Positions 1-64,000 of a stretch of 64,000 nt of DNA are shown piece by piece (the first letter of the stretch is position 1; each line of letters starts with the position of its first letter). A program made the position numbers and the translations under genes. Source of the stretch: Marinilactibacillus piezotolerans (GTDB lineage Bacteria; Bacillota; Bacilli; Lactobacillales; Carnobacteriaceae_A); the NCBI RefSeq assembly GCF_900169305.1, contig NZ_FWDP01000002.1, positions 62,001 to 126,000 of the forward strand, in the 5' to 3' direction. The notes beneath the pieces were generated by a model. The model was not told where the DNA came from and searched no databases. It saw nothing but the letters and a program-made list of their open reading frames with translations.

Positions 1-1256
1 TTATTTGGATCACTTAATTGTACCCATCCTTTTTCTTCTACTAACGATTCTACGTCATCGCTTCCGTTAGTAATTAATTCACGGAATACTTTTTTGGCAA
101 TTTTAGAAGAAATCGTTCCATCTTCAATCAAATTGATCATTTCTGCTAGTGATTTTGGTGTCAATGCTGTATCTTCAAGCGACAGTTTCTCGCTGTTCAA
201 GTAAGCAGAAACTTCTCCCATCAACCAGTTGGAGGCTTGTTTAGGATCAGCATCATGCTGGACTGTTCCATCAAAAAAGTCTGACATTTCTCTTGAAGCT
301 GTTAAAACTTCAGCATCATATTCTGGAATGCCGAATGATTTAACGTAGCGAATACGACGCTCTTTCGGCATTTCCGGCAGTGACTCGCGAACATTTTCTA
401 TCCACTCGTCTTCAATAACTAATCGTGGGATATCCGGTTCAGGGAAGTAACGGTAATCACTTGATCCTTCTTTGACACGCATCAGGATTGTTTGTCCAGT
501 GGTCTCATCATAGCGTCTGGTTTCTTGCAGAATCTCTCCGCCAGCTACTAACACTTTTTCTTGACGAACGACTTCATGTGCTAATCCTTTTCGCACATAA
601 TTGAAAGAATTCAAGTTTTTCAGTTCAGCTTTTGTTCCAAACGCTTCTTGTCCATATGGGCGTAATGAAACATTAGCATCACAGCGCATAGATCCTTCTT
701 CCATTTTCACATCTGAAACGCCGGTGAATTGAATGATCTGTTTCAGCGCTTCTAAGTATGCGTAAGCTTCTTCAGGAGAACGCATATCTGCTTCTGATAC
801 AATCTCGATCAGCGGTGTACCTTGACGATTCAAATCCACATATGAGTATCCATCTGTACCGTGAGTATTTTTTCCAGCATCTTCTTCTAAGTGAACCCGT
901 TCAATTCTGATTTTCTTTTTCTCACCGTTCACTTCGATCTCGATCCATCCATCATGGCCAATCGGCTGATCAAACTGTGAAATCTGATAAGCTTTTGGGT
1001 TATCTGGATAGAAATAGTTTTTTCGATCAAACTTAGTATCTTGGGTAATCGTACAGTTCAAAGCAAGCGCTGCTTTCATACCGAATTCAACCGCTCGCTC
1101 ATTCACAACTGGCAAGACCCCAGGGTACCCCCAGTCGATAACATTCGTATTGCTGTTTGGTTCAGCACCAAAATGCGCAGGAGAGGGAGAAAACATTTTA
1201 GAATCTGTTTTCAGTTCTACGTGTACTTCTAAACCGATAATTGTTTCAAAATTCAT
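1..1256 (-). CDS. gatB: Aspartyl/glutamyl-tRNA amidotransferase subunit B (partial, C-terminus outside window)
   Basis: GatB is the tRNA-binding kinase/transamidase subunit of the GatCAB complex, which turns Glu-tRNA(Gln) or Asp-tRNA(Asn) into the correctly amidated aminoacyl-tRNA in the cytoplasm. The frame is open from an ATG at 1256 to the left window edge (about 418 codons; the family is about 475), so the C-terminal tail domain is truncated by the window, not by mutation. The N-terminus reads [17 protein letters not shown], the standard GatB opening, and the last visible residues (GWVQLSDPN) match the C-terminal YqeY-like domain. The ribosome-binding site GGGAGG lies at the end of gatA, and the start codon follows the gatA stop by 2 nt, so the two are translationally linked. 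It is the last visible gene of a gatC-gatA-gatB operon. Confidence 0.95.
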
Positions 1257-1258
1257 TG

Positions 1259-2725
1259 TTATTTTCCTCCCTTGAATAATGGTTTTTGTTTATGAAAATC
1301 CGTTACTTGTTCAAATGCATATGCAGCCCGGTAAAGCGTTTGTTCGTCAAAATGTTTCCCAATCAACTGCATTCCAACAGGCATATCATTTGAGAATCCG
1401 CAAGGGATTGATACTGCTGGGACACCAGCTAAATTGACAGGAACTGTTAAGATATCTGCCAGATACATTTCCAACGGATCTTCAATTTTTCCGCCTAACT
1501 CAAAGGCAGTCGTTGTCGTTGTCGGCGCAACTAGGAAGTCGACTTTTTCGAATGCTTTTTCAAAATCTTGACGAATCAGCGTTCTTGCCTGGGCTGCTTT
1601 TTTAAAGTGAGCATCGTAGAAACCGGCACTCAATGAGAATGTACCCAGCATAATTCTTCGTTTGACTTCTAGTCCAAATCCTTCCGAACGTGATTTTACA
1701 TATAATTCTTCCAGGCTGTTAACCTCTTTTGCGCGGTATCCATAGCGAATACCATCAAATCGCTGCAGGTTGCTGGACGCTTCAGAAGAAGCAATGATGT
1801 AATAGGCAGGAATTCCGTATTTAGAGTGCGGCAAGCTGACTTCTACGATTTCCGCTCCAAGCTCTTCATACTTTTTCAGCGCTGCTCTGACAGACTCAAC
1901 GACGCCCTTTTCTTTTGCCTCTTCATGGAAATATTCTTTTGGTACGCCGATTCGCATTCCTTTGACGCCCTCTTCGATTCCTTGAGTGAAATCAGGGGTC
2001 GCTCCTTCGTAAGAGGTAGAATCCCGGCGGTCATGTCCGCTGATGGCATTTAAAACGAGTGCATTATCTTTAACAGTGCGAGTGAAGGGGCCAATTTGAT
2101 CCAAACTTGACCCGAATGCAATCAATCCATAACGAGATACACGTCCGTAAGTCGGTTTCATTCCTACAATTCCTGTAAAAGCTGCAGGTTCTCTGATTGA
2201 ACCGCCTGTATCTGAGCCCAGTGAAGCAGGAACTTGTCCAGCTGCAACAGCTGCTGCTGATCCTCCAGAAGATCCTCCGGGAACTTTAGAAAGGTCCCAT
2301 GGATTACGGGTTATTTTAAAGGCAGAGTTTTCTGTAGATCCGCCCATTGCAAACTCATCCAAGTTAAGTTTCCCAACAGAAATCATTCCAGCTTCCGTTA
2401 ACTTCTCAACGACTGTGGCATTATAAACGGGTACAAAGTCTTCCAGCATTTTTGATGCAGCTGTTGTCGTAACACCTTTTGTTACGATATTGTCTTTAAT
2501 TCCGATTGGCAAGCCGCTTAAAATATTTTTGGGATCAATCCCAGCTTCATCCATTGCTCGAGCTTGGCTCAATGCCTCTTCTTTGCTTAATGCTAAAAAA
2601 GCACCTATGTTTGCTTCTGTTTCTTCTATTCTTTTATAGACGGCTTCAATCACTTGTAAAGAAGTCAGATCACCGTTCACTAGTTTTTCATGCAGTTCTT
2701 CTAATGTATGATCTAATATATTCAC
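1259..2725 (-). CDS. gatA: Aspartyl/glutamyl-tRNA amidotransferase subunit A
   Basis: This is the glutaminase/amidase subunit of GatCAB: it releases ammonia from glutamine and channels it to GatB. At 488 aa it has the normal length. The amidase-signature region is intact: the catalytic Lys lies in IGIKDNI, the glycine/serine-rich stretch is [15 protein letters not shown], and the nucleophile Ser lies in [16 protein letters not shown], giving the Lys-cisSer-Ser triad of the family. The start is a GTG whose G is shared with the TAG stop of gatC, a 1-nt overlap that implies coupling. It has gatC upstream and gatB downstream. Nothing in the sequence suggests regulation separate from the operon. 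Confidence 0.96.
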
Positions 2726-3030
2726 TATGCGCCACTCTCCCCGTTGTCCATGATTGCCGGTACCTTAATAAATCCATCTTGCTTTGTCTTTACATTGGCA
2801 AAAAGGTCATCTCTTTCAAACTCTTTTTTCGCTTCATCTTTTCTCAGAACACTATGATGAGTTATGCCGTGGTAGGTTCCTTCCACTCCAGTAGTATCCA
2901 AATCCTCCAGCTGTTCTACCATTTGAATAATCTGATCCAGTTCTTTTGTGAATCCATGGATAGTTTCTTCTTGAAACTCAAGTTTTGCCAGTTTAGCAAC
3001 ATGCTTGACCGTTTCTTCATTGATCGACAT
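2725..3030 (-). CDS. gatC: Aspartyl/glutamyl-tRNA amidotransferase subunit C
   Basis: This is the small scaffold subunit that wraps around GatA and holds it to GatB; it has no catalytic role. The protein of about 101 aa begins [19 protein letters not shown], a typical GatC N-terminal helix, and contains the family-like TGVEGTYHG segment. A longer reading frame opens 30 nt upstream, but the strong AAGGAAGGG ribosome-binding site sits about 9 nt before the ATG at 3030 and that length fits the family, so I chose this start. The stop overlaps the gatA GTG. The gap to camS upstream is about 30 nt, so this gene may be read from the pcrA-ligA-camS transcript. Confidence 0.93.
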
Positions 3031-3059
3031 TGTCTCAACCCTTCCTTTATTATTATTCA

Positions 3060-4229
3060 TTAATCAAAAATATGGGTAACAAATTCTGTTTCTTCTGATT
3101 CTCTTTCTAAGAAAGATTCAATCCCGTTGAGTGATTCAACTTTAATTTCAATCGGCAGATTCTCTGGGAGATACGTATTCGCAGCCTGGTTCAAATATTG
3201 AGTAAAGGCAATAATTTCCCCTTTCCCATAAAACTGCGTCATAATATCGATCTGAAGAGTCACCAGATTGTCTTCAATATAATGTGCGACGCCTGTAACG
3301 CCACTCAAGTTCGGGAAAAAATTTTCTACTTCAGATTTGAAATTGGCAAAAGCATTCCCTTCTGCACTTTCCATTCCTTCAATGGGAAAAACTTTTCTAT
3401 CTTCATTGATGGCTGTCCAGTCTGATACGGTTGACGCACCATTCTCGCTTACTCCTTCAGATATATACGTTCCGCCGGCAAAGTCATCCCTCGTCGACTG
3501 CTCGTACAAACCGATCATAATAGGTACTGTCCCTAACCCTTCGATCTCACGCATTCTGGAAACCACTTCATTACCGATCTGCTGTCCTTCTTCAATCAGC
3601 TCTTCAGTAGAAATGTCCTGCTGTTGGCCTTCTCCGAAATAATCTACAGAGTTCAACGCCAATCCAACACTGACTCCTGCAAGTTCCATACCATTCTCAG
3701 TCTCTACATAGTAGTCTTGCTCTAGTATAGAGCTGAGATAAATGGGCTCTCTCGTCTCGGGATCCGTACTGCCGTTATCTCGTGGATTCAGTCCCAGATT
3801 TTCTGCGCCATCTTCAATTTCTTCTTCTGTCAATTCTCGGTCTCTTCTTAACCAGCTGCTGACAAGATTCGCCGGTAAAAACTGCCCTTCTTGGAAGTAG
3901 TGATCTTCAGTTGAAAAATAGCGATGAGATATCCGCATTAAATCTTCTTCAAACGTCTTAATGTTCACGTTTGAGTTGAGTACAAGGGTTATTCCCCGGT
4001 TCTTGCTCGGAGCATAACTTCCTTCTTCAGTAATCAGCGGTCTATAATAATTGGAGTCGATCTGATTCTCTATAGTAACTGTATCATTGGCCTGTCCTGA
4101 CTGCGTACCGTTCTCTCCGTTTTGCTCTGCCGTTTCTTCTCCTGTATTTTCTGAGTTCGGCAAACTCTCGCAAGCCGTCAGAAACAGTACTGCACCGGCT
4201 AAGCTGGACAGTATCCATTTTTTACGCAT
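3060..4229 (-). CDS. camS: CamS family sex-pheromone precursor lipoprotein
   Basis: The protein is 389 aa with a short lipoprotein signal peptide: MRKK, a hydrophobic stretch, then the lipobox LTAC with Cys20 as lipidation site. An acidic, Asn/Gln/Thr-rich linker (about residues 22-50) follows, then the long CamS domain. CamS homologues are surface lipoproteins in Firmicutes. In Staphylococcus and Enterococcus the cleaved signal peptide of CamS gives the peptide pheromone cAM373; the function of the protein body is not well established. The location downstream of pcrA-ligA and upstream of gatCAB matches B. subtilis yerH, which supports orthology. The ribosome-binding site AGAGAGG precedes the ATG. 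The residues just before Cys20 (VLFLTA) are the part a pheromone would come from. Confidence 0.88.
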   Translation of the reverse strand: MRKKWILSSLAGAVLFLTACESLPNSENTGEETAEQNGENGTQSGQANDTVTIENQIDSNYYRPLITEEGSYAPSKNRGITLVLNSNVNIKTFEEDLMRISHRYFSTEDHYFQEGQFLPANLVSSWLRRDRELTEEEIEDGAENLGLNPRDNGSTDPETREPIYLSSILEQDYYVETENGMELAGVSVGLALNSVDYFGEGQQQDISTEELIEEGQQIGNEVVSRMREIEGLGTVPIMIGLYEQSTRDDFAGGTYISEGVSENGASTVSDWTAINEDRKVFPIEGMESAEGNAFANFKSEVENFFPNLSGVTGVAHYIEDNLVTLQIDIMTQFYGKGEIIAFTQYLNQAANTYLPENLPIEIKVESLNGIESFLERESEETEFVTHIFD

Positions 4230-4251
4230 GTTTATTGCCTCTCTTTCAAAT

Positions 4252-6291
<2,040 letters not shown>

Positions 6292-6298
6292 TCAGTGA

Positions 6299-8533
6299 TT
6301 AAACTTTTTCGATTGGTGCAAAAGTTGCCAGCAGCGGTTTAATACCAATTCCCGGAAAAGCGATATCCAGCTGCAGATCTTGTCCAGTTCCGCTGATTTT
6401 AACGACCGTTCCGACGCCCCAAGCTTTATGGTTCGCTTTGTCTCCTACATTCCAGTCCAGTGTTTCTGCGCCACTGTTTCCGGTTGGATGAGCTGTAACG
6501 GTTCTGACTTTCTTGTTGGTTTCTGTCCGATCGTTTGAACGATTCCCGAAACCTCTGTTGATTCCATTAGAAAAAGGTCTCAAGCTGTTAGATTCAATGC
6601 TTTCAAGCAGCGTTTCATCAATTTCACCGATAAATCTTGACGGCAGATTCGTCTGCGTTTTTCCATAAAGCGTCCGATTCAAAGAGTTGGTAATATACAG
6701 CTTGTGCTCAGCTCTTGTAATCCCTACATAAGCTAGTCGTCTTTCTTCTTCTAACTCATTTTCGTCCATCTGTGCTCTGGACAATGGGAATACCCCTTCT
6801 TCCATCCCAATTAAAAATACAACCGGAAATTCAAGTCCTTTAGCAGCATGCAGCGTCATAAGCGTCATCTCACTTGTCGGCTCTTCTTCTACTGAATCCA
6901 AATCAGACAACAATGCCAAATCTGTCAAGAACGAAATCAGACTTTTATCTTCTTGGGGGTCATCATCAAACTGCTGGGTTACAGATAAGAATTCATTAAT
7001 ATTTTCCACTCTAGCCTCTGACTCTAAAGTACGCTCCTTTTTCAAAGAGGGTAAGTAATCAGACTTCTCTAGAATTTGTTCAGTTAGTTCCGTAACTGTC
7101 AAGTACTCAGCCATTTTTCTGAAGTCTTGAATCATTGTCGCAAATGTTTCCAGTTTCCCTGCCGCACGTCCAGAAATATTTGTGATTTGTGCATTGAGAG
7201 CTGCTTCATATAAAGACCAGCCCATTTCTTCCGCTGCCAGCAGCAGTTTATCCACTGAACTAGTACCGATTCCTCGTTTAGGAACATTGACAATTCGAGT
7301 GAAACTTAAGTTGTCAGCCGGATTGGCAATGAGTGTAAGATAAGCCAGAATATCTTTGATTTCTTTACGGTCATAGAATTTATGTCCGCCGACCATACGA
7401 TAAGGTATATTGGTTTTGATCAGCGTTTCTTCCATCACCCTTGACTGGGCATTGGTTCGATATAAGACGGCGAAGTCTCCATATTTCCGTTCCGGATGCT
7501 GTTCCATTTCTTCTTTGACCTGCTGTACGATATATCTGGATTCTTCGTGTTCATTTCCAGCACGGTAATACACGATTTTAGGTCCTTCATGATTGTCTGT
7601 CCACAGACTCTTTTCTTTCCGATTCAAGTTATTGGAAATTACATGATTCGCAGCTTGTAAAATATTCTGGGTGGAACGATAATTCTGCTCTAAGAAAATG
7701 ACTTTTGCTTCAGGATAATCCTTTTCAAAATTCAAAATATTTTCCATGTCTGCGCCGCGCCAGCCATAAATACTCTGATCGGCGTCTCCAACCACACAAA
7801 TATTGCGCAGACGGTCTGCCAGCAACTGTACCAGTCTGTATTGTGCATGGTTTGTATCTTGATACTCATCTACATGGATATACTGGAATTTGACTTGGTA
7901 CGTTTTCAAGACGTCAGGGTGCTCTTCAAATAAACGCACCGTCAGCATGATCAGATCATCAAAGTCAACGGCTTGTGCATTTCTCAGTTCCCGCTGATAA
8001 TCGTCATAACAGTCCGCTACGATTTTACTGAAGTAATCATTGGCTTGTGCTCGAAAGGCTGCTTCGTTCTGCAGTTTATTTTTTGCATTGCTGATTTCTG
8101 CAAGGATTGCTCGTGGATTGTATTTTTTAGGATCAATGTTCTGTCTCTTTAATATACGTTTCATCAGTGTTTGCTGTTCGCCTGGATCACTGATTGTAAA
8201 CGAACGACTATATCCGATCTGATCGGCTTCTCTACGAAGTATTCTCACACACATCGAGTGAAAAGTAGAGACCCAGACATCACTTCCGCCTTGCTGAACA
8301 AGTTTTGAGACCCGTTCTTTCATTTCTGCAGCCGCTTTGTTCGTGAAGGTGATGGCTAGTATATTCCATGGATTTACATTTTGTTCTTCTATCAAGTAAG
8401 AAATTCGATGAGTCAATACTCTCGTTTTACCTGAACCTGCTCCTGCCATGATTAAAAGCGGACCTTCTGTGTGAGCCGCCGCTTCTTTTTGTTTGGGATT
8501 CATCCCGCTTAATATATCTTTACGCAGTACCAA
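6299..8533 (-). CDS. pcrA: ATP-dependent DNA helicase PcrA (UvrD/Rep family)
   Basis: PcrA is an essential 3'-5' SF1A helicase in Gram-positives, acting in repair, plasmid rolling-circle replication and removal of RecA. It is about 744 aa. Visible motifs: Walker A AGAGSGKT, motif Ia FTNKAAAEMKERV, motif II VDEYQDTN, motif III GDADQSIYGWRGAD, QNYRST (IV), and VAHRLS-like replaced by the usual TLHAAKGLEF (V) and EERRLAYVGITRA (VI). The C-terminal tail (VGDKANHKAWGVGTVVKISG) is the Tudor-like RNA-polymerase-contacting domain of PcrA. The start is probably the TTG at 8533 (RBS AAAGGA 8 nt upstream); an in-frame ATG at 8542 sits directly on the RBS and is less likely. pcrB, found upstream in Bacillus, is missing. 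Confidence 0.96.
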   Translation of the reverse strand: MVLRKDILSGMNPKQKEAAAHTEGPLLIMAGAGSGKTRVLTHRISYLIEEQNVNPWNILAITFTNKAAAEMKERVSKLVQQGGSDVWVSTFHSMCVRILRREADQIGYSRSFTISDPGEQQTLMKRILKRQNIDPKKYNPRAILAEISNAKNKLQNEAAFRAQANDYFSKIVADCYDDYQRELRNAQAVDFDDLIMLTVRLFEEHPDVLKTYQVKFQYIHVDEYQDTNHAQYRLVQLLADRLRNICVVGDADQSIYGWRGADMENILNFEKDYPEAKVIFLEQNYRSTQNILQAANHVISNNLNRKEKSLWTDNHEGPKIVYYRAGNEHEESRYIVQQVKEEMEQHPERKYGDFAVLYRTNAQSRVMEETLIKTNIPYRMVGGHKFYDRKEIKDILAYLTLIANPADNLSFTRIVNVPKRGIGTSSVDKLLLAAEEMGWSLYEAALNAQITNISGRAAGKLETFATMIQDFRKMAEYLTVTELTEQILEKSDYLPSLKKERTLESEARVENINEFLSVTQQFDDDPQEDKSLISFLTDLALLSDLDSVEEEPTSEMTLMTLHAAKGLEFPVVFLIGMEEGVFPLSRAQMDENELEEERRLAYVGITRAEHKLYITNSLNRTLYGKTQTNLPSRFIGEIDETLLESIESNSLRPFSNGINRGFGNRSNDRTETNKKVRTVTAHPTGNSGAETLDWNVGDKANHKAWGVGTVVKISGTGQDLQLDIAFPGIGIKPLLATFAPIEKV

Positions 8534-8681
8534 TATTGTCATCCTTTCAGGTAGTCATACATTGTCTTATTATACAGAAAAAGCTGCCTGCTTTCCATAG
8601 AACAAACCGCTCAGCTTTGCAATTCTGTTAAACTTCCTTTAACAAAATTCAACCTTGATTTACGCTGCTTTTTTAAGGAGC

Positions 8682-8774
8682 AAAAAAAAGCCTATTGAGC
8701 ATCAGTAAAGCAACTCTACAGCAGGGATCACCATGATCTGTAGAATTAGACTACACTGTTCTTCAATAGGCTTT
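8682..8774 (-). terminator. Long composite hairpin with U-tract (terminator of the GntR gene, possible small RNA)
   Basis: Read on the minus strand, a perfect 12-bp outer stem (8763-8774 with 8687-8698) is followed by a run of U. Inside it, a further long imperfect stem contains TCTACAG/CTGTAGA (10 bp with one G-U) and an apical GATCA/TGATC pair. The total is about 88 nt, far longer than the other terminators in this window. It lies 90 nt after the GntR stop and about 150 nt before pcrA. Termination of the GntR transcript is the simplest role; a structured small RNA is possible. Confidence 0.7.
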
Positions 8775-8863
8775 GAGAAACTGGGCTTTGAGATAAAAAG
8801 CTTTGATAAATTTGCTAAAATAAATTGAATGAGCTGTTGAACAGATGATTGATTTACAAGCAG

Positions 8864-9520
8864 CTATTCATTCATACTTTGTATAATATTCAAGAGCAGC
8901 TGGTTCAACATAATTCTGATTTCTCTTCGAGCATAAGGATAGTTGGGTACTTCAAGATACTCAAGCAGCTGGTTATAGTGTTTTAACTTAGTCAACCGGC
9001 TTTTAGATAGTACGTTTTGGATTTTCCCCTCTTCTGGCAGCATCTCTCTAACTGCACTGAGGATCATGGAACGACTATATCGGTTAGCTTCAAGCTCCAG
9101 TAATGCTTCCCAAAACCGCCACTCCTCCTGCTCAAAGTCCATTGCCTCTGCTCTGCTGAACTCATTCATATTTTGCAGCAGCTGCTTTAAAAGATGCAGC
9201 TCCAGTTGCTTTTCCGTCTTTTCGAGTTTGAAAAAATAATGGTTCGTCATTAATTCAATAAATTCTACTCTTTCTTGAAAAGCCTTGGAATCAATTTTCA
9301 AGGGCAGTATTTTTGCCCCTTTGTATGGTTCTATTTCAATTAGCTGGTCTTCTGCCAATTGAAGAAAAGCATTACGAATCGGCGTTCGGCTCATTTCTAA
9401 TTGTTTTGCAACATCCTGCTCGCGAATGTGCTTTTGCGGAAGCCATTCTTTACTTACTATTTTTTGTTTGATAAAGCGGTAAGCTTCTTGTTCTCTTTTC
9501 TTTGTTTTCGACATTTTCAT
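8864..9520 (-). CDS. GntR family transcriptional regulator (FadR/FCD-like)
   Basis: The 218-aa protein has a GntR-type winged helix at residues about 10-75 (EAYRFIKQKIVSKEWLP, then the helix-turn-helix EQDVAKQLEMSRTPIRNAFLQLAEDQLIEIEPYKGAKI). A helical C-terminal effector/dimer domain follows, resembling the FCD class in size and helix content. I cannot see a clear set of metal-binding His/Asp residues of classical FCD domains, so the ligand is unknown. It lies 79 nt downstream of the purK-like gene on the same strand, with its own candidate promoter. That promoter's -10 lies inside an inverted repeat (9536-9571), suggesting autoregulation. Its likely targets are itself and perhaps the purK-like and UPF0316 genes, but this is inference from position. 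Confidence 0.8.
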   Translation of the reverse strand: MKMSKTKKREQEAYRFIKQKIVSKEWLPQKHIREQDVAKQLEMSRTPIRNAFLQLAEDQLIEIEPYKGAKILPLKIDSKAFQERVEFIELMTNHYFFKLEKTEKQLELHLLKQLLQNMNEFSRAEAMDFEQEEWRFWEALLELEANRYSRSMILSAVREMLPEEGKIQNVLSKSRLTKLKHYNQLLEYLEVPNYPYARREIRIMLNQLLLNIIQSMNE

Positions 9521-9535
9521 TCTTCAGTCCCTTAC

Positions 9536-9571
9536 CTTACGACTACTTTATATAAATACTTTAGTCATAAG
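9536..9571 (-). promoter_or_regulatory. Candidate GntR-gene promoter with overlapping dyad operator
   Basis: Arms CTTACGACTA (9536-9545) and TAGTCATAAG (9562-9571) form a 10-bp inverted repeat with one mismatch around a 16-bp AT-rich centre. On the minus strand a -10-like TATATA lies in that centre, with a weak -35 (ATGACC) 16 nt upstream. The start of the GntR gene is about 15 nt beyond the dyad. The arrangement fits an autoregulated repressor. Confidence 0.5.
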
Positions 9572-9599
9572 GTCATCTGCAGTGTTCTTTTGTTCTGTG

Positions 9600-10718
9600 T
9601 TACATTCCGATATCCGACAGCAGCATCAGCAGTTCATTGACATTATCTGTCGGGATTGTTACATGTCCTTTTTCTGTATCTGGATCGGATGGATCACTCT
9701 GATAAAATGCAAACTTCCAGTCCTGCTGGATTCGCGCCTGAGTAAAAGCCTGATCTAATTGATCATAGTTGAAAAATCTCATAACGGCTGGTCCTGGATG
9801 GGTCACCTTTTCTGGTAGCGGCCATCCACAGACAGCTCTTATGTGTGCATCAAATTGAGACAAGCTTCCCCAGTCAGTCGTGTAGTGATAAGCTTGATGA
9901 GGGTGTCCAACCAGTTCGTTTACATAGAGAGAACCTGTCGAAGTTGTAAACAGTTCAAGAGCAATAACACCTTGAAAATCAATGTGCTCAGCTGTATTTC
10001 TGGCGATTCTCTTTACTTCTTCGCTGATTTCAGGGTTGATCCGTGCAGGAGCAACCGTTTGAAAGAAACGGTCTTTACGATACATCATTTCCGTTACTGG
10101 ATAAGTAATGATCTTCCCTGATGCATCTTTTGCAATGGCGATACAAAGTTCCCGTTCAAATGGAATCCATGCTTCCAGAACACTGGCTCCTGAGTCCACC
10201 AATTCTTTTGTTTTCACAATGTCTTCTTCTCCATACAAAACAACATGTTCCTTGTACCGTTCATCTGTCCGATTTGCTTTCAGCACACAGGGATAACCAA
10301 TACTTTGTACGGCTTCTTTTACATCGTCTATCGAAACAATCGTGGCAAATGGTGCAATATTTATACTGATTGACTCTAGAAAAGCTTTTTGAAGCACTCT
10401 GTCCTGAGAAATGGAGAGCAGATCCTCTCCTTGCGGTACTGGCAGAGTTCTTTTCATCAGCCTTAAGAAATCTGAATGGAATCCTTCCGTTTCATAGATG
10501 ACAATATCGCTTTTCATTGCGATATCCTGAAAGGCCTTCTCATTGTTCAGATCCGCTCTTAAATGCCAGTCTGCAATACTGCTGGCTGAACACATTGGAT
10601 CCGGATCCAATATCCCTACCTTATAACCTGTTTTTTTTGCAGAAAGTGCCAGCAGCCTAGCGACACTTCCGCCTCCAATAATGCCGATGGTTTTTCCAGG
10701 TTGAATCCATTCACTCAT
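9600..10718 (-). CDS. Divergent PurK-like ATP-grasp protein
   Basis: This 372-aa protein is clearly homologous to PurK (N5-carboxyaminoimidazole ribonucleotide synthase) over its whole length. It has an N-terminal Rossmann-like domain (TIGIIGGGSVARLLALSAKKTGYKVGILDPD), a central ATP-grasp domain, and a C-terminal domain (AHIRAVCGWPLP). Key differences: the glycine-rich ATP lid, RGGYDGKGQ in B. subtilis PurK, reads RTDERYKEH here (residues 150-158), and the active-site RPHNSGH reads HPHQAYH (272-278). The ATP-grasp Lys (VLK) and the Glu/Glu-Asn metal ligands (ALELF, VNEL) are kept. So it is probably an enzyme with altered substrate, not a simple PurK; no purE or other pur gene is nearby. The frame is intact. 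The start is the ATG at 10718 with GGGGAG 8 nt upstream; a TTG 6 nt earlier is less likely. It lies 65 nt after the UPF0316 gene, probably co-transcribed with it. Confidence 0.75.
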   Translation of the reverse strand: MSEWIQPGKTIGIIGGGSVARLLALSAKKTGYKVGILDPDPMCSASSIADWHLRADLNNEKAFQDIAMKSDIVIYETEGFHSDFLRLMKRTLPVPQGEDLLSISQDRVLQKAFLESISINIAPFATIVSIDDVKEAVQSIGYPCVLKANRTDERYKEHVVLYGEEDIVKTKELVDSGASVLEAWIPFERELCIAIAKDASGKIITYPVTEMMYRKDRFFQTVAPARINPEISEEVKRIARNTAEHIDFQGVIALELFTTSTGSLYVNELVGHPHQAYHYTTDWGSLSQFDAHIRAVCGWPLPEKVTHPGPAVMRFFNYDQLDQAFTQARIQQDWKFAFYQSDPSDPDTEKGHVTIPTDNVNELLMLLSDIGM

Positions 10719-10783
10719 GATCAAGACTCCCCTTTAATGATTCTAATATACAAACAATTCATTACGCTGATCAAGCTCATAGC

Positions 10784-11329
10784 TTATGTTCGATTGGCTA
10801 ACTTGTTTTTCTTGATTCGCTTCGTCCAGAACCCGCCATTGATATAACGCGGCTCATAAGAAATGATAAAAGCTTTTGTTTCGATTTCATGAATCTTAAC
10901 ATATAAGTCTCTTTCATTTGAACGTGGAGTCAGAATCTCTAGTACGTATCGGTCGCCTTCTTTTCCATAAGCTTGAGTAATCGTGACACCGTATCCGTGA
11001 TTTCTTAATTTCTCTGCAATTTCCCAGCCTCTATCCGGAACAATTGTCGTAACAAGAATATATCCAAGTGCCAGATAATTTTCGATCTTCATTCCGGCAA
11101 AAATCCCGACACCGAATCCTAATGCATATACAGCTACGTTGACAACATTATCAAGGTTGTCCAGTACAAGCCCCAGACCTACTACATAGATTGCAATTTC
11201 TACCATTGCAATAAAAGGAGCAATTTTTTGATATCCCTTCATGGTCAGCATCATCCGCAATGTATTCAGCGTTACATATACAACATTGATACAAAAAATA
11301 GTTACTAACATAGTCCAATCTAATTCCAC
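10784..11329 (-). CDS. UPF0316 / DUF2179 family membrane protein (YebE-like)
   Basis: The 181-aa protein has three hydrophobic helices in the first about 90 residues (WTMLVTIFCINVVYV, APFIAMVEIAIYVVGLGLVL, VVNVAVYALGFGVGIFAG), followed by a cytoplasmic DUF2179-type domain (VTTIVPDRGWEIAEKLRNHGYGVTITQAYGKEGDRYVLEILTPR, shown here only as a family match). This is the UPF0316 architecture; the function is unknown. B. subtilis YebE, a member, is encoded just upstream of purE-purK, and here the gene precedes a purK-like gene, so the neighbourhood is conserved. The start is GTG with AAGGAGAG about 9 nt upstream; the TTT-rich stretch 11340-11378 presumably holds its promoter. Confidence 0.85.
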   Translation of the reverse strand: MELDWTMLVTIFCINVVYVTLNTLRMMLTMKGYQKIAPFIAMVEIAIYVVGLGLVLDNLDNVVNVAVYALGFGVGIFAGMKIENYLALGYILVTTIVPDRGWEIAEKLRNHGYGVTITQAYGKEGDRYVLEILTPRSNERDLYVKIHEIETKAFIISYEPRYINGGFWTKRIKKNKLANRT

Positions 11330-11378
11330 TAACTTCTCTCTCCTTATTTTCTTTATCTAAAGTTTTACATATGATAAG

Positions 11379-11407
11379 AGCTGAGACAAGTCATACCTGT
11401 CTCAGCT
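11379..11407 (-). terminator. Intrinsic terminator-like hairpin after the CNNM/CBS gene
   Basis: Perfect 10-bp stem AGCTGAGACA / TGTCTCAGCT with a 9-nt loop, 15 nt past the stop at 11422. The following U-tract is poor, so termination may be partial. Confidence 0.65.
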
Positions 11408-11421
11408 TAAACGGTTATTGT

Positions 11422-12759
11422 TTATTCCCACTCTTCCAAAGGATCTTCCTTGAAAGTCTTCTCTACTCTCAGGGTCAAAATTCTTGACCCTTCCTGTGAA
11501 TCAACTCGAATCAGCAAATCTTCCAGTTTCAAGAAAGCTTCATCATCTTTACTCGGTACACTGCCGAATTCTGTAATAAAGTATCCGGCAATTGTATCCA
11601 CGTCTTCCGACTCAATCGTTGTCCCGAAGAAGTCATTAAATTTTTCGATGGGCGCTGCACCTTCGACAATAAACTCTTGATCGTTTATCTGTTCGATCAA
11701 CTTGTAACTCTCATCATACTCATCATCGATTTCTCCAACGATCTCTTCTAACAGATCTTCCAATGTAACCAGTCCAACGACTCCGCCATATTCATCGTTC
11801 AATATAGCCATTTGATTTTGAGTCCGTTTTAATTGGAAAATCAAATCATCAATATTAATGGTTTCAGGAACGAAAAGTGCTTCATTGCTGATTTCTTTCA
11901 GATCAATTTCATATAGCGGCTTTTCTTTCGATGCTTTTAATAAGTTTTTAACATGTACGATCCCAATAATATTGTCTTTGTCCTCATAATAAAGCGGAAC
12001 TCTAGAATGCGGTGTATTCAGCATTTCATCGATGTTATCCTTATTATCATCTTCATAGTCCAGCATAAAAGAATCTGTACGGGGAACCATTACTTCTCGA
12101 GCAATCTTGTTATCCAGCGATAAGACGCCTTTCAACATAGAAAATTCTTCTAAGTCAATGATTTCATGATGGTGGCTTTGTTCCAGGAACATACGAAAGT
12201 CATCTCGAGTCATTGTCTCTTCATGGCTGTTGAAATCAAATGGTAATATTCGTTTTAAACCATTTGTAATGGTCCTCAATACCCAAACGATCGGTATAAA
12301 TATTTTATGGACAAAAAGGGCAAGCCCTACAAGCATCAGAGCAGTCTGATCTGGATTCTGAGCGGCTGCTGCTTTTGGAAGCTGTTCTCCGAACACAAGG
12401 ACGAAACAAGCGACCAGCAACGTAATGAGAACCATACTTATGGCATCTGCATAGACGAAATCCCCCAGAATAGTTGCAAATTCATCGGTATAGTAGAAAG
12501 AAGCAACAGCACTGCTGAGCAAAGCTGTCAGCGTTAAGATGGTTCGAACTGCTATCAGATAATCATCCGATCTCTCCAGCAGTTTCAGCACTTTCTTCGC
12601 TCTCTTATTACCTTCTATCGACAATTCGATGATTCTTGTCTGATTCATAGATAAAAGTGCAACTTCAATCGCAGCAAATACCCCATAGACAAGTGTTAAA
12701 CATACAATGAGTGAAACATGCCCAATTAAGGGCTGGATACTCCCAGGATCAGCATTCAT
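11422..12759 (-). CDS. CNNM/HlyC-CorC family membrane protein with CBS pair
   Basis: The protein of about 445 aa has, in order, a DUF21/CNNM transmembrane domain (four hydrophobic segments, residues about 10-190, including FAAIEVALLSMNQTR and FGEQLPKAAAAQNP), a tandem CBS-domain pair (VMVPRTDSFMLD to LEDLLEEIVGEI) and a C-terminal CorC_HlyC domain (FIVEGAAPIEKFNDFF onward). Members are Mg2+ transporters or exporters in some bacteria; the old name hemolysin is misleading. The FGEQLPK motif is the conserved FGE(I/Q)xPK of the DUF21 domain. An open frame continues 30 codons upstream, but that segment is lysine-rich and unlike the family, and a GGAG-containing ribosome-binding region precedes the ATG at 12759. 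Downstream of a PBP gene, ending in its own hairpin. Confidence 0.87.
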   Translation of the reverse strand: MNADPGSIQPLIGHVSLIVCLTLVYGVFAAIEVALLSMNQTRIIELSIEGNKRAKKVLKLLERSDDYLIAVRTILTLTALLSSAVASFYYTDEFATILGDFVYADAISMVLITLLVACFVLVFGEQLPKAAAAQNPDQTALMLVGLALFVHKIFIPIVWVLRTITNGLKRILPFDFNSHEETMTRDDFRMFLEQSHHHEIIDLEEFSMLKGVLSLDNKIAREVMVPRTDSFMLDYEDDNKDNIDEMLNTPHSRVPLYYEDKDNIIGIVHVKNLLKASKEKPLYEIDLKEISNEALFVPETINIDDLIFQLKRTQNQMAILNDEYGGVVGLVTLEDLLEEIVGEIDDEYDESYKLIEQINDQEFIVEGAAPIEKFNDFFGTTIESEDVDTIAGYFITEFGSVPSKDDEAFLKLEDLLIRVDSQEGSRILTLRVEKTFKEDPLEEWE

Positions 12760-12897
12760 TCTCTTCTTTTTCTCCTTTTTTTCGTAAACTTTTTTAGGTT
12801 GTTTTATCAAAATCAAAGCCACTATATCACATATCAGTCTGTGTAACAATAGACTGAGTGTTTTGTGCTTTTTTGTACATTTTTACTTGTTCCGCTT

Positions 12898-14952
12898 TTA
12901 CTCTGCTCCTTTTAATTCAGGCAGTATCGGTAAGAAGCGGTCAACGACTTCACCACTTGCTTTCCCTTCCATAAATCCTAAGAAACTAAATGAATCATCT
13001 TGTGCATCAAACGCGTAAACAAAACCATTTGTGACAATCTCACCATCCTGATTGATCTCAGCCGTTCCTGTCTTCGCACCGATTGGGAATGGTACAGTAG
13101 AGAAAGGATGTGCAGTTCCATTTTCGTCTGCGACTGCATTTACTAAAGCTTCTCTGACGATCTGAGCTGATTCCGCTGTTACTGGAGTCAACTGATTTGG
13201 TTCTGTTTCTTCAAGTAAAAGCGTCGGGAAAGTCATGGAGCCTTGATTTACAACAGACGAGTAAAAAGATATCTGATGGATCGGACTCATTAATGTTTCT
13301 CCTTGTCCATAAGCTGTATCTGCTAATAAAGCTGTCTGACTGATACTGCCATCGTTAGAGATTTGGGCAGGCTGCATGCTGATTGGCAGATTCATGCTTG
13401 CGCCGAATGGAAATTGAGTCAACCCTTCTAAAAAGGTATCAGCGCCCATTTCCAATGCTTCCATTGCAAAGTAAATATTATCAGAATACGTGATTGCCGC
13501 TTGCAGATCGACTTCTATGACCGCATCGCTCACTCTTGTAATGTCGTGATTCCCTAAAGAGCCATCTTCTGGCTGCCAGTCCAGACCTTCAATTGTGTGA
13601 GTTTCTTCCGGTACAATCGTTCCTGCATCAAGTCCGATCATTGAAGTTAGTATTTTAAATGTAGATCCAGGAGCGTATCTTGAAGAATAACGTGTCAAGA
13701 AAGGACTGTCTGGATTATCAGCATAAGCAGCGTACTGTTCAGCAGATATTCCTTGCGTAAATAACTGCGGATCATAAGAAGGAGAGCTTGCTGCCACCAG
13801 CAGTTCACCTGATGCAGGATCCATCACAACAGCTGAACCAGGTTCACCATTGAACTGGTCGTAGGCTGCTTGCTGTAAATTCATATCGATCGTCAAACGG
13901 ATATTCTCACCATTCTGAGCTTCAGACTCTATCAAAACTGTTTTAGTTTCGCCAGCCTCTGATTCGATGTAAATACGTCCTCCTTTGCTGCCGCGCAGTC
14001 TGTCATCCAGAGCTGCTTCAAGACCTGTTTTTCCAACTACGTCTCCAGTAATCAGAGTAGGATTAATCTCAATATCTTCAGCAGTAACTTCACCGACATA
14101 GCCAGTCAAATGTGCTGCTGCTTCTCCAAGAGGGTACATACGCGCTTCTGTTTGAGTATATCTAACACCTGTCAGTTCAGGTCTATCCCCTTCTTGGACA
14201 ACTGTTATAGGGACCAGGCTTTCCTCTGTTACCCAAGACTGTTCCAGCAGTGTTTCCAATTCAGAGACTTCTGTTTCAAATGCTTCAGCAATGGCTGCTA
14301 TGTTTTCTTGTCGTTCATTTCCTTCACCCAGCATGGCCGGGTATAACCCGGCTTGCCACGCACTGCCGTTTCCTGCCAGCATATTGCCGTTGCGATCGTT
14401 TATATTACCACGGTCTCCTTCTTCTGAAGCGATTCTGACGGTATCGCCCGCTGCCATATCAGGAAAAATCAGTGATGGTTGCCAATCGACAAACATCTCT
14501 TCTTCCGTTTCAGTGAAAGTAGTCTGATATTCCAGATCTTCTAACTTACCCAGTGACGTATCCATTGACAAGGTATACGAAAATTCATACTGATCTGTTT
14601 CTTCGTTTAAAGTTAATGTTGACTGAGTTTCCATTAAATTTCCTGCACCGATCGCAGAAAAAATCGTTTGATACCGTTCTCCGATTTCTTCTCGTGTATT
14701 CGCAGAATCACTGATTGAGGATTCTGATAATAATGGTACAAAACTCTCCATATCCACTTGTCTTAGTGCTGCTAAGTATTCTTCTGTTAAATCTTCAGCT
14801 TGTGCCTGACGTCTTTGGGCTGCTTGACTGGACTGCCAGCTTTGATATCCAAAGTATCCGCCTACAGCAACTGCGATGACCAACACAATGATTAATGGAA
14901 TCAGCCATACTTTCTTACTTTTATTAGAAGAATGATTAGGTGTTCTTTTCAT
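12898..14952 (-). CDS. Class B penicillin-binding protein of the MecA/PBP5 (low-affinity) type
   Basis: This is a D,D-transpeptidase that crosslinks peptidoglycan outside the membrane. The 684-aa protein has a single N-terminal transmembrane anchor (VWLIPLIIVLVIAVAVGGYFGY), an NTF2-like MecA_N domain (about 45-160), a PBP dimerisation domain (RGNINDRNGNML to about 340) and a C-terminal transpeptidase. Active-site motifs: Ser430 in STFK, S490-D-N, and Lys627 in KTGTA. The MecA_N domain marks the PBP2a/PBP5fm/PBP3 (Bacillus PbpC) group, whose members are often poorly acylated by beta-lactams. The ribosome-binding site AGGGGG lies close to the ATG. It lies 87 nt below the TIM-barrel gene in a cell-wall cluster with a carboxypeptidase and a glucosaminidase. 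Resistance cannot be inferred from sequence alone. Confidence 0.9.
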   Translation of the reverse strand: MKRTPNHSSNKSKKVWLIPLIIVLVIAVAVGGYFGYQSWQSSQAAQRRQAQAEDLTEEYLAALRQVDMESFVPLLSESSISDSANTREEIGERYQTIFSAIGAGNLMETQSTLTLNEETDQYEFSYTLSMDTSLGKLEDLEYQTTFTETEEEMFVDWQPSLIFPDMAAGDTVRIASEEGDRGNINDRNGNMLAGNGSAWQAGLYPAMLGEGNERQENIAAIAEAFETEVSELETLLEQSWVTEESLVPITVVQEGDRPELTGVRYTQTEARMYPLGEAAAHLTGYVGEVTAEDIEINPTLITGDVVGKTGLEAALDDRLRGSKGGRIYIESEAGETKTVLIESEAQNGENIRLTIDMNLQQAAYDQFNGEPGSAVVMDPASGELLVAASSPSYDPQLFTQGISAEQYAAYADNPDSPFLTRYSSRYAPGSTFKILTSMIGLDAGTIVPEETHTIEGLDWQPEDGSLGNHDITRVSDAVIEVDLQAAITYSDNIYFAMEALEMGADTFLEGLTQFPFGASMNLPISMQPAQISNDGSISQTALLADTAYGQGETLMSPIHQISFYSSVVNQGSMTFPTLLLEETEPNQLTPVTAESAQIVREALVNAVADENGTAHPFSTVPFPIGAKTGTAEINQDGEIVTNGFVYAFDAQDDSFSFLGFMEGKASGEVVDRFLPILPELKGAE

Positions 14953-15039
14953 GTTACCCCCTGCTTTCCAGTAATTGTCTATCCATTATCGTATTATTCT
15001 GCTGATTAACTTGCTGACAGCCAAATCCAACCCGCTGCT

Positions 15040-15729
15040 TTACTGTTCAAAGTTGTCTTTTTCTTTTTCTCTATATTTATCCATTTTTTTACTGAATAAC
15101 TTCCCATTTGAAGGAGGCGTGTATGTAATAGCATTAGCACCCGCTTCAATCGTTTCTTTTATACTCTCTTCTGTAGGACCGCCCGTTGCAATAATTGGGA
15201 GTTTCGGATATTTTTGTCGGATTTCTCTCACTAAATCTGCTGTGTTCCCTGCATTTGAGACATTTAAAATATCTACTCCAGCTGCTAATCGTTCATCGAT
15301 ATCAGTGTATTCCGAAACAATTGTCATAATGATCGGGATATCGACGACTTCATTGATGGCTTCGATCGTATCAACCGGAGTAGGCGCATTAACAACGACC
15401 GCAAGGCAGCCGTGCGATTCAGCAAACAGCGCCATATTAGCTGAACGTGGCCCCTGAGTCGTACCGCCTCCCACTCCCGCCATTACTGGAATTGTCGAGA
15501 CAGAAGTGATAGCTTCAATAATAGCTGGGTGAGGTGTAAAGGGGTATACTGCCATGATCGCATCTGCATTATTGTTCATAATAATGGCAATATCCGTTGT
15601 AAACAGAAGCGCTTTGAATCGTTTGCCATTAATATTGATTCCGCTGGCTTCTCTGATCACATCCGGAACAGCAATATAGTCTTTACGCAGATTAGTCTGA
15701 ACGAGCGGCATCTCTTTTTTCTTTGTCAT
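15040..15729 (-). CDS. TIM-barrel protein of unknown function (putative hydrolase family)
   Basis: The 229-aa protein has repeating beta/alpha units: IAIIMNNNADAIMAVYPF, IPVMAGVGGGTTQG, CLAVVVNAPTPVDTIEAI, IPIIMTIV, VDILNVSNAG, LPIIATGGPTEESIKETIEAGANAITYTPP (given here as the phosphate-binding end of a barrel). The GVGGGTTQGPRSANMALFAES and IATGGPTEES loops suggest binding of a phosphorylated ligand at the C-terminal end of the barrel. Similar proteins in Lactobacillales are annotated as hydrolase, without proof of function; I do not assign one. The ATG overlaps the TGA of the GH73 gene (ATGA), so the two are coupled. AGAGGG lies about 9 nt upstream. Confidence 0.6.
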   Translation of the reverse strand: MTKKKEMPLVQTNLRKDYIAVPDVIREASGININGKRFKALLFTTDIAIIMNNNADAIMAVYPFTPHPAIIEAITSVSTIPVMAGVGGGTTQGPRSANMALFAESHGCLAVVVNAPTPVDTIEAINEVVDIPIIMTIVSEYTDIDERLAAGVDILNVSNAGNTADLVREIRQKYPKLPIIATGGPTEESIKETIEAGANAITYTPPSNGKLFSKKMDKYREKEKDNFEQ

Positions 15730-16364
15730 GTATCTGTACCCTCTTTTATTCTATTTTCTCGATCATATTGATCTAAATCGTATTCTTCAATCAATGAGAT
15801 GACCTTTTCGGGATACTCAGGATCTGTCGCATAGCCTGCCGTTTTCAATGCCTCTGCTGATGCTTCATATGTCGGCGCTTCGATCACTTCTTGATATAAA
15901 TTTTCGTCCCATTCTGTCCCATCTCTTAGCAAATCAGCATAATCTTCCATAGATGCTTTCATTGAATCATAGGTTCTGAATTCTGTTTCAATCTCAATCC
16001 ATTCATTGTTCTCAAATTCTTTAGTCACATATTTTTCTTCATTACCATACCCTTTGATTCCATAATAATTCTGTTCTTCTTGTGCTAACTCGCTTTTCCC
16101 CCAGTTTGATTCCAAAATAGCTTGGGCAATTGCTACACTGGGCCGTATGCCATGTGTCGATTCCAGTAAAATGGCATTTTCAGCAGCTTTCTCAATGAAT
16201 TGCTGCTCATAGCTAATGAATACGCCTTCTGGTCTATCCAGCAATTGCTTTGCCATAAAGGCGATTGAAAACACAAAAAAGATGATTGCGATTAATCCGA
16301 TTTTCAACATCAGCATAAGCGGATGCTGCTTGCGGTTACGCTTTTTTCTCTTTTTTTTCGGCAC
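15726..16364 (-). CDS. Membrane-anchored GH73 endo-beta-N-acetylglucosaminidase
   Basis: The 212-aa protein starts with a very basic cytoplasmic tail (MPKKKRKKRNRK), one transmembrane helix (LMLMLKIGLIAIIFFVFSIAFMA), then an extracellular GH73 (LytG/FlgJ-like) glucosaminidase domain. The catalytic Glu is in AIAQAILESNWGKSELA, and the YYGIKGY and FRTYDSMKASMEDYADLL motifs are typical of the family. It would cleave GlcNAc-MurNAc bonds in peptidoglycan. It carries no cell-wall repeat domain, so it acts close to the membrane. The start is GTG with AAGGAG about 9-10 nt upstream. It is between the VanY gene (33 nt upstream) and the TIM-barrel gene (4-nt overlap), in one operon. Confidence 0.88.
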   Translation of the reverse strand: MPKKKRKKRNRKQHPLMLMLKIGLIAIIFFVFSIAFMAKQLLDRPEGVFISYEQQFIEKAAENAILLESTHGIRPSVAIAQAILESNWGKSELAQEEQNYYGIKGYGNEEKYVTKEFENNEWIEIETEFRTYDSMKASMEDYADLLRDGTEWDENLYQEVIEAPTYEASAEALKTAGYATDPEYPEKVISLIEEYDLDQYDRENRIKEGTDT

Positions 16365-16397
16365 GCCGATCTTCTCCTTAGGTCAACCGTTAATAGG

Positions 16398-17252
16398 CTA
16401 CTCTTGAGTACTTGTTTCTCTTTCTTTTAACAATTCAATATATTGTTCTAAAACCAAGCCTTGTTCAACTATATACTGAGCATTTTCTTTTCCGACATAT
16501 CTGAAATGCCAGGATTCGTAATTAATGCCTGTCAGATCGCTTGTTCCTTCAGGATAACGCAATATAAATCCGTAGTCAGCCATTGTTTCCTCCAGCCAAT
16601 GCTGGGAAGGTTGTGTGTCATACTCCGGAATCAGTCCTTTCCCAGAAGCGATCCACTCCTGATCTACAATATCGACGGCTAACCCTGTATGATGTTCACT
16701 GCTTCTGGGAACAGCTATATACTCTTCCGTTTTCTCAATTGCTTCAGCCTCTGAGTATCCTTCTTTCATATAATTATTTACACTGCGGTCATAGTTGTTC
16801 TGCTGTCTTTCTACAGAGCGGTATCCTGATGCAAAGTAGAGCTGATATCCTGCTTCTTTTGCAGCTGCGACCCAGTTCTGAAAGGGTTCAACAATTCGTT
16901 CATCTATTTCTTTTTGCGGCTCTACTTCTACTAGATTTGTTTCATATCCTTCAGGTAATGGATTCTCTCTATTGACAAGAATCAGATTCCAGTCTGTCGA
17001 GCTTGCATCTTCAGGCAATGCTTCTATCAGTGCTGCATGCTTTTGTTCTTCTGCTGATAAAGGTTCTTCTTGATTCGACGATTCAGTTGTTCCAGACTCT
17101 GACTGTCCTGATTCATTTGCATTCGTTGCTGTTTCTGTCTGTCCAGTAGATTGCTCATTGGATTGTTCTGGCTCAGTTGCTTTGTTTTGTTCTTGAGCAC
17201 ACCCCGTCAGAAGCAGTAAGCTTGCTGGTATTATGGTCCATTTATTTTTCAT
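16398..17252 (-). CDS. VanY-type D-alanyl-D-alanine carboxypeptidase lipoprotein (M15B)
   Basis: The 284-aa protein has a lipoprotein signal (MKNKWTIIPASLLLLTGC, Cys18 lipidated), then a disordered Glu/Ser/Thr/Gln-rich spacer (about 20-70) and a VanY domain. Zinc and catalytic residues can be seen: the SxxHxxGxAxD motif as SSEHHTGLAVDIVD, and the ExxH motif as ESWHFRYVG; YFASGYRSVERQQ is the usual substrate-cleft segment. It would trim the terminal D-Ala from stem peptides on the outer membrane face. There is no vanR/S/A/X nearby, so a housekeeping role (as for DdcY/YodJ) is more likely than vancomycin resistance. It is the first gene of an operon with GH73 and TIM-barrel genes; its promoter is at 17288-17317. 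Confidence 0.88.
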   Translation of the reverse strand: MKNKWTIIPASLLLLTGCAQEQNKATEPEQSNEQSTGQTETATNANESGQSESGTTESSNQEEPLSAEEQKHAALIEALPEDASSTDWNLILVNRENPLPEGYETNLVEVEPQKEIDERIVEPFQNWVAAAKEAGYQLYFASGYRSVERQQNNYDRSVNNYMKEGYSEAEAIEKTEEYIAVPRSSEHHTGLAVDIVDQEWIASGKGLIPEYDTQPSQHWLEETMADYGFILRYPEGTSDLTGINYESWHFRYVGKENAQYIVEQGLVLEQYIELLKERETSTQE

Positions 17253-17287
17253 ACTAAAAATCTCCTATTGTCTCTCTAACTGCACTT

Positions 17288-17317
17288 ATTTTACCATAAC
17301 GCAACGGCTTATAACAA
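17288..17317 (-). promoter_or_regulatory. Promoter of the vanY operon
   Basis: Minus strand: -35 TTGTTA (17312-17317), 18-nt spacer, extended -10 TGG-TAAAAT (hexamer 17288-17293), 36 nt before the VanY ATG. Confidence 0.6.
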
Positions 17318-17365
17318 AGTCCTCATGAATATCTAAACTTTTTTAAACGGTTTCGCCATTTTTTT

Positions 17366-17373
17366 GATATAAT
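17366..17373 (+). promoter_or_regulatory. Candidate promoter for the Gfo/Idh/MocA oxidoreductase
   Basis: Extended -10 TGA-TATAAT (hexamer 17368-17373) with no good -35; about 90 nt before the ATG. A second AT-rich TATAAAT at about 17441 is an alternative. Confidence 0.4.
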
Positions 17374-17464
17374 AAAAGTAATGCCTCTTTCTATCGGAAA
17401 TTTGTCAATTGGTAGGGAAGGAACACTTTAAAAAAACAGTATAAATTAGAAAGAAGGAGTAAAG

Positions 17465-18433
17465 ATGAAGAAAATCAAGTGGGGTATTATTGGATTAGGC
17501 GGCATCGCTCATGACTTCGCTGCTGCTTTTCAGTCAGAACAAGCAGAGCTGGTCGCAGTTGGGTCAAGAACACTTCAGAAAGCACAAGAGTTTGCAGATC
17601 AGTATCAAGTACCGAAAGCTTACGGTCATTATGAAGCGCTTTGTTTCGATCCGGATATTGATATCGTATACTTAGCTACACCGAATAGTCATCATGCGGA
17701 AAATATCAAAATGGTGCTGAATGCCGGCAAGCACGTTCTCTGCGAAAAAGCTATAACGATGAACGCTGATCAATTGAATGAAGTACTGGAACTGGCAAAA
17801 GAAAAGAATCTGATCGTTGCAGAAGCGATGACGATTTACCATATGCCGCTTTATCAACAACTGAAAGCCCGCATTGAGTCTGGAGAATTTGGAGCGCTGA
17901 AAATGGTCAATGCTATGTTCGGAAGTCTGAAAGATACAGATCCGTCTATGCGCTTTTTCAATAAAGAGCTGGGTGGCGGTGCGTTGCTGGACATTGGTGT
18001 CTACGCTTTAAGCTTTGTCCGCTATTTCTTAAGCAGCCAGCCGACAACGCTTCAGACATTGGCTCAGCTTTATGAAACGGGCGTTGATGAAATGAGTACC
18101 ATACAAATGAAAAACGAGCAGAATGAATTATCAACTGTCTCTCTATCCTTTAGAGGAAAAATGCCGAAACAAGGCGTCATTGTCTGCGAGAATGCCTACA
18201 TCACTGCACTAAACTATCCAAGAGCAGACAAAGCCGTCATCACTTATCCGGACGGCACAACCGAAGTCGTTGAAGCGGGTGACTCCGGATCAGCACTGGC
18301 ATATGAAGTCGAAGCTTTATCAGAAACTCTTTTGAATCAAGAAAATCAATCCTATATCGAACTGACAAAAGACGTAACCGACTTAATGGACCAAGCTGCA
18401 AAGGCTTGGGGAATGGATCTGACAGATAAATAA
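17465..18433 (+). CDS. Gfo/Idh/MocA family NAD(P)-dependent oxidoreductase
   Basis: The 322-aa cytoplasmic protein has an N-terminal Rossmann fold with WGIIGLGGIAHDFAAAF (GxGxxA-type dinucleotide loop). The family's EKP-like motif appears as LCEKAITM, and the C-terminal alpha/beta domain carries the GGGALLDIGVYAL motif. The EKA variant and this C-terminal motif are found in the dihydrodiol-dehydrogenase/glucose-fructose-oxidoreductase branch. The substrate is probably a sugar or cyclic polyol but cannot be named. It stands alone between divergent vanY and convergent ABC transporter genes. AAGGAG lies 7 nt before the ATG. It ends in a strong bidirectional terminator. Confidence 0.85.
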   Translation: MKKIKWGIIGLGGIAHDFAAAFQSEQAELVAVGSRTLQKAQEFADQYQVPKAYGHYEALCFDPDIDIVYLATPNSHHAENIKMVLNAGKHVLCEKAITMNADQLNEVLELAKEKNLIVAEAMTIYHMPLYQQLKARIESGEFGALKMVNAMFGSLKDTDPSMRFFNKELGGGALLDIGVYALSFVRYFLSSQPTTLQTLAQLYETGVDEMSTIQMKNEQNELSTVSLSFRGKMPKQGVIVCENAYITALNYPRADKAVITYPDGTTEVVEAGDSGSALAYEVEALSETLLNQENQSYIELTKDVTDLMDQAAKAWGMDLTDK

Positions 18434-18438
18434 ACTCA

Positions 18439-18476
18439 AAAACCGTTCAATCGCTGTTAAACGATTGAACGGTTTT
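18439..18476. terminator. Bidirectional terminator between the oxidoreductase and the FtsX-type permease gene
   Basis: Perfect 15-bp stem (18439-18453 with 18462-18476) with an 8-nt loop. A-rich on the left and T-rich on the right, so it works for both convergent genes. Confidence 0.9.
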
Positions 18477-18495
18477 CCTTTATATCAAGTACCTT

Positions 18496-21400
18496 TTATT
18501 CCTGCGCTTTCAAGGCTTCGATCATATCAATATACTTCAGTTTGAAGTGCATGAGGATCATCACAACTCCCGAAAATAAGAACGTCAGCAGGCCTGAATA
18601 GAGGTAGCTGGTCAGGTTGATATGACGGCTGAATCTCATCATATCGATTTCGGCTGTCTGCAGGACGAACCGGTGCATGATAATGCCCAGCACTAGACCG
18701 AACAGAATCCCCATCAAAGTCAGTACAATGTTTTCTCTATAGACATACATCGTTACTTCTTTGTCATAGAATCCGAGCACTTTGATCGTAGACAGCTCGC
18801 GTTCTCTTTCGGAAACATTGATATTCGTTAGATTGTATAAAACAATGAACGCCAATGCAGCAGCCGATACAATGATCACGATCGTTACTACATCTAGACT
18901 GCCTAAAGATTCCTGCATTGCATTGTAAATTGTTGATACATAAATGACACCTAAAACAGCATCCTCTTCTATCAAACGCTGACCGATCGACTCATCTTCT
19001 ACTGTATCGGTATCATATTTCAACAGTTGTATATTATATTCTGGTGCTTCGCCAGCAGCTATTTCATAGGCAGAAGGAGAAAGATACACATAGTGTTCGA
19101 AATAGTGCTCAACGATGCCTTTCACTTCCACATCATAATCGGCTTGTTCTTCTCCATTGATCTGGATAGAATCTCCCACTGATACATTAAAGAGATCCGC
19201 CAGCTTTTGAGTGATAACGGCTCCTTCTTCAGGAAGATCATACACCTTCTCTGACTGCTGATAATCTTTTAAGACTACAAAGTCTTCCATAACATCAGGA
19301 GACTGGGGTACAAATACATTTACATCCTGAGTGTTATCTCCAACTTGTGCTGTATGGACATTTTGTTCTACTGCCAGGCGTTGATCGATTTCATCAAGAC
19401 TGTTCAAGGTTTCTTCGTAAGTGTCTTGATCGCTCTCTGCAGCATTAGGATCTTCTGAAACGATGGCTTGATACTGGTTGATTTCTCCATACTGGATATC
19501 CCCAATATTAGAGATGGAATCTGATAGTCCGAACCCTGTCAGCAATAAAGCCGTACATCCGGCTACGCCAATGATTGTCATCAGCATTCTTCCCTTATAC
19601 CGGAACAAGTTTCGAGAAGATACTTTCTGTGTAAAACTGAATCGATTCCATAAAAATGGAATTCGTTCCAGTAAAATTCGTTTTCCTTTTTTCGGTGCTT
19701 TTGGACGCAGCAGATCTGAGGCGTTGCTCTGCAAAGAGAGCCTTACAGAAATCAGCGTTGCAGCTCCTGTCGCTAATAACGCTCCGATGATAGAAATGAC
19801 GGCAAAACTCCAATAGAACTGCACACCAATTCCCGGCAGATTATACAGCGAACTATAAGCTTCGATAATGACTGAAGGGAAGATCCAGTAACCGATACCC
19901 AGTCCAATCACTGCACCAAAAATGGTTGCCAAGAAGGCATACACGAAATACTTCATCGAAATATCACGATTGGTATATCCTAATGCTTTTAAAGTCCCGA
20001 TTTGATTCCGTCCTTCATCCACCATTCTGGTCATCGTTGTCAAAGAAATCAAAGCAGCCAGCAAGAAGAAAAAGACTGGGAAAATCTGTGCAATAGAACT
20101 GATTCGTTCAGCATTTTCACCATATTCTTCGTATCCTGCAAAGCTGGAACGGTCATTAACTAAATACTCCGGAGCTTCTAGGCTATCCAGATCTTCTTGA
20201 GCTTGTTCCAACTCTTCTCGCGCATCGGCTATTTCGGCTTCTGCTTCAGCCTCTTCTTGCTCAAATTCTGCTAACCCTTCTTCATATTCCTCTTCTCCAT
20301 CTTCCAGTTCTGCTCGAGCAGCCGCTAATTCTTCTCGACCTTGTGCCAACTCACTTTCGAGTTCTGCTTCAGCTTCAGTTAACTGCTCTGCTCCAGCTTG
20401 GATCTCTGCTTCTTGCGCTTCAAGTTCAGCCAGCCCTGCGTCAACTTCTCTCTGGGACTGTTCCAGCTCTGCTTGAGCATTTGCAAGTTCTTGCTGGCCT
20501 TGAGAAATTTGTACTTCTGCCTGATTCAGTTCTTCTGCTTGTGCTTGCAGCTGTGCTCGCTGATTTGCGAGCGACTCTTGTGCCGCAGCTAATTGTGCTT
20601 CCGGCAATGATCCAGCATTTGCTTCTAACCGCTGTGCTTCTGCTTCAAGTGCTTGTCTCGCTTGTTCCAACTGCTGTCTTCCAGAAGAAATTTGTTGTTC
20701 AGCTTCAGCAAAACGCGCTTCTGCGGCTTCTCGTTCAGCCGCTAACTGTTCTCTTCCAGAATTGATCTGTGCTTGTGCTGCTTCCAACTCTTCTCTGGCT
20801 GTTTCCAGCTGTGCTCTTCCTTGCGCTAACGTTTGTCTTTGTGATTCAAGTTCAGTTCTGGCATTTGCTTCCTGCTGTTCAAGTTCAGCGACACCTTCTT
20901 CATACTCTGCCCATCCTTCATCCAGCTCCGCTCGGGCTGCTTCAAGATCTGCACGTGCTTGTTCAAGTTCTTGTTCGCCCGCTTCAATGTCGGCGTAGCC
21001 CTCATCGATTTCTTGTTGACCTTCCGCTTTCAACGTTTCCAGTCTTTCCTGCGGCCGATCTTCCAGAAGGGATTCTACCTCCTGTGTTTTCCTTTCAATC
21101 AGCTGATCGTACGCACTAGTGTATGCTTCAATCGGTACTGATTCATTAAATCTCAAGAACGTTTCCGTATGGTAATCCAGATCAAAATCTTCCTCTAAAA
21201 TAACTGAAAATCCATCCAATGTCCCTGAACCGATGGGCGTATTCCCGCGGCTGTCGCTTTCGACATATAAGGGACTTATGACAAAACCGACCACTTCGTA
21301 CTCTAACGTTTTAAAGTTTTCATCGTAAGAGATCTCAGAGCCAGATTCGATCTGAACCGTATCGCCGATCTGAAAGTTGTTCTGATAAACATTAGTCGTA

Positions 21401-21804
21401 TCTAAAGCTATTTCACCTGAATTCTCAGGCAGTCTGCCTTCCGTTACGATATACTGGTTCAATGCTTGTTCCTTTTGAGGATCTAGTCCATAAATCTTGG
21501 ATGTGACCCCTGACTCATGCAGTACTACATCCGTAGAATATAAAGATTCTACTGTTGCACCTTCAACAGTATTCAACACTGCCAGATCTTTATCGTTCAA
21601 TCCTAATGTAGACTGAACTTGCAGATCCATCAACTGATGATTATGGTAGTAGTCGTCAGCTGTCTGCACCATAACCGGTCCGGTGGCACTGATCCCGGCA
21701 AAAAATGCTACTCCAAGCAAAATAATTGCAAATATTGAAAGGAAACGAGTTTTGGTTTGTATAATTTCTCTGACGGTATCTTTCCATAATGCCTTCTTTT
21801 TCAA
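18496..21804 (-). CDS. FtsX-family ABC transporter permease with large extracellular coiled coil
   Basis: The 1102-aa membrane protein starts with one transmembrane helix (FLSIFAIILLGVAFFAGISA) and an extracellular MacB-like region (about 45-245). A long coiled coil of about 300 residues follows (about 248-545), made of Ala/Glu/Gln-rich heptads such as QAQLEQARQALEAEAQRLE. A first FtsX transmembrane block comes next (VFFFLLAALISLTTMTRM onward), then a second extracellular domain and a second FtsX block at the C-terminus (LVVTIVIIVSAAALAFIVLYNL onward). Such permeases act as mechanotransmission or lipid/peptide export machines with a cytoplasmic ATPase. Substrate unknown. The likely start is TTG at 21804 with AGAGGA 6 nt upstream. 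It lies 57 nt after its ATPase gene. Confidence 0.87.
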   Translation of the reverse strand: MKKKALWKDTVREIIQTKTRFLSIFAIILLGVAFFAGISATGPVMVQTADDYYHNHQLMDLQVQSTLGLNDKDLAVLNTVEGATVESLYSTDVVLHESGVTSKIYGLDPQKEQALNQYIVTEGRLPENSGEIALDTTNVYQNNFQIGDTVQIESGSEISYDENFKTLEYEVVGFVISPLYVESDSRGNTPIGSGTLDGFSVILEEDFDLDYHTETFLRFNESVPIEAYTSAYDQLIERKTQEVESLLEDRPQERLETLKAEGQQEIDEGYADIEAGEQELEQARADLEAARAELDEGWAEYEEGVAELEQQEANARTELESQRQTLAQGRAQLETAREELEAAQAQINSGREQLAAEREAAEARFAEAEQQISSGRQQLEQARQALEAEAQRLEANAGSLPEAQLAAAQESLANQRAQLQAQAEELNQAEVQISQGQQELANAQAELEQSQREVDAGLAELEAQEAEIQAGAEQLTEAEAELESELAQGREELAAARAELEDGEEEYEEGLAEFEQEEAEAEAEIADAREELEQAQEDLDSLEAPEYLVNDRSSFAGYEEYGENAERISSIAQIFPVFFFLLAALISLTTMTRMVDEGRNQIGTLKALGYTNRDISMKYFVYAFLATIFGAVIGLGIGYWIFPSVIIEAYSSLYNLPGIGVQFYWSFAVISIIGALLATGAATLISVRLSLQSNASDLLRPKAPKKGKRILLERIPFLWNRFSFTQKVSSRNLFRYKGRMLMTIIGVAGCTALLLTGFGLSDSISNIGDIQYGEINQYQAIVSEDPNAAESDQDTYEETLNSLDEIDQRLAVEQNVHTAQVGDNTQDVNVFVPQSPDVMEDFVVLKDYQQSEKVYDLPEEGAVITQKLADLFNVSVGDSIQINGEEQADYDVEVKGIVEHYFEHYVYLSPSAYEIAAGEAPEYNIQLLKYDTDTVEDESIGQRLIEEDAVLGVIYVSTIYNAMQESLGSLDVVTIVIIVSAAALAFIVLYNLTNINVSERERELSTIKVLGFYDKEVTMYVYRENIVLTLMGILFGLVLGIIMHRFVLQTAEIDMMRFSRHINLTSYLYSGLLTFLFSGVVMILMHFKLKYIDMIEALKAQE

Positions 21805-21861
21805 TAGGATTCCTCTTTTTTATGATTCTTTTATCTTTTCAGCAAGTATTGTTGATACGTT

Positions 21862-22566
21862 CTACCATTCAATCTCTTGAATCGGTGTGGGCTGTTCATT
21901 TATTTTTACACTTCTGACTTTAGCGTTATTGATATCGATCACCCGATCAGCCATTAAAGCAATAGATCGATTATGCGTGATCACAACAACGGTGGCCCCG
22001 TACTGCTCTTTAGACTGATTCAATATTTCCAGCACTCGTTTTCCAGTCTCGAAATCAAGCGCTCCTGTTGGTTCATCGCATAAAAGCAGCTTCGGCTGTT
22101 TTGCTAGTGCCCGGGCAATGGCCACTCGCTGCTGTTCACCCCCTGAAAGCTGAGCAGGAAAATTATCCATACGGTGTTCCAATCCTACGCTTTTCAATAC
22201 TTCAGCAGCATCCAATGCATCCGGAGAAATTTCAGCCGCCAGTTCTACATTTTCTTTAGCAGTCAAATTAGGGATCAGATTATAATTCTGAAAAACAAAC
22301 CCTACATCCTCGCGACGATATTTGGTCAGTTGTTTTCCGTTGAATCCAACGAGATTTGTACCATCAATGATGACTTCTCCTTCATCCGCGGAGTCCATAC
22401 CGCCTAGGATATTCAGTACAGTCGTTTTACCTGCCCCGCTGGGACCAACAATTACAGCAAACTCTTGTTGTTCGATGTCAAAGGTTATACCATTATTGGC
22501 TACAACGATCGTTTCTCCCGAACGGTAGCGTTTATATTCGTCTTTTACGCTGATATATGCAGTCAT
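21862..22566 (-). CDS. ABC transporter ATP-binding protein (MacB/LolD type)
   Basis: The 234-aa ATPase has Walker [10 protein letters not shown], a Q-loop in [17 protein letters not shown], signature [16 protein letters not shown], Walker [13 protein letters not shown] and the H-loop ITHN. The sequence is of the LolD/MacB/FtsE-like class that partners FtsX-type permeases. It is directly upstream of the coiled-coil permease and would energise it. The N-terminus [18 protein letters not shown] fits the family. There is no regulator or two-component system adjacent, unlike many peptide-resistance transporters of this class. Confidence 0.93.
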
Positions 22567-22683
22567 ACTCTTTATTCCTTTCTTCCTCTATCTAGTTTTA
22601 TAGTAGCACAGGCTCTGACAACTATATACCCACTAAGTATTTCATCACACTTTTTTCATATTTGTTCCAGATCTTAAAGCGGC

Positions 22684-22721
22684 AAAAGAGCCCCGGAAGA
22701 CACGTTCTACCTCCAGGACTC
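22684..22721 (-). terminator. Terminator of the rlmI-like gene
   Basis: Minus strand stem of 12 bp (22710-22721 with 22688-22699) containing four G-U or mismatch-tolerant wobble positions, followed by TTTT; 18 nt beyond the stop. Confidence 0.7.
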
Positions 22722-22738
22722 TTCTGCTCAGTCACTCT

Positions 22739-23920
22739 TTAATCCTTTAACTTCTCTAGTACCATTACTTTAAGATAGTTGCTTTCAACATAATTCTCGT
22801 TTATTTTGAAATCTTCCGGCAAGCCATACTCATCCATTAAATAAGCATCTACATTTTCTTCGTCAAACGCTTCATTCACCATTTGATAGAAATCATCTCG
22901 ACTTAGTTTCCAAGTATTCGTCGATGCAATGAGTATACCGTCGTCAGCAAGGATCTCAAGTACTTCTCGCACCAACCCTACGTAATCCTTCTCAACACTG
23001 AACGTTCTCTTCTTCGTTCTTGCGAAGGTTGGTGGATCCAAAATAATCAAATCAAATTTCAAGTCATGTTTTTTTGCATAATCCAGATAATCAAAAACAT
23101 CGATCACTCGAATCTCATGATCATCAGGATTTAATCCATTCACCTCGAACTGCTCGATCGTCTTGGCCTTGCTGCGGTTTGCAGCATCCACATTGACTGT
23201 CTTGACAGCTCCACCCATAGCAGCAGCAACAGAAAATGCTCCCGTATAGCTGAATGTATTCAAGATAGTTTTTCCTGCACCCCATTCTTCCATTAACTTG
23301 CGGCGGATATTTCGCTGGTCTAGAAAGATCCCTGTCATCCAGCCTTCATTAATATACGTCGCATATTGAATACCGTTTTCTTTGATCATCAATGGTTCTG
23401 GCGGTACTTCTCCGTCAATATGCTGAGATTCTATCTGAGCATTTTTAAATCTTACTTTCTCTACAATCCCTTTAAAGTCTGGAATAGCTACTTTGAATGC
23501 CTGGTATATCTGATCTCTGTATGAGTAGATGCCTTTATTATACCAAGAGAAAATATAAAATCCGTCATAGTAATCAACGGTTATCCCGCCGATACCATCT
23601 CCATCTGCGTTGAAAACTCTAAAAGCAGTCGTCGATGTATCTGCATAGAAAGCAGACCGAATATCACGTGCAATTCGGAAGTGACGATCGTAAAAGACAG
23701 AATCAATTTCTTCTTCTTTATCTAATGTCAGCATCCAGCCGACAGACCGATTTTCTTTGCCTAAATAACCTTTCCCAATAAAGTTATTCTGCTGGTCTAC
23801 AATTCTGACTAGTTCACCTTCTGTGGTTTGGTCAAGTGTTTTAAAATCATATTCTTCTAGCGCAGGATATCCTTTTTTCAAACGACTTGCTGCTAATTTT
23901 TTTACTTGTAATGTTCTCAC
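22739..23920 (-). CDS. Class I SAM-dependent rRNA methyltransferase (RlmI/YccW-like)
   Basis: The 393-aa protein has an N-terminal PUA-like domain (YPALEEYDFKTLDQ to GKGYLG), a linker domain, and a C-terminal Rossmann methyltransferase. Methyltransferase landmarks are LNTFSYTGAFSVAAAMGGA (SAM motif I) and FDLIILDPPTFAR, the DPP(S/T)F motif of the RlmI/RlmK class of m5C 23S rRNA methyltransferases. The architecture matches E. coli RlmI, which methylates C1962 of 23S rRNA; the exact target here is inference. It starts with GTG, AGGAG 7 nt upstream. Single-gene unit with its own terminator. Confidence 0.87.
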   Translation of the reverse strand: MRTLQVKKLAASRLKKGYPALEEYDFKTLDQTTEGELVRIVDQQNNFIGKGYLGKENRSVGWMLTLDKEEEIDSVFYDRHFRIARDIRSAFYADTSTTAFRVFNADGDGIGGITVDYYDGFYIFSWYNKGIYSYRDQIYQAFKVAIPDFKGIVEKVRFKNAQIESQHIDGEVPPEPLMIKENGIQYATYINEGWMTGIFLDQRNIRRKLMEEWGAGKTILNTFSYTGAFSVAAAMGGAVKTVNVDAANRSKAKTIEQFEVNGLNPDDHEIRVIDVFDYLDYAKKHDLKFDLIILDPPTFARTKKRTFSVEKDYVGLVREVLEILADDGILIASTNTWKLSRDDFYQMVNEAFDEENVDAYLMDEYGLPEDFKINENYVESNYLKVMVLEKLKD

Positions 23921-23996
23921 ATTTGCACTCCTTTACTATCTGATCAGATCATTTCTCATCATCGGTCATTATACCACAAGATAGGTAAATACAGAA

Positions 23997-24035
23997 AAAA
24001 GGCAAATGCCAGCAGTTAAGTGACATTTGCCTTTT
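23997..24035 (-). terminator. Terminator of ltaS
   Basis: Minus strand: 12-bp stem AAAAGGCAAATG / CATTTGCCTTTT with a 15-nt loop, extended by a U-tract (positions 23995-24000); 28 nt beyond the ltaS stop. Confidence 0.88.
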
Positions 24036-24063
24036 GACTGTTTTATTTACTTTACCGCGATGA

Positions 24064-26193
24064 TTACTGCGGCTGATCAGTTGTTGTTTCAGTTGTTTCT
24101 GTTTCTTGGTCCTGAAGTTCAGGAGCATCCGTTTTGTATAAATCAACGGTTGATTCTCCGCCATTTTGTTCAATAACACTGGTGCTTCTAAGCGGATCAT
24201 TCAGCAATACTTCTAATTGATCCTGATAAATATAATCATTTTTTTCAACATCAGAGAATGACTCAGGTGTATAGAAACGCAGCAGATCCATTGTCATTAA
24301 TTCATCAGAATACGTCAATTCTTGACGTGCTTCTTCGCGAATCTCATTCAACTCGGCAGCTTTTTCTTCAGAAAGGGTATCTTGCAGTTCCTCTCCTGTT
24401 GCCGTATCAAATATCTGTGATCCGATAAATGAATATTCAGGGGTGATGACATTCCCATTACGGAATGGAACCGTATCATCATGTTCTTCTGATAAAATGT
24501 CTTGTCCCATAAACAGATAATCATCTGTTTCTTGACCTAACAAGTGCATCAAAGTAGGCAGCATATCGACCTGTCCACTATATTTTTCAAATACCTGACC
24601 GTTTTCTGCTCCCGGTACATGGATGACCAATGGTACTTTTTGCAGCTGTGAATTGTTGTATTCATTCCACTGTTCAGGATCTTCTCCTAATAAAGGCGCC
24701 AATTCAGGATTTCTCATATTAGAGATTCCGTAATGATCGCCATATAGTACGAAAATAGAGTTTTCATAGATTCCTGATTCTTTCAGGTAATTAAAGAACT
24801 CTTCCATTGCCTGATCTGCATAATTAGCAGTGGTAAAGTACTGATTGATTGTTTCATCATCTGTCTGAGCTTCCGGGAACCCGGCATTCTGCTCATCCAA
24901 TGGATAAGGGAAATGGTTAGATACAGTAATAAACTTAGAATAAAAAGGTTGCGGTAATTGCTCTAGATATTGAGCGGATTCTTTGAAGAACAATTTATCT
25001 TTCAACCCATATTCTAATGTATTTCCTTCAGCCATATCATAAAACTCGGAATCAAAGAAATAATCATATCCGAACTGTTGATACGTATCAATACGATTCC
25101 AGAATGAACCGACGTTTCCGTGAAAAGCAGCTGAAGTATAGCCTGCTTCTTGATGAAGTACATTCGGTGTTGCATGGAACGTATTTGTAGATCCTAACGT
25201 CTGGAATGCACTACCTTGCGGCAATCCGTAAAGAGAGTTTTCTGCAAGAATTTCGGCATCTGAAGATTTGCCTTGTCCTACTTGATGATAAAAGTTCTCA
25301 AAACTATAAGAAGATTCATCATGGAACAGGCTATTCAAAAACGGCATAACTTCATGCTTCTCGCCATTTTCATCTTCTAATTCATAGTCAACTAGGAATT
25401 GCTGGATACTTTCCATTGCAATGACAATTACATTGCGGCCTTCTGCTTCACCAAAATACTCTGGATTCGGTTCGGCATGGTTTTCTTCAGTAAATTCAAC
25501 AATATCAGCCAAGTTTGATTCATCCGCACTGGCGCGAACATGATTGTTCTGAGCAGTTTGAAATGCATCATAACCGGTAAAGAAATTCAACCCTAGATAT
25601 TTCACAATATAGTTGCGGTCAAAGGTTCTGACCAGCAATTGCGGTCTATTGCTTTCGGCTAATGCCAGGTTGCCAGCAAATAAAGCACAACCTAAGATGG
25701 TTGTTGCAACTGCATAGCGTTTTTTGAATGGTCTCTGGTCCATTTTGACAAAAGGTTTTCTCTTATAAAGTAAAGCTGTTAATAAGAAAATAAAGTCGAC
25801 CCAGTAAATAAAGTCCCAAGGTCTCATCATTGCCACTGTTGAAGAGACAACAGCGCCGGAAACATTATTTGATCCCAGTAAGATATTCATGGTTAAAAAG
25901 TCACTAAATTCTCGGTAGAACATAATATTAAAGTAGAGAATCATTGAAGTGATCGCCATGATTACAAACAAAGCTATATAAGCACGACTGGATTTCTTAA
26001 AGTACAGTGCGATGGAGAACAGGATTACTGTAATGGCTACTGGATTGATCAATAAGATAAATTGTTGAATCGGGCCAGATACACCCAGGCTGAATTCAAG
26101 TAAATAAGCAGCATAGGTTTTAATCCAGAACAGCAAGCTGGCCATTCCGAAAAATCCGATTCTTGAATTCATTAATGTTTTTACTTTAGACAT
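24064..26193 (-). CDS. ltaS: Lipoteichoic acid synthase (LtaS-type)
   Basis: LtaS polymerises glycerol phosphate from phosphatidylglycerol onto a glycolipid anchor outside the membrane. The protein of about 709 aa has five N-terminal transmembrane helices (to about residue 185), then an extracellular sulfatase-fold domain. Metal ligands are present: Glu in NVIVIAMESIQ, the SNHFPY histidine, and Asp-His in LYGDHYG. The nucleophile region reads GQGKSSDAE, so the catalytic residue is Ser310, where the well-studied staphylococcal enzyme has Thr (GQGKTSD). The acidic/Thr-rich tail is unusual in length. The start is the ATG at 26193, preceded by AGGAGG at 8 nt; an upstream extension of 11 residues has no support. 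It is monocistronic, next to a two-component system whose likely binding repeats lie in its promoter. Confidence 0.93.
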   Translation of the reverse strand: MSKVKTLMNSRIGFFGMASLLFWIKTYAAYLLEFSLGVSGPIQQFILLINPVAITVILFSIALYFKKSSRAYIALFVIMAITSMILYFNIMFYREFSDFLTMNILLGSNNVSGAVVSSTVAMMRPWDFIYWVDFIFLLTALLYKRKPFVKMDQRPFKKRYAVATTILGCALFAGNLALAESNRPQLLVRTFDRNYIVKYLGLNFFTGYDAFQTAQNNHVRASADESNLADIVEFTEENHAEPNPEYFGEAEGRNVIVIAMESIQQFLVDYELEDENGEKHEVMPFLNSLFHDESSYSFENFYHQVGQGKSSDAEILAENSLYGLPQGSAFQTLGSTNTFHATPNVLHQEAGYTSAAFHGNVGSFWNRIDTYQQFGYDYFFDSEFYDMAEGNTLEYGLKDKLFFKESAQYLEQLPQPFYSKFITVSNHFPYPLDEQNAGFPEAQTDDETINQYFTTANYADQAMEEFFNYLKESGIYENSIFVLYGDHYGISNMRNPELAPLLGEDPEQWNEYNNSQLQKVPLVIHVPGAENGQVFEKYSGQVDMLPTLMHLLGQETDDYLFMGQDILSEEHDDTVPFRNGNVITPEYSFIGSQIFDTATGEELQDTLSEEKAAELNEIREEARQELTYSDELMTMDLLRFYTPESFSDVEKNDYIYQDQLEVLLNDPLRSTSVIEQNGGESTVDLYKTDAPELQDQETETTETTTDQPQ

Positions 26194-26247
26194 GCAAATG
26201 CCTCCTATTATTTCTGAACATAACAATTTTAGTGTTTTTTTGTTTTT

Positions 26248-26319
26248 TTAATACAAAATGATTCACTAGGACATTTTACATTAAATTTACATAGAAGGCA
26301 AATGTTGAGCCTATGTAAA
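26248..26319 (-). promoter_or_regulatory. ltaS promoter region with OmpR-type direct repeats and a dyad
   Basis: On the plus strand TTTACAT occurs at 26275-26281 and 26286-26292, 11 bp apart (one helical turn). A 9-bp perfect inverted repeat TTTACATAG / CTATGTAAA (26286-26294 and 26311-26319) uses the second copy. On the minus strand the candidate -10 is TATTAA (26248-26253) and the -35 slot (26271-26276) is poor, touching the first repeat. This looks like an activator-dependent promoter. Confidence 0.5.
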
Positions 26320-26362
26320 ACCAGTTATGGTAACCTCTAAGAAAGGCTGATATTGAAGCGAA

Positions 26363-26408
26363 AACTCCCCTTGAGCTTTACAATTTTTCTGCAAGCAAAA
26401 GGAGAGTT
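26363..26408 (-). terminator. Terminator of the two-component operon
   Basis: Minus strand: stem AACTCTCCTTTTG (26396-26408) with CAAGGGGAGTT (26363-26373), one mismatch, followed by TTTT; 20 nt past the histidine kinase stop. Confidence 0.75.
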
Positions 26409-26428
26409 AATAAATATTTAAGATTGAT

Positions 26429-27841
26429 TTAAACTTTTGAATCTGGAAATTCAATTGCAAAGGTTGTCCCTTTATTTAATTGGCTTTCCACTGTTAAATG
26501 GGCCTGATGGAGTTCTGCCAGCTGCTGGACAATCGATAATCCTAACCCAGATTCTCCATATCTAGTATTTGTCCGCGAAACATCTGCTTTATAATATCGA
26601 TCCCAAATGTTCTTCATTTGTTCTTCTGTCATACCGATTCCAGTATCTTGTATACTGATTCTGGTTCCTTTGTCTGTTTTTTGTCCGCTGACTTTAATTG
26701 TTCCATTTTCAGTAAACTGAATAGCATTCTTGATTAAGTTGACAAGTATCTGCTTGAAGCGATCATAGTCTGCATAAACGGTCAGACCTTCTAAAGAATC
26801 GATCTGCAGCGTATTATTGGAGCTTTCTGCGATCGTCGTCATCTGCTCTTTGATTTCATCTAGAATTTCAGATACTGGCAAGGTATGTTTGTTTAACATG
26901 ATTCGATTTGATCGAATATTTTCATAGTCAAGATTCTCATTGACCAGTCTGATCAGTCGTTTTGTTTCTTTTCGCATTAACTGAATACTTCTTAGCCGCT
27001 GCGATTCAGGAATTACATCATATTCCAATCCTTCCAGCAATCCATTGATTGTGGTCAAGGGAGTTCGCATCTCATGCGCTGCATCCTGCATAAAGGTTTT
27101 GCGGCGCTCTTCTTGACGATTGACTTCTTGCCTGGATAAATCTAGTGCGTGAATCATTTTATTGAAGTCTTGAGATAAGATATCAATCTCATCCCGATCT
27201 CTATGCTCCAACCTGACATCGTAGTCTCCCTCCGCAACCAGATGGGCAGCTTGTCTCAATTCATTGACACGTTTAACCTGATAGCGGGCAAAAATGAAAC
27301 TGACAAGGATCGCAACAACAGTTGAAATCAGGAACGCATTAAACAAGTTTCTTTTTAGTGCGCTCATTTGGCGGTCGATTTGACTGACCGGAGCACTGAC
27401 TGCTACAAAACCGGCATAATCACCAGCACTATTGCTGAAATAGGGCAAATACACATAGGCGGTTTCTCTAGGATTTCCGTACAGATCAGCTTGCTGTGTC
27501 GTCAGTGATACTCTTTCTCCATTTCTGAGACGTTCTTCCTCCTCAGGAATTACTCTTGTTTCAATGTGATCGGGAAGATTCGGAAAAACCAGTTCTCCAT
27601 TCTGATTGAATACGAAAAAAGTCACACCCTGATTACTTAACAAGGACTGAAAATTAGCTAACTGTTCCGCTTCCAAGTTGACATCGACAATTGACTCAGC
27701 ATATGAAAATAGTTGATTTTCCGTCCCTCTGATCGCTGTATTTCGTGCAAATAAAACGATCGAGACGACTGAGATCGTCAGAAGCATAATAATGACCGAC
27801 AAGAACCCCAGCATTTGCTGATAGAAATAAGGAAACTTCAT
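26429..27841 (-). CDS. Sensor histidine kinase
   Basis: The 470-aa kinase has a first transmembrane helix (FLSVIIMLLTISVVSIVLFA), an extracellular sensor loop of about 130 residues (about 35-165), and a second helix (NAFLISTVVAILVSFIFA). A HAMP domain, a HisKA domain with the phospho-accepting His in QDAAHEMRTPLTT, and a HATPase_c domain with N, G1 (DTGIGMT) and G2 (GLGLSIV) boxes follow. The architecture resembles CssS and other stress-sensing kinases with a dCACHE/PAS-size sensor loop, but the signal is unknown. It starts 2 nt after its response regulator's stop. Neighbouring ltaS suggests an envelope role (inference). Confidence 0.92.
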   Translation of the reverse strand: MKFPYFYQQMLGFLSVIIMLLTISVVSIVLFARNTAIRGTENQLFSYAESIVDVNLEAEQLANFQSLLSNQGVTFFVFNQNGELVFPNLPDHIETRVIPEEEERLRNGERVSLTTQQADLYGNPRETAYVYLPYFSNSAGDYAGFVAVSAPVSQIDRQMSALKRNLFNAFLISTVVAILVSFIFARYQVKRVNELRQAAHLVAEGDYDVRLEHRDRDEIDILSQDFNKMIHALDLSRQEVNRQEERRKTFMQDAAHEMRTPLTTINGLLEGLEYDVIPESQRLRSIQLMRKETKRLIRLVNENLDYENIRSNRIMLNKHTLPVSEILDEIKEQMTTIAESSNNTLQIDSLEGLTVYADYDRFKQILVNLIKNAIQFTENGTIKVSGQKTDKGTRISIQDTGIGMTEEQMKNIWDRYYKADVSRTNTRYGESGLGLSIVQQLAELHQAHLTVESQLNKGTTFAIEFPDSKV

Positions 27842-27843
27842 TT

Positions 27844-28557
27844 TTACTCTATAGCTCCTGTATCATCAAATTTATATCCAACGCCCCAGACCGTATGAAT
27901 CACTTGCGGACCGTTTTGGACGAGTTTCTGTCTCAGTTTCTTGATATGTGCATCCACTGTTCGTTCATCACCAAAGTATTCATAATCCCATACCATTTGC
28001 AGCAGCTGCTCTCTGGAGAATACTCTTCTGGGGCTGTTAGCCAGTGTATATAGTAAATCAAACTCTTTAGGCGTCAAACCTTCTAGCGGTTTATCATACA
28101 GCAGCACTTCTCTTGTGTTGCGGTCCAGTTTTAAGTGCTGTGTATCCACTTCATACTGTCCTTGCGTATTGCTATCTGCATCATTGACGACTTCAGCTCT
28201 TCTTTTAAGTGATTTGATTCGAGCCACAAGTGTAAGCGGGCTGAACGGTTTTGTGACATAGTCATCGGCACCTATTTCCAGACCGATCACCTCATCGCTC
28301 TCTGTATCTTTAGCCGTCAGCATAATAATCGGAACATGTTTAGACTCTTTTCTGATTTCTTTGCAAATGGTCATTCCGTCCATTTCCGGAAGCATGATAT
28401 CCAGAACAATCAGATCAAATTCATCAGGATGATTTAAATACGTCTCTAATCCTTTTTTACCATTATGAACGAAAGTCGCCTCCCATTCTTCTTTAAGAAA
28501 AAACATCTCAATCATTTCACAAACCGATTCATTATCTTCAATCATTAATATTTTCAT
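27844..28557 (-). CDS. OmpR/PhoB family response regulator
   Basis: The 237-aa regulator has a receiver domain with the acidic pocket (MIEDNE), phospho-acceptor Asp53 (VLDIMLPEMDG), Thr (MLTAKD) and Lys (VTKPFSP). A linker and a winged-helix DNA-binding domain follow (LTPKEFDLLYTLANSPRRVFSREQLLQMVWDY, then the recognition helix ERTVDAHIKKLRQKL; family match). Members bind direct repeats spaced 10-11 bp, such as the TTTACAT pair at the ltaS promoter. It is co-transcribed with the histidine kinase downstream. A -10 TATACT lies on the minus strand at about 28610, with a weak -35. Confidence 0.94.
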   Translation of the reverse strand: MKILMIEDNESVCEMIEMFFLKEEWEATFVHNGKKGLETYLNHPDEFDLIVLDIMLPEMDGMTICKEIRKESKHVPIIMLTAKDTESDEVIGLEIGADDYVTKPFSPLTLVARIKSLKRRAEVVNDADSNTQGQYEVDTQHLKLDRNTREVLLYDKPLEGLTPKEFDLLYTLANSPRRVFSREQLLQMVWDYEYFGDERTVDAHIKKLRQKLVQNGPQVIHTVWGVGYKFDDTGAIE

Positions 28558-28712
28558 GCCTATCCTACTTTCTCTGTGGTTTCTCTTCCACTTTATTCTA
28601 CAGTATACACGGGATATTTGAAAATTTTGTGTGATTTTATAGAAATATAGGACGAAATATGAACAGAAAGAGATGAGGAAGCGACTTCATCATCAAATTA
28701 GTACAAAACAAA

Positions 28713-28740
28713 AGACCTGAGTATATATGTCCTCAGGTCT
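28713..28740 (-). terminator. Terminator of the ssb gene
   Basis: Stem AGACCTGAG / CTCAGGTCT (28713-28721 with 28732-28740), 10-nt loop, U-tract on the minus strand; 13 nt past the stop. Confidence 0.88.
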
Positions 28741-28752
28741 CTATATTCTTAT

Positions 28753-29082
28753 TTATACAATGGCTTGTTTTTTCGGTTGCAGCAGCTGAACATCATTGAC
28801 TAGCATCTCGACTACATAAACGGTTTCTTGATCTGTATTCTGATAAGATCTGGACTGCATCTTTCCGCTTAATCCGATCAAATCTCCTTTATCGCAATAT
28901 TCCTCAATCAGTTCTGCTCGTTTCCCCCATACAACAAATGGGATAAAGTCGGCCTCATTTCCATTCTCTGTACGGTAATGACGTTGAATCGCGATCACAT
29001 TATTCAATACGATCTTTTCATCTCCGACATCTCTTAACTCAATTTCTCTTACAATTCTACCGACAAGTGCTACTTGATTCAT
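28753..29082 (-). CDS. Short single-stranded DNA-binding protein (competence-type SsbB)
   Basis: The 109-aa protein is essentially one OB fold (MNQVALVGRIVREIEL, FIPFVVWGKRAELIEEYCDKGDLIGLSGKMQSRSY, family match) and lacks the acidic DDDIPF-type tail that recruits repair proteins to the main SSB. This matches SsbB/YwpH, which protects incoming DNA in competent Bacillus and Streptococcus. In B. subtilis ywpH also lies close to mbl, so position supports the assignment. The start ATG has GGAGGAAGG just upstream. Whether this organism is naturally competent cannot be told from this window. Confidence 0.88.
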   Translation of the reverse strand: MNQVALVGRIVREIELRDVGDEKIVLNNVIAIQRHYRTENGNEADFIPFVVWGKRAELIEEYCDKGDLIGLSGKMQSRSYQNTDQETVYVVEMLVNDVQLLQPKKQAIV

Positions 29083-29172
29083 TTCCTTCCTCCAATATGA
29101 ATAATATTCAGACGATCTTAAAAGTCGTCCTACTATACATATTGATCAACTCATCAAAAAAGTCATCAAAAA

Positions 29173-29195
29173 AAGAGCAGAAATTTTCTGCTCTT
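29173..29195 (-). terminator. Terminator of the mbl-epuA unit
   Basis: Stem AAGAGCAG / CTGCTCTT (29173-29180 with 29188-29195) with the loop AAATTTT; on the minus strand followed by a run of seven U; 20 nt past the epuA stop. Confidence 0.85.
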
Positions 29196-29215
29196 CTACA
29201 CTTGTTTGAGGGGAA

Positions 29216-29404
29216 TTATAAAAAGAAATCAAATATATGCTGCCACAGTTCAGGATCAAAAACGTCCAGCGGACTGCCGCCGTCTCCAATTACACCATAT
29301 CCAAGCATGGCTCCGCCAATAAAGGCAACTGAAATAAACAGCAGCACCAAGAAAATTTTCAACAAATACATACCGATATTTTTTAATACGGACTTCCAGT
29401 TCAT
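29216..29404 (-). CDS. epuA: EpuA-type small membrane protein (often labelled RNA polymerase subunit beta)
   Basis: The protein of about 62 aa has one hydrophobic segment (YLLKIFLVLLFISVAFIGGAMLGYGVIGDG) and the conserved end GSPLDVFDPELWQHIFDFF. This matches the EpuA/DUF family that databases often call DNA-directed RNA polymerase subunit beta because of a similarity of the short tail; it is not a polymerase subunit. In pneumococcus epuA is next to murA, and here it follows mbl, which follows murA. The longer GTG-initiated frame is less likely: the ATG at 29404 has a purine-rich GGGGTGAAG upstream. Function is unknown. Confidence 0.78.
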   Translation of the reverse strand: MNWKSVLKNIGMYLLKIFLVLLFISVAFIGGAMLGYGVIGDGGSPLDVFDPELWQHIFDFFL

Positions 29405-29481
29405 GAAGTCTTCACCCCTAAACAATAATAATAGATTCTTTTTCACTTGTTAACAAATTGCCTGCTGCTCTTGTATCTATC

Positions 29482-30465
29482 CTACTTACGTTTCTTTAAA
29501 TTTTCAAGTAGAATACCAGTACCCAGTGCCACGGAACTTAGTGGATCTTCGGCTTTAAAGACAGGAACTTTCAACTCTTCAGCAAATAAAAGATCAATTC
29601 CATCTAAAAGTGCGCCTCCGCCAGTCAAAATAACGCCGCGATCAATAATGTCAGCTGACAATTCCGGCGGTGTCTGTTCCAAAACTTCTTTCGCCTTGTC
29701 AACCACAACGACCATTGATTCTCGCGTAGCTTCCATCACTTCTAAAGAAGAGATCGTTACAGTACGCGGCAGCCCTGACACAACATCTCTGCCTCGAACA
29801 TCCATTGTATCGTTGCGTCCGTGATCAAAAATCACACCGATTTCTTTTTTCACAGCTTCTGCTGTTCGTTCACCAATCAGCAGATTGTGTTTTTTCTTTA
29901 AGTAAACAATAATATCGTTATCGATTGTATCACCGGCAATTTTAACTGAACGGCTGGTTACAATGCCGCCCATTGAAAGAACTGCGATATCGCTTGTTCC
30001 GCCTCCGATATCAATAACCATATTTCCGCTCGGTTGGAAAATATCCATTCCAGCCCCGATTGCTGCTACTTTTGGTTCTTCTTCTAAATAGACATTTTTC
30101 CCGCCGCTTTTTTCAGCGACTTCTATAATTGCCTTTTGCTCAATAGCTGTAATATTTGTCGGGCAGCAGATCAGGATATTGGGTTTAGATAAAAAGCCTT
30201 TAACATTTAATTTATCGATAAAGTATGTAAGCATCGCTTCTGTGATATCAAAATCAGCAATGACGCCTCCTTGAAGCGGACGAATCGCTTTGATGTTTCC
30301 AGGAGTTCTACCCACCATCAGATAAGCTTCTTCCCCAACTGCTAATACTTCATTCGTTTTTGTATCTAAAGCTACAACAGAAGGTTCATTCAGTACAATC
30401 CCTTTGCCTTTTACATGCACGAGTACGTTTGCAGTTCCTAAATCAATTCCGATATCCCTTGCCAT
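29482..30465 (-). CDS. mbl: MreB/Mbl-family actin-like cell-shape protein
   Basis: This 327-aa actin-like ATPase forms membrane-associated filaments that steer the peptidoglycan-elongation machinery in rod cells. ATP-binding signatures: the phosphate-1 loop MARDIGIDLGTANVLVHV, phosphate-2 MVIDIGGGTSDIAVL, and the adenosine loop VILTGGGALLDGID. The protein has the normal length and no insertion. The gene order murA-mbl is that of Bacillus (murAA, spoIIID, mbl), which favours Mbl over MreB. It has its own promoter (30582-30610) behind the murA terminator, and is followed by epuA. Confidence 0.92.
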   Translation of the reverse strand: MARDIGIDLGTANVLVHVKGKGIVLNEPSVVALDTKTNEVLAVGEEAYLMVGRTPGNIKAIRPLQGGVIADFDITEAMLTYFIDKLNVKGFLSKPNILICCPTNITAIEQKAIIEVAEKSGGKNVYLEEEPKVAAIGAGMDIFQPSGNMVIDIGGGTSDIAVLSMGGIVTSRSVKIAGDTIDNDIIVYLKKKHNLLIGERTAEAVKKEIGVIFDHGRNDTMDVRGRDVVSGLPRTVTISSLEVMEATRESMVVVVDKAKEVLEQTPPELSADIIDRGVILTGGGALLDGIDLLFAEELKVPVFKAEDPLSSVALGTGILLENLKKRK

Positions 30466-30581
30466 AACTCTTCTCCTCTCAAGCCTTTTACCGTAACATG
30501 CAGCAAGCGTTAAAAGACTACCTCATGATTATTTAAGTCGTTCAAGTTTAATGTGTTATGAATAATATTCTCACTCTTTCT

Positions 30582-30610
30582 ATCATACTCAACATTGCCA
30601 AAAAGAGCAA
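30582..30610 (-). promoter_or_regulatory. Promoter of mbl
   Basis: Minus strand: -35 TTGCTC (30605-30610), 17-nt spacer, -10 TATGAT (30582-30587); leader of about 110 nt before the ATG. Confidence 0.55.
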
Positions 30611-30662
30611 GGTCAAAAAAACAGATCTTATTGTAAAAACCTTATCCTATAAATAAAAAAGA

Positions 30663-30701
30663 TGTATCAAGCGAGTCAATGTTTCTCTCTCGCTTGATAC
30701 A
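30663..30701. terminator. Terminator of murA
   Basis: Perfect 13-bp stem TGTATCAAGCGAG / CTCGCTTGATACA (30663-30675 with 30689-30701), U-tract on the minus strand; 24 nt past the murA stop. Separates murA from mbl. Confidence 0.9.
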
Positions 30702-30724
30702 CCTTTTTGATTAAATTAAGCCGA

Positions 30725-32029
30725 TTATTCAGCAATTAATGCTCTTTTCTCGGTAGAAGTCAATACTTCTTCATTTGTTCTCTCGATATCTGCGCCTAAT
30801 CCTTTTAACTTCTCGTGGAATTTATAATATCCGCGGTCTAAGTGGTTTAGATTCGTTACACGCGTGTACCCTTTAGAAACAAGACCTGCTAAGATCAGTG
30901 CCGCAGAGGCTCTCAGGTCGCTTGATGCTACTTCTGCGCCCTGAAGCTGAACCCCGCCCTTAATCATCAAGCTTTGTCCATCTATTTTAAATTCTGCATT
31001 CATTTTACGAAGTTCTTCCATATGCATAAAACGATTTTCAAATACGGTTTCACGCATAACACTTGTACCCGTTGCATGCAATTGAGCAATTGTCATCTGC
31101 GCTTGCATATCTGTCGGGAATCCTGGATGCGGCATCGTTTTAACGTCTGTCGCTTTCAATTGTTCAGGTCCCATCACGCGCAGTCCATTTCTTTCTTCGA
31201 TAAAAGTGACGCCCATTTCTCTCAGCTTGGAAACCAGCGGTTTATTATGTTCAGCGACTGCGTTTTTAATAAGGACATTCCCTTTTGTTAATGCGGCAGC
31301 TACCATAAATGTTCCGCTCTCAATACGATCCGGAATAATCATATGATTGATTCCGGTAAGAGATTCTACGCCTTCGATGCGAATGGTTTCTGTTCCGGCA
31401 CCAATGACTTTTGCTCCCATGCGGTTCAGGAAGTTTGCAAGGTCAACGATTTCTGGTTCTCTAGCTACGTTTTCAATGACTGTCGTGCCTTCAGCTAAAG
31501 TTGCAGCCATCATAATATTTTGAGTAGCACCCACACTTGGGAAGTCAAGGTAGATATGAGCTCCGCGCAGTTGTTCTGCAGAGGCTTCAATATACCCTTT
31601 CTCGATATGTACCTCTACTCCCATTGCTTCAAATCCTTTTAAATGAAGATCGATCGGACGCGTACCGATTGCACATCCACCCGGCAATGCTACTTTAGCA
31701 TATCCGTTTCGTGCCAACAGCGGGCCCATTACAACAATGGATGCACGCATTTTGCTCATGAAATCAAAAGGTGTTTCCTCTTTTAATTTGCTTGAAGCAT
31801 CTAACGTCATTTCTTTGTTTTCTTCATCAAAAGAAATATCTACATTAAGATAAGACAATACAGATTTCATTGTGTAAATATCTGATAACAATGGTACATT
31901 TGATAAATCGCTTTTTCCTTTACTGGCTAGAATAGTAGCTGCTAAAATAGGTAAAGCTGCATTTTTTGCACCCTCAACTTCAACTTCCCCGTTCAACACA
32001 TTTCCGCCGCTTACAATAATCTTTTCCAT
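30725..32029 (-). CDS. murA: UDP-N-acetylglucosamine 1-carboxyvinyltransferase
   Basis: MurA transfers enolpyruvate from PEP to UDP-GlcNAc, the first committed step of peptidoglycan synthesis. The protein of about 434 aa starts [27 protein letters not shown], with the conserved KNA; the catalytic Cys119 is in [13 protein letters not shown], so fosfomycin could alkylate it. The start at 32029 has GGAGG 8 nt upstream; a 9-residue upstream extension is a frame artefact. The position next to DUF1146 and mbl matches Bacillus murAA. The transcript probably starts near 32227, leaving a leader of roughly 200 nt with a hairpin. Confidence 0.96.
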
Positions 32030-32117
32030 ACTTTGACCTCCAAGGTAACCCTTCATCCTGATTGATAATGTTCTGTTTATTTGACTGGTATAACTAAATT
32101 AATAAGTTCAATTTATG

Positions 32118-32149
32118 AATGAACAGCTGTTTAAAGATGGCTGTTCATT
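32118..32149 (-). promoter_or_regulatory. Hairpin in the murA leader
   Basis: Perfect 10-bp stem AATGAACAGC / GCTGTTCATT (32118-32127 with 32140-32149), 12-nt loop, no U-tract. It lies about 90-120 nt upstream of the murA start, inside the predicted 5' untranslated region. Confidence 0.55.
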
Positions 32150-32226
32150 AAATTTATAAAGTAAATATTGATTAAACTTGATTTTCTTAACAAAAAAACG
32201 TGATTATCCGTTAAAGACACAATAAC

Positions 32227-32243
32227 CTGTTATATTATAACAG
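32227..32243 (-). promoter_or_regulatory. murA promoter -10 embedded in a 17-bp dyad
   Basis: The 17-bp sequence is CTGTTATA-T-TATAACAG, a near-perfect palindrome. On the minus strand it contains the -10 hexamer TATAAT (32234-32239). A weak -35 (TTTCTA) fits 17 nt upstream. A bound repressor would block the -10 directly. Confidence 0.5.
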
Positions 32244-32342
32244 AAAGGACTCTTTTTAGAAAACATTTAATTTATAAAATGACAAAATACTATGGCTTTT
32301 TTGTGAACATAACTCCAACTGTCAATTTGTTTATCATCAGTC

Positions 32343-32576
32343 TCAGTTAAATAACTGAACCAGTGTGCGTGAATAGCCAATGAATTCCATAAAGAAACTG
32401 CTCACGTTGTATCCAATCGCAATGGATAATAAAAGGTACAGAACACGTGCTTGCTGTATATGGTATTTTTTAAACCAGTTTTCTGTTCTTAAGCTCTGCA
32501 GAGCCCAAAATGTTAAAAACACAAAGGTCATATGTGACACAATCGTGATCAGTGATTGTACGCCAATATAAGTCAT
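32343..32576 (-). CDS. DUF1146 family membrane protein (YwzB-like)
   Basis: This 77-aa protein has two transmembrane helices (LITIVSHMTFVFLTFWAL and ARVLYLLLSIAIGYNVSSFFM) with the family-typical conserved YNVSSFF in the second. In Bacillus ywzB sits between atpC and murAA, the same neighbour as here on one side. The function is unknown. AAAGGG lies about 8 nt before the ATG. Monocistronic: there is about 230 nt to murA and 165 nt to upp. Confidence 0.8.
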   Translation of the reverse strand: MTYIGVQSLITIVSHMTFVFLTFWALQSLRTENWFKKYHIQQARVLYLLLSIAIGYNVSSFFMEFIGYSRTLVQLFN

Positions 32577-32680
32577 TTCTTCAACCCTTTCAAAGTAAGT
32601 GTAGCATATCCGGTGTTATACTTCATTTTTAATGCCTATATGCAGTTTTCAGGCACATTTCATCCGGATTTTTCATAAAA

Positions 32681-32712
32681 AATCCTCAATTCAAATGATT
32701 GAATTGAGGATT
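32681..32712 (-). terminator. Terminator of upp
   Basis: Perfect 14-bp stem AATCCTCAATTCAA / TTGAATTGAGGATT around a 4-nt loop; U-tract on the minus strand; 28 nt past the upp stop. Confidence 0.92.
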
Positions 32713-32740
32713 ATGAGCAATTGTCACAGCAACAGATCGA

Positions 32741-33370
32741 TTATAATGTCCCGAATAGTCTGTCGCCTGCATCTCCAAGCCCTGGGAGAATATACCCATT
32801 TTCATTTAATTGATCATCAAGAGAAGCTGTAAAGATATCAACATCTGGATGTGCATCTTGAAGGACTTTAACGCCTTCAGGGGCTGCAACTAGACAAACG
32901 AATTTAATATTCGTTGCGCCGCGCTTTTTCAAAGCATCGATTGCCGCGACGGCAGATCCGCCGGTCGCCAGCATCGGATCTACGACAAGCAGTTGTCTAT
33001 CTGGAAGATCAGAAGGCATTTTGATAAAGTATTCTACCGGCTCCATCGTTTCATGATCGCGGTACATACCGACATGTCCTACTTTAGCAGCCGGGATCAA
33101 ATCCAGCATTCCATCCACCATGCCCAGTCCGGCACGCAATATTGGTACGATAACGACTTTTTTACCAGCTAACTGCTTTTGAGTCGACTTGATCAGCGGT
33201 GTTTCGATTTCCACATCTTCCAGCGGCATTTCGCGAGAGACTTCATAAGCCAGTAACCTTGCGATTTCATTGACGACTTCTCTGAAGTACTTAGTTCCTG
33301 TATTTTTGTCTCTAATGATTGTCAGTTTATGTTGGATCAGCGGGTGATCGATCACCTGAAAGTTTCCCAT
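32741..33370 (-). CDS. upp: Uracil phosphoribosyltransferase
   Basis: Upp converts uracil and PRPP to UMP in pyrimidine salvage. At 209 aa it is the standard length. It contains the UPRT PRPP-binding loop ([21 protein letters not shown]), the RAGL segment ([17 protein letters not shown]) and the uracil-binding C-terminus ([13 protein letters not shown]). AAAGGAG precedes the ATG. In Bacillus upp is followed by the atp operon; here the next gene is DUF1146. It has its own 229-nt leader region. Confidence 0.96.
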
Positions 33371-33599
33371 GTTATTAGTAGCTCCTTTGTGAATTTGATT
33401 TGATAATTTTTTTATTTGTAGTCTAATGGATATCTATACCCAGACACCTGTCTTAGACTAAATGTCGTTTGATAAAGACCGTTAACGCAGAAATACTCGT
33501 TTTGTTTGTCAGATTTTAAAAAATCCTATGTCTAATACCTCTCATTATTGTACAGAAAGACCTGTTCATTTTCCATTGAAATTCTTAATTTTACTATTT
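33371..33599 (-). promoter_or_regulatory. upp upstream region with inverted repeat
   Basis: No gene here. TAGTCTAA (33419-33426) and TTAGACTA (33453-33460) form an 8-bp inverted repeat, with a small inner AGACA/TGTCT dyad, about 50-90 nt before upp. A poor TGACA-type -35 is seen, but no clean promoter and no PyrR-type anti-antiterminator. It presumably holds the upp promoter and perhaps a regulatory structure. Confidence 0.35.
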
Positions 33600-34613
33600 T
33601 TAAATATATTTATCTGCTGCTGCTTTTTCCAGTCGATTCATATAGGCTTCACCAATGCCTTCTCGGTCATAGGCTTCTGCTAGAATAACCGTTGCTTCTG
33701 TCTCCTCAAAAAATCTAAGACCTTTGAACAATCGCTTAGAGGCTGTTACACTATCCCCGGATTTTCCCAGTGAAAAGGTAACAGTTGTTTCACTTTTGAA
33801 TGCATGAATGATTTCTTCAGAGGCAAGCAAGCCAACTCGTTCTCCTGCTGCTTCACACTGGTGGATTGCTCTTTCCCAGCCCGTGCCGTCTTTCGCCACA
33901 ATCAGCACTGGTTCAACTGGAGAATAGTGCGTATATTTCATTCCGGGAGCCATCGGCGCTTCCGTCTCTTCTGTTAATCCCGGTTTGAACAGGACCGGGC
34001 CAATGACAGCCTCAAGTTCCGCTTGCGAAATGCCTCCTGGTCTTAGAATCGCTGGCTGATCTGGATTGGATAAATCCAACACAGTCGACTCCAAGCCAAC
34101 GCCTGTTTCTCCTCCATCTATGATTCCTGAGATTTTACCATTCAAGTCACGATAAACATGTTCAGCCGCAGTAGGGCTCGGCTTGCCAGAAGAATTAGCA
34201 CTGGGGGCAGCCAGTGGTTTACCGCAGGCTCTGATCAGTTCTAATGCAATTGGATGAGATGGCATGCGTATCCCTACAGTACTCAGTCCAGCAGTAACTG
34301 TTGGAGCAAGCGGTCCTTTTTTCTTCAATACAATTGTGCAGGGACCGGGCCAAAAATGCTGCATAACTGTTTCAGCTTTCTCTGAGACTTCAACAGCGTA
34401 TTCAGCAATTTGGTCCAGATCGGCTACATGTATGATCAGGGGGTTGTCTGCCGGACGACCTTTCGCTTCATAGATTTTTTTTACTGCTTGATCGTTGGTC
34501 GCATCCGCGCCTAATCCATAAACCGTCTCGGTTGGAAAAGAAACCACTTCTCCCTGCCGCAGCAGTTCAGCTGCGGCTTTTATATCTGTCTCTTTAAGCC
34601 ACTTTGTCTCCAT
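33600..34613 (-). CDS. tsaC: L-threonylcarbamoyladenylate synthase (Sua5/YwlC)
   Basis: The 337-aa enzyme makes threonylcarbamoyl-AMP from threonine, bicarbonate and ATP, the first step of the t6A modification of ANN-decoding tRNAs. The N-terminal YrdC/TsaC domain (VVSFPTETVYGLGADA, KIYEAKGRPADNPLIIHV, family match) is joined to a Sua5 C-terminal domain (MAPGMKYTHYSPVEPVLIV), so this is the longer two-domain Sua5 form. It lies 30 nt downstream of prmC in the tdk-prfA-prmC operon, as in B. subtilis ywlC. No terminator of note after it. Confidence 0.93.
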   Translation of the reverse strand: METKWLKETDIKAAAELLRQGEVVSFPTETVYGLGADATNDQAVKKIYEAKGRPADNPLIIHVADLDQIAEYAVEVSEKAETVMQHFWPGPCTIVLKKKGPLAPTVTAGLSTVGIRMPSHPIALELIRACGKPLAAPSANSSGKPSPTAAEHVYRDLNGKISGIIDGGETGVGLESTVLDLSNPDQPAILRPGGISQAELEAVIGPVLFKPGLTEETEAPMAPGMKYTHYSPVEPVLIVAKDGTGWERAIHQCEAAGERVGLLASEEIIHAFKSETTVTFSLGKSGDSVTASKRLFKGLRFFEETEATVILAEAYDREGIGEAYMNRLEKAAADKYI

Positions 34614-34643
34614 CTTCTCACCCTTCTGAATAAAAAATAGTTG

Positions 34644-35513
34644 TTAGGTCGCTACGTATACCACGCGGTCATGTCCAGCCATGTCTTTCCAGACTTCCAC
34701 ATCCGCCTCTTGAAAAGCACTGGAAAATAGATCCTTAACTGAATGACCTTGACGAAACCCGATTTCCATTAAGATGCGTGCCTTCGGTTTGACTCTGGCA
34801 GGCAGCTCTTCAGCAAGTCTTCGGTAAATAGCTAATCCGTCTTCTTCAGCGAATAAAGCCAGCTTTGGCTCATGCTCTAAAACAGACTCATCCATATCCG
34901 CTTGTTCTTCATAAGAAATATAGGGCGGATTGGAGATGATCAGATCATATTGATCCGTTTGTACCGCTTGAGTCAGATCACTCTGTAAAAAAGCGACCTC
35001 TGCTTGAAGTCGGGCTGCGTTCTCTTGTGCAACGGCTATTGCTTCCGGACTGATATCAACAGCTGTCACCTCATCTTGAGGACGCTGAAGCTTGTGGGAA
35101 ATAGCCAGTACACCCGTTCCGGTACCGACATCCAGTACTTTCAACGGTCGGTTGCTTAATCGTTTCAAATAGCGGTCGAACCATTCTTCCGTTTCAGGTC
35201 TTGGGATCAATGTGTCGGATGTCACTTTGAATTTCCGGTCATAAAACCACTCATGTCCAATAATGTACTGAACAGGAAGTCCGTTTGCAAAAGCTTTTAG
35301 ATCTGACAAATACTTCTCTTTCACTGCTGGTTCCATTGTTGCAGGATAGCGTCTGATCAGGTCTGTTTTGGTCAATTCAAAACGTTCTCTCAGAAGCCAT
35401 TCCGCTGCAAAGGCTTCTTTTTCGATCGAGCTTAAAAAAGAAGAAGCCCCCGTTAGGACTTCTCTATAGGTTTGCTTTTCAGACACATCATTCAACGTCA
35501 TTTTAATATTCAT
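34644..35513 (-). CDS. prmC: Peptide chain release factor N5-glutamine methyltransferase
   Basis: PrmC methylates the Gln of the GGQ motif of release factors, increasing termination efficiency. The 289-aa protein has the N-terminal helical domain and a SAM fold with the motif [14 protein letters not shown] and the substrate-binding NPPYIS. It overlaps the end of prfA by 11 nt, so enzyme and its substrate are produced together. A GGAG at a 10-nt distance lies inside prfA. A second ATG 12 nt inside the gene is an alternative start. Confidence 0.94.
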
Positions 35514-36585
35514 TTTGAAGCTGCTCCATTTTTCTGGTTTGCTCCCAGAATACTAACGCTTCGATGATTTCATCCATTTTACCAGATAGAATCTGATCCA
35601 GTTTCTGAATCGTCAAGTTGATACGATGATCCGTCACTCTACTTTGCGGGAAGTTATAGGTCCGGATTCTTTCAGAACGGTCTCCTGTTCCGACAGCTGA
35701 TTTGCGTTCTGCATCCAGCTCATCTTGTGCTTCCTGGTTCATTTTGTCGTAAATTCTTGAACGAAGGATTTTCATCGCTTTTTCACGATTTTTGATCTGT
35801 GACCGTTCATCTTGCATAGCAACAACAATCCCTGTCGGTTCATGCGTTAGACGTACAGCTGATGCTGTTTTGTTGACATGCTGTCCACCAGCACCACTTG
35901 CATGATAAATATCGACTCGAATGTCATTTTCGGCTATATCGATTTCCACATCTTCGGCTTCCGGCATAACCACCACTGTAGCTGTCGAAGTATGGATCCG
36001 GCCTTGCGATTCTGTCTGAGGAACGCGCTGAACACGATGTGCTCCATTTTCGAATTTCAGTTTAGAGTACACATTTTGTCCAGTAATCATTAACGTTACT
36101 TCTTTATAGCCGCCGAGACCATTAGAATTGGCATCCATGATTTCTGTTTTCCAACCTTGACTGTCAGCGTAACGCTGATACATTTCTAATAAGTCTGCTG
36201 CAAATAATTGAGCTTCATCTCCACCAGCTGCACCTCGGATTTCCATAATGATATTACGTTTATCATTCTCATCTTTTGGTAAAAGCAGAATCTTCAGTTC
36301 ATCTTCCAGTTGTGCTTTTTCAGTTGCCAGCTCTTCACGCTCTTCTCTGGCCATTTCTTCCATATCGGCTTCCAGAGACTCCTGCAGCATCTCGTCTGTT
36401 TCTTCAATACCTTCCAATACTTCTTTGTATCTTCTGTAAGTACTGACAGTTTCTCTTAATTCGCCTTCTTCTCTGCTCAATTTCATAAAACGATCTGTAT
36501 CGCTGATTACCGCCGGATCGCTCAGCAGTTCATTCAGTTCGTCATATCGATTATCAACTTGTTCTAATCGGTCGAACATACTCAT
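35503..36585 (-). CDS. prfA: Peptide chain release factor 1
   Basis: RF1 reads UAA and UAG stop codons and releases the nascent protein. At 360 aa it is normal. The stop-codon recognition motif PxT is PQT in [15 protein letters not shown], and the peptidyl-transferase GGQ motif is in [18 protein letters not shown]. The start ATG overlaps the tdk stop (ATGA); the second ATG 6 nt inside is equally possible. In the tdk-prfA-prmC-tsaC operon. Confidence 0.97.
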
Positions 36586-37181
36586 AGATTCTCGCCTCTT
36601 TCTTCCTTGCTTTCTTTCATTGACATATAGTAATGTTTACGGCAGACAGGATAATACGCTTCATTCCCGCCGACCATAATCTGGTCTCCAGTACTGACAG
36701 GTTTTCCATCCTGCATTCTCATATTCATGATGGCTTTTTTATGGCAAAACCAGCAGATTGTCTTCATCTCTTCGATTTTGTCCGCCAACAGCAGCAGATA
36801 CTTAGATCCTTCAAATAATTCATTTCTAAAATCATTTTTCAACCCAAAGGCCATGACAGGAATATTCAGGTCATCTACGATTCTTGTCAGCTGCAGTACA
36901 TGATTCTTTTTCAAGAATTGAGATTCATCCACTAATACGCAAGCTAGATGATCTTTTAAAGCATATACCTTCTCATACAAGTCTGTCTCTTCCTCAATAG
37001 GAATGGCCTCTCGTTTTAGTCCGATACGGCTGGAAATCACACCGACTGAATCTCGGTCGTCAACAGCACTGGTAAATAAGAGGACTTTTTTATTTTGTTC
37101 TTCATAATTATGCGCGACTTTCAGAATTTCGATAGATTTCCCGCTGTTCATTGCGCCATATCTAAAATACAGTTGAGCCAA
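36582..37181 (-). CDS. tdk: Thymidine kinase
   Basis: Tdk phosphorylates thymidine for salvage into dTMP. The protein of about 199 aa opens [19 protein letters not shown] (P-loop GAMNSGKS) and has a Walker-B-like LVDESQFL. A zinc-finger lid follows (WFCHKKA, then CRKHY), of the type II human-TK1-like class. The start is probably TTG at 37181: it gives the family N-terminus and has AGTAGGG 6-7 nt upstream. An ATG 18 nt earlier has no ribosome-binding site. First gene of its operon; the promoter is at 37266-37294. Confidence 0.93.
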
Positions 37182-37265
37182 TAGTCGCCCTACTTTCATT
37201 GATTAATCTAATGCAGTTGTTTTTTCATCATTTAATGTTGCTTGTGTTGGTGCTTATCCTTATAG

Positions 37266-37294
37266 ATTATATGACAAGACAAAAAAAAGTACAA
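37266..37294 (-). promoter_or_regulatory. Promoter of the tdk-prfA-prmC-tsaC operon
   Basis: Minus strand: -35 TTGTAC (37289-37294), 17-nt spacer, -10 TATAAT (37266-37271). Confidence 0.75.
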
Positions 37295-37379
37295 GGGAAT
37301 CCATATGATCCTGAAGAAAGTCTGCCTTAATCAGTTGGCTGACGGCAGCTGTAAAAACGAATTCATTTTGTCAAATCTA

Positions 37380-37388
37380 TGGTACACT
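37380..37388 (+). promoter_or_regulatory. Candidate extended -10 of manA
   Basis: Extended -10 TGG-TACACT (hexamer 37383-37388) with no convincing -35; 43 nt before the manA ATG. Confidence 0.35.
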
Positions 37389-37430
37389 ATAGATAAATCT
37401 TACATTAAAACTTACATAAGGAGTGCAGTT

Positions 37431-38387
37431 ATGAATCAGCCATTGTTTTTAAAAGGCGTTATGCAGGAAAAAATTTGGGGCGGCAGCAAGTTAAAAAAAG
37501 TGTTTGGATATGATATTCCAAGTAACCATACTGGTGAATTATGGGCAATCAGTGCTCATAAAAATGGTCCAGCCGTAGTTGAAAACGGTCCTTACAAAGG
37601 AAAAACCTTAGCTGAGCTTTGGGATGAACACCGCGAGCTGTTTGGAAACCAAGACGGAGATGTGTTCCCGCTCCTGACAAAAATATTGGATGCCGAAGAT
37701 AATCTGTCTGTTCAAGTTCACCCAGATGACGCTTATGGATTAGAACATGAAGGAGAGCTTGGAAAAACAGAATGCTGGTATATCATTGATGCGGAGGAAG
37801 GGGCGGAAATTATTCTCGGTCATCACGCTCAGACAAAAGAAGCATTTGAAAGAATGGTTGAGCAAGGAAATTGGGATGAGCTGCTGCGATCTGTTCCAGT
37901 TAAACCTGGTGATTTCTTTTATGTTCCAAGCGGGACGATTCATGCAATCGGAAAAGGCATCACGATTCTGGAAACACAACAGTCCAGCGATACAACTTAC
38001 CGAGTATACGACTATGACCGCACAGATGCAAAAGGCAATACTCGTCCGCTTCATATCAGACAATCCATTGATGTAGCCATGATTCCGCATCAGGATGCAA
38101 AGCTGTCTCAATCGACTCAGACAATAGAAGGCGCAGCAATCAAGACGCTTGTTCAAAATGAGTTTTTCACAGTCCAAGAATGGGCGGTTTCTGGGAAAGC
38201 CGGTTTAACTGCCCAGGGACTTTATACACTTGTCAGTGTATTAGATGGCGAAGGAACGTTAACTGTCGAGGATCAATCTTACACGATCAAAAAAGGCACT
38301 CACTTTATTCTTCCGAATGAAATCAAATTCTGGACAATCAGCGGCAATCTTCAGATCATTGCCTCTATTCCTGGAGAAAATGTTTAG
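37431..38387 (+). CDS. manA: Mannose-6-phosphate isomerase, class I (ManA)
   Basis: ManA interconverts mannose-6-P and fructose-6-P, linking mannose uptake to glycolysis and to mannose-nucleotide synthesis. The protein of about 318 aa is of the short Firmicutes class. The cupin metal ligands are visible in LSVQVHPDDAYG (His, with Gln) and in GKTECWYII (Glu). The later His lies in VPSGTIHAIGKGI, and the active-site Arg in DTTYRVYDYDR. An in-frame extension upstream to 37305 is spurious: AAGGAG lies 7 nt before the ATG at 37431. Monocistronic. Confidence 0.93.
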   Translation: MNQPLFLKGVMQEKIWGGSKLKKVFGYDIPSNHTGELWAISAHKNGPAVVENGPYKGKTLAELWDEHRELFGNQDGDVFPLLTKILDAEDNLSVQVHPDDAYGLEHEGELGKTECWYIIDAEEGAEIILGHHAQTKEAFERMVEQGNWDELLRSVPVKPGDFFYVPSGTIHAIGKGITILETQQSSDTTYRVYDYDRTDAKGNTRPLHIRQSIDVAMIPHQDAKLSQSTQTIEGAAIKTLVQNEFFTVQEWAVSGKAGLTAQGLYTLVSVLDGEGTLTVEDQSYTIKKGTHFILPNEIKFWTISGNLQIIASIPGENV

Positions 38388-38405
38388 AGACGAATTGAAA
38401 TAATA

Positions 38406-38449
38406 AAATCGCCCGGCATTCAGCGTATATACTGAATGCCGGACGATTT
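38406..38449. terminator. Bidirectional terminator between manA and amt
   Basis: 18-bp stem (38406-38423 with 38432-38449, one mismatch), 8-nt loop, A-tract and T-tract on the two sides; serves both convergent genes. Confidence 0.92.
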
Positions 38450-38452
38450 TTT

Positions 38453-39700
38453 CTATCTGCTTTCGTTTGGAATTTGTTTTGTTGCTGCAAAATCTGCATA
38501 ACTATTTGCCAATCCATGCTCGCTGACATCCATGCCCGCTTCTTCCTCTTCTGGTGTTACACGTAAGCCGATTGTCAGATGAATCAATTTGAATACAGTA
38601 AACATTGTAGCTGATACCCATAGAATAACTGCAAGTACGCCAAGTAACTGTACACCCAATAAGCCAAATCCGCCGCCATACAATAGACCGCCATCTTGAG
38701 CGAATATTCCTAAGAGAATAGTGCCAAGTCCCCCGGCAACCCCATGTACTGCAAAAGCTCCAACAGGATCATCGATTTTCAATGTTGATTCTACAAATTC
38801 AACTGCGTAGACCATTGCTGCCGAAGAAAGAATACCAATCGCTGCTGCACCGATTGGTTCGACAACTGCACATCCTGCTGTAATTCCGACTAAACCAGCC
38901 AGCGCACCATTCATGGTTGTTCCGACATCTGGTTTACCAGACTTGAGCCATGTCAGTACCATCGCAGTCAAAGTAGCTGCAGCTGCTGCCAGATTGGTGT
39001 TCAGTAAAATCAATCCAATCAAGCTCAAAGACTCCTCGCTGGAAGCTTCCAGCGAAGAAGCACCATTGAACCCAAACCAGGCAAACCATAAAATGAATAC
39101 ACCCAAAGCAGCTAATACAACATTATGTCCTGGGATATCTTTTGGATTGCCGTTTCGATCAAAACGACCCTTTCTCGGACCTACTATTTTTGCACCAATA
39201 ATCGCTGTAACGCCGCCGACCATGTGGACGGCAGTGGATCCCGCAAAGTCCTGGAACCCCAAGTTTGAGAGCCAGCCGCCGCCCCAGATCCAGTGACCTG
39301 AAATCGGATAAACGATACCAGAGATTACAAGAGTATATAACAAGTATGAACTGAACTTTGTCCGTTCAGCCATTGCACCAGAAACGATTGTTGCAGCTGT
39401 TGCACAAAAAACAGTCTGGAACATTAAAAAGACATATCCTGGAATGTTTGAATCATAGTTTCCTGTCACAAACATATCTGGTGTTCCGATAACCCCCATG
39501 ATAGACGGTCCAAACATAATGCCAAACCCTATAATCCAGTATAATAATGACCCCATCACAAAATCCATCAGATTTTTCATAATAATATTTCCGGCGTTTT
39601 TTGCTCTAGTCATTCCTGATTCTAAAATGGCAAATCCTGCTTGCATGAAAAAGACTAAAACAATTCCTAACAATACCCATAGTGTATCTGTAGCTGACAT
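38453..39700 (-). CDS. amt: Ammonium transporter (Amt family)
   Basis: The protein of about 415 aa has 11 hydrophobic segments typical of AmtB channels. The family motif is visible as DFAGSTAVHMVGGVTAIIGA (with the conserved His of the pore), and the second pore His lies in DPVGAFAVHGVAGGLGTIL. It imports ammonium for nitrogen assimilation. There is no glnK/PII gene beside it, unlike most bacteria. The frame is open to 39841 upstream, but AGGGGG 10 nt before the ATG at 39700 marks the start. Convergent with manA, sharing its terminator. Confidence 0.93.
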   Translation of the reverse strand: MSATDTLWVLLGIVLVFFMQAGFAILESGMTRAKNAGNIIMKNLMDFVMGSLLYWIIGFGIMFGPSIMGVIGTPDMFVTGNYDSNIPGYVFLMFQTVFCATAATIVSGAMAERTKFSSYLLYTLVISGIVYPISGHWIWGGGWLSNLGFQDFAGSTAVHMVGGVTAIIGAKIVGPRKGRFDRNGNPKDIPGHNVVLAALGVFILWFAWFGFNGASSLEASSEESLSLIGLILLNTNLAAAAATLTAMVLTWLKSGKPDVGTTMNGALAGLVGITAGCAVVEPIGAAAIGILSSAAMVYAVEFVESTLKIDDPVGAFAVHGVAGGLGTILLGIFAQDGGLLYGGGFGLLGVQLLGVLAVILWVSATMFTVFKLIHLTIGLRVTPEEEEAGMDVSEHGLANSYADFAATKQIPNESR

Positions 39701-39733
39701 GTTGTTGTTTCCCCCTAAAAATAAGATGGCTCT

Positions 39734-39763
39734 ACTATACCGAAACATTGGTATACATATCAA
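39734..39763 (-). promoter_or_regulatory. Promoter of amt
   Basis: Minus strand: -35 TTGATA (39758-39763), 18-nt spacer, -10 TATAGT (39734-39739). Confidence 0.55.
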
Positions 39764-39894
39764 TCCTATACAGACACTTCTGATATATCTGAGAAATAAC
39801 AGCATTATTGTTGTTTTTAAAAAGAATTCTCTCTGATTCACTTAATATAATTTACTTTTACGTTAAATTGGTATATACATTTCCGTTGAATCTA

Positions 39895-39935
39895 AAAAGT
39901 TCTGAAATCTGCTAAGTGCAGATCTCAGAACTTTT
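39895..39935 (-). terminator. Terminator of the heterodimeric ABC exporter operon
   Basis: 18-bp stem (39895-39912 with 39918-39935, one mismatch) and 5-nt loop; U-tract on the minus strand; 11 nt past the stop. Confidence 0.92.
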
Positions 39936-39945
39936 ACTACCTTTA

Positions 39946-41817
39946 TCAAGCAAATGAAGGATTTTCTTCATAAGAAGCAAACTGACTATTATATAGATCA
40001 GCATAAAATCCATTTTGTTCCATCAACTCATCGTGGTTACCTGTTTCGATCACGTCGCCTTGATTCATGACAATAATTTTATCAGCATCACGGATCGTTG
40101 ATAATCTGTGTGCTACAACGAAACTTGTTCGATTTTCAAGTAAGTTGTTCATCGCTTTTTGAATCAGGATTTCCGTTCTTGTATCCACTGAAGAGGTCGC
40201 TTCATCTAAAATGAGTACTTCAGGGTCCGCCAGGAATGCACGCGCAATCGTAATCAATTGACGCTGGCCTTGAGAAATATTTGTCCCTTCTTCGTTCAGG
40301 AGTGTGTTATACCCTTCAGGCAGTCGTTTAACAAAGTCATCAACGTGTGCTGCTTTAGCAGCCGCTAGAATATGATCACGATTATCGGCATATTCTTCAC
40401 TGCCGTAAGCAATATTTTCCCAGATCGTTCCATTAAATAACCAAGTATCTTGAAGCACCATAGAGAATTTTTTCCGTAATTCAGGTCGTGCAATATCTCG
40501 AGTATCGACACCGTCAAATCGAATGCTCCCGCCCTTGACATCGTAGAAGCGCTCCAGCAAGTTGATCAGCGTTGACTTCCCTGCACCTGTCGGGCCGACG
40601 ACCGCTATCATATTTCCTGGTTTAACCGTAAGATTAAAGTCTGTCATTAACAATGGATCATCTGCTCCATCACCGTATCCAAATTGGACATTTTCGAACT
40701 CAACTTTGTAAGGGGAGTCTGGTTTTGGTTCCAATCCTGAAGCTGTCTCCTGCATTTCCTCTTCATCCAGCACTTCAAATACACGTTCACAAGCTGCTAT
40801 CGTTACTTGGATTGTATTAGCCAAATTGGCGATTTGCCGAACTGGTTGTGAGAATTGATTGACATATTGTAGAAACGCTTGAATATTCCCTAAAGAAATG
40901 GTTCCATTCGCTACACCAAGTCCGCCGACTAGCGCTACACCAAAATAACCAAGATCACGAGAGAAACTGACCAGCGGCATCATAATTCCAGCAAGAAATT
41001 GAGCTTTCATAGAAGCATCGTTTAATTTTTCACTTCTTTGATCGAATTTTTCAATCTCATCTTCTTCACGATTATATGTTTTTACAACGGTGTGACCTGA
41101 AAATGTCTCTTCAACATGGTCATTGACATTTCCCAGTTCTTTTTGCTGACGTCCAAATTGTTTCTGTGATTTAGGTGCAACATACGCAATAAGGAAGAAA
41201 CTGATCGGGACCGTTACGATCGTCACTAGTGTTAATCTAATATCAATAGAAAGCATGACCACCAATACCGTCACAAATTGAACCACACTAATGATAAATT
41301 GAGTCAATGACTGCTGCAGTGTATTGGCGATCTGGTCCATGTCATTGACTGCACGAGAAAGAATATCTCCAGTCGAATGTGTGTCATAATACTTGATCGG
41401 CAAGGTCGACATTTTTTCTTTCAGTTCTTTTCTCATGTCATAAACTGTTTTTTGAGCGATTCTCGCAGTAATAAACTGTTGGAAGAACTGAAAAACAGCT
41501 TGTATAACATAGACAATGGCAACTGTAATGAGAATATTCTGAATGACACCAAAGTCGATTGGGAATCGTTCAATAGTCTCTCCTGCTTCTCGCAGAGCAT
41601 TTCCTTCTTGGATTCCTCTATAGATTTCAGTGGTTGCTTGCCCTAGAATTCGAGGAGCTTGCGCTGCCATAATGACAGCTACAATAGCTAATAGCAAAGT
41701 AGCTACCAGAGCCCAGAATCTTGTAGACATGTATTTGACTAGTCTAAAGACCGTGCCCCAAAAGTTATTGGCTTTTTTCGCGCGTATATGTGCTGCGTTT
41801 GATCCGCCTTTTGCCAT
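39946..41817 (-). CDS. Heterodimeric ABC exporter, subunit B (EfrB/LmrD-like)
   Basis: The 623-aa half-transporter has an N-terminal six-helix ABC transmembrane domain (about 30-340) and a nucleotide-binding domain: Walker A VGPTGAGKSTL, signature ISQGQRQ (non-canonical), Walker B VLILDEATSSVD with the catalytic Glu, and H-loop VAHRLST. It pairs with the gene just upstream, whose Walker B is degenerate but whose signature is canonical. That is the division of labour of LmrCD, EfrAB and BmrCD exporters. Its stop-start junction (TAATG) overlaps its partner's stop. Drug or lipid export is likely; the substrate cannot be told. Confidence 0.9.
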   Translation of the reverse strand: MAKGGSNAAHIRAKKANNFWGTVFRLVKYMSTRFWALVATLLLAIVAVIMAAQAPRILGQATTEIYRGIQEGNALREAGETIERFPIDFGVIQNILITVAIVYVIQAVFQFFQQFITARIAQKTVYDMRKELKEKMSTLPIKYYDTHSTGDILSRAVNDMDQIANTLQQSLTQFIISVVQFVTVLVVMLSIDIRLTLVTIVTVPISFFLIAYVAPKSQKQFGRQQKELGNVNDHVEETFSGHTVVKTYNREEDEIEKFDQRSEKLNDASMKAQFLAGIMMPLVSFSRDLGYFGVALVGGLGVANGTISLGNIQAFLQYVNQFSQPVRQIANLANTIQVTIAACERVFEVLDEEEMQETASGLEPKPDSPYKVEFENVQFGYGDGADDPLLMTDFNLTVKPGNMIAVVGPTGAGKSTLINLLERFYDVKGGSIRFDGVDTRDIARPELRKKFSMVLQDTWLFNGTIWENIAYGSEEYADNRDHILAAAKAAHVDDFVKRLPEGYNTLLNEEGTNISQGQRQLITIARAFLADPEVLILDEATSSVDTRTEILIQKAMNNLLENRTSFVVAHRLSTIRDADKIIVMNQGDVIETGNHDELMEQNGFYADLYNSQFASYEENPSFA

Positions 41818-43538
41818 TAAATATCCTCTCCTTTCAATTGAGAGTCCATGATTTCTTGATAGATTGGATTATTTGCTTTTAATTCTTCATGTGTTCCTTT
41901 TCCAACGACTTTTCCTTGGTCGAGAACGATAATTTGGTCTGCATCGATCACTGTACTGATTCGCTGAGCAATAATGACGACAGCTGAATCTTGCGTATCA
42001 GGTTTCAATGCTTCTCTTAATCTTGCATCTGTTTTGAAATCCAGTGCTGAGAATGAATCATCAAAAACCAGAATGTCAGCTTTAGTCGCTAAAGCTCTGG
42101 CAATACTCAACCGCTGTCTCTGTCCACCGGAGAAGTTGCCGCCGCCTTGTTCTACTCTTGAATCCAAGCCTTTTGGTAATCCAGAAACAAAATCTTTTCC
42201 CTGAGCTACGTCAAGGGCATGCCACAATTCTTCATCTGTCGCTTCTGGTCTTCCGTATTTCAAGTTTTCACGGATCGTACCGCTGAATAGTAAAGCTTTC
42301 TGCGGCGCAAATCCGATCAGACGTCTCAACTCTCCCTGCTCTACATCGCGAATATCTATGCCATTAACTTTGATTTGACCGCTTTCTACTTCATAAAGTC
42401 GCGGAATCATATTTGCCAAAGTCGTCTTACCGGCTCCAGTACCGCCGATGATAGCGAGACGTTCTCCTTTATTAATGGTAAAATCAATATTCTCTAATGC
42501 TGTCTTTTCAGCTCCGTGGTATCGATAAGAAACATCATCGAATTGAAGTGAAACATTGGAAGTATCTTTTAAATGACGAGGTTTTTTGGGATCAGTAATG
42601 GTGTTCGATGTATCTAAAACTTCCATTACTCGTTCTGCCGCTACTTGGCCACGCGGCAAGAAGAATAGAACCATTGAGACCATCATGACACCCATCAATA
42701 TCTGCATAGCATATGTCATAAAGGCAACCAGATTCCCAACTTGCATATCTCCGGCGGCAATAAATTGGGCACCGAACCAGATAATCATAATATTGGTAAT
42801 ACTAACAGCGAATACCATCGATGGCATCATAAAGGCCATTACAGTATTGGCTTTAATAGAAGTCTGTGCAAAATCCCAGTTGGCTTCATCGAATCGTTTG
42901 CGTTCGAAAGCATCTTTATTAAATGCGCGGATTACTCGGATACCTGTCAGGCCTTCACGGAATACTCGGTTCAGCCTATCTGTCTTACGCTGCATAGATT
43001 TGAATAAAGGGCTCGAAAAGCGCAGAATGAACCAAATCAATCCACCTAAAATCGGCATTGTAATCAAAAAGACAAAAGCCAGCTGCGGTTCTCTGGTAAA
43101 TGCCAGTCCTCCTGCACCGATCATCAAAAATGGTGCTAAAATCATAGTTCTTAGTACCAGCATCATGACAAACTGTATTTGCATAATGTCATTTGTATTT
43201 CTGGTAATTAGAGTCGATGTTCCAAAACGATCCAATTCATCATTCGTAAAGTAAATAACTGTTCGGTAAAGTTTCTTTCTCAAGGTATTTCCTAATCCTT
43301 GAGATTCTTTCGCTGCATAGTATACATTTAATAATGCAGAAATAATGGTTAGGATGGTGAATCCAATCATCATCAGTCCCCTGCTGACAATGTAATCAAT
43401 ATCTCCGGTCGCTACTCCATAATCAATGATATTGGCTGTAATGGTCGGCATCGCCAGCATCCCTGCTACTTGAACGGCCATGAAAAAAACAGTAATAAAC
43501 ACACGCCATGGGTTCATTAATCTAGCTAGCTTTCTCAT
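41817..43538 (-). CDS. Heterodimeric ABC exporter, subunit A (EfrA/LmrC-like)
   Basis: The 573-aa half-transporter has a six-helix domain (about 15-310) and an ATPase domain: Walker A IGGTGAGKTTL, canonical signature FSGGQRQRLSIA, and Walker B ILVFDDSFSALD, where the catalytic Glu is replaced by Asp. The H-loop position reads IAQRIST (Gln for His). These marks identify the subunit with the degenerate catalytic site. The start ATG overlaps the TetR stop (ATGA), so regulator and exporter are coupled in one operon, and it overlaps its partner downstream. Confidence 0.9.
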   Translation of the reverse strand: MRKLARLMNPWRVFITVFFMAVQVAGMLAMPTITANIIDYGVATGDIDYIVSRGLMMIGFTILTIISALLNVYYAAKESQGLGNTLRKKLYRTVIYFTNDELDRFGTSTLITRNTNDIMQIQFVMMLVLRTMILAPFLMIGAGGLAFTREPQLAFVFLITMPILGGLIWFILRFSSPLFKSMQRKTDRLNRVFREGLTGIRVIRAFNKDAFERKRFDEANWDFAQTSIKANTVMAFMMPSMVFAVSITNIMIIWFGAQFIAAGDMQVGNLVAFMTYAMQILMGVMMVSMVLFFLPRGQVAAERVMEVLDTSNTITDPKKPRHLKDTSNVSLQFDDVSYRYHGAEKTALENIDFTINKGERLAIIGGTGAGKTTLANMIPRLYEVESGQIKVNGIDIRDVEQGELRRLIGFAPQKALLFSGTIRENLKYGRPEATDEELWHALDVAQGKDFVSGLPKGLDSRVEQGGGNFSGGQRQRLSIARALATKADILVFDDSFSALDFKTDARLREALKPDTQDSAVVIIAQRISTVIDADQIIVLDQGKVVGKGTHEELKANNPIYQEIMDSQLKGEDI

Positions 43539-44194
43539 ACTTTATCCTCTTCTCTTTCATTTCTTTTTTCTTTTAAAACACCCTGTGTCATCCACTTGAG
43601 CCTTTTTGCAAATAATTGCTGTGTTTCTTCTATAGAGAGTTCTTTCCAGAAACCTTCCATGATCGTATCATTCAGTATATTTAAAATATACCGGATAATA
43701 GAAATTAATTCTTGATCTGTACAAGCTTTAACCTGTTCTCGTTTGATAGCTTCCAGCACACGTTCATTAACAGGATGCTCTTTTTTTAAGTTAGAAGGAG
43801 CTGTAATAATATTTGCGCCAGATTCTTGATTGATCTGGTAATTCATATGCAGATACATGTTCTCAAAAAATCCGAACTTTTCTGAATCCATAATATACTT
43901 GATATATTTTTCTCCAAATGTGCAGTACCCTTTATAGAAATCACCATCAGCTTCTTTGAAGCTTTTGATCATCAGCTTATGGTAATTGTATTTGAATTTT
44001 CCAATCAGAAAATAATACAGGTCTTTTTTGTTTTCAAAATATTGATAAAAACTTCCTCTTGATATACCAGCATTTTTAACAATATTAGATATAGATGCTT
44101 CATTTAACGATTTTGCCGTGAACTCTTTCATGGCTCCATCAATCAATCGTTGGCGCTTAGATTCAGGTAAATTGAAAAAAGTATGCGTTGGCAC
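43535..44194 (-). CDS. TetR family transcriptional regulator of the ABC exporter
   Basis: The 219-aa regulator has a TetR_N helix-turn-helix (KRQRLIDGAMKEFTAKSLNEASISNIVKNAGISRGSFYQYFENKKDLYYFL, family match; residues about 12-60) and a helical ligand-binding C-terminus that is not recognisable further. It starts with GTG, AAGGAGGG 6 nt upstream. It heads the exporter operon, and its promoter is flanked by two copies of a GTGACAC-T-GTGTCAC palindrome, so it most likely represses itself and the exporter until a substrate binds. Confidence 0.92.
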   Translation of the reverse strand: MPTHTFFNLPESKRQRLIDGAMKEFTAKSLNEASISNIVKNAGISRGSFYQYFENKKDLYYFLIGKFKYNYHKLMIKSFKEADGDFYKGYCTFGEKYIKYIMDSEKFGFFENMYLHMNYQINQESGANIITAPSNLKKEHPVNERVLEAIKREQVKACTDQELISIIRYILNILNDTIMEGFWKELSIEETQQLFAKRLKWMTQGVLKEKRNEREEDKV

Positions 44195-44237
44195 AAATCT
44201 CCCTCCTTTTCGATCCTATATTTTCAATCTAACAAAT

Positions 44238-44297
44238 GTGACACTGTGTCACGAAACATACTTTTAGTATTATATGTGACACTGTGTCATAAATCAA
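44238..44297 (-). promoter_or_regulatory. TetR-exporter promoter with two operators
   Basis: Minus strand: -35 TTGATT (44292-44297), exactly 17-nt spacer, -10 TATAAT (44269-44274). Operator copy 1, GTGACACTGTGTCAT (44276-44290), fills the spacer. Copy 2, GTGACACTGTGTCAC (44238-44252), lies just after the predicted start site. Centres are 38 bp apart. Confidence 0.82.
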
Positions 44298-44342
44298 GTC
44301 GCAAGTTTTTGATTTTCAATTTATTTTCATAAACCCTTTAAA

Positions 44343-44379
44343 AAATAGCAAAACCCCATTATTTGGGATTTTGCTATTT
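44343..44379 (-). terminator. Terminator of the AI-2E family gene
   Basis: 15-bp stem (44343-44357 with 44365-44379, one mismatch), 7-nt loop, U-tract on the minus strand; 9 nt past the stop. Confidence 0.88.
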
Positions 44380-44387
44380 GCTACTTG

Positions 44388-45584
44388 CTATTCTTCAGTT
44401 TCCTCTGTTTCTAATACTTCCGGTTCTACTATAGGGTTATCTTCGTATAGATCAGAATGGCTTTGATACCATTCAAACAGTTTTGAAATAATAATCTTTA
44501 ATACAGCATACCCTGGGATCGCCAGGATGACGCCCATTACTCCAAACAGTCGACCAGAGACTAGAAGCAAAAAGATAATATTGATAGGATGGATTTTAAG
44601 CGTATTTCCGATAATCTGTGGAGAAATCACTCGTCCTTCCAGCAGTTGTTCAATAACAAAAACGATCAGGACTTTTACCAGCATGAACGGAGAGTGTACA
44701 ATTGCTACAATGACGGCAGAAATGGTTGCTAAAAAAGAACCAAGGTATGGAATCAAGTTCATAATTCCAGCAAATATTCCTAATGTCAGCGCAAAATCCA
44801 ATCCAACGATAGAAAATCCAATCCAGAACATCAGTCCCACACTCATCGCGACCAGCAACTGTCCTCGAACATAATTGCTGACTTGTCGATTGATGTCAGC
44901 CAGGATTTCTCTGACTGAAGTACGTGCCTTCGTTGGAATAAACCGCAATATATTGTCTGGAATTTTTTTGCCTTCTTTTAACAAATAATACACGATAAAA
45001 GGAATAGTAAATAATGTAATACCTACTTGAGTAAGTAATCCGATAAAGTTGCCAATCCCGCCTACTGTTACATCTAAAAATCCAGAAGCCTGACTACTCA
45101 AACTTCCGATCAGTGAAGTATCACTGATTCGTTGCATAAAATCAGTGAAGGCTTCTGTTCCCAGCAACTGATCAAGTTGTATCATAAGACTATTCCAGTA
45201 GTCAGGCCAGTTATTCACTATGGATTCCAGTTGTCTTTGAATGATAGGAATAATATAGTTGATTCCTACAATAAACATTAGAATAATCAGCGCAAACACA
45301 AGTGCAATGGCAGAATTGCGGGAAAACCTTTTTTTCTCAAGCCAATCAACTATAGGATTTAACATATAATAAAAAATAGCAGAAAATACGATTGGCGGTC
45401 CTATGATACTCAATACGATTTCAATTAGCCGGAAAACAGCTGAAATTTGACTAAGCATATAAATATTAAAGAAAATCAGTAAGCTGATCAGCAAAATAGT
45501 GACCACTTTATTGTCAATAATTTTTTTCCAGAACCATGATTGTCTTATATTACTGGATTGTGATTGGTGCGGTTCTCGTTTCAT
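44388..45584 (-). CDS. AI-2E family transporter / PerM-type membrane protein
   Basis: The protein of about 398 aa has seven to eight transmembrane helices typical of UPF0118/AI-2E (YhhQ/TqsA/PerM) proteins. The family region ALTLGIFAGIMNLIPYLGSFLATISAVIVAI and PQIIGNTLKIHPI are easily recognised. The name is historical; TqsA exports AI-2 and others move sodium or protons, so the substrate is open. The in-frame upstream extension is ignored because CAGGAGG lies about 7 nt before the ATG at 45584. Monocistronic. Confidence 0.88.
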   Translation of the reverse strand: MKREPHQSQSSNIRQSWFWKKIIDNKVVTILLISLLIFFNIYMLSQISAVFRLIEIVLSIIGPPIVFSAIFYYMLNPIVDWLEKKRFSRNSAIALVFALIILMFIVGINYIIPIIQRQLESIVNNWPDYWNSLMIQLDQLLGTEAFTDFMQRISDTSLIGSLSSQASGFLDVTVGGIGNFIGLLTQVGITLFTIPFIVYYLLKEGKKIPDNILRFIPTKARTSVREILADINRQVSNYVRGQLLVAMSVGLMFWIGFSIVGLDFALTLGIFAGIMNLIPYLGSFLATISAVIVAIVHSPFMLVKVLIVFVIEQLLEGRVISPQIIGNTLKIHPINIIFLLLVSGRLFGVMGVILAIPGYAVLKIIISKLFEWYQSHSDLYEDNPIVEPEVLETEETEE

Positions 45585-45719
45585 GTTTAGCCCTCCTGCT
45601 ACATTGCTTGCATCTCTCATTCTATCATAGATAAACAACAAAAAGACTTAAATAAAAGATAAATCTTCCTATTTAAAAACAGTCTAGTAAACCTTTACAT
45701 TTTGAATAGTGAATTCCGT

Positions 45720-45748
45720 TTCATAATTATTCAATGTTTTGGTATACT
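45720..45748 (+). promoter_or_regulatory. Promoter of pgl
   Basis: -35 TTCATA (45720-45725), 17-nt spacer, extended -10 TGG-TATACT (hexamer 45743-45748); 40 nt before the ATG. Confidence 0.6.
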
Positions 45749-45788
45749 GTGGATAACAATCTTAAAATAAAAGGAGGAGTCGATTTTC

Positions 45789-46820
45789 ATGACTCAGAAA
45801 GTTTTACTAGGAACTTACACTAAGCGCGACAGCAAAGGTGTTTATAGCATTGAATTAGATCTTAATGAAAAAAAATTGTCTAATCTGCAAGTTGAAGCAG
45901 AGGTGGGAAGTCCGACTTATCTAGCTGCCACTGAAAATGGTGAGCGTTTATACACCGTTTTAAAAAATGGTGATAAAGGCGGTTTGAATGCACTGAAGAA
46001 AACCGATGATGGTTCTTATGCGACAACGGATGTCTTTACGCAGGAAGGCTCTTCTCCTTGTTATGTAGCGTATGATTCAAAAAGAAATTTTGTCTATACA
46101 GCAAATTATCATACAGGCGAAGTAGCTGTTTTTAAAACAGATGAGAACGGATCACTGACACTAGCTGATTCTGTTCAGCATTCTGGAAAATCTGTTCATG
46201 AAAATCAGAAATCTGCTCATGCACACTACTTTGATTTGACACCAGATGAAAAGTACTTGATCGCCTGCGACTTGGGAACTGACGAAGTGGTTACTTATGA
46301 AGTAGATGAAGAAGGCAAATTATCTGAAGTGGATGTAATTTCTGTAGCTCCAGGAACTGGACCGCGTCATATCGTATTCCATCCAAATGGCCAATTTGCT
46401 TATTTATTTGGAGAATTAAGCAGTGATGTTCTTGCGCTTTCATACAACAGCGAGAATGGTACACTTTCTCATTTGCAAACTATTTCTTCTATTCCAGAAG
46501 AGCACACTGAATTTAACGGTGGTGCTGCAATCCGTATCTCAAACGACGGTAAATATGTGTATGCATCCAATCGCGGACATGATTCAATTGTTGTGTACAG
46601 TGTCAAAGAAGACGGTACTTTAGAATTAGTAGAATATGTACCCACTGAGGGGGAAATTCCTCGAGACTTCAATATCGACCCATCTGGACAGTTCGTTGTT
46701 GTCGGTCACCAGGACACTGATAATTTGACTTTGTTTGAAAGAGACACTGAAACAGGTAAATTAAGCTTGCTTCAAAAAGATGTTTACGCGCCAGAAGTGG
46801 TTTGTGTAGTCTTCTTATAA
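45789..46820 (+). CDS. pgl: 6-phosphogluconolactonase (YkgB/Pgl beta-propeller type)
   Basis: The 343-aa protein has the seven-bladed beta-propeller of the lactonase family: repeated blades such as GSPTYLAATENGERLYTVLK, SPCYVAYDSKRNFVYTANYHTGEVAVF and GTGPRHIVFHPNGQFAYLF. It hydrolyses 6-phosphogluconolactone in the oxidative pentose-phosphate pathway. It is cytoplasmic, with no signal peptide. AAGGAGG precedes the ATG at a slightly long distance of about 10 nt. Monocistronic, ended by a strong terminator. Confidence 0.88.
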   Translation: MTQKVLLGTYTKRDSKGVYSIELDLNEKKLSNLQVEAEVGSPTYLAATENGERLYTVLKNGDKGGLNALKKTDDGSYATTDVFTQEGSSPCYVAYDSKRNFVYTANYHTGEVAVFKTDENGSLTLADSVQHSGKSVHENQKSAHAHYFDLTPDEKYLIACDLGTDEVVTYEVDEEGKLSEVDVISVAPGTGPRHIVFHPNGQFAYLFGELSSDVLALSYNSENGTLSHLQTISSIPEEHTEFNGGAAIRISNDGKYVYASNRGHDSIVVYSVKEDGTLELVEYVPTEGEIPRDFNIDPSGQFVVVGHQDTDNLTLFERDTETGKLSLLQKDVYAPEVVCVVFL

Positions 46821-46832
46821 GTTAAATGATTG

Positions 46833-46868
46833 AAAAGAGGTGCTTTTTAAACAGCACCTCTTTTCTTT
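46833..46868 (+). terminator. Terminator of pgl
   Basis: Perfect 12-bp stem AAAAGAGGTGCT / AGCACCTCTTTT (46833-46844 with 46853-46864), followed by T-rich CTTTTG; 12 nt past the stop. Confidence 0.88.
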
Positions 46869-46883
46869 TGTAAGTAAATGGTG

Positions 46884-46909
46884 TACACTAAATACAACGA
46901 ATTCGAGAT
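46884..46909 (+). promoter_or_regulatory. Promoter and MhqR-like operator of the dioxygenase operon
   Basis: -10 TACACT (46884-46889) with TG directly before it; weak -35. The sequence CGAATTCGAGAT (46898-46909) just downstream reproduces the centre and right arm of the MhqR box described in B. subtilis (ATCTCGAATTCGAGAT type). The left arm is degraded (ACAA instead of ATCT). It would cover the transcription start. Confidence 0.55.
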
Positions 46910-46985
46910 AAATTGGACAGGATTTTCTTGAGCATATCATTCGTCTTTTTTACTGTCATTGACCAGCAGAAAGAGTGATGATCTA

Positions 46986-47864
46986 ATGCCTCACATTAAA
47001 GGGTTTCACCATATTTCAGCTTTTACAAAATCTAAGGAGCAAAACGTACACTTTTATACCCAAGTACTGGGGATGCGCCTCGTTAAACAGACCTTCCATC
47101 AGGAAAACTGGGAGACACCTCATTTATTTTATGGGGACTATTCTGGTGCACCGGGCACACTATTGACCTTTTTTGTTTATCCAAAGATTGGACACAGCTA
47201 TCTGAACAATCATTATTTTTCGAGCATAACGCTATCCGTCCCTTTTGGCAGTCTGTCTTTCTGGCAGAATCGGCTCACGGATTTTGCGATCGATTATTCC
47301 ACAAACCATCAGCATCAACTGACTTTTTCAGATCCAGACGGTCTGGAACTAAGGTTAGCTGAAACGAGTGACACACTGAGTGGAGAATCTAGTACGAACC
47401 ATTCTTCTGTTCCAGGGAAACACCAGATCTCTGGAATCCATACAGTAGAGATCCTTGTAGAAAACACAGAGCTTGAAGAAACGTTTTATACAGAATGGTT
47501 GGGCCTGACCGATTTCCCTTTTTTAACTCTTGACTCTTCTGAACGACTAGAGATTCTTCCGTCAAATACAGATGAACGAACACGCTTCGGCAAAGGAACA
47601 ATCGATCATATTGCATTGAGCGTAGACTCTCCTGATGACTTGACCGCTTTCAAAGAACGCGCCGTCAAACTAGGATACACTGTCGAAAAGTTGACTGATC
47701 GGCACTATTTTAAAAGCTTATACGTTAAAAGCCCTGCCGGTTTGAGAATCGAGTTAGCCACCAAGTCGCCTGGTTTTACGATTGATGAACCACTGGAAAC
47801 ACTCGGAACCACCATAACAACGTTTAAACATAAACAGAACTATTTTAGGAGGAATACAAAATGA
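46986..47864 (+). CDS. VOC-family ring-cleaving dioxygenase, first copy (MhqA/MhqO-like)
   Basis: The protein of about 292 aa consists of two VOC (glyoxalase/bleomycin/extradiol dioxygenase) modules. The metal ligands of extradiol enzymes are visible: His in GFHHISAF, His in TIDHIALSV, and Glu in GLRIELATKSPGF. Relatives open hydroquinone or catechol rings or bind quinones in thiol-stress defence (MhqA, MhqE and MhqO of B. subtilis). A TTG-initiated frame begins at 46959, but the ATG at 46986 starts exactly where the family's IKGFHHI opens. First gene of a three-gene operon; its stop overlaps the second copy (ATGA). Confidence 0.83.
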   Translation: MPHIKGFHHISAFTKSKEQNVHFYTQVLGMRLVKQTFHQENWETPHLFYGDYSGAPGTLLTFFVYPKIGHSYLNNHYFSSITLSVPFGSLSFWQNRLTDFAIDYSTNHQHQLTFSDPDGLELRLAETSDTLSGESSTNHSSVPGKHQISGIHTVEILVENTELEETFYTEWLGLTDFPFLTLDSSERLEILPSNTDERTRFGKGTIDHIALSVDSPDDLTAFKERAVKLGYTVEKLTDRHYFKSLYVKSPAGLRIELATKSPGFTIDEPLETLGTTITTFKHKQNYFRRNTK

Positions 47865-48868
47865 CAACTCAAGAAATTAAAGGAATCCATCATATCACAG
47901 CCATCACAAGCAGCGCAGAAAAAAATTATGATTGGTTTACAAATATACTAGGTCTTCGTTTAGTGAAAAAAACGGTTAATCAAGATGATATTCAAACGTA
48001 TCACTTGTTCTTTGCCGATGATGAAGGAAATCCCGGAACAGATATGACGTTCTTCGATTTTCCAAATGTACCAAAAGGATCTAAAGGAACAAATGATATT
48101 GCCCGTTCTTCTTTCAGAGTGCCAAGCGATAGAGCATTGGATTACTGGCTGAAACGCTTTGAACATTTCGATGTCAAACACTCAGAAATCAAAGAACAAT
48201 TCGGAGTCAAAGTGATTCAGTTTGAAGATTTTGACGAACAGCAATATCAACTTGTTTCTGATGAAAATCTTGAAGGTGTAGCACCAGGAAAACCTTGGAA
48301 AAACGGACCAGTTCCAGAAGAATTCGGTATTTATGGTCTAGGCCCTGTGGTGATCAGAGTTTCTGACTTGAACCGTATGTCTACTATATTAGAAGATACC
48401 TTGCATTTCAGAAAGATTGCGCAAGATGGTTCTCTGGTTTTATTTGAAATGGGCGAAGGCGGAAACGGCGGTCGTCTGATTCTTGAAGTCAGTACTATTT
48501 TACCTCCAGCTCGTCAGGGTTACGGCAGTGTTCACCATGTAGCATTCCGTGTCGAGGATCGCTCTGTGCTTGACTTATGGACTGAACGGTTAAGCAACTT
48601 AGGGTTTGCTACTTCTGGATATGTGGATCGTTTCTATTTTGAGTCCCTTTATTCCCGTATGTATCCTGGTGTCTTATTTGAGTTTGCAACAGATGGTCCA
48701 GGATTTATTGATTATCAAGAGAGCTATGAAAATCTTGGTGAAAAACTAGCCCTGCCGCCCGCTTATGAAGCTCACCGTGAGCAAATCGAAGGAATGGTCC
48801 GTCCGATTGATACTGTTAGAAGTACGAAGACTTTTGAAAAAGAGTACTTCGGATTCGATGAGGCCTAA
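47861..48868 (+). CDS. VOC-family ring-cleaving dioxygenase, second copy (MhqO-like)
   Basis: This 335-aa protein is a close paralogue of the preceding one: both begin IKG(I/F)HHI and have the same two-module layout, but this copy has longer loops and is nearer to the usual MhqO/PcpA length. Metal ligands: His in GIHHITAIT, His in VHHVAFRV, and Glu in GVLFEFATDGPGF. AGGAGG lies 7 nt upstream of the ATG, inside the first gene's 3' end. The presence of two paralogues in tandem suggests one may have diverged in substrate. 2 nt before a flavin reductase gene. Confidence 0.87.
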   Translation: MTTQEIKGIHHITAITSSAEKNYDWFTNILGLRLVKKTVNQDDIQTYHLFFADDEGNPGTDMTFFDFPNVPKGSKGTNDIARSSFRVPSDRALDYWLKRFEHFDVKHSEIKEQFGVKVIQFEDFDEQQYQLVSDENLEGVAPGKPWKNGPVPEEFGIYGLGPVVIRVSDLNRMSTILEDTLHFRKIAQDGSLVLFEMGEGGNGGRLILEVSTILPPARQGYGSVHHVAFRVEDRSVLDLWTERLSNLGFATSGYVDRFYFESLYSRMYPGVLFEFATDGPGFIDYQESYENLGEKLALPPAYEAHREQIEGMVRPIDTVRSTKTFEKEYFGFDEA

Positions 48869-48870
48869 AG

Positions 48871-49494
48871 ATGTATCATTTTAAATCAGAAAAATTAAGT
48901 AAAAAGCAGCAATACAAAATGATCTCCGGGAGCGTAATTCCCCGCCCTATCGCTTGGGTAACGTCATTAAATGAACTTGATGAAATAGTCAACGCTGCAC
49001 CTTTCAGTTTTTTCAGCGCTGCTTCTAACGAAATTCCTTTGCTTACAGTCGCTGTTTTGCGCTCAAATGGACAGCTGAAAGATACGGCTAGAAATATTCT
49101 AGACCAAAAAGAAGCTGTTGTGCACATCGTTGATGTTGATCTTACAAAAGAAATGAATGAAACCGCAGCTCCGCTGGCTCCAGAACAAAGTGAACTAACA
49201 AGAACGAGTCTCTCACTGATCGATAGTCAGACCGTAAAAGTGCCTGGAATCAAAGAAGCGCGTATTCGATTTGAGACTACCTTGCATCAGCATGTAGAAG
49301 TCAAAGATGATGCCGGTCAAGCCGTGTCAGATCTCTTTCTGCTAAAAGTCACCGACTTTTATTTTGCAGAATCAGTTTTCGACCTGGAAAAAGAATACAT
49401 TCTGCCGGAAGCGTTAAACCCGACAGCACGCTTATCTGGAATCCAATACGCTGAGATGGGCCGCTTATTCACTTATAAACGGCCGACAGAATAA
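48871..49494 (+). CDS. Flavin reductase domain protein
   Basis: The 207-aa protein has the flavin-reductase split-barrel fold of the FMN-binding family (SGSVIPRPIAWVTSLNELDEIVNAAPFSFFSAAS, family match). This is the typical FMN site of DIM6/NTAB proteins. It would supply reduced flavin or reduce a quinone or nitro compound, fitting the dioxygenases. It starts 2 nt after the second dioxygenase stop and is probably translated by coupling, since no clear ribosome-binding site is seen. Last gene of the operon; a strong terminator follows. Confidence 0.82.
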   Translation: MYHFKSEKLSKKQQYKMISGSVIPRPIAWVTSLNELDEIVNAAPFSFFSAASNEIPLLTVAVLRSNGQLKDTARNILDQKEAVVHIVDVDLTKEMNETAAPLAPEQSELTRTSLSLIDSQTVKVPGIKEARIRFETTLHQHVEVKDDAGQAVSDLFLLKVTDFYFAESVFDLEKEYILPEALNPTARLSGIQYAEMGRLFTYKRPTE

Positions 49495-49506
49495 CTGTTT
49501 AAATAG

Positions 49507-49551
49507 AAAAATCCTCTTTAACCATTCGATTCAGTGGTTAAAGAGGATTTT
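49507..49551. terminator. Bidirectional terminator between the dioxygenase operon and crr
   Basis: Perfect 17-bp stem (49507-49523 with 49535-49551), 11-nt loop, A-rich and T-rich flanks; serves both convergent units. Confidence 0.93.
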
Positions 49552-49566
49552 TATGATTATAATCTA

Positions 49567-50070
49567 CTACTTAGATGAAATTTTTCCGATTTCAGTACCT
49601 TTAGAAGTTTCTCCAGTTGTAGATAACTCAAAGTTTTCTACTTGATCCATATTACTGAAGACTATAATAACCGTGTTTTCTTTACCGGCTTCTGCTAGTG
49701 CTGTCAGATCTACTGTTGAGATTTTTGTATCCGGTGTAACTTTGTCGCCTTCTTTGACTAACGTATCGAATGGCGCTCCGCCTAACTCTACTGTATCAAT
49801 TCCGATATGAACCAATACTTCTACGCCGTTATCTAATTCTAAACCGACCGCGTGCTGTGTTGGAAAGACACTGACTACTTTTCCAGAACCTGGAGCATAA
49901 ATATCTCCGTCGCTTGGTTCAACACCGAAGCCGTCTCCCATCATTTTTTGTGAAAACACTGGATCTTCTACATCTTCGATCGCAATGACTTTCCCATTAA
50001 CTGGACTGACCAGAGTTTGTTCTGAACTGCTGTTACCGCTTTTACCTTTTAGAAAATCAAACATTCCCAT
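49567..50070 (-). CDS. crr: Stand-alone PTS glucose-type EIIA (EIIA-Glc/Crr)
   Basis: EIIA-Glc passes phosphate from HPr to PTS sugar permeases and, in some bacteria, controls uptake of other sugars. The protein of about 167 aa has the active His in VLVHIGIDTVELGG (phosphorylated), and the second His in PTQHAVGLEL that shapes the site. It is a single-domain form with no fused EIIBC, so it serves permeases elsewhere. The start is the ATG at 50070 (MGMFDFLKGK); the frame runs 11 codons further without support. Monocistronic, with its own promoter. Confidence 0.9.
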   Translation of the reverse strand: MGMFDFLKGKSGNSSSEQTLVSPVNGKVIAIEDVEDPVFSQKMMGDGFGVEPSDGDIYAPGSGKVVSVFPTQHAVGLELDNGVEVLVHIGIDTVELGGAPFDTLVKEGDKVTPDTKISTVDLTALAEAGKENTVIIVFSNMDQVENFELSTTGETSKGTEIGKISSK

Positions 50071-50148
50071 GTTTAACCCAACTTTCATGATTTTTTTAAT
50101 CAAATTCAGACGACATGCAGATCCTGCCGACCGATTTTCTTATATCTT

Positions 50149-50178
50149 ATTTTACCATAGTTTTGGATGAGAGTTGAA
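50149..50178 (-). promoter_or_regulatory. Promoter of crr
   Basis: Minus strand: -35 TTCAAC (50173-50178), 18-nt spacer, extended -10 TGG-TAAAAT (hexamer 50149-50154). The same extended -10 as at vanY. Confidence 0.55.
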
Positions 50179-50243
50179 CCGATACGACTATTTGAAAGAT
50201 TTTTGAATAGATTTTAATAAACTTTTAAATTTGATAATTAAAG

Positions 50244-50272
50244 TTGGAAAGTTTGAAGAAATTCGGTATGAT
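50244..50272 (+). promoter_or_regulatory. Promoter of uppP
   Basis: -35 TTGGAA (50244-50249), 17-nt spacer, -10 TATGAT (50267-50272); 48 nt before the ATG. Confidence 0.6.
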
Positions 50273-50320
50273 GAACAAGTTAAAATACAAATTTGTTAAA
50301 AAGGAATAGGAGTTTATATA

Positions 50321-51142
50321 ATGGTTATCGAAATTATTAAGGCGATCATTTTAGGTATCGTTCAAGGAATTACAGAATGGCTGCCCATCAGCAGTACAGG
50401 ACATATGATTTTGTTTGATGAGTTTCTAGTACTTAATGCAAGCGAAGAATTTAAAGAAATGTTTTTTGTAGTGATTCAGCTTGCTTCTATTTTTGCAGTT
50501 ATCTTGCTTTATTTCACAAAATTAAATCCTTTCGCCCCTTCCAAAAATGAAGCACAGAAAAGAGAAACTTGGAATATCTGGTTCAAAGTTTTAGTCGGGA
50601 TTATACCGGCAGGTGTTATTGGGCTTCTTTTCGAAGACTTGATCAATCAGTATTTTTATAATTGGGTTACGGTTTCAATTACTTTAATTGTATACGGACT
50701 TGCTTTTATCGTCATTGAAAAGAGAAATAAAGGAAATCAACCAAAGGTGACAACGTGGGAAGACTTGACCTATAAAATTGCCTTCATTATTGGTGCGTTT
50801 CAAGTCCTGGCCCTTATTCCCGGAACTTCACGTTCAGGCGCAACGATTGTAGGAGCTATCTTGATTGGTACTGCTCGTCCTATAGCAGCAGAGTATTCTT
50901 TCTTCCTTTCGATACCGGTTATGCTTGGTGCCAGCTTATTGAAATTGATTGGGTTTGGTTTCAGCTTTACCTCTGAAGAATTGATGATTTTACTCGCTGG
51001 TTGTATTGTATCCTTTATTGTCTCTGTTTTTGCAATCAAGTTCTTGATGAACTATATACGTCGTCATGATTTCAGTTCTTTCGGATGGTACAGGATTGTC
51101 GCCGGAGCAGTTGTTATTGCCTATTTCCTGATCATTGGATAA
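50321..51142 (+). CDS. uppP: Undecaprenyl-diphosphatase (UppP/BacA)
   Basis: UppP removes a phosphate from undecaprenyl pyrophosphate so that the lipid carrier of cell-wall synthesis can be re-used; high levels give bacitracin resistance. The 273-aa integral membrane protein shows the two conserved motifs: the (E/Q)-rich [11 protein letters not shown] and the [10 protein letters not shown] loop with the catalytic Arg/Ser. Seven to eight hydrophobic segments. Own promoter and terminator. With murA and the PBP it makes this window rich in cell-wall genes. Confidence 0.95.
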
Positions 51143-51164
51143 ACCAATATTCGATCTTTTGGAC

Positions 51165-51197
51165 AGCCACTTTGCTATTGAGCAGAGTGGCTTTTTT
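51165..51197 (+). terminator. Terminator of uppP
   Basis: Stem AGCCACTTTGCT / AGCAGAGTGGCT (51165-51176 with 51181-51192, one T-G mismatch) and a T6 tract; 22 nt past the stop. From 51198 to 51444 I see nothing but a possible -10 (TATACT at about 51395). Confidence 0.85.
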
Positions 51198-51444
51198 CAA
51201 CCGTATCATTTAATGCGACTACATAACTATTGCCTAAACACTTTTTCTCATTCCTACCACTTCTGATGCGCTGCCTGGATTGTTCAACTCTCAACCTGCT
51301 CTTCCTTTTTGTTGTAACACGATGAAATGAGTTTTAAGAAAACCTCGGAGAAACGTAACATGATTGATACATCCTTAAAACAATTTATCGTTATACTATG
51401 CTTATACGTTAACCGCATTGAATAAAAAGGGGTCTATTTATAGA

Positions 51445-51789
51445 ATGAATCGTTTATCAGTCATCCAAAAACTTATTTCACTGTTTCGTCCTAAAACACA
51501 TGCTGAGTCCTCTATTAAAAATCCTATAAAAGAAACAGAACTAATCGGCCGCTGGACAGTGTTTATGCCTAAAGCTTTAAAAGAAGGCTCACTGGAGATT
51601 TCTTCTGAAGGGAAAGGATATTATAACACTTATCCTTTAAAAGACATCCTGCCTCAGAATTCGCCGGATCAGTTGATCTTGAAAGATCGATTCGGATATC
51701 AGCTGATTATGGAAAAAATTGAGAATGAACAATATGTACTGTTCGATGAACTAGAAGGCATTACCTATCCGATCGTAAAAGAACACTGA
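51445..51789 (+). CDS. DUF4828-like small hypothetical protein
   Basis: The 114-aa protein has a basic N-terminus (MNRLSVIQKLISLFRPK), no clear signal peptide, and a compact beta-rich domain with GRWTVFMPKALKEGSLEIS and YPLKDILPQN. This is the layout of the DUF4828 family of Lactobacillales; I recognise it from the pattern but cannot name a function. A TTG frame begins at 51418; the ATG at 51445 has AAGGGG at 12 nt and is preferred. Monocistronic, facing the purine permease across a shared terminator. Confidence 0.62.
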   Translation: MNRLSVIQKLISLFRPKTHAESSIKNPIKETELIGRWTVFMPKALKEGSLEISSEGKGYYNTYPLKDILPQNSPDQLILKDRFGYQLIMEKIENEQYVLFDELEGITYPIVKEH

Positions 51790-51795
51790 TCATAT

Positions 51796-51840
51796 AAATA
51801 CCCCCGTGAAGCAAAGTTGATTTGCTTCACGGGGGTATTT
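51796..51840. terminator. Bidirectional terminator between DUF4828 and the NCS2 permease
   Basis: Perfect 20-bp stem (51796-51815 with 51821-51840), 5-nt loop; the strongest hairpin of the window, 7 nt from one stop and 8 nt from the other. Confidence 0.95.
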
Positions 51841-51847
51841 TCATTTT

Positions 51848-53101
51848 TTATAACAGTAAAAATGTCGAAATCAATGTGAGTAAGAATAAACCGCTAATGA
51901 TCCACAGAATGCGGTTCGTCGACTCTTTTTTGCCTAAAACAACTTGTACAAGCGGATAAGCGATAAACCCATATGCCATTCCTTCTACGATACTGCCGGT
52001 TAAGGGAATCAGCAGCATAATCAATCCTAAAGGCAGCCATTCCAATGCATGATTCGTTTTCAGCTTCGTGATATTCGCTAGAGCCATTGTCGCTCCTGTT
52101 ATAATAATGACTGGTCCGACAGCTTCTGAAGGGATATAAGAAAGAAACGGCGTCAATACAATAGACAGTAAAAACAATCCGCTGACTGTCACTGCTGTGA
52201 GTCCAGTTCTTCCGCCCTCTGCAATACCCGCACCACTTTCAGCTACTGGAATGGCAGGGCTTGTACCGAGCAGTCCTGAGAGCAATCCAGTCACTGCCCC
52301 GACTTTATAGCCCTGATCAGCCCGCTCTTGTTCTGGTATGAACGCTTCAAGCATGCCGATTGTTTCAAAAATCAGCAGCATCAGGAGTGAAAATACACCC
52401 AGCCAGAATTCAAAGCGCAACACACGGCTGTAATCCGGCGCCTGCAGTAACTCGCTATACCCCATCAAGTTTCCTAAATTAAATTCTACGACTTCAAAGG
52501 ATTGAAGATTGAACAGCCAGTAGAGAACCGTCGTCAACAAGATTGCAACTAAGAACCCGCCTTTGATATTCAGTCTTTTCACTAAAAGAACCAGTAAAAT
52601 GCCAGCAAGTCCGATTCCATTCCATTGCAGGGATCTATCAATAAACAGTCCTGCATTCTCAAGTCCAATCAAGATCAAAAATAAACCAATCCCTACCGTA
52701 ATCGCCTGTTTTAACACTTTAGGAATCGATTCGCTGAACAGCTTCATCACTCCCGAAAAAGCGACAAACACAAACAGTGCACCCGTAACGACCACCGCGG
52801 CCAGACTTTCTTGCCAAGTCATTCCAAGCCCCGCTACTAGGGTGAAAGCGAAAAAGGCATTCTCACCCATCCCCGGTGCCATAACCAGCGGGGCATTTGC
52901 CATGATTCCCATTAAAAAGGTTCCGATCACCGCAACAAAAATAGTGGAAAACACACTATATTCTGCCGGTACTCCTGCTTCTGCCAGAATACTGGGATTC
53001 ACAAATAAAATGTAGGAGACAGAGAAAAACGCTACGATCCCTGCCAGCACTTCTTGTCTAATTGAAGTATGATATTGTTTTAAGTTAAATCTTTTCAGCA
53101 C
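51848..53101 (-). CDS. NCS2 family purine permease (PbuG/PbuO-like)
   Basis: The 417-aa protein has about 13 hydrophobic segments of the AzgA-like nucleobase/cation symporter group: GIVAFFSVSYILFVNPSIL, GMGENAFFAFTL and VPVAESGAGIAEGGRTGLT are typical. AzgA-type members import adenine, guanine or hypoxanthine. The start is GTG, AGGA about 9 nt upstream. No purine riboswitch is visible upstream, so regulation would be by another route. Convergent with DUF4828. Confidence 0.88.
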   Translation of the reverse strand: MLKRFNLKQYHTSIRQEVLAGIVAFFSVSYILFVNPSILAEAGVPAEYSVFSTIFVAVIGTFLMGIMANAPLVMAPGMGENAFFAFTLVAGLGMTWQESLAAVVVTGALFVFVAFSGVMKLFSESIPKVLKQAITVGIGLFLILIGLENAGLFIDRSLQWNGIGLAGILLVLLVKRLNIKGGFLVAILLTTVLYWLFNLQSFEVVEFNLGNLMGYSELLQAPDYSRVLRFEFWLGVFSLLMLLIFETIGMLEAFIPEQERADQGYKVGAVTGLLSGLLGTSPAIPVAESGAGIAEGGRTGLTAVTVSGLFLLSIVLTPFLSYIPSEAVGPVIIITGATMALANITKLKTNHALEWLPLGLIMLLIPLTGSIVEGMAYGFIAYPLVQVVLGKKESTNRILWIISGLFLLTLISTFLLL

Positions 53102-53125
53102 ATCATCTCGTCCTTTTGCTTTATC

Positions 53126-53153
53126 TTTATAACAGCACGATATAGTTTAACAA
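53126..53153 (-). promoter_or_regulatory. Promoter of the NCS2 permease
   Basis: Minus strand: -35 TTGTTA (53148-53153), 16-nt spacer, -10 TATAAA (53126-53131). Confidence 0.5.
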
Positions 53154-53239
53154 TTAATGGCTGAAATGAAAAGCAAAACATTGTAAAACCAATTGAGCCC
53201 ACTTTAATCTTTCTAATTCACTTTCTGATTCACTGGTGA

Positions 53240-55675
53240 TTAGATGGGTTCATTTAATGGCTGCACGCCTTCTTTATCTGTACATTGCGGTTTAGCTTTC
53301 CAGATTTCTTCAGTATATCGTTTAATTGTGTAATCTGCAGAAAATGGAGCTGAAGCAGCAATATTCAGCAGCGACTTGCGGTTCCATACCTTTTTGTCTG
53401 CATACAGTTGATCAATTTTATCTTGAGCAGCAATATAGTCATCGAAGTCTTCCAGCACAAAGTATTCATCATTATAATGAACCAGAGAATCAAAGACAGC
53501 TTCTCCTTCTTGCTGAGCATTCGGAATGGTTCCATCAATCAATGCATTTAACACACGATTCAATCGTTCATTAGATTCATAAAGTGATTTTGAGTGATAA
53601 GCATGGCTCTGATTAAGCTGATCAACTTCTGTACTGGAAAGACCAAAGACAACAATATTGTCTTCTCCAACATACTCTTTGATCTCAATATTTGCGCCAT
53701 CCAATGTAGCTAAAGTCATTGCACCGTTCGCCATCAGTTTCATGTTACTGGTTCCTGAAGCTTCTTTACCAGCTAATGAAATCTGTTCACTTACGTCTGC
53801 TGCCGGAATAATCTTTTCTGCTAAAGAGACGCCGTAATTTTCAAAAAAGACAACTTTCATTTTATCTCCGACGTCTGGATCGTTATTGACTAAGTCAGCG
53901 ATCGCATTAATCAGTTTGATGATCTGTTTAGCATATGTGTAACTCGGTGCAGCCTTAGCCCCAAACAAAAATACACGCGGTTGGATGTCTATAGCAGGAT
54001 CATCTTTGATTCTCAGATAACGATCAAGTATATGCAACGCATTCAGATGTTGCCGTTTATATGCATGCAGCCGTTTGATCTGGACGTCAAATATAGACTG
54101 CGGATTCACTTTTAATCCATGTTGCTGCTCAATATAGTCCGCCAAATCTGTTTTGTTCTGAAGCTTGACTTCTGCCAGCTTCTCTAATGTGTCGTCATCT
54201 TGTTCGAAGGTCTTCAGCAGTTTCAACTCTGCCGGATTCTGTTTCCATTCCTCTCCAATTTTTGAATCTATTAATTGAGTCAATCTAGGATTAGCTAGAT
54301 GCATCCAGCGTCTCTGTGTGATCCCATTGGTTTTATTGTTAAATTTCCCTGGATAGAGGGTGAAAAAGTCTCTTAGTACATCATTCATCAAAATCTCAGT
54401 ATGCAGTTGAGCAACTCCATTGACACTATGACTGCCAATAATGGCTAAGTGCGCCATATTCACCATTCCATCTTGCAGTATAGCAGTTTGCCACGTTAAC
54501 TTCTCTCCGTAAAGCGGTAAAGTCTCTTCAACAAAACGACGATTGATTTCTTCAATGATCATATAAATCCGCGGCAGCAAAGACTGCATCATATCGATCG
54601 GCCATTTCTCCAGCGCCTCTCTGAGGACAGTATGATTGGTATAGCTGCATGTCTTGCAAGTAATCTCCCATGCTTGTTCCCAGCTCAAATGTTCTTCATC
54701 CACTAAGATCCGCATCAATTCAGCTACAACCAAGGCTGGATGTGTATCATTAATATGAATAGCGATTTTTTCCGGGAAAAACTTTCTCGGCAGATTATAC
54801 TTCTGAAATTGTCTAACGATTGACTGCACACCGGCAGACACCATGAAATACTCTTGTTTCAAACGTAAAAGTCGACCTTCATAATTAGAATCATCTGGAT
54901 ACAATACTTGTGTGATGCCTTTGATCTGGTCTGTTTCTTGAACCGTATGATAGTTTTCTTCTTCTTCTACCGGTATCTCTGCTGACCATAGTCTCAAGTT
55001 GTTCACTTTATTTGTTCGGTACCCAACCATTGGCGTGTCGTAAGGAACCGCAAGTACATTCTGTGTTCCTTCATATTTAGGAATCCAGTGATCTTGGTGA
55101 TCTATTTCCATCCATACATGTCCGCCGAAACGAACGATATAAGAAGACTGATCATTTCTAGTTTCCCAGACATTCTGGTTTCTCAGCCAATATTCCGGCA
55201 GTTCAACTTGATGTCCATCCACGAATTTTTGACGAAACAAACCGTATTGATACCGAATTCCATTGCCATTTCCAGGAATCCCTAAAGAAGCCAGTGAATC
55301 CATAAAGCAAGAAGCCAGACGTCCAAGCCCTCCATTACCCAATGCCGGATCCGCTTCCGCTTCAACAAGTTCATCAAAGTTCAGACCCAGTTCAGCAACG
55401 CCTTTTTCAATTTCAGAAAGAATACCCATATTATACGCATTGCTCTTCATTTGTCTGCCTGGTAAAAACTCCATTGAAAAGTAATAGACCTGCTTCACTT
55501 TTTCATTTAAGTACTGTTCTCTTGTTGCCTGCCAGTTCTCAGCTAACTGATTTTTGATCAGTGTCGCTAGAACAATATACTGCTGTTCTGTTGTTCCTTG
55601 TTCATAAGTAAAGGCATATCGATTCTGAAATAATTTTTTATACGCTTGAACAAATTTATCTGTTGATGTAAACAT
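53240..55675 (-). CDS. glgP: Glycogen phosphorylase
   Basis: GlgP cuts glucose-1-phosphate from the non-reducing ends of glycogen. At 811 aa it has the normal length. The pyridoxal-phosphate lysine is in EASGTSNMKLMANGAMTLATLDGAN (family match), and the N-terminal NGGLGRLASCFMDSLA and active-site IHINDTHPALVVAELMRIL are conserved. AGGAGG lies 5-6 nt before the ATG. Last gene of glgBCDAP, but set apart from glgA by 101 nt containing a stable hairpin. Confidence 0.95.
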   Translation of the reverse strand: MFTSTDKFVQAYKKLFQNRYAFTYEQGTTEQQYIVLATLIKNQLAENWQATREQYLNEKVKQVYYFSMEFLPGRQMKSNAYNMGILSEIEKGVAELGLNFDELVEAEADPALGNGGLGRLASCFMDSLASLGIPGNGNGIRYQYGLFRQKFVDGHQVELPEYWLRNQNVWETRNDQSSYIVRFGGHVWMEIDHQDHWIPKYEGTQNVLAVPYDTPMVGYRTNKVNNLRLWSAEIPVEEEENYHTVQETDQIKGITQVLYPDDSNYEGRLLRLKQEYFMVSAGVQSIVRQFQKYNLPRKFFPEKIAIHINDTHPALVVAELMRILVDEEHLSWEQAWEITCKTCSYTNHTVLREALEKWPIDMMQSLLPRIYMIIEEINRRFVEETLPLYGEKLTWQTAILQDGMVNMAHLAIIGSHSVNGVAQLHTEILMNDVLRDFFTLYPGKFNNKTNGITQRRWMHLANPRLTQLIDSKIGEEWKQNPAELKLLKTFEQDDDTLEKLAEVKLQNKTDLADYIEQQHGLKVNPQSIFDVQIKRLHAYKRQHLNALHILDRYLRIKDDPAIDIQPRVFLFGAKAAPSYTYAKQIIKLINAIADLVNNDPDVGDKMKVVFFENYGVSLAEKIIPAADVSEQISLAGKEASGTSNMKLMANGAMTLATLDGANIEIKEYVGEDNIVVFGLSSTEVDQLNQSHAYHSKSLYESNERLNRVLNALIDGTIPNAQQEGEAVFDSLVHYNDEYFVLEDFDDYIAAQDKIDQLYADKKVWNRKSLLNIAASAPFSADYTIKRYTEEIWKAKPQCTDKEGVQPLNEPI

Positions 55676-55715
55676 GGTGTTCCTCCTGTTCTGCTTTGGC
55701 TTCGGTTAAACGAAG

Positions 55716-55764
55716 ACCCTTGAAAGGTTTCCCGTGTGTTGCTTACAAAGGAAATTTCAAGGGT
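55716..55764 (-). promoter_or_regulatory. Inter-cistronic hairpin between glgA and glgP
   Basis: 10-bp stem ACCCTTGAAA / TTTCAAGGGT (55716-55725 with 55755-55764), continued by 5 bp TTTCC / GGAAA after a 2-nt bulge. A second small stem CTTCG/CGAAG follows on the minus strand, with no U-tract. More like a processing or stability element than a terminator. Confidence 0.6.
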
Positions 55765-55776
55765 AACGGTTGCTGA

Positions 55777-57228
55777 TCAATAAATTAAGTATTTATATTG
55801 ATCAAGATATTTTTCTGCTGACTTGTCCCAGCTGTTATCTTGCTTCATACCTGTGACAACCATTTTATGCCACTGCTCTGGCTGGTCGTAATAAACAGAA
55901 AGTGCTCGATCGATCGTTTCAAGCATGGTCCGGGCATTAAAGCCATAAAAACTGAATCCATTGCCTTCACCATTCTCTTTATTATATGGCGTAACCGTAT
56001 CTACCAGTCCACCGACTTCATGGACGATAGGCAGTGTGCCATAGCGCAGAGAGTTCAATTGTGATAATCCGCAAGGTTCAAATTTAGACGGCATTAAAAA
56101 GGCATCGGATCCAGCATAGATCCACTGTGCCAAATTGCTGTCAAATTCAATTCTGGCACTGAATTTATCTGGATATTTATCTGTAAAGTAACGGAATGAG
56201 TCTTCAAAGTAAGGCTTTCCGGTTCCAATCAGTACGACTTGAACTTGTCTGTGCGAAAGCAGTTCATCCATTGCTTCAGCAATCAGTTGAACACCTTTTT
56301 GCTCATCTAAGCGAGTCACCACGCCGATCAGCGCAACATCTTCATCTACAGGTAATCCAAATTTTTCCTGAAGTGCTGCTTTATTTTTCTTTTTGCCGGA
56401 TAAGTTGTCCACGGTGAATTGTGCCGGTATAATCGGGTCTTTTTCTGGATCATAAACATCATAATCAATCCCATTCAAGATCCCAACTAATTTATAAGAT
56501 ACATTGCTCAAATCTTGATCCAGTCCATAACCATTCTCGGCTGTTTTAATTTCTTCAGCATAGGTGGGACTGACTGTAGTCACTAGATCCGCATAGTAGA
56601 TGCCGCCTTTTAACCATCCGACCTGTTCTTCATATTTTAAACCATGATCATGGAAGGCACTGTATCCCATATCAAACAAGTCCGATAGAACCACTTGATC
56701 GAACTTGCCTTGAAACAAGATATTGTGAATCGTCAATACTGTTTTGATGTCTTTCAGTGCATTGACCCAATGGTATTTATCTTTCAGCAGCACTGGGATA
56801 ACAGCTGTCTGCCAATCGTTGACATGAAGGATATCAGGAATAAAGTCAACTTTTTCCAGCATTTCAACGACCGCTTGGCAGAAGAAAGCAAAGCGTTCGC
56901 CATCGTCCGGATAGTCATAGAGTTCAGGACGGTCAAAATAATAGAGATTATCAACAAAATAGTAGACTACGCCGTCCATCTTCAGCTGCTTGATCCCGCA
57001 ATACTGATTACGCCAGCCGACACGCAGATTAAAACTCGTTACATCGGTCAACTGTTCCTGAAACTCCTGAGGCATTTTCTGCTTGTAAAACGGCAGCACG
57101 ACACGGACATCATTACCTTTTTTGGCTAATTCTTTTGGCAGTGCGCCCATCACGTCGCCTAATCCGCCCGTTTTGAAAAACGGGGCACACTCTGAGGCTG
57201 TAAAGACAATATTCATTTTCTCTGTCAT
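55777..57228 (-). CDS. glgA: Glycogen synthase (ADP-glucose type)
   Basis: GlgA extends glycogen with glucose from ADP-glucose. The 483-aa GT5 enzyme has the KxGGL motif (FFKTGGLGDVMGALPKEL) and the C-terminal GT-B donor site (PSKFEPCGLSQLNSLRYGTLPIV). The ATG overlaps the glgD TGA (ATGA); MNIVFTASECAPF begins at a second ATG (57216) which is closer to the family N-terminus, so either may be used. Follows glgD. Confidence 0.95.
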   Translation of the reverse strand: MTEKMNIVFTASECAPFFKTGGLGDVMGALPKELAKKGNDVRVVLPFYKQKMPQEFQEQLTDVTSFNLRVGWRNQYCGIKQLKMDGVVYYFVDNLYYFDRPELYDYPDDGERFAFFCQAVVEMLEKVDFIPDILHVNDWQTAVIPVLLKDKYHWVNALKDIKTVLTIHNILFQGKFDQVVLSDLFDMGYSAFHDHGLKYEEQVGWLKGGIYYADLVTTVSPTYAEEIKTAENGYGLDQDLSNVSYKLVGILNGIDYDVYDPEKDPIIPAQFTVDNLSGKKKNKAALQEKFGLPVDEDVALIGVVTRLDEQKGVQLIAEAMDELLSHRQVQVVLIGTGKPYFEDSFRYFTDKYPDKFSARIEFDSNLAQWIYAGSDAFLMPSKFEPCGLSQLNSLRYGTLPIVHEVGGLVDTVTPYNKENGEGNGFSFYGFNARTMLETIDRALSVYYDQPEQWHKMVVTGMKQDNSWDKSAEKYLDQYKYLIY

Positions 57229-58397
57229 CCTCTCATCAGAGTCCCGTCTTCTTCGACGATCTCATTTTTCCCAATGACGATTGGATTTTCTGGTGTTCCT
57301 TCTAAGTGAGCACCTTTTTTGACATACACGTGTTTATCAAGAATGACGTAGTTTAGTGTGGCACCTTCTTCGATATAACAGTTTTTCATAACAATAGAAT
57401 TCTCAACTTTTGCACTTTCAGCTACTTTGACTTTTCTAAATAGTAAAGAATTAGTTACTTCTCCATATACTTCGCAGTCATTTGCCACTTGTGAATTATG
57501 AATAGCGGCTTCTTCACCATAATAAGAAGGGGCAGAATTCTGCGAACGTGTCAGAACTGGATCTGCTCTATAAAACAGTGCATTAAAGTTATCCTCATTC
57601 AGCATATCCATATTCGCTTCGAAATAGCTCTTCAGATCTTCAATCGGTTTTAAATAGCCAGTGTACTCATAACCATACATTGGGTCTCCATCTTCTAATG
57701 CTAATTTGGAGAAACTGTTTACACTAACGCAAAGATTTTGTTCTCTAGCTTTTTGCAGGTAGTCCAGGAACGTTTTCTTGTTGATCACCATTACTTCTAT
57801 TCCTAAAGAAATCATATCATCATTCATTGGCGTTTCTGCTACTGGATTCACGGCAGTAATATTTCCTGCTTTTTCTTCATCAAATGTATAGTGATTATAA
57901 ACAGAATCTTCTATCAGTATAGTTCGTGGTACATTTTTGTAAGCGATAGTCACTTCACTCTGTTTTTCATTGTGATAATTGATTAGAGAATCTAGATGCA
58001 TATTAGATAGAACACTGGATCCCATCAATAGAACATAGTCTGCTTTTGATTTTGTCACGTATTTATAGTGATCATCATAGTAAGCCGGTGTAAAATCTTC
58101 ATCCGTACTGTTGGTTTTCAATCGAATCTGTGAGTGAGTGAAAACACCGCCGCCTGCAATAGAGTCCAGTCCCCAAGTTGCTCCTGAACGGATGTGATCA
58201 TAAAGTGAGTGTCCTGATTCAGAAATAAATAATGCAGCTGATACTGCTTCAGCATTATATAAGCTTGAGAATGGGAAATCGATTAGACGATAGCGACAAG
58301 CAAACGGCAAGGACGCAATCGGTCTGCGATTCGTTAAAGGTCTTAACTTTTCATCATTTTCTACTAAATTAAAGATTGCTGCTATATCATTCCGCAT
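57225..58397 (-). CDS. glgD: Glucose-1-phosphate adenylyltransferase regulatory subunit GlgD
   Basis: GlgD is the partner of GlgC in Firmicutes; in Bacillus it raises the activity of GlgC and has little activity alone. At 390 aa it is homologous to GlgC but lacks the N-terminal GGxGxRL nucleotide loop of catalytic subunits (it starts [22 protein letters not shown]), which is the visible reason to call it regulatory. The C-terminal left-handed beta-helix repeats ([30 protein letters not shown], family match) are present. Overlaps glgC by 11 nt; AGGAGG lies 8 nt upstream. Confidence 0.93.
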
Positions 58398-59532
58398 CTT
58401 TATAGCCTCCTACTTCTTCTCCATAACCGACAACGGAAATTTCTCCATTGTCTCCTATAATTGTAGCACCATCATAGATATTGGCATTTTCTCCAATAAT
58501 GGCTTTTTCAATTTTAACATTTTCCCCGATAACCGCTCCAGGCATAATTACGCTGTCTTTGATTACCGAATGTTTACCGACTTTAACATTGTGCGATAGT
58601 ATTGAATGATCGACTTCTCCAGCTACGTAGCACCCATCTGTAATCATAGAGTTTTTGACTTTTGCTGTATTCGTCAAGAACTGAGGGGTTGTATTGGGAT
58701 TTTGTGAATAGATTTTCCACTTGGAGTCGCGAATATCTAATTCATGTTCAGGATTTAAGAATTCCATGTTCGCTTGCCACAGACTTTCTACTGTCCCGAC
58801 ATCTTTCCAGTAACCTTTGAAAGAGTAAGCATAAACAGATTCACTGTTTCTCAGATATGCTGGAATTACGTGATGTCCAAAATCATCCATCTGACGGTTT
58901 TTAGACTGGTTATCAATCAAATATTGCTTCAGACGAGGCCAGTTGAAAATATAAATTCCCATAGAAGCTAGGTTGGATTTCGGTTCATCCGGTTTTTCTT
59001 GGAATTCCGTGATTCGATCTGTTCGGTCCGTATTCATCACACCGAATCTAGAAGCTTCTTCCCACTCGACCGGCATAACGCCCACTGTCAACGAAGCTGC
59101 TTTTTCTTTGTGGAAGTCCAGCATTTTTTCATAGTCCATTTTATAAATGTGGTCTCCTGAAAGGATGACTACATAATCAGGATTCTGGCGATCAATGAAA
59201 TTGATATTCTGGTAAACCGCGTGTGAAGTCCCTTTAAAGAATTTTTCTCCGTCCACACTTGAATAAGGCTGCAAGATTGTTGCTCCACCATTGTGACGAT
59301 TCAGACCCCAGCTGGATCCATTTCCAACATGGCGATTCAATACTAACGGCTGGTATTGGGTAACCACTCCTACATTATTAATGCCTGAGTTGGCACAGTT
59401 AGATAATGCAAAGTCGATAATACGGTAGTTTCCGCCAAACGGTACTGCTGGCTTGGCGATTTGCTTTGTCAGTTTTCCTAGCCTCGATCCTTGACCACCG
59501 GCTAATATCATTGCTACTGTTTCAGTTTTCAT
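58387..59532 (-). CDS. glgC: Glucose-1-phosphate adenylyltransferase catalytic subunit
   Basis: GlgC makes ADP-glucose from ATP and glucose-1-phosphate, the committed step of bacterial glycogen synthesis. The protein of about 381 aa has the catalytic loop [15 protein letters not shown], followed by [20 protein letters not shown], and the substrate loop [16 protein letters not shown]. The start is the ATG at 59532 ([13 protein letters not shown]) with a modest GAAGAAG upstream; a stronger AAGGAGG lies about 35 nt further up without a start codon at the right distance. glgB is 134 nt upstream. Confidence 0.95.
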
Positions 59533-59666
59533 ACTTCTTCGGAAGTGTCTGTTAGACCTTCCTTCCCTCCTTATCAAGATCTTCCTTTTTAGTGCGTTCA
59601 GTGAAGCTGATTACTTTGTACGGGCTGATTCGATCGACTGAAAGTTAAGTAATAATGTCGGATGTG

Positions 59667-61577
59667 TTATTTTGGAACACCATAGATTCGTTTCGGTTTC
59701 AGAACTGTCACACTAAGTGCTGGCAATATCAATTTAACCGAATGATCATATCCATGTCTAGAAATAGGCTCAGTCTTTAACACTCCTTGGCCAACCGTCC
59801 AGGTTCCACCCAACGACTCGGCTTCTGTGTTCCACACTTCTTCATATTGTCCTTTATATGGAACACCGACACGGACATCTTGCCTTTCCACTGGAACAAA
59901 GTTGCATAATACGATCAAGAAATCTCTTGCCTTTTTCCCTTTTCGAATAAAGAACAATATCGTTTCTTCATTATGACTGGCATCCAAAATCTCCATGCCT
60001 TCTTTTTGATGATCTAATTCCCATAGTGCTTTTTCTTCTTTATAAAACTGATTTAACTGTTTAGTAAAATTCAGGTGCGTTCGGTTGACCGGGTCCTCAA
60101 GATCTACCCACTCTAACCCTTCAGCATATTTCCATTCTAAAAACTGACCATATTCAGATCCCATGAACTGCAATTTTTTCCCGGGATGCATCATTTTAAA
60201 AGTTTCCAGTGTTCTTAGTCCTGCGAACTGGTTATAGCGGTCACCAAACATTTTATGCATCAGAGATTTTTTGCCATGCACCACTTCATCATGAGAAATC
60301 GGTAATACAAAATTCTCGTCAAATGTATACATAAAAGAGAACGTGATCAAGTTAAACTGATGCTTGCGATCAATTGGATCCATTTCAAAAAATCTCAATG
60401 TATCGTTCATCCAGCCCATATTCCATTTATAATTAAATCCAAGACCGCCCTCATGTACTGGGTGAGTAACTTTTTTCCAAGCTGTACTTTCTTCTGCCAT
60501 GACAAGCAGATCCGGATGGCGTTCAAACAGCACTTTGTTCATCTTCTGAATGAAGCTCACACCTTCACGGTTGTGATTTGTTCCATCTTCATTGGGCGTC
60601 CATTCGCCTTCATCATAATCCAGATAAAGCATGTTGCTGACTGCATCTACTCTCAAACCATCTAAGTGAAACTGTTCTACCCAGTAAAGCGCGTTAGAAA
60701 TCAGGAAACTGTGCACTTGTGCTTTTCCTAAATCGAAATTCAACGTCCCCCATCGATTATTGACTGCCCGGTTTTTATCCGTATATTCAAACTGCGGTGT
60801 ACCATCGTAGTAAGCAAGCCCATAGTCATTGCGATTATAATGCCCCGGCACCCAATCCATAATGACACCAATATTCTGCTGATGCGCAGCTTCCACAAAA
60901 TCCTGAAAGTTCTCCATCGTACCGAATTTTGAAGAAAGTGCATAAAACCCTGTCACTTGATATCCCCAGCTTGCGTCCAGTGGATGTTCCATTAAAGGCA
61001 TGAATTCTATATGGGTGTAGCCCATTTCTTTTACATAACGAATCAATTCATCTTGCAGTTCTGGAATAGTATACCAGCTGCCATCCTCATGCTGCTTCCA
61101 TGAACTCATATGCACTTCGTAAATATTTAAAGGTCTTTCATAAATACGTCTGCGCTTTCTGTTAGCCATCCATAGACCGTCTGACCATTTTCGGTGAGGC
61201 AATGCTTTTACAACCGAAGCATCTTTTGGTCTTACTTCAAAAACAAACGCATAAGGATCTATCTTGTAGACTACTTTGCCATCTGCTTGAATGATTTTAT
61301 ATTTATAATGATCTCCATTTCGTGCTTCTGGTATCGTCATTGACCATACGCCAGTTTCCAAGTCCATCTCCATAGCCGCTTCTTCTTGCCATTGATTGAA
61401 ATCTCCGACAACAAATACATTTTGAGCATTCGGAGCCCAAACGGTGAATCGAAATCCATTTTCAGCTGCCGTACATCCTAACGTCAGATAGCTGTCAAAG
61501 TTCTCACCACGGTTAAAAAGATAAATTGATTGTTCAAATGCTATATCTGTACTTTCTGTATTTGCATTATCATGCAC
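59667..61577 (-). CDS. glgB: 1,4-alpha-glucan branching enzyme
   Basis: GlgB creates alpha-1,6 branches in glycogen. The 636-aa GH13 protein has an N-terminal CBM48 (FRFTVWAPNAQNVFVVGDFNQW), and a barrel with nucleophile Asp in DGLRVDAVSNM, acid/base Glu in VMAEESTAW and the third Asp in PISHDEVVHGKKSL. The start is GTG at 61577 with AGGAGG 9 nt upstream. Between them, an ATG opens a four-codon frame (ATG AGT GCA TGA) that overlaps the GTG in another frame. First gene of glgBCDAP; the 588-nt region upstream is shared with nfeD. Confidence 0.95.
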   Translation of the reverse strand: MHDNANTESTDIAFEQSIYLFNRGENFDSYLTLGCTAAENGFRFTVWAPNAQNVFVVGDFNQWQEEAAMEMDLETGVWSMTIPEARNGDHYKYKIIQADGKVVYKIDPYAFVFEVRPKDASVVKALPHRKWSDGLWMANRKRRRIYERPLNIYEVHMSSWKQHEDGSWYTIPELQDELIRYVKEMGYTHIEFMPLMEHPLDASWGYQVTGFYALSSKFGTMENFQDFVEAAHQQNIGVIMDWVPGHYNRNDYGLAYYDGTPQFEYTDKNRAVNNRWGTLNFDLGKAQVHSFLISNALYWVEQFHLDGLRVDAVSNMLYLDYDEGEWTPNEDGTNHNREGVSFIQKMNKVLFERHPDLLVMAEESTAWKKVTHPVHEGGLGFNYKWNMGWMNDTLRFFEMDPIDRKHQFNLITFSFMYTFDENFVLPISHDEVVHGKKSLMHKMFGDRYNQFAGLRTLETFKMMHPGKKLQFMGSEYGQFLEWKYAEGLEWVDLEDPVNRTHLNFTKQLNQFYKEEKALWELDHQKEGMEILDASHNEETILFFIRKGKKARDFLIVLCNFVPVERQDVRVGVPYKGQYEEVWNTEAESLGGTWTVGQGVLKTEPISRHGYDHSVKLILPALSVTVLKPKRIYGVPK

Positions 61578-62165
61578 TCATAAAGACCTCCTTTCATGTT
61601 CTGCCTGAACATTTTAACAGTTAGAACTGTTCAGTATTAATAATGTACAAATTCATACTGTGCTGTGAAATAATATATTTATTCACTACTATAGTTATTG
61701 TATCTCAGTTAAGATGCATTACCAAATGATTCCACTTGTAGTTATTCTTTTTTTCAAGAAGAAATACAGCTCTCTCTCTTGCTTTAATTAAATTAGAAAG
61801 ATTGATATGGTAGTACTGAAACAGTCGTTTACTCAACTTGGTAATTAGTAAGCCGTTACATTTATATGTGTTTTGATAAATATTTATACATTTCCATCCT
61901 GATTAATAAAGAGACTTTTCGTTTGTTCTAACATTTAAACAAAATTTTTAACATTAGATTCATTTTCAGCAAACTTAACATTTGAAATATTATCTGTTAT
62001 TTTGATTGCTGCTTTATTTCGATTAGAAGGGTCTAAACAAAAGTAGCTCCCGATTGTTTAGACAATCCGACTCTAGACCGATGACATCATAATGTTAAAA
62101 TGGTATCATTAGTCTTGTAAGATGATCGAAGGAGGTTACATAATCAAAAAAGGAGGCTTAAAAAA
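61578..62165. promoter_or_regulatory. Divergent regulatory region between glgB and nfeD
   Basis: No gene over 588 nt. It holds an arm-within-arm dyad at 61605-61634 (CTGAACA / TGTTCAG outside, AACAGTT-AG-AACTGTT inside) near glgB. Three copies of TAACATT (61929-61935, 61949-61955, 61976-61982) and an inverted copy at 62091-62097 follow. A 10-bp inverted repeat (62031-62040 with 62054-62063) and the nfeD promoter complete it. No CRE site is evident near glgB. Confidence 0.5.
62081..62109 (+). promoter_or_regulatory. Promoter of nfeD-floA
   Basis: -35 ATGACA (62081-62086), 17-nt spacer, extended -10 TGG-TATCAT (hexamer 62104-62109). The heptamer AATGTTA lies inside the spacer. No sigma-W-type GAAAC/CGTA motif, although yqeZ-yqfA of B. 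subtilis depends on sigma-W. Confidence 0.6.
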
Positions 62166-62774
62166 ATGGAAGGATTATTACTTGCTGTTGGATTCATAGG
62201 TGTCGTTCTCGCGATTTTGACTCCTTTGTCTAAAACTGGTCTTGCATTAACCCTGATCAGTTTCACTCTTTACTTTAGTGTAATCGGTGTAGAAACCTGG
62301 TTGCCCATCGTATTGTTTACTATTGGTCTGCTGCTGATCGTATTTGAGATTTTTATACCGGAATTCGGACTTGCCGGCGCGTTAGGAACCGTGCTGCTGA
62401 TTGTCGGTCTATACCTGACGATTGGCGACTTCAGTACAACAATTCGCGATTTCAGTTTATCTGTCGTGTTGACTTCAGGTGTGGTATTTTATCTTATTCA
62501 TAATGGATACTCTCTTGCCAATGCCAATAAATTGATTTTGAACACAAATCTGCAAAGTGATAAAAAAGCAGAAACGACTAAAAAGACAGTACAAATAACA
62601 CCTGGCCTAGAGGGTATCGCCCAAACGCCTTTACGTCCATCCGGAAAAGTCTCTTTTGGAGAAAATAAAGAATCAATTGTGGATGTCTTAAGTTCTGACG
62701 GACATATCTCAAAAGATACTGAAGTCATTGTTGAAAAAGTCATGGGCACAAAAGTTGTTGTAAAGAAAAAATAA
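62166..62774 (+). CDS. NfeD-family membrane protein (YqeZ-like)
   Basis: The 202-aa protein has four to five hydrophobic segments in the first about 120 residues and a C-terminal OB-fold domain typical of NfeD (GLEGIAQTPLRPSGKVSFGENKESIVDVL, family match). NfeD proteins are encoded next to flotillins and help form or act with them; the serine-protease part of the long NfeD form is absent, so this is the short membrane-anchored form. Two consecutive AGGAGG motifs precede the ATG (at about 62130-62135 and 62151-62156). In an operon with floA. Confidence 0.87.
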   Translation: MEGLLLAVGFIGVVLAILTPLSKTGLALTLISFTLYFSVIGVETWLPIVLFTIGLLLIVFEIFIPEFGLAGALGTVLLIVGLYLTIGDFSTTIRDFSLSVVLTSGVVFYLIHNGYSLANANKLILNTNLQSDKKAETTKKTVQITPGLEGIAQTPLRPSGKVSFGENKESIVDVLSSDGHISKDTEVIVEKVMGTKVVVKKK

Positions 62775-62790
62775 ATAGGAGATGGTAAGT

Positions 62791-63789
62791 GTGGATGGAT
62801 TTATGGGAGAAAGTTATATCGGTATTATCATAATTGCCGTTATTGTTTTAATTGTATTAGGTATATTCCTTCGATTTGTTCCTGTTGGACTATGGGTTAC
62901 AGCCTATTTCTCTGGTGTTAAAGTCGGTATAGGTACTTTGGTAGGAATGAGGCTGCGTCAGGTCAGCCCTCACGCGATCATTAGACCATTGATCAAGGCA
63001 ACAAAAGCTGGTCTGGAGCTCAATACCAATCAGCTGGAAGCACACTATTTAGCTGGCGGAAATGTTAATGCAGTGATTGATGCACTGATTGCTTCTCACC
63101 GTGCTGATATTGATTTGGAATTTGAAAAAGCTGCTGCAATCGATCTTGCTGGTCGTAATGTGTTTGAAGCCGTTCAAGTTTCTGTTAATCCTAAAGTAAT
63201 TGAAACACCAGATATCGCAGCCGTTGCTAAAGACGGTATCGAAATCGTTGCTAAAGCTAAAGTAACCGTTCGTGCCAACATCGAACGTCTTGTCGGTGGT
63301 GCCGGCGAAGATACAATCATTGCCCGTGTTGGTGAAGGTGTTGTAACGACTGTTGGTTCAGCAGATAAACATTCTGATGTTTTAGAAAATCCAGATATGA
63401 TTTCTAAAACTGTCCTAAGCAAAGGTTTAGACTCTGGAACGGCCTTTGAAATTCTGTCCATTGATATTGCCGACATTGATGTCGGACGAAATATTGGGGC
63501 AAAACTGCAAACTGAACAAGCAGAAGCAGACAAAAACATTGCGCAAGCTAAAGCGGAAGAAAGACGTTCAATGGCGATTGCACAAGAACAAGAAATGCGT
63601 GCTGAAACACAAAAAATGCGTTCTAAAGTTGTGGAATCAGAGGCCAGTGTTCCTCTTGCAATGGCTGAAGCTCTGCGTAAAGGCCAAATTGGTGTAATGG
63701 ATTACTACAAAATGCAAAATATCAATGCTGATACTGATATGAGAAATTCTATATCTACTCAGGCGGAACCTAACGAAGAAGAAGAGTGA
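62791..63789 (+). CDS. floA: Flotillin-like protein FloA
   Basis: FloA organises functional membrane microdomains and aids membrane fluidity control and secretion. The protein of about 332 aa has one N-terminal hairpin segment ([26 protein letters not shown]), then a PHB-type domain (about 50-230) and an Ala/Glu/Gln-rich coiled coil ([36 protein letters not shown], family match). The start is most likely GTG at 62791 (AGGAG 9 nt upstream); an ATG 9 nt earlier lies only 1 nt from that AGGAG. Follows nfeD by 16 nt. Confidence 0.92.
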
Positions 63790-63795
63790 TAACGT

Positions 63796-64000
63796 ATGGA
63801 TCTCATAATCTGGTTAATTCAGTTATTCGTTTTCTTTAGTGTTGTATCGGCAATTCTTGGCTCTTTAAGTAAAAAACAGAATAACAAACAGAACAAACGT
63901 CAATCACCAAAACAAAATAAATCTTTTCATTCTTCTGTTCAAACGTATTCTGCCAGCTCTGCTGCAGAAAAAGCTAGATCAGCTGGCCGCAATACCCCAC
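63796..64000 (+). CDS. Small membrane protein following floA (partial)
   Basis: An ATG at 63796, 6 nt after the floA stop, opens a frame to the window end: one N-terminal transmembrane helix (IIWLIQLFVFFSVVSAILGSL), then a basic, Lys/Gln/Asn/Ser-rich tail (KKQNNKQNKRQSPKQNKS). In Bacillus, yqfB follows yqfA, so this may be the third gene of the same operon, but I cannot confirm homology from 68 codons. Confidence 0.55.
   Translation, partial: MDLIIWLIQLFVFFSVVSAILGSLSKKQNNKQNKRQSPKQNKSFHSSVQTYSASSAAEKARSAGRNTP

Follow-up and report, generated by a model that had tools for sequence, protein, structure and literature searches.

A PurK-like gene with both motifs replaced lies at the pcrA-ligA site

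The stretch of DNA analyzed here (the window) comprises 64,000 nucleotides of the Marinilactibacillus piezotolerans genome. The gene at 9600..10718, on the (-) strand like all the genes of the window described below, encodes a PurK-like protein (PKL) of 372 aa, with its ATG at 10718 and its stop at 9600. A ribosome-binding-like box read from the sequence, AAAGGGGAG (10727..10735, also (-)), precedes the ATG. Upstream, profile matches and neighbourhoods identified genes for a DUF5698/DUF2179 protein (10784..11329), which precedes an intact purE-purK in relatives, a CNNM/CorC-type transporter (11422..12849) and a glucosaminidase (15726..16364). Between the latter two are a penicillin-binding protein (PBP) of the PBP4(5) family (12898..14952; NF051842, 787 bits, over cut-off) and a barrel-type protein without a curated family, recognized from neighbourhoods (15040..15729). 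Downstream lie a GntR-family regulator (8864..9520; Pfam and neighbourhoods), pcrA (6299..8542; TIGR01073, 1103 bits, over cut-off), ligA (4252..6270; family match) and a lipoprotein gene (3060..4229) that has no family match, is conserved in the block and is presumably camS. The barrel-type protein is 60-90% identical across the families having it at the site and matches no Pfam or NCBIfam model at cut-off. The GntR regulator evolves much faster than the DUF5698 protein (54-65% vs 88-90% identity between the window and congeners). No Rfam family was found in the window at gathering score.

PKL is homologous to PurK over its full length (phmmer, 232 bits across residues 2-363 of the solved PurK 4dlk) and shows 38% identity to the genome's own PurK. 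It scores over the Pfam gathering score for ATP-grasp (PF02222, 118 bits vs 27; PF22660, 61.4 vs 27) and under the cut-off of all seven curated PurK models (TIGR01161, 232 vs 318.4; NF004675, 323.6 vs 375). Like PurT and D-Ala-D-Ala ligase, PKL has an ATP-grasp domain, and it matches these other ATP-grasp ligases weakly (89 bits for PurT-type, 32 bits for Ddl), but it matches PurK far better and no partner genes were recognized. The structure predicted for PKL with three named congeners (4 rows) had a mean pLDDT of 40; the fold of PKL is predicted from sequence homology alone.

The first-pass annotation had claimed that both substrate motifs of PurK are replaced without any length change, and this proved exact when PKL was aligned with the genome's own true PurK. 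Residues 147-158 read KANRTDERYKEH in place of KTIRGGYDGKGQ, with the lid RGGYDGKGQ replaced by RTDERYKEH (residues 150-158, 10245..10271), and the substrate motif RPHNSGH is replaced by HPHQAYH (residues 272-278, 9885..9905), both gap-free. The same alignment bore out the claim that the lysine and the metal-binding Glu/Asn residues stay: K147 (10278..10280), E255, N267 and E268 are kept, as are E182 and E190. Other losses lie beyond the two motifs. The Q of GGGQLG is S18, the F of YEFEN is T77, and the C-terminal K, R and K of PurK are S341, T348 and E349. The four congeners (76-81% identity) carry matching replacements, TDERYKEH or TDERYRQH together with GHPHQA[YF]H, and the lid TDER[YF][KR] is found in 12 of the 17 rows of the window's own clade (L017-L033), with variants in the other five. 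As judged from these sequences, the motif replacement, repeated in four congeners, exceeds chance variation.

A true purK is encoded elsewhere in the genome

A true purK with purE elsewhere in the genome, which had been proposed as a check, was found on another contig as a purE-purK-purB set (421 bits for purK, at C2:79878-80936; all three genes over cut-off). This contig also carries purL, about 17 kb from the true purK. purE has a single match in the genome, which adjoins the true purK, not PKL. A group II intron D1-D4 RNA match lies just upstream of this set (L069:11924-12083). Both copies, PKL and the true purK, are present in 5/5 Marinilactibacillus genomes. All 27 genomes of the window's family had a match; 26 have a window-type copy, called by identity or by place, and one (G018) has the true purK only. 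pcrA was within the stretch in all 16 other family genomes with PKL whose neighbourhood was read. purE was missing in 12 of the 27 family genomes and purL over cut-off in 13. PKL is present in all 12 family genomes without purE, and therefore persists without the pathway.

These results bear on whether PKL could still be an N5-CAIR synthetase with divergent motifs. Its whole-length homology and its identity to the genome's own PurK agree with this, but the proposed base and the AIR contacts are replaced (see below), all seven PurK models score it below cut-off, a true purK with purE coexists with it, and it is kept where purE is missing. We regard this explanation as extremely unlikely. The view that PKL is not a PurK was upheld, by residues as well as by setting.

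Motif integrity follows purE across the order

We read the neighbourhoods of 121 PurK-like proteins of the order (Lactobacillales), not counting two rows that are broken or cut and one duplicate. L062 and L166, being broken or cut, are missing from the trees, and L071 repeats L051. The genomes were selected for two-copy cases and examples per family and are a non-random sample. Among PurKs with purE in the stretch, 64/65 keep both motifs exactly, and the remaining one (L180 of genome G033) differs by one residue, APRPHNSAH. Without purE in the stretch, 0/56 copies keep either motif; these copies, labelled decayed, come from seven families (f1, f2, f3, f5, f6, f8 and f9). The DNA pattern for GYDG(K/H)GQ gave a consistent picture at whole-genome level. 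It occurs exactly once in 9/9 purE-positive controls, some of them with two PurK-like genes, and is absent in 52/53 purE-less genomes having a PurK-like match, the exception being G071 of family f4 (C12:19167-19187).

The first-pass annotation had allowed that the two motifs might be equally variable among proven PurK enzymes. They are not: in the lid the glycines, Y, D and Q, and in the second motif R, P, H and N, are invariant among 94 intact PurKs. This invariance is partly circular for the 65 order-level rows, which both motifs defined as intact; the 29 PurKs from other parts of the class are free of that circularity. The proven PurKs in this comparison were E. coli PurK and one solved PurK alignment.

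Among 295 genomes of the order, 271 matched the PKL profile (ordinary PurK is picked up by it as well) and 222 had purE. A PurK-like match was present in 53 of the 73 genomes without purE and in none of the other 20; purE absence was called with one model, and missing contigs could hide purE. Four genomes (G030, G086, G252 and G295) have purE over cut-off and no PurK-like profile match at E 1e-15. In an 85% complete genome with purE (G025:C20:21301-21753), the decayed PurK-like copy L064 was the only one found. In family f4 the profile search of the order genomes found no second copy, and of the 12 genomes listed for genus g17 (family f9), 11 had no match to the profile at all. Because of these cases PKL can be lost, unless it has diverged past the reach of the profile. 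Nearly all copies read have full-length frames. Two copies are broken: L062 (genome G023, 6971-8087) is in two pieces in different frames, and G046:C1:2152035-2153128 consists of two separate short frames. Second PurK-like copies were also seen in other genomes of the class (L232-L239), with 25-30% identity to PurK and without the tested neighbours in 8/8 regions read, and on these grounds were set aside as a different paralogue.

PKL descends in place from the PurK of a purine operon

PKL occupies the interval in which relatives hold a purE-purK-purB operon, between DUF5698 and GntR-pcrA-ligA. The fullest arrangement in situ was found in G055 (family f2), where DUF5698 is followed by purE-purK-purB (L099), then by purQ-purL-purF-purM-purN-purH-purD (L182), each of these seven over its curated cut-off, and by the GntR regulator after purD, with pcrA starting 2.2 kb past GntR. 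The order DUF5698-purE-purK-purB was also found in other families of the order (L107, L108 and L261-L263) and in one genome of another order of the class (L240). For 54 of the 56 decayed copies, the stretch read includes a marker of the site (pcrA in 41, glucosaminidase in 50), and the other two, L257 and L258, show purB only. Computation establishes PKL as the in-place descendant of the PurK of the ancestral operon between DUF5698 and GntR-pcrA-ligA.

The neighbours were also considered as functional partners. GntR was in the stretch read for 31 of the 56 decayed copies, DUF5698 for 17 and purB for 14, and none is universal; GntR, purB, DUF5698 and pcrA were each rejected as an obligate partner of PKL, each being absent from the stretch read for some copies. 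GntR was also rejected as a PKL-specific partner, since in G055 it also comes after the purine operon that holds the intact in-situ copy. Among the neighbours tested, no pathway gene was recognized as travelling with PKL.

The motifs were lost several times

We constructed a rooted tree of 78 rows with the motif columns removed, in which PurKs from elsewhere in the class served as the root, the ordinary PurKs were thinned and 19 long-branch loci were named for exclusion (L062 was already out). All in-situ-labelled rows (24 intact, 38 decayed) formed one clade, with support of 98/94. Of the purE-adjoining rows, 28 were labelled in-situ, 14 of them by a site marker (L247 by the PBP match alone) and the other 14, L180 included, by kinship, mostly on 6-kb stretches. 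L180 was counted as intact in the rooted tree and in the purE count.

The decayed label needs seven changes on the rooted tree, and at least five are forced by the starred branches. Assuming that the motifs were never regained, there were seven separate losses, counted as all-decayed clades, in the best tree and six to seven in the bootstrap trees. Three losses are clearly independent: that of G281 beside intact G246 (100/98), that of genus g53 within family f3, and that of genus g21 beside near-intact G033 (100/99). The suggestion that PKL may define an undescribed subfamily found no support as a general reading, as equivalent copies arose several times separately on the rooted tree.

In the larger tree, nearly all off-site purE-purK sets grouped apart from the rest (37 rows, SH-aLRT 99). 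In the rooted motif-free tree, nine off-site purK rows were outside the in-situ clade and did not form one group. These sets fit a replacement by transferred operons. The purKs of G009 (family f1, L070) and G276 (family f5, L172) are only about 0.07 changes per site apart, and such near-identity across two families probably reflects a recent lateral transfer of the purine operon.

ATP contacts are kept and AIR contacts are lost

To assign residues, roles were taken from the part of a structural study available to us (PMC3261824) and mapped via the aligned E. coli PurK; in that part of the study, R80, K120 and E153 contact ATP, Q11, K307, R313 and K314 contact AIR, and D127 is the proposed base. 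PKL keeps the ATP-contact residues as R107, K147 and E182. The position of the base in the GGYDG lid is R154, and the AIR-contact positions are S18, S341, T348 and E349, the K307 column being hand-assigned as the added E. coli row is gapped there. The metal-binding Glu pair of E. coli PurK, which we take to be E226 and E238, is kept in PKL as E255 and E268. In sum, PKL shares with PurK (TIGR01161; PDB 4dlk, 3q2o, 3orq and 1b6s) the full-length homology, the ATP contacts, the metal ligands and the gene position of the in-situ purK, and differs from it in the lid, the base, the AIR contacts and RPHNSGH, in the missing adjoining purE and in scoring below the curated cut-off.

The same division was found across the decayed copies. 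The three ATP contacts are kept in 51/56, with K/R exchange allowed, while AIR contact Q11 is kept in 4/56, base D127 in 6/56, R313-K314 in 4/56 and both lid glycines in 2/56. In the intact PurKs these residues and the metal pair are all present in 94/94, except Q11 in 85 (9 rows are cut there); D127 and the lid overlap the motif defining these rows as intact, and Q11 and R313-K314 are independent of it. The metal Glu/Asp pair remains in 20/56 decayed copies and in none of those from families f3 (3), f6 (1) and f9 (11). The window's own clade (genera g1 and g2) is more complete, with K111, K147, E182, E190, E255, N267 and E268 kept in 8/8 rows.

Pseudoenzymes are proteins kept after the loss of catalysis. 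PKL appears similar to them in keeping the fold and the nucleotide pocket without the catalytic residues, but its type of loss recurs several times within a single bacterial order and almost always at the same chromosomal site. The one ATP-grasp paper found on the subject concerns TTLL12 (PMC3520985). Of the residues for ATP-grasp catalysis, the window's copy has lost the lid and the base and retained the metal pair.

The metal ligands bear on the proposal that PKL is a new ATP-grasp ligase, which would activate a different carboxylate or amine with ATP and Mg. The seven residues from K111 to E268 kept throughout the window's clade, the fairly conserved replaced lid of that clade and the Pfam ATP-grasp score all speak for such an enzyme. 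However, the metal pair is mostly lost in the whole set and the protein persists all the same, the lids are wholly different between lineages, and no accompanying pathway gene was recognized among the tested neighbours. Because of the separate origins and the loss of most metal pairs, one shared new ATP-grasp reaction cannot cover the whole set, so the proposal lacks support as a general reading. For the window's clade, where metal ligands and ATP contacts are kept in 8/8 rows, a new substrate is still possible, and the main rival explanation for that clade is a new ATP-grasp reaction. Overall we consider a new ligase a possible but rather unlikely explanation.

A second set of constraints was also indicated. 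Seven positions (D106, D132, G177, I185, E234, R237 and Y265), drawn from 139 that vary among ordinary PurKs (29 from the class, 37 off-site), show at least 75% conservation among the decayed copies. Their mean frequency is 0.93 in 27 in-situ intact PurKs vs 0.57 in the rest, and 0/20000 permutations were as high; the test counts L180 among 57 decayed rows. This would fit a second function that predates the loss of catalysis, and shared ancestry with a common structural background could explain part or all of the signal.

These positions also bear on whether the role differs by lineage, through repeated unrelated reuse of a handy fold and not one ancestral second function. Polyphyly and the entirely different lid replacements would agree with such reuse, but the three ATP contacts and the in-situ-specific positions are common to most lineages, and 54/56 copies are at the same site. 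We consider separate roles improbable.

PKL is under purifying selection

The ratio dN/dS (NG86) of PKL was 0.054 in Marinilactibacillus, from the one pair with measurable dS (the other nine pairs were saturated), 0.075-0.123 in 15 pairs of genus g30 in family f2, and 0.023 in one pair of genus g36 in family f5. For the true purK it was 0.11-0.20 in 10 pairs of g30 and 0.07 in one pair of g36; in Marinilactibacillus, where 8/10 pairs gave a ratio, it was 0.024-0.085, with 0.55 in one near-identical pair. purB and pcrA in g30 gave 0.022-0.037, a stronger constraint than on PKL. PKL is maintained as a protein under purifying selection, and the first-pass statement that the replaced motifs are not decay agrees with its intact 372-aa frame and a dN/dS of 0.02-0.12.

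The same values weigh on the explanation that PKL is a relic without function at the protein level, retained by chance or because its frame supports expression of downstream purB or pcrA. PKL is always a former PurK, purB is in the stretch for a quarter of the copies (14/56), two copies are broken and some lineages have lost the gene, as expected of a relic. But its dN/dS is similar to or below that of the true purK in the same genera, nearly all copies are full-length and the in-situ-specific positions are conserved over long branches. A functionless relic is already unlikely, and we give it very little weight.

A second role may explain the retention of PKL

The explanation we favour, and hold to be somewhat probable, is that PKL is an ATP-binding protein that no longer makes N5-CAIR and has been retained for a second role needing the fold and a bound adenine nucleotide. 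The in-situ purine pathway would have disappeared or given way to a purE-purK set elsewhere; the in-situ PurK would then no longer have been selected for N5-CAIR synthesis; and PKL would have been retained for a role that needs the fold and the adenine nucleotide and not PurK chemistry. A hidden second job is probable because relatives lost the reaction several separate times and the protein is still under selection. PKL presumably still binds ATP or ADP, and would most likely act as a nucleotide-responsive scaffold or regulator via protein contacts. In the part of a study available to us, E. coli PurK is described as a central node of purine-enzyme contacts, whose disturbance lowers the adenylate and guanylate energy charge (PMC10912719). 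By analogy, this contact hub may be a relevant precedent for a scaffold role of PKL.

Several observations stand against a second role. PKL is dispensable in places (family f4, most of genus g17 in f9, G018, 20/73 purE-less genomes and the broken copies of G046 and G023), and its constraint in g30 is weaker than that on pcrA and purB. The ATP-contact residues may persist for structural reasons, and the metal ligands kept in the window's clade would be unneeded by a purely non-catalytic protein.

A broader form of the second-role explanation is that the in-situ PurK of Lactobacillales already had a second, non-catalytic ATP-dependent function, and that this function alone was kept six or seven times, giving hidden PurK-derived nucleotide sensors at the pcrA-ligA site. 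We regard this as plausible, though short of probable. If true, the still-catalytic in-situ PurK would be a moonlighting protein today, and one could take the sensors for a purine enzyme. The reaction was lost repeatedly and the protein retained, which amounts to a natural separation-of-function experiment that exposes two sets of constraints on one enzyme. A second role of PurK is directly testable, with the kept ATP contacts, the lost AIR contacts and the seven lineage-specific positions as leads. In addition, genomes of the purine-auxotroph type carry a clear PurK homologue, and pathway prediction based only on homology could err in many members of the order.

PurK copies named in the literature

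In the open-licence literature we recognized no account of a Lactobacillales PurK relic or paralogue located at pcrA, and found no paper on purK-2 with Enterococcus. In the part of one paper available to us, a Lactobacillus casei PurK_2 is tabulated with PurD, PurH and PurC (PMC6201924), and is presumably a true enzyme. The available part of another names an Enterococcus faecalis gene purK-1, EF_1786 (PMC12502612), and a second purK copy may already bear a name in the annotation of that genome.
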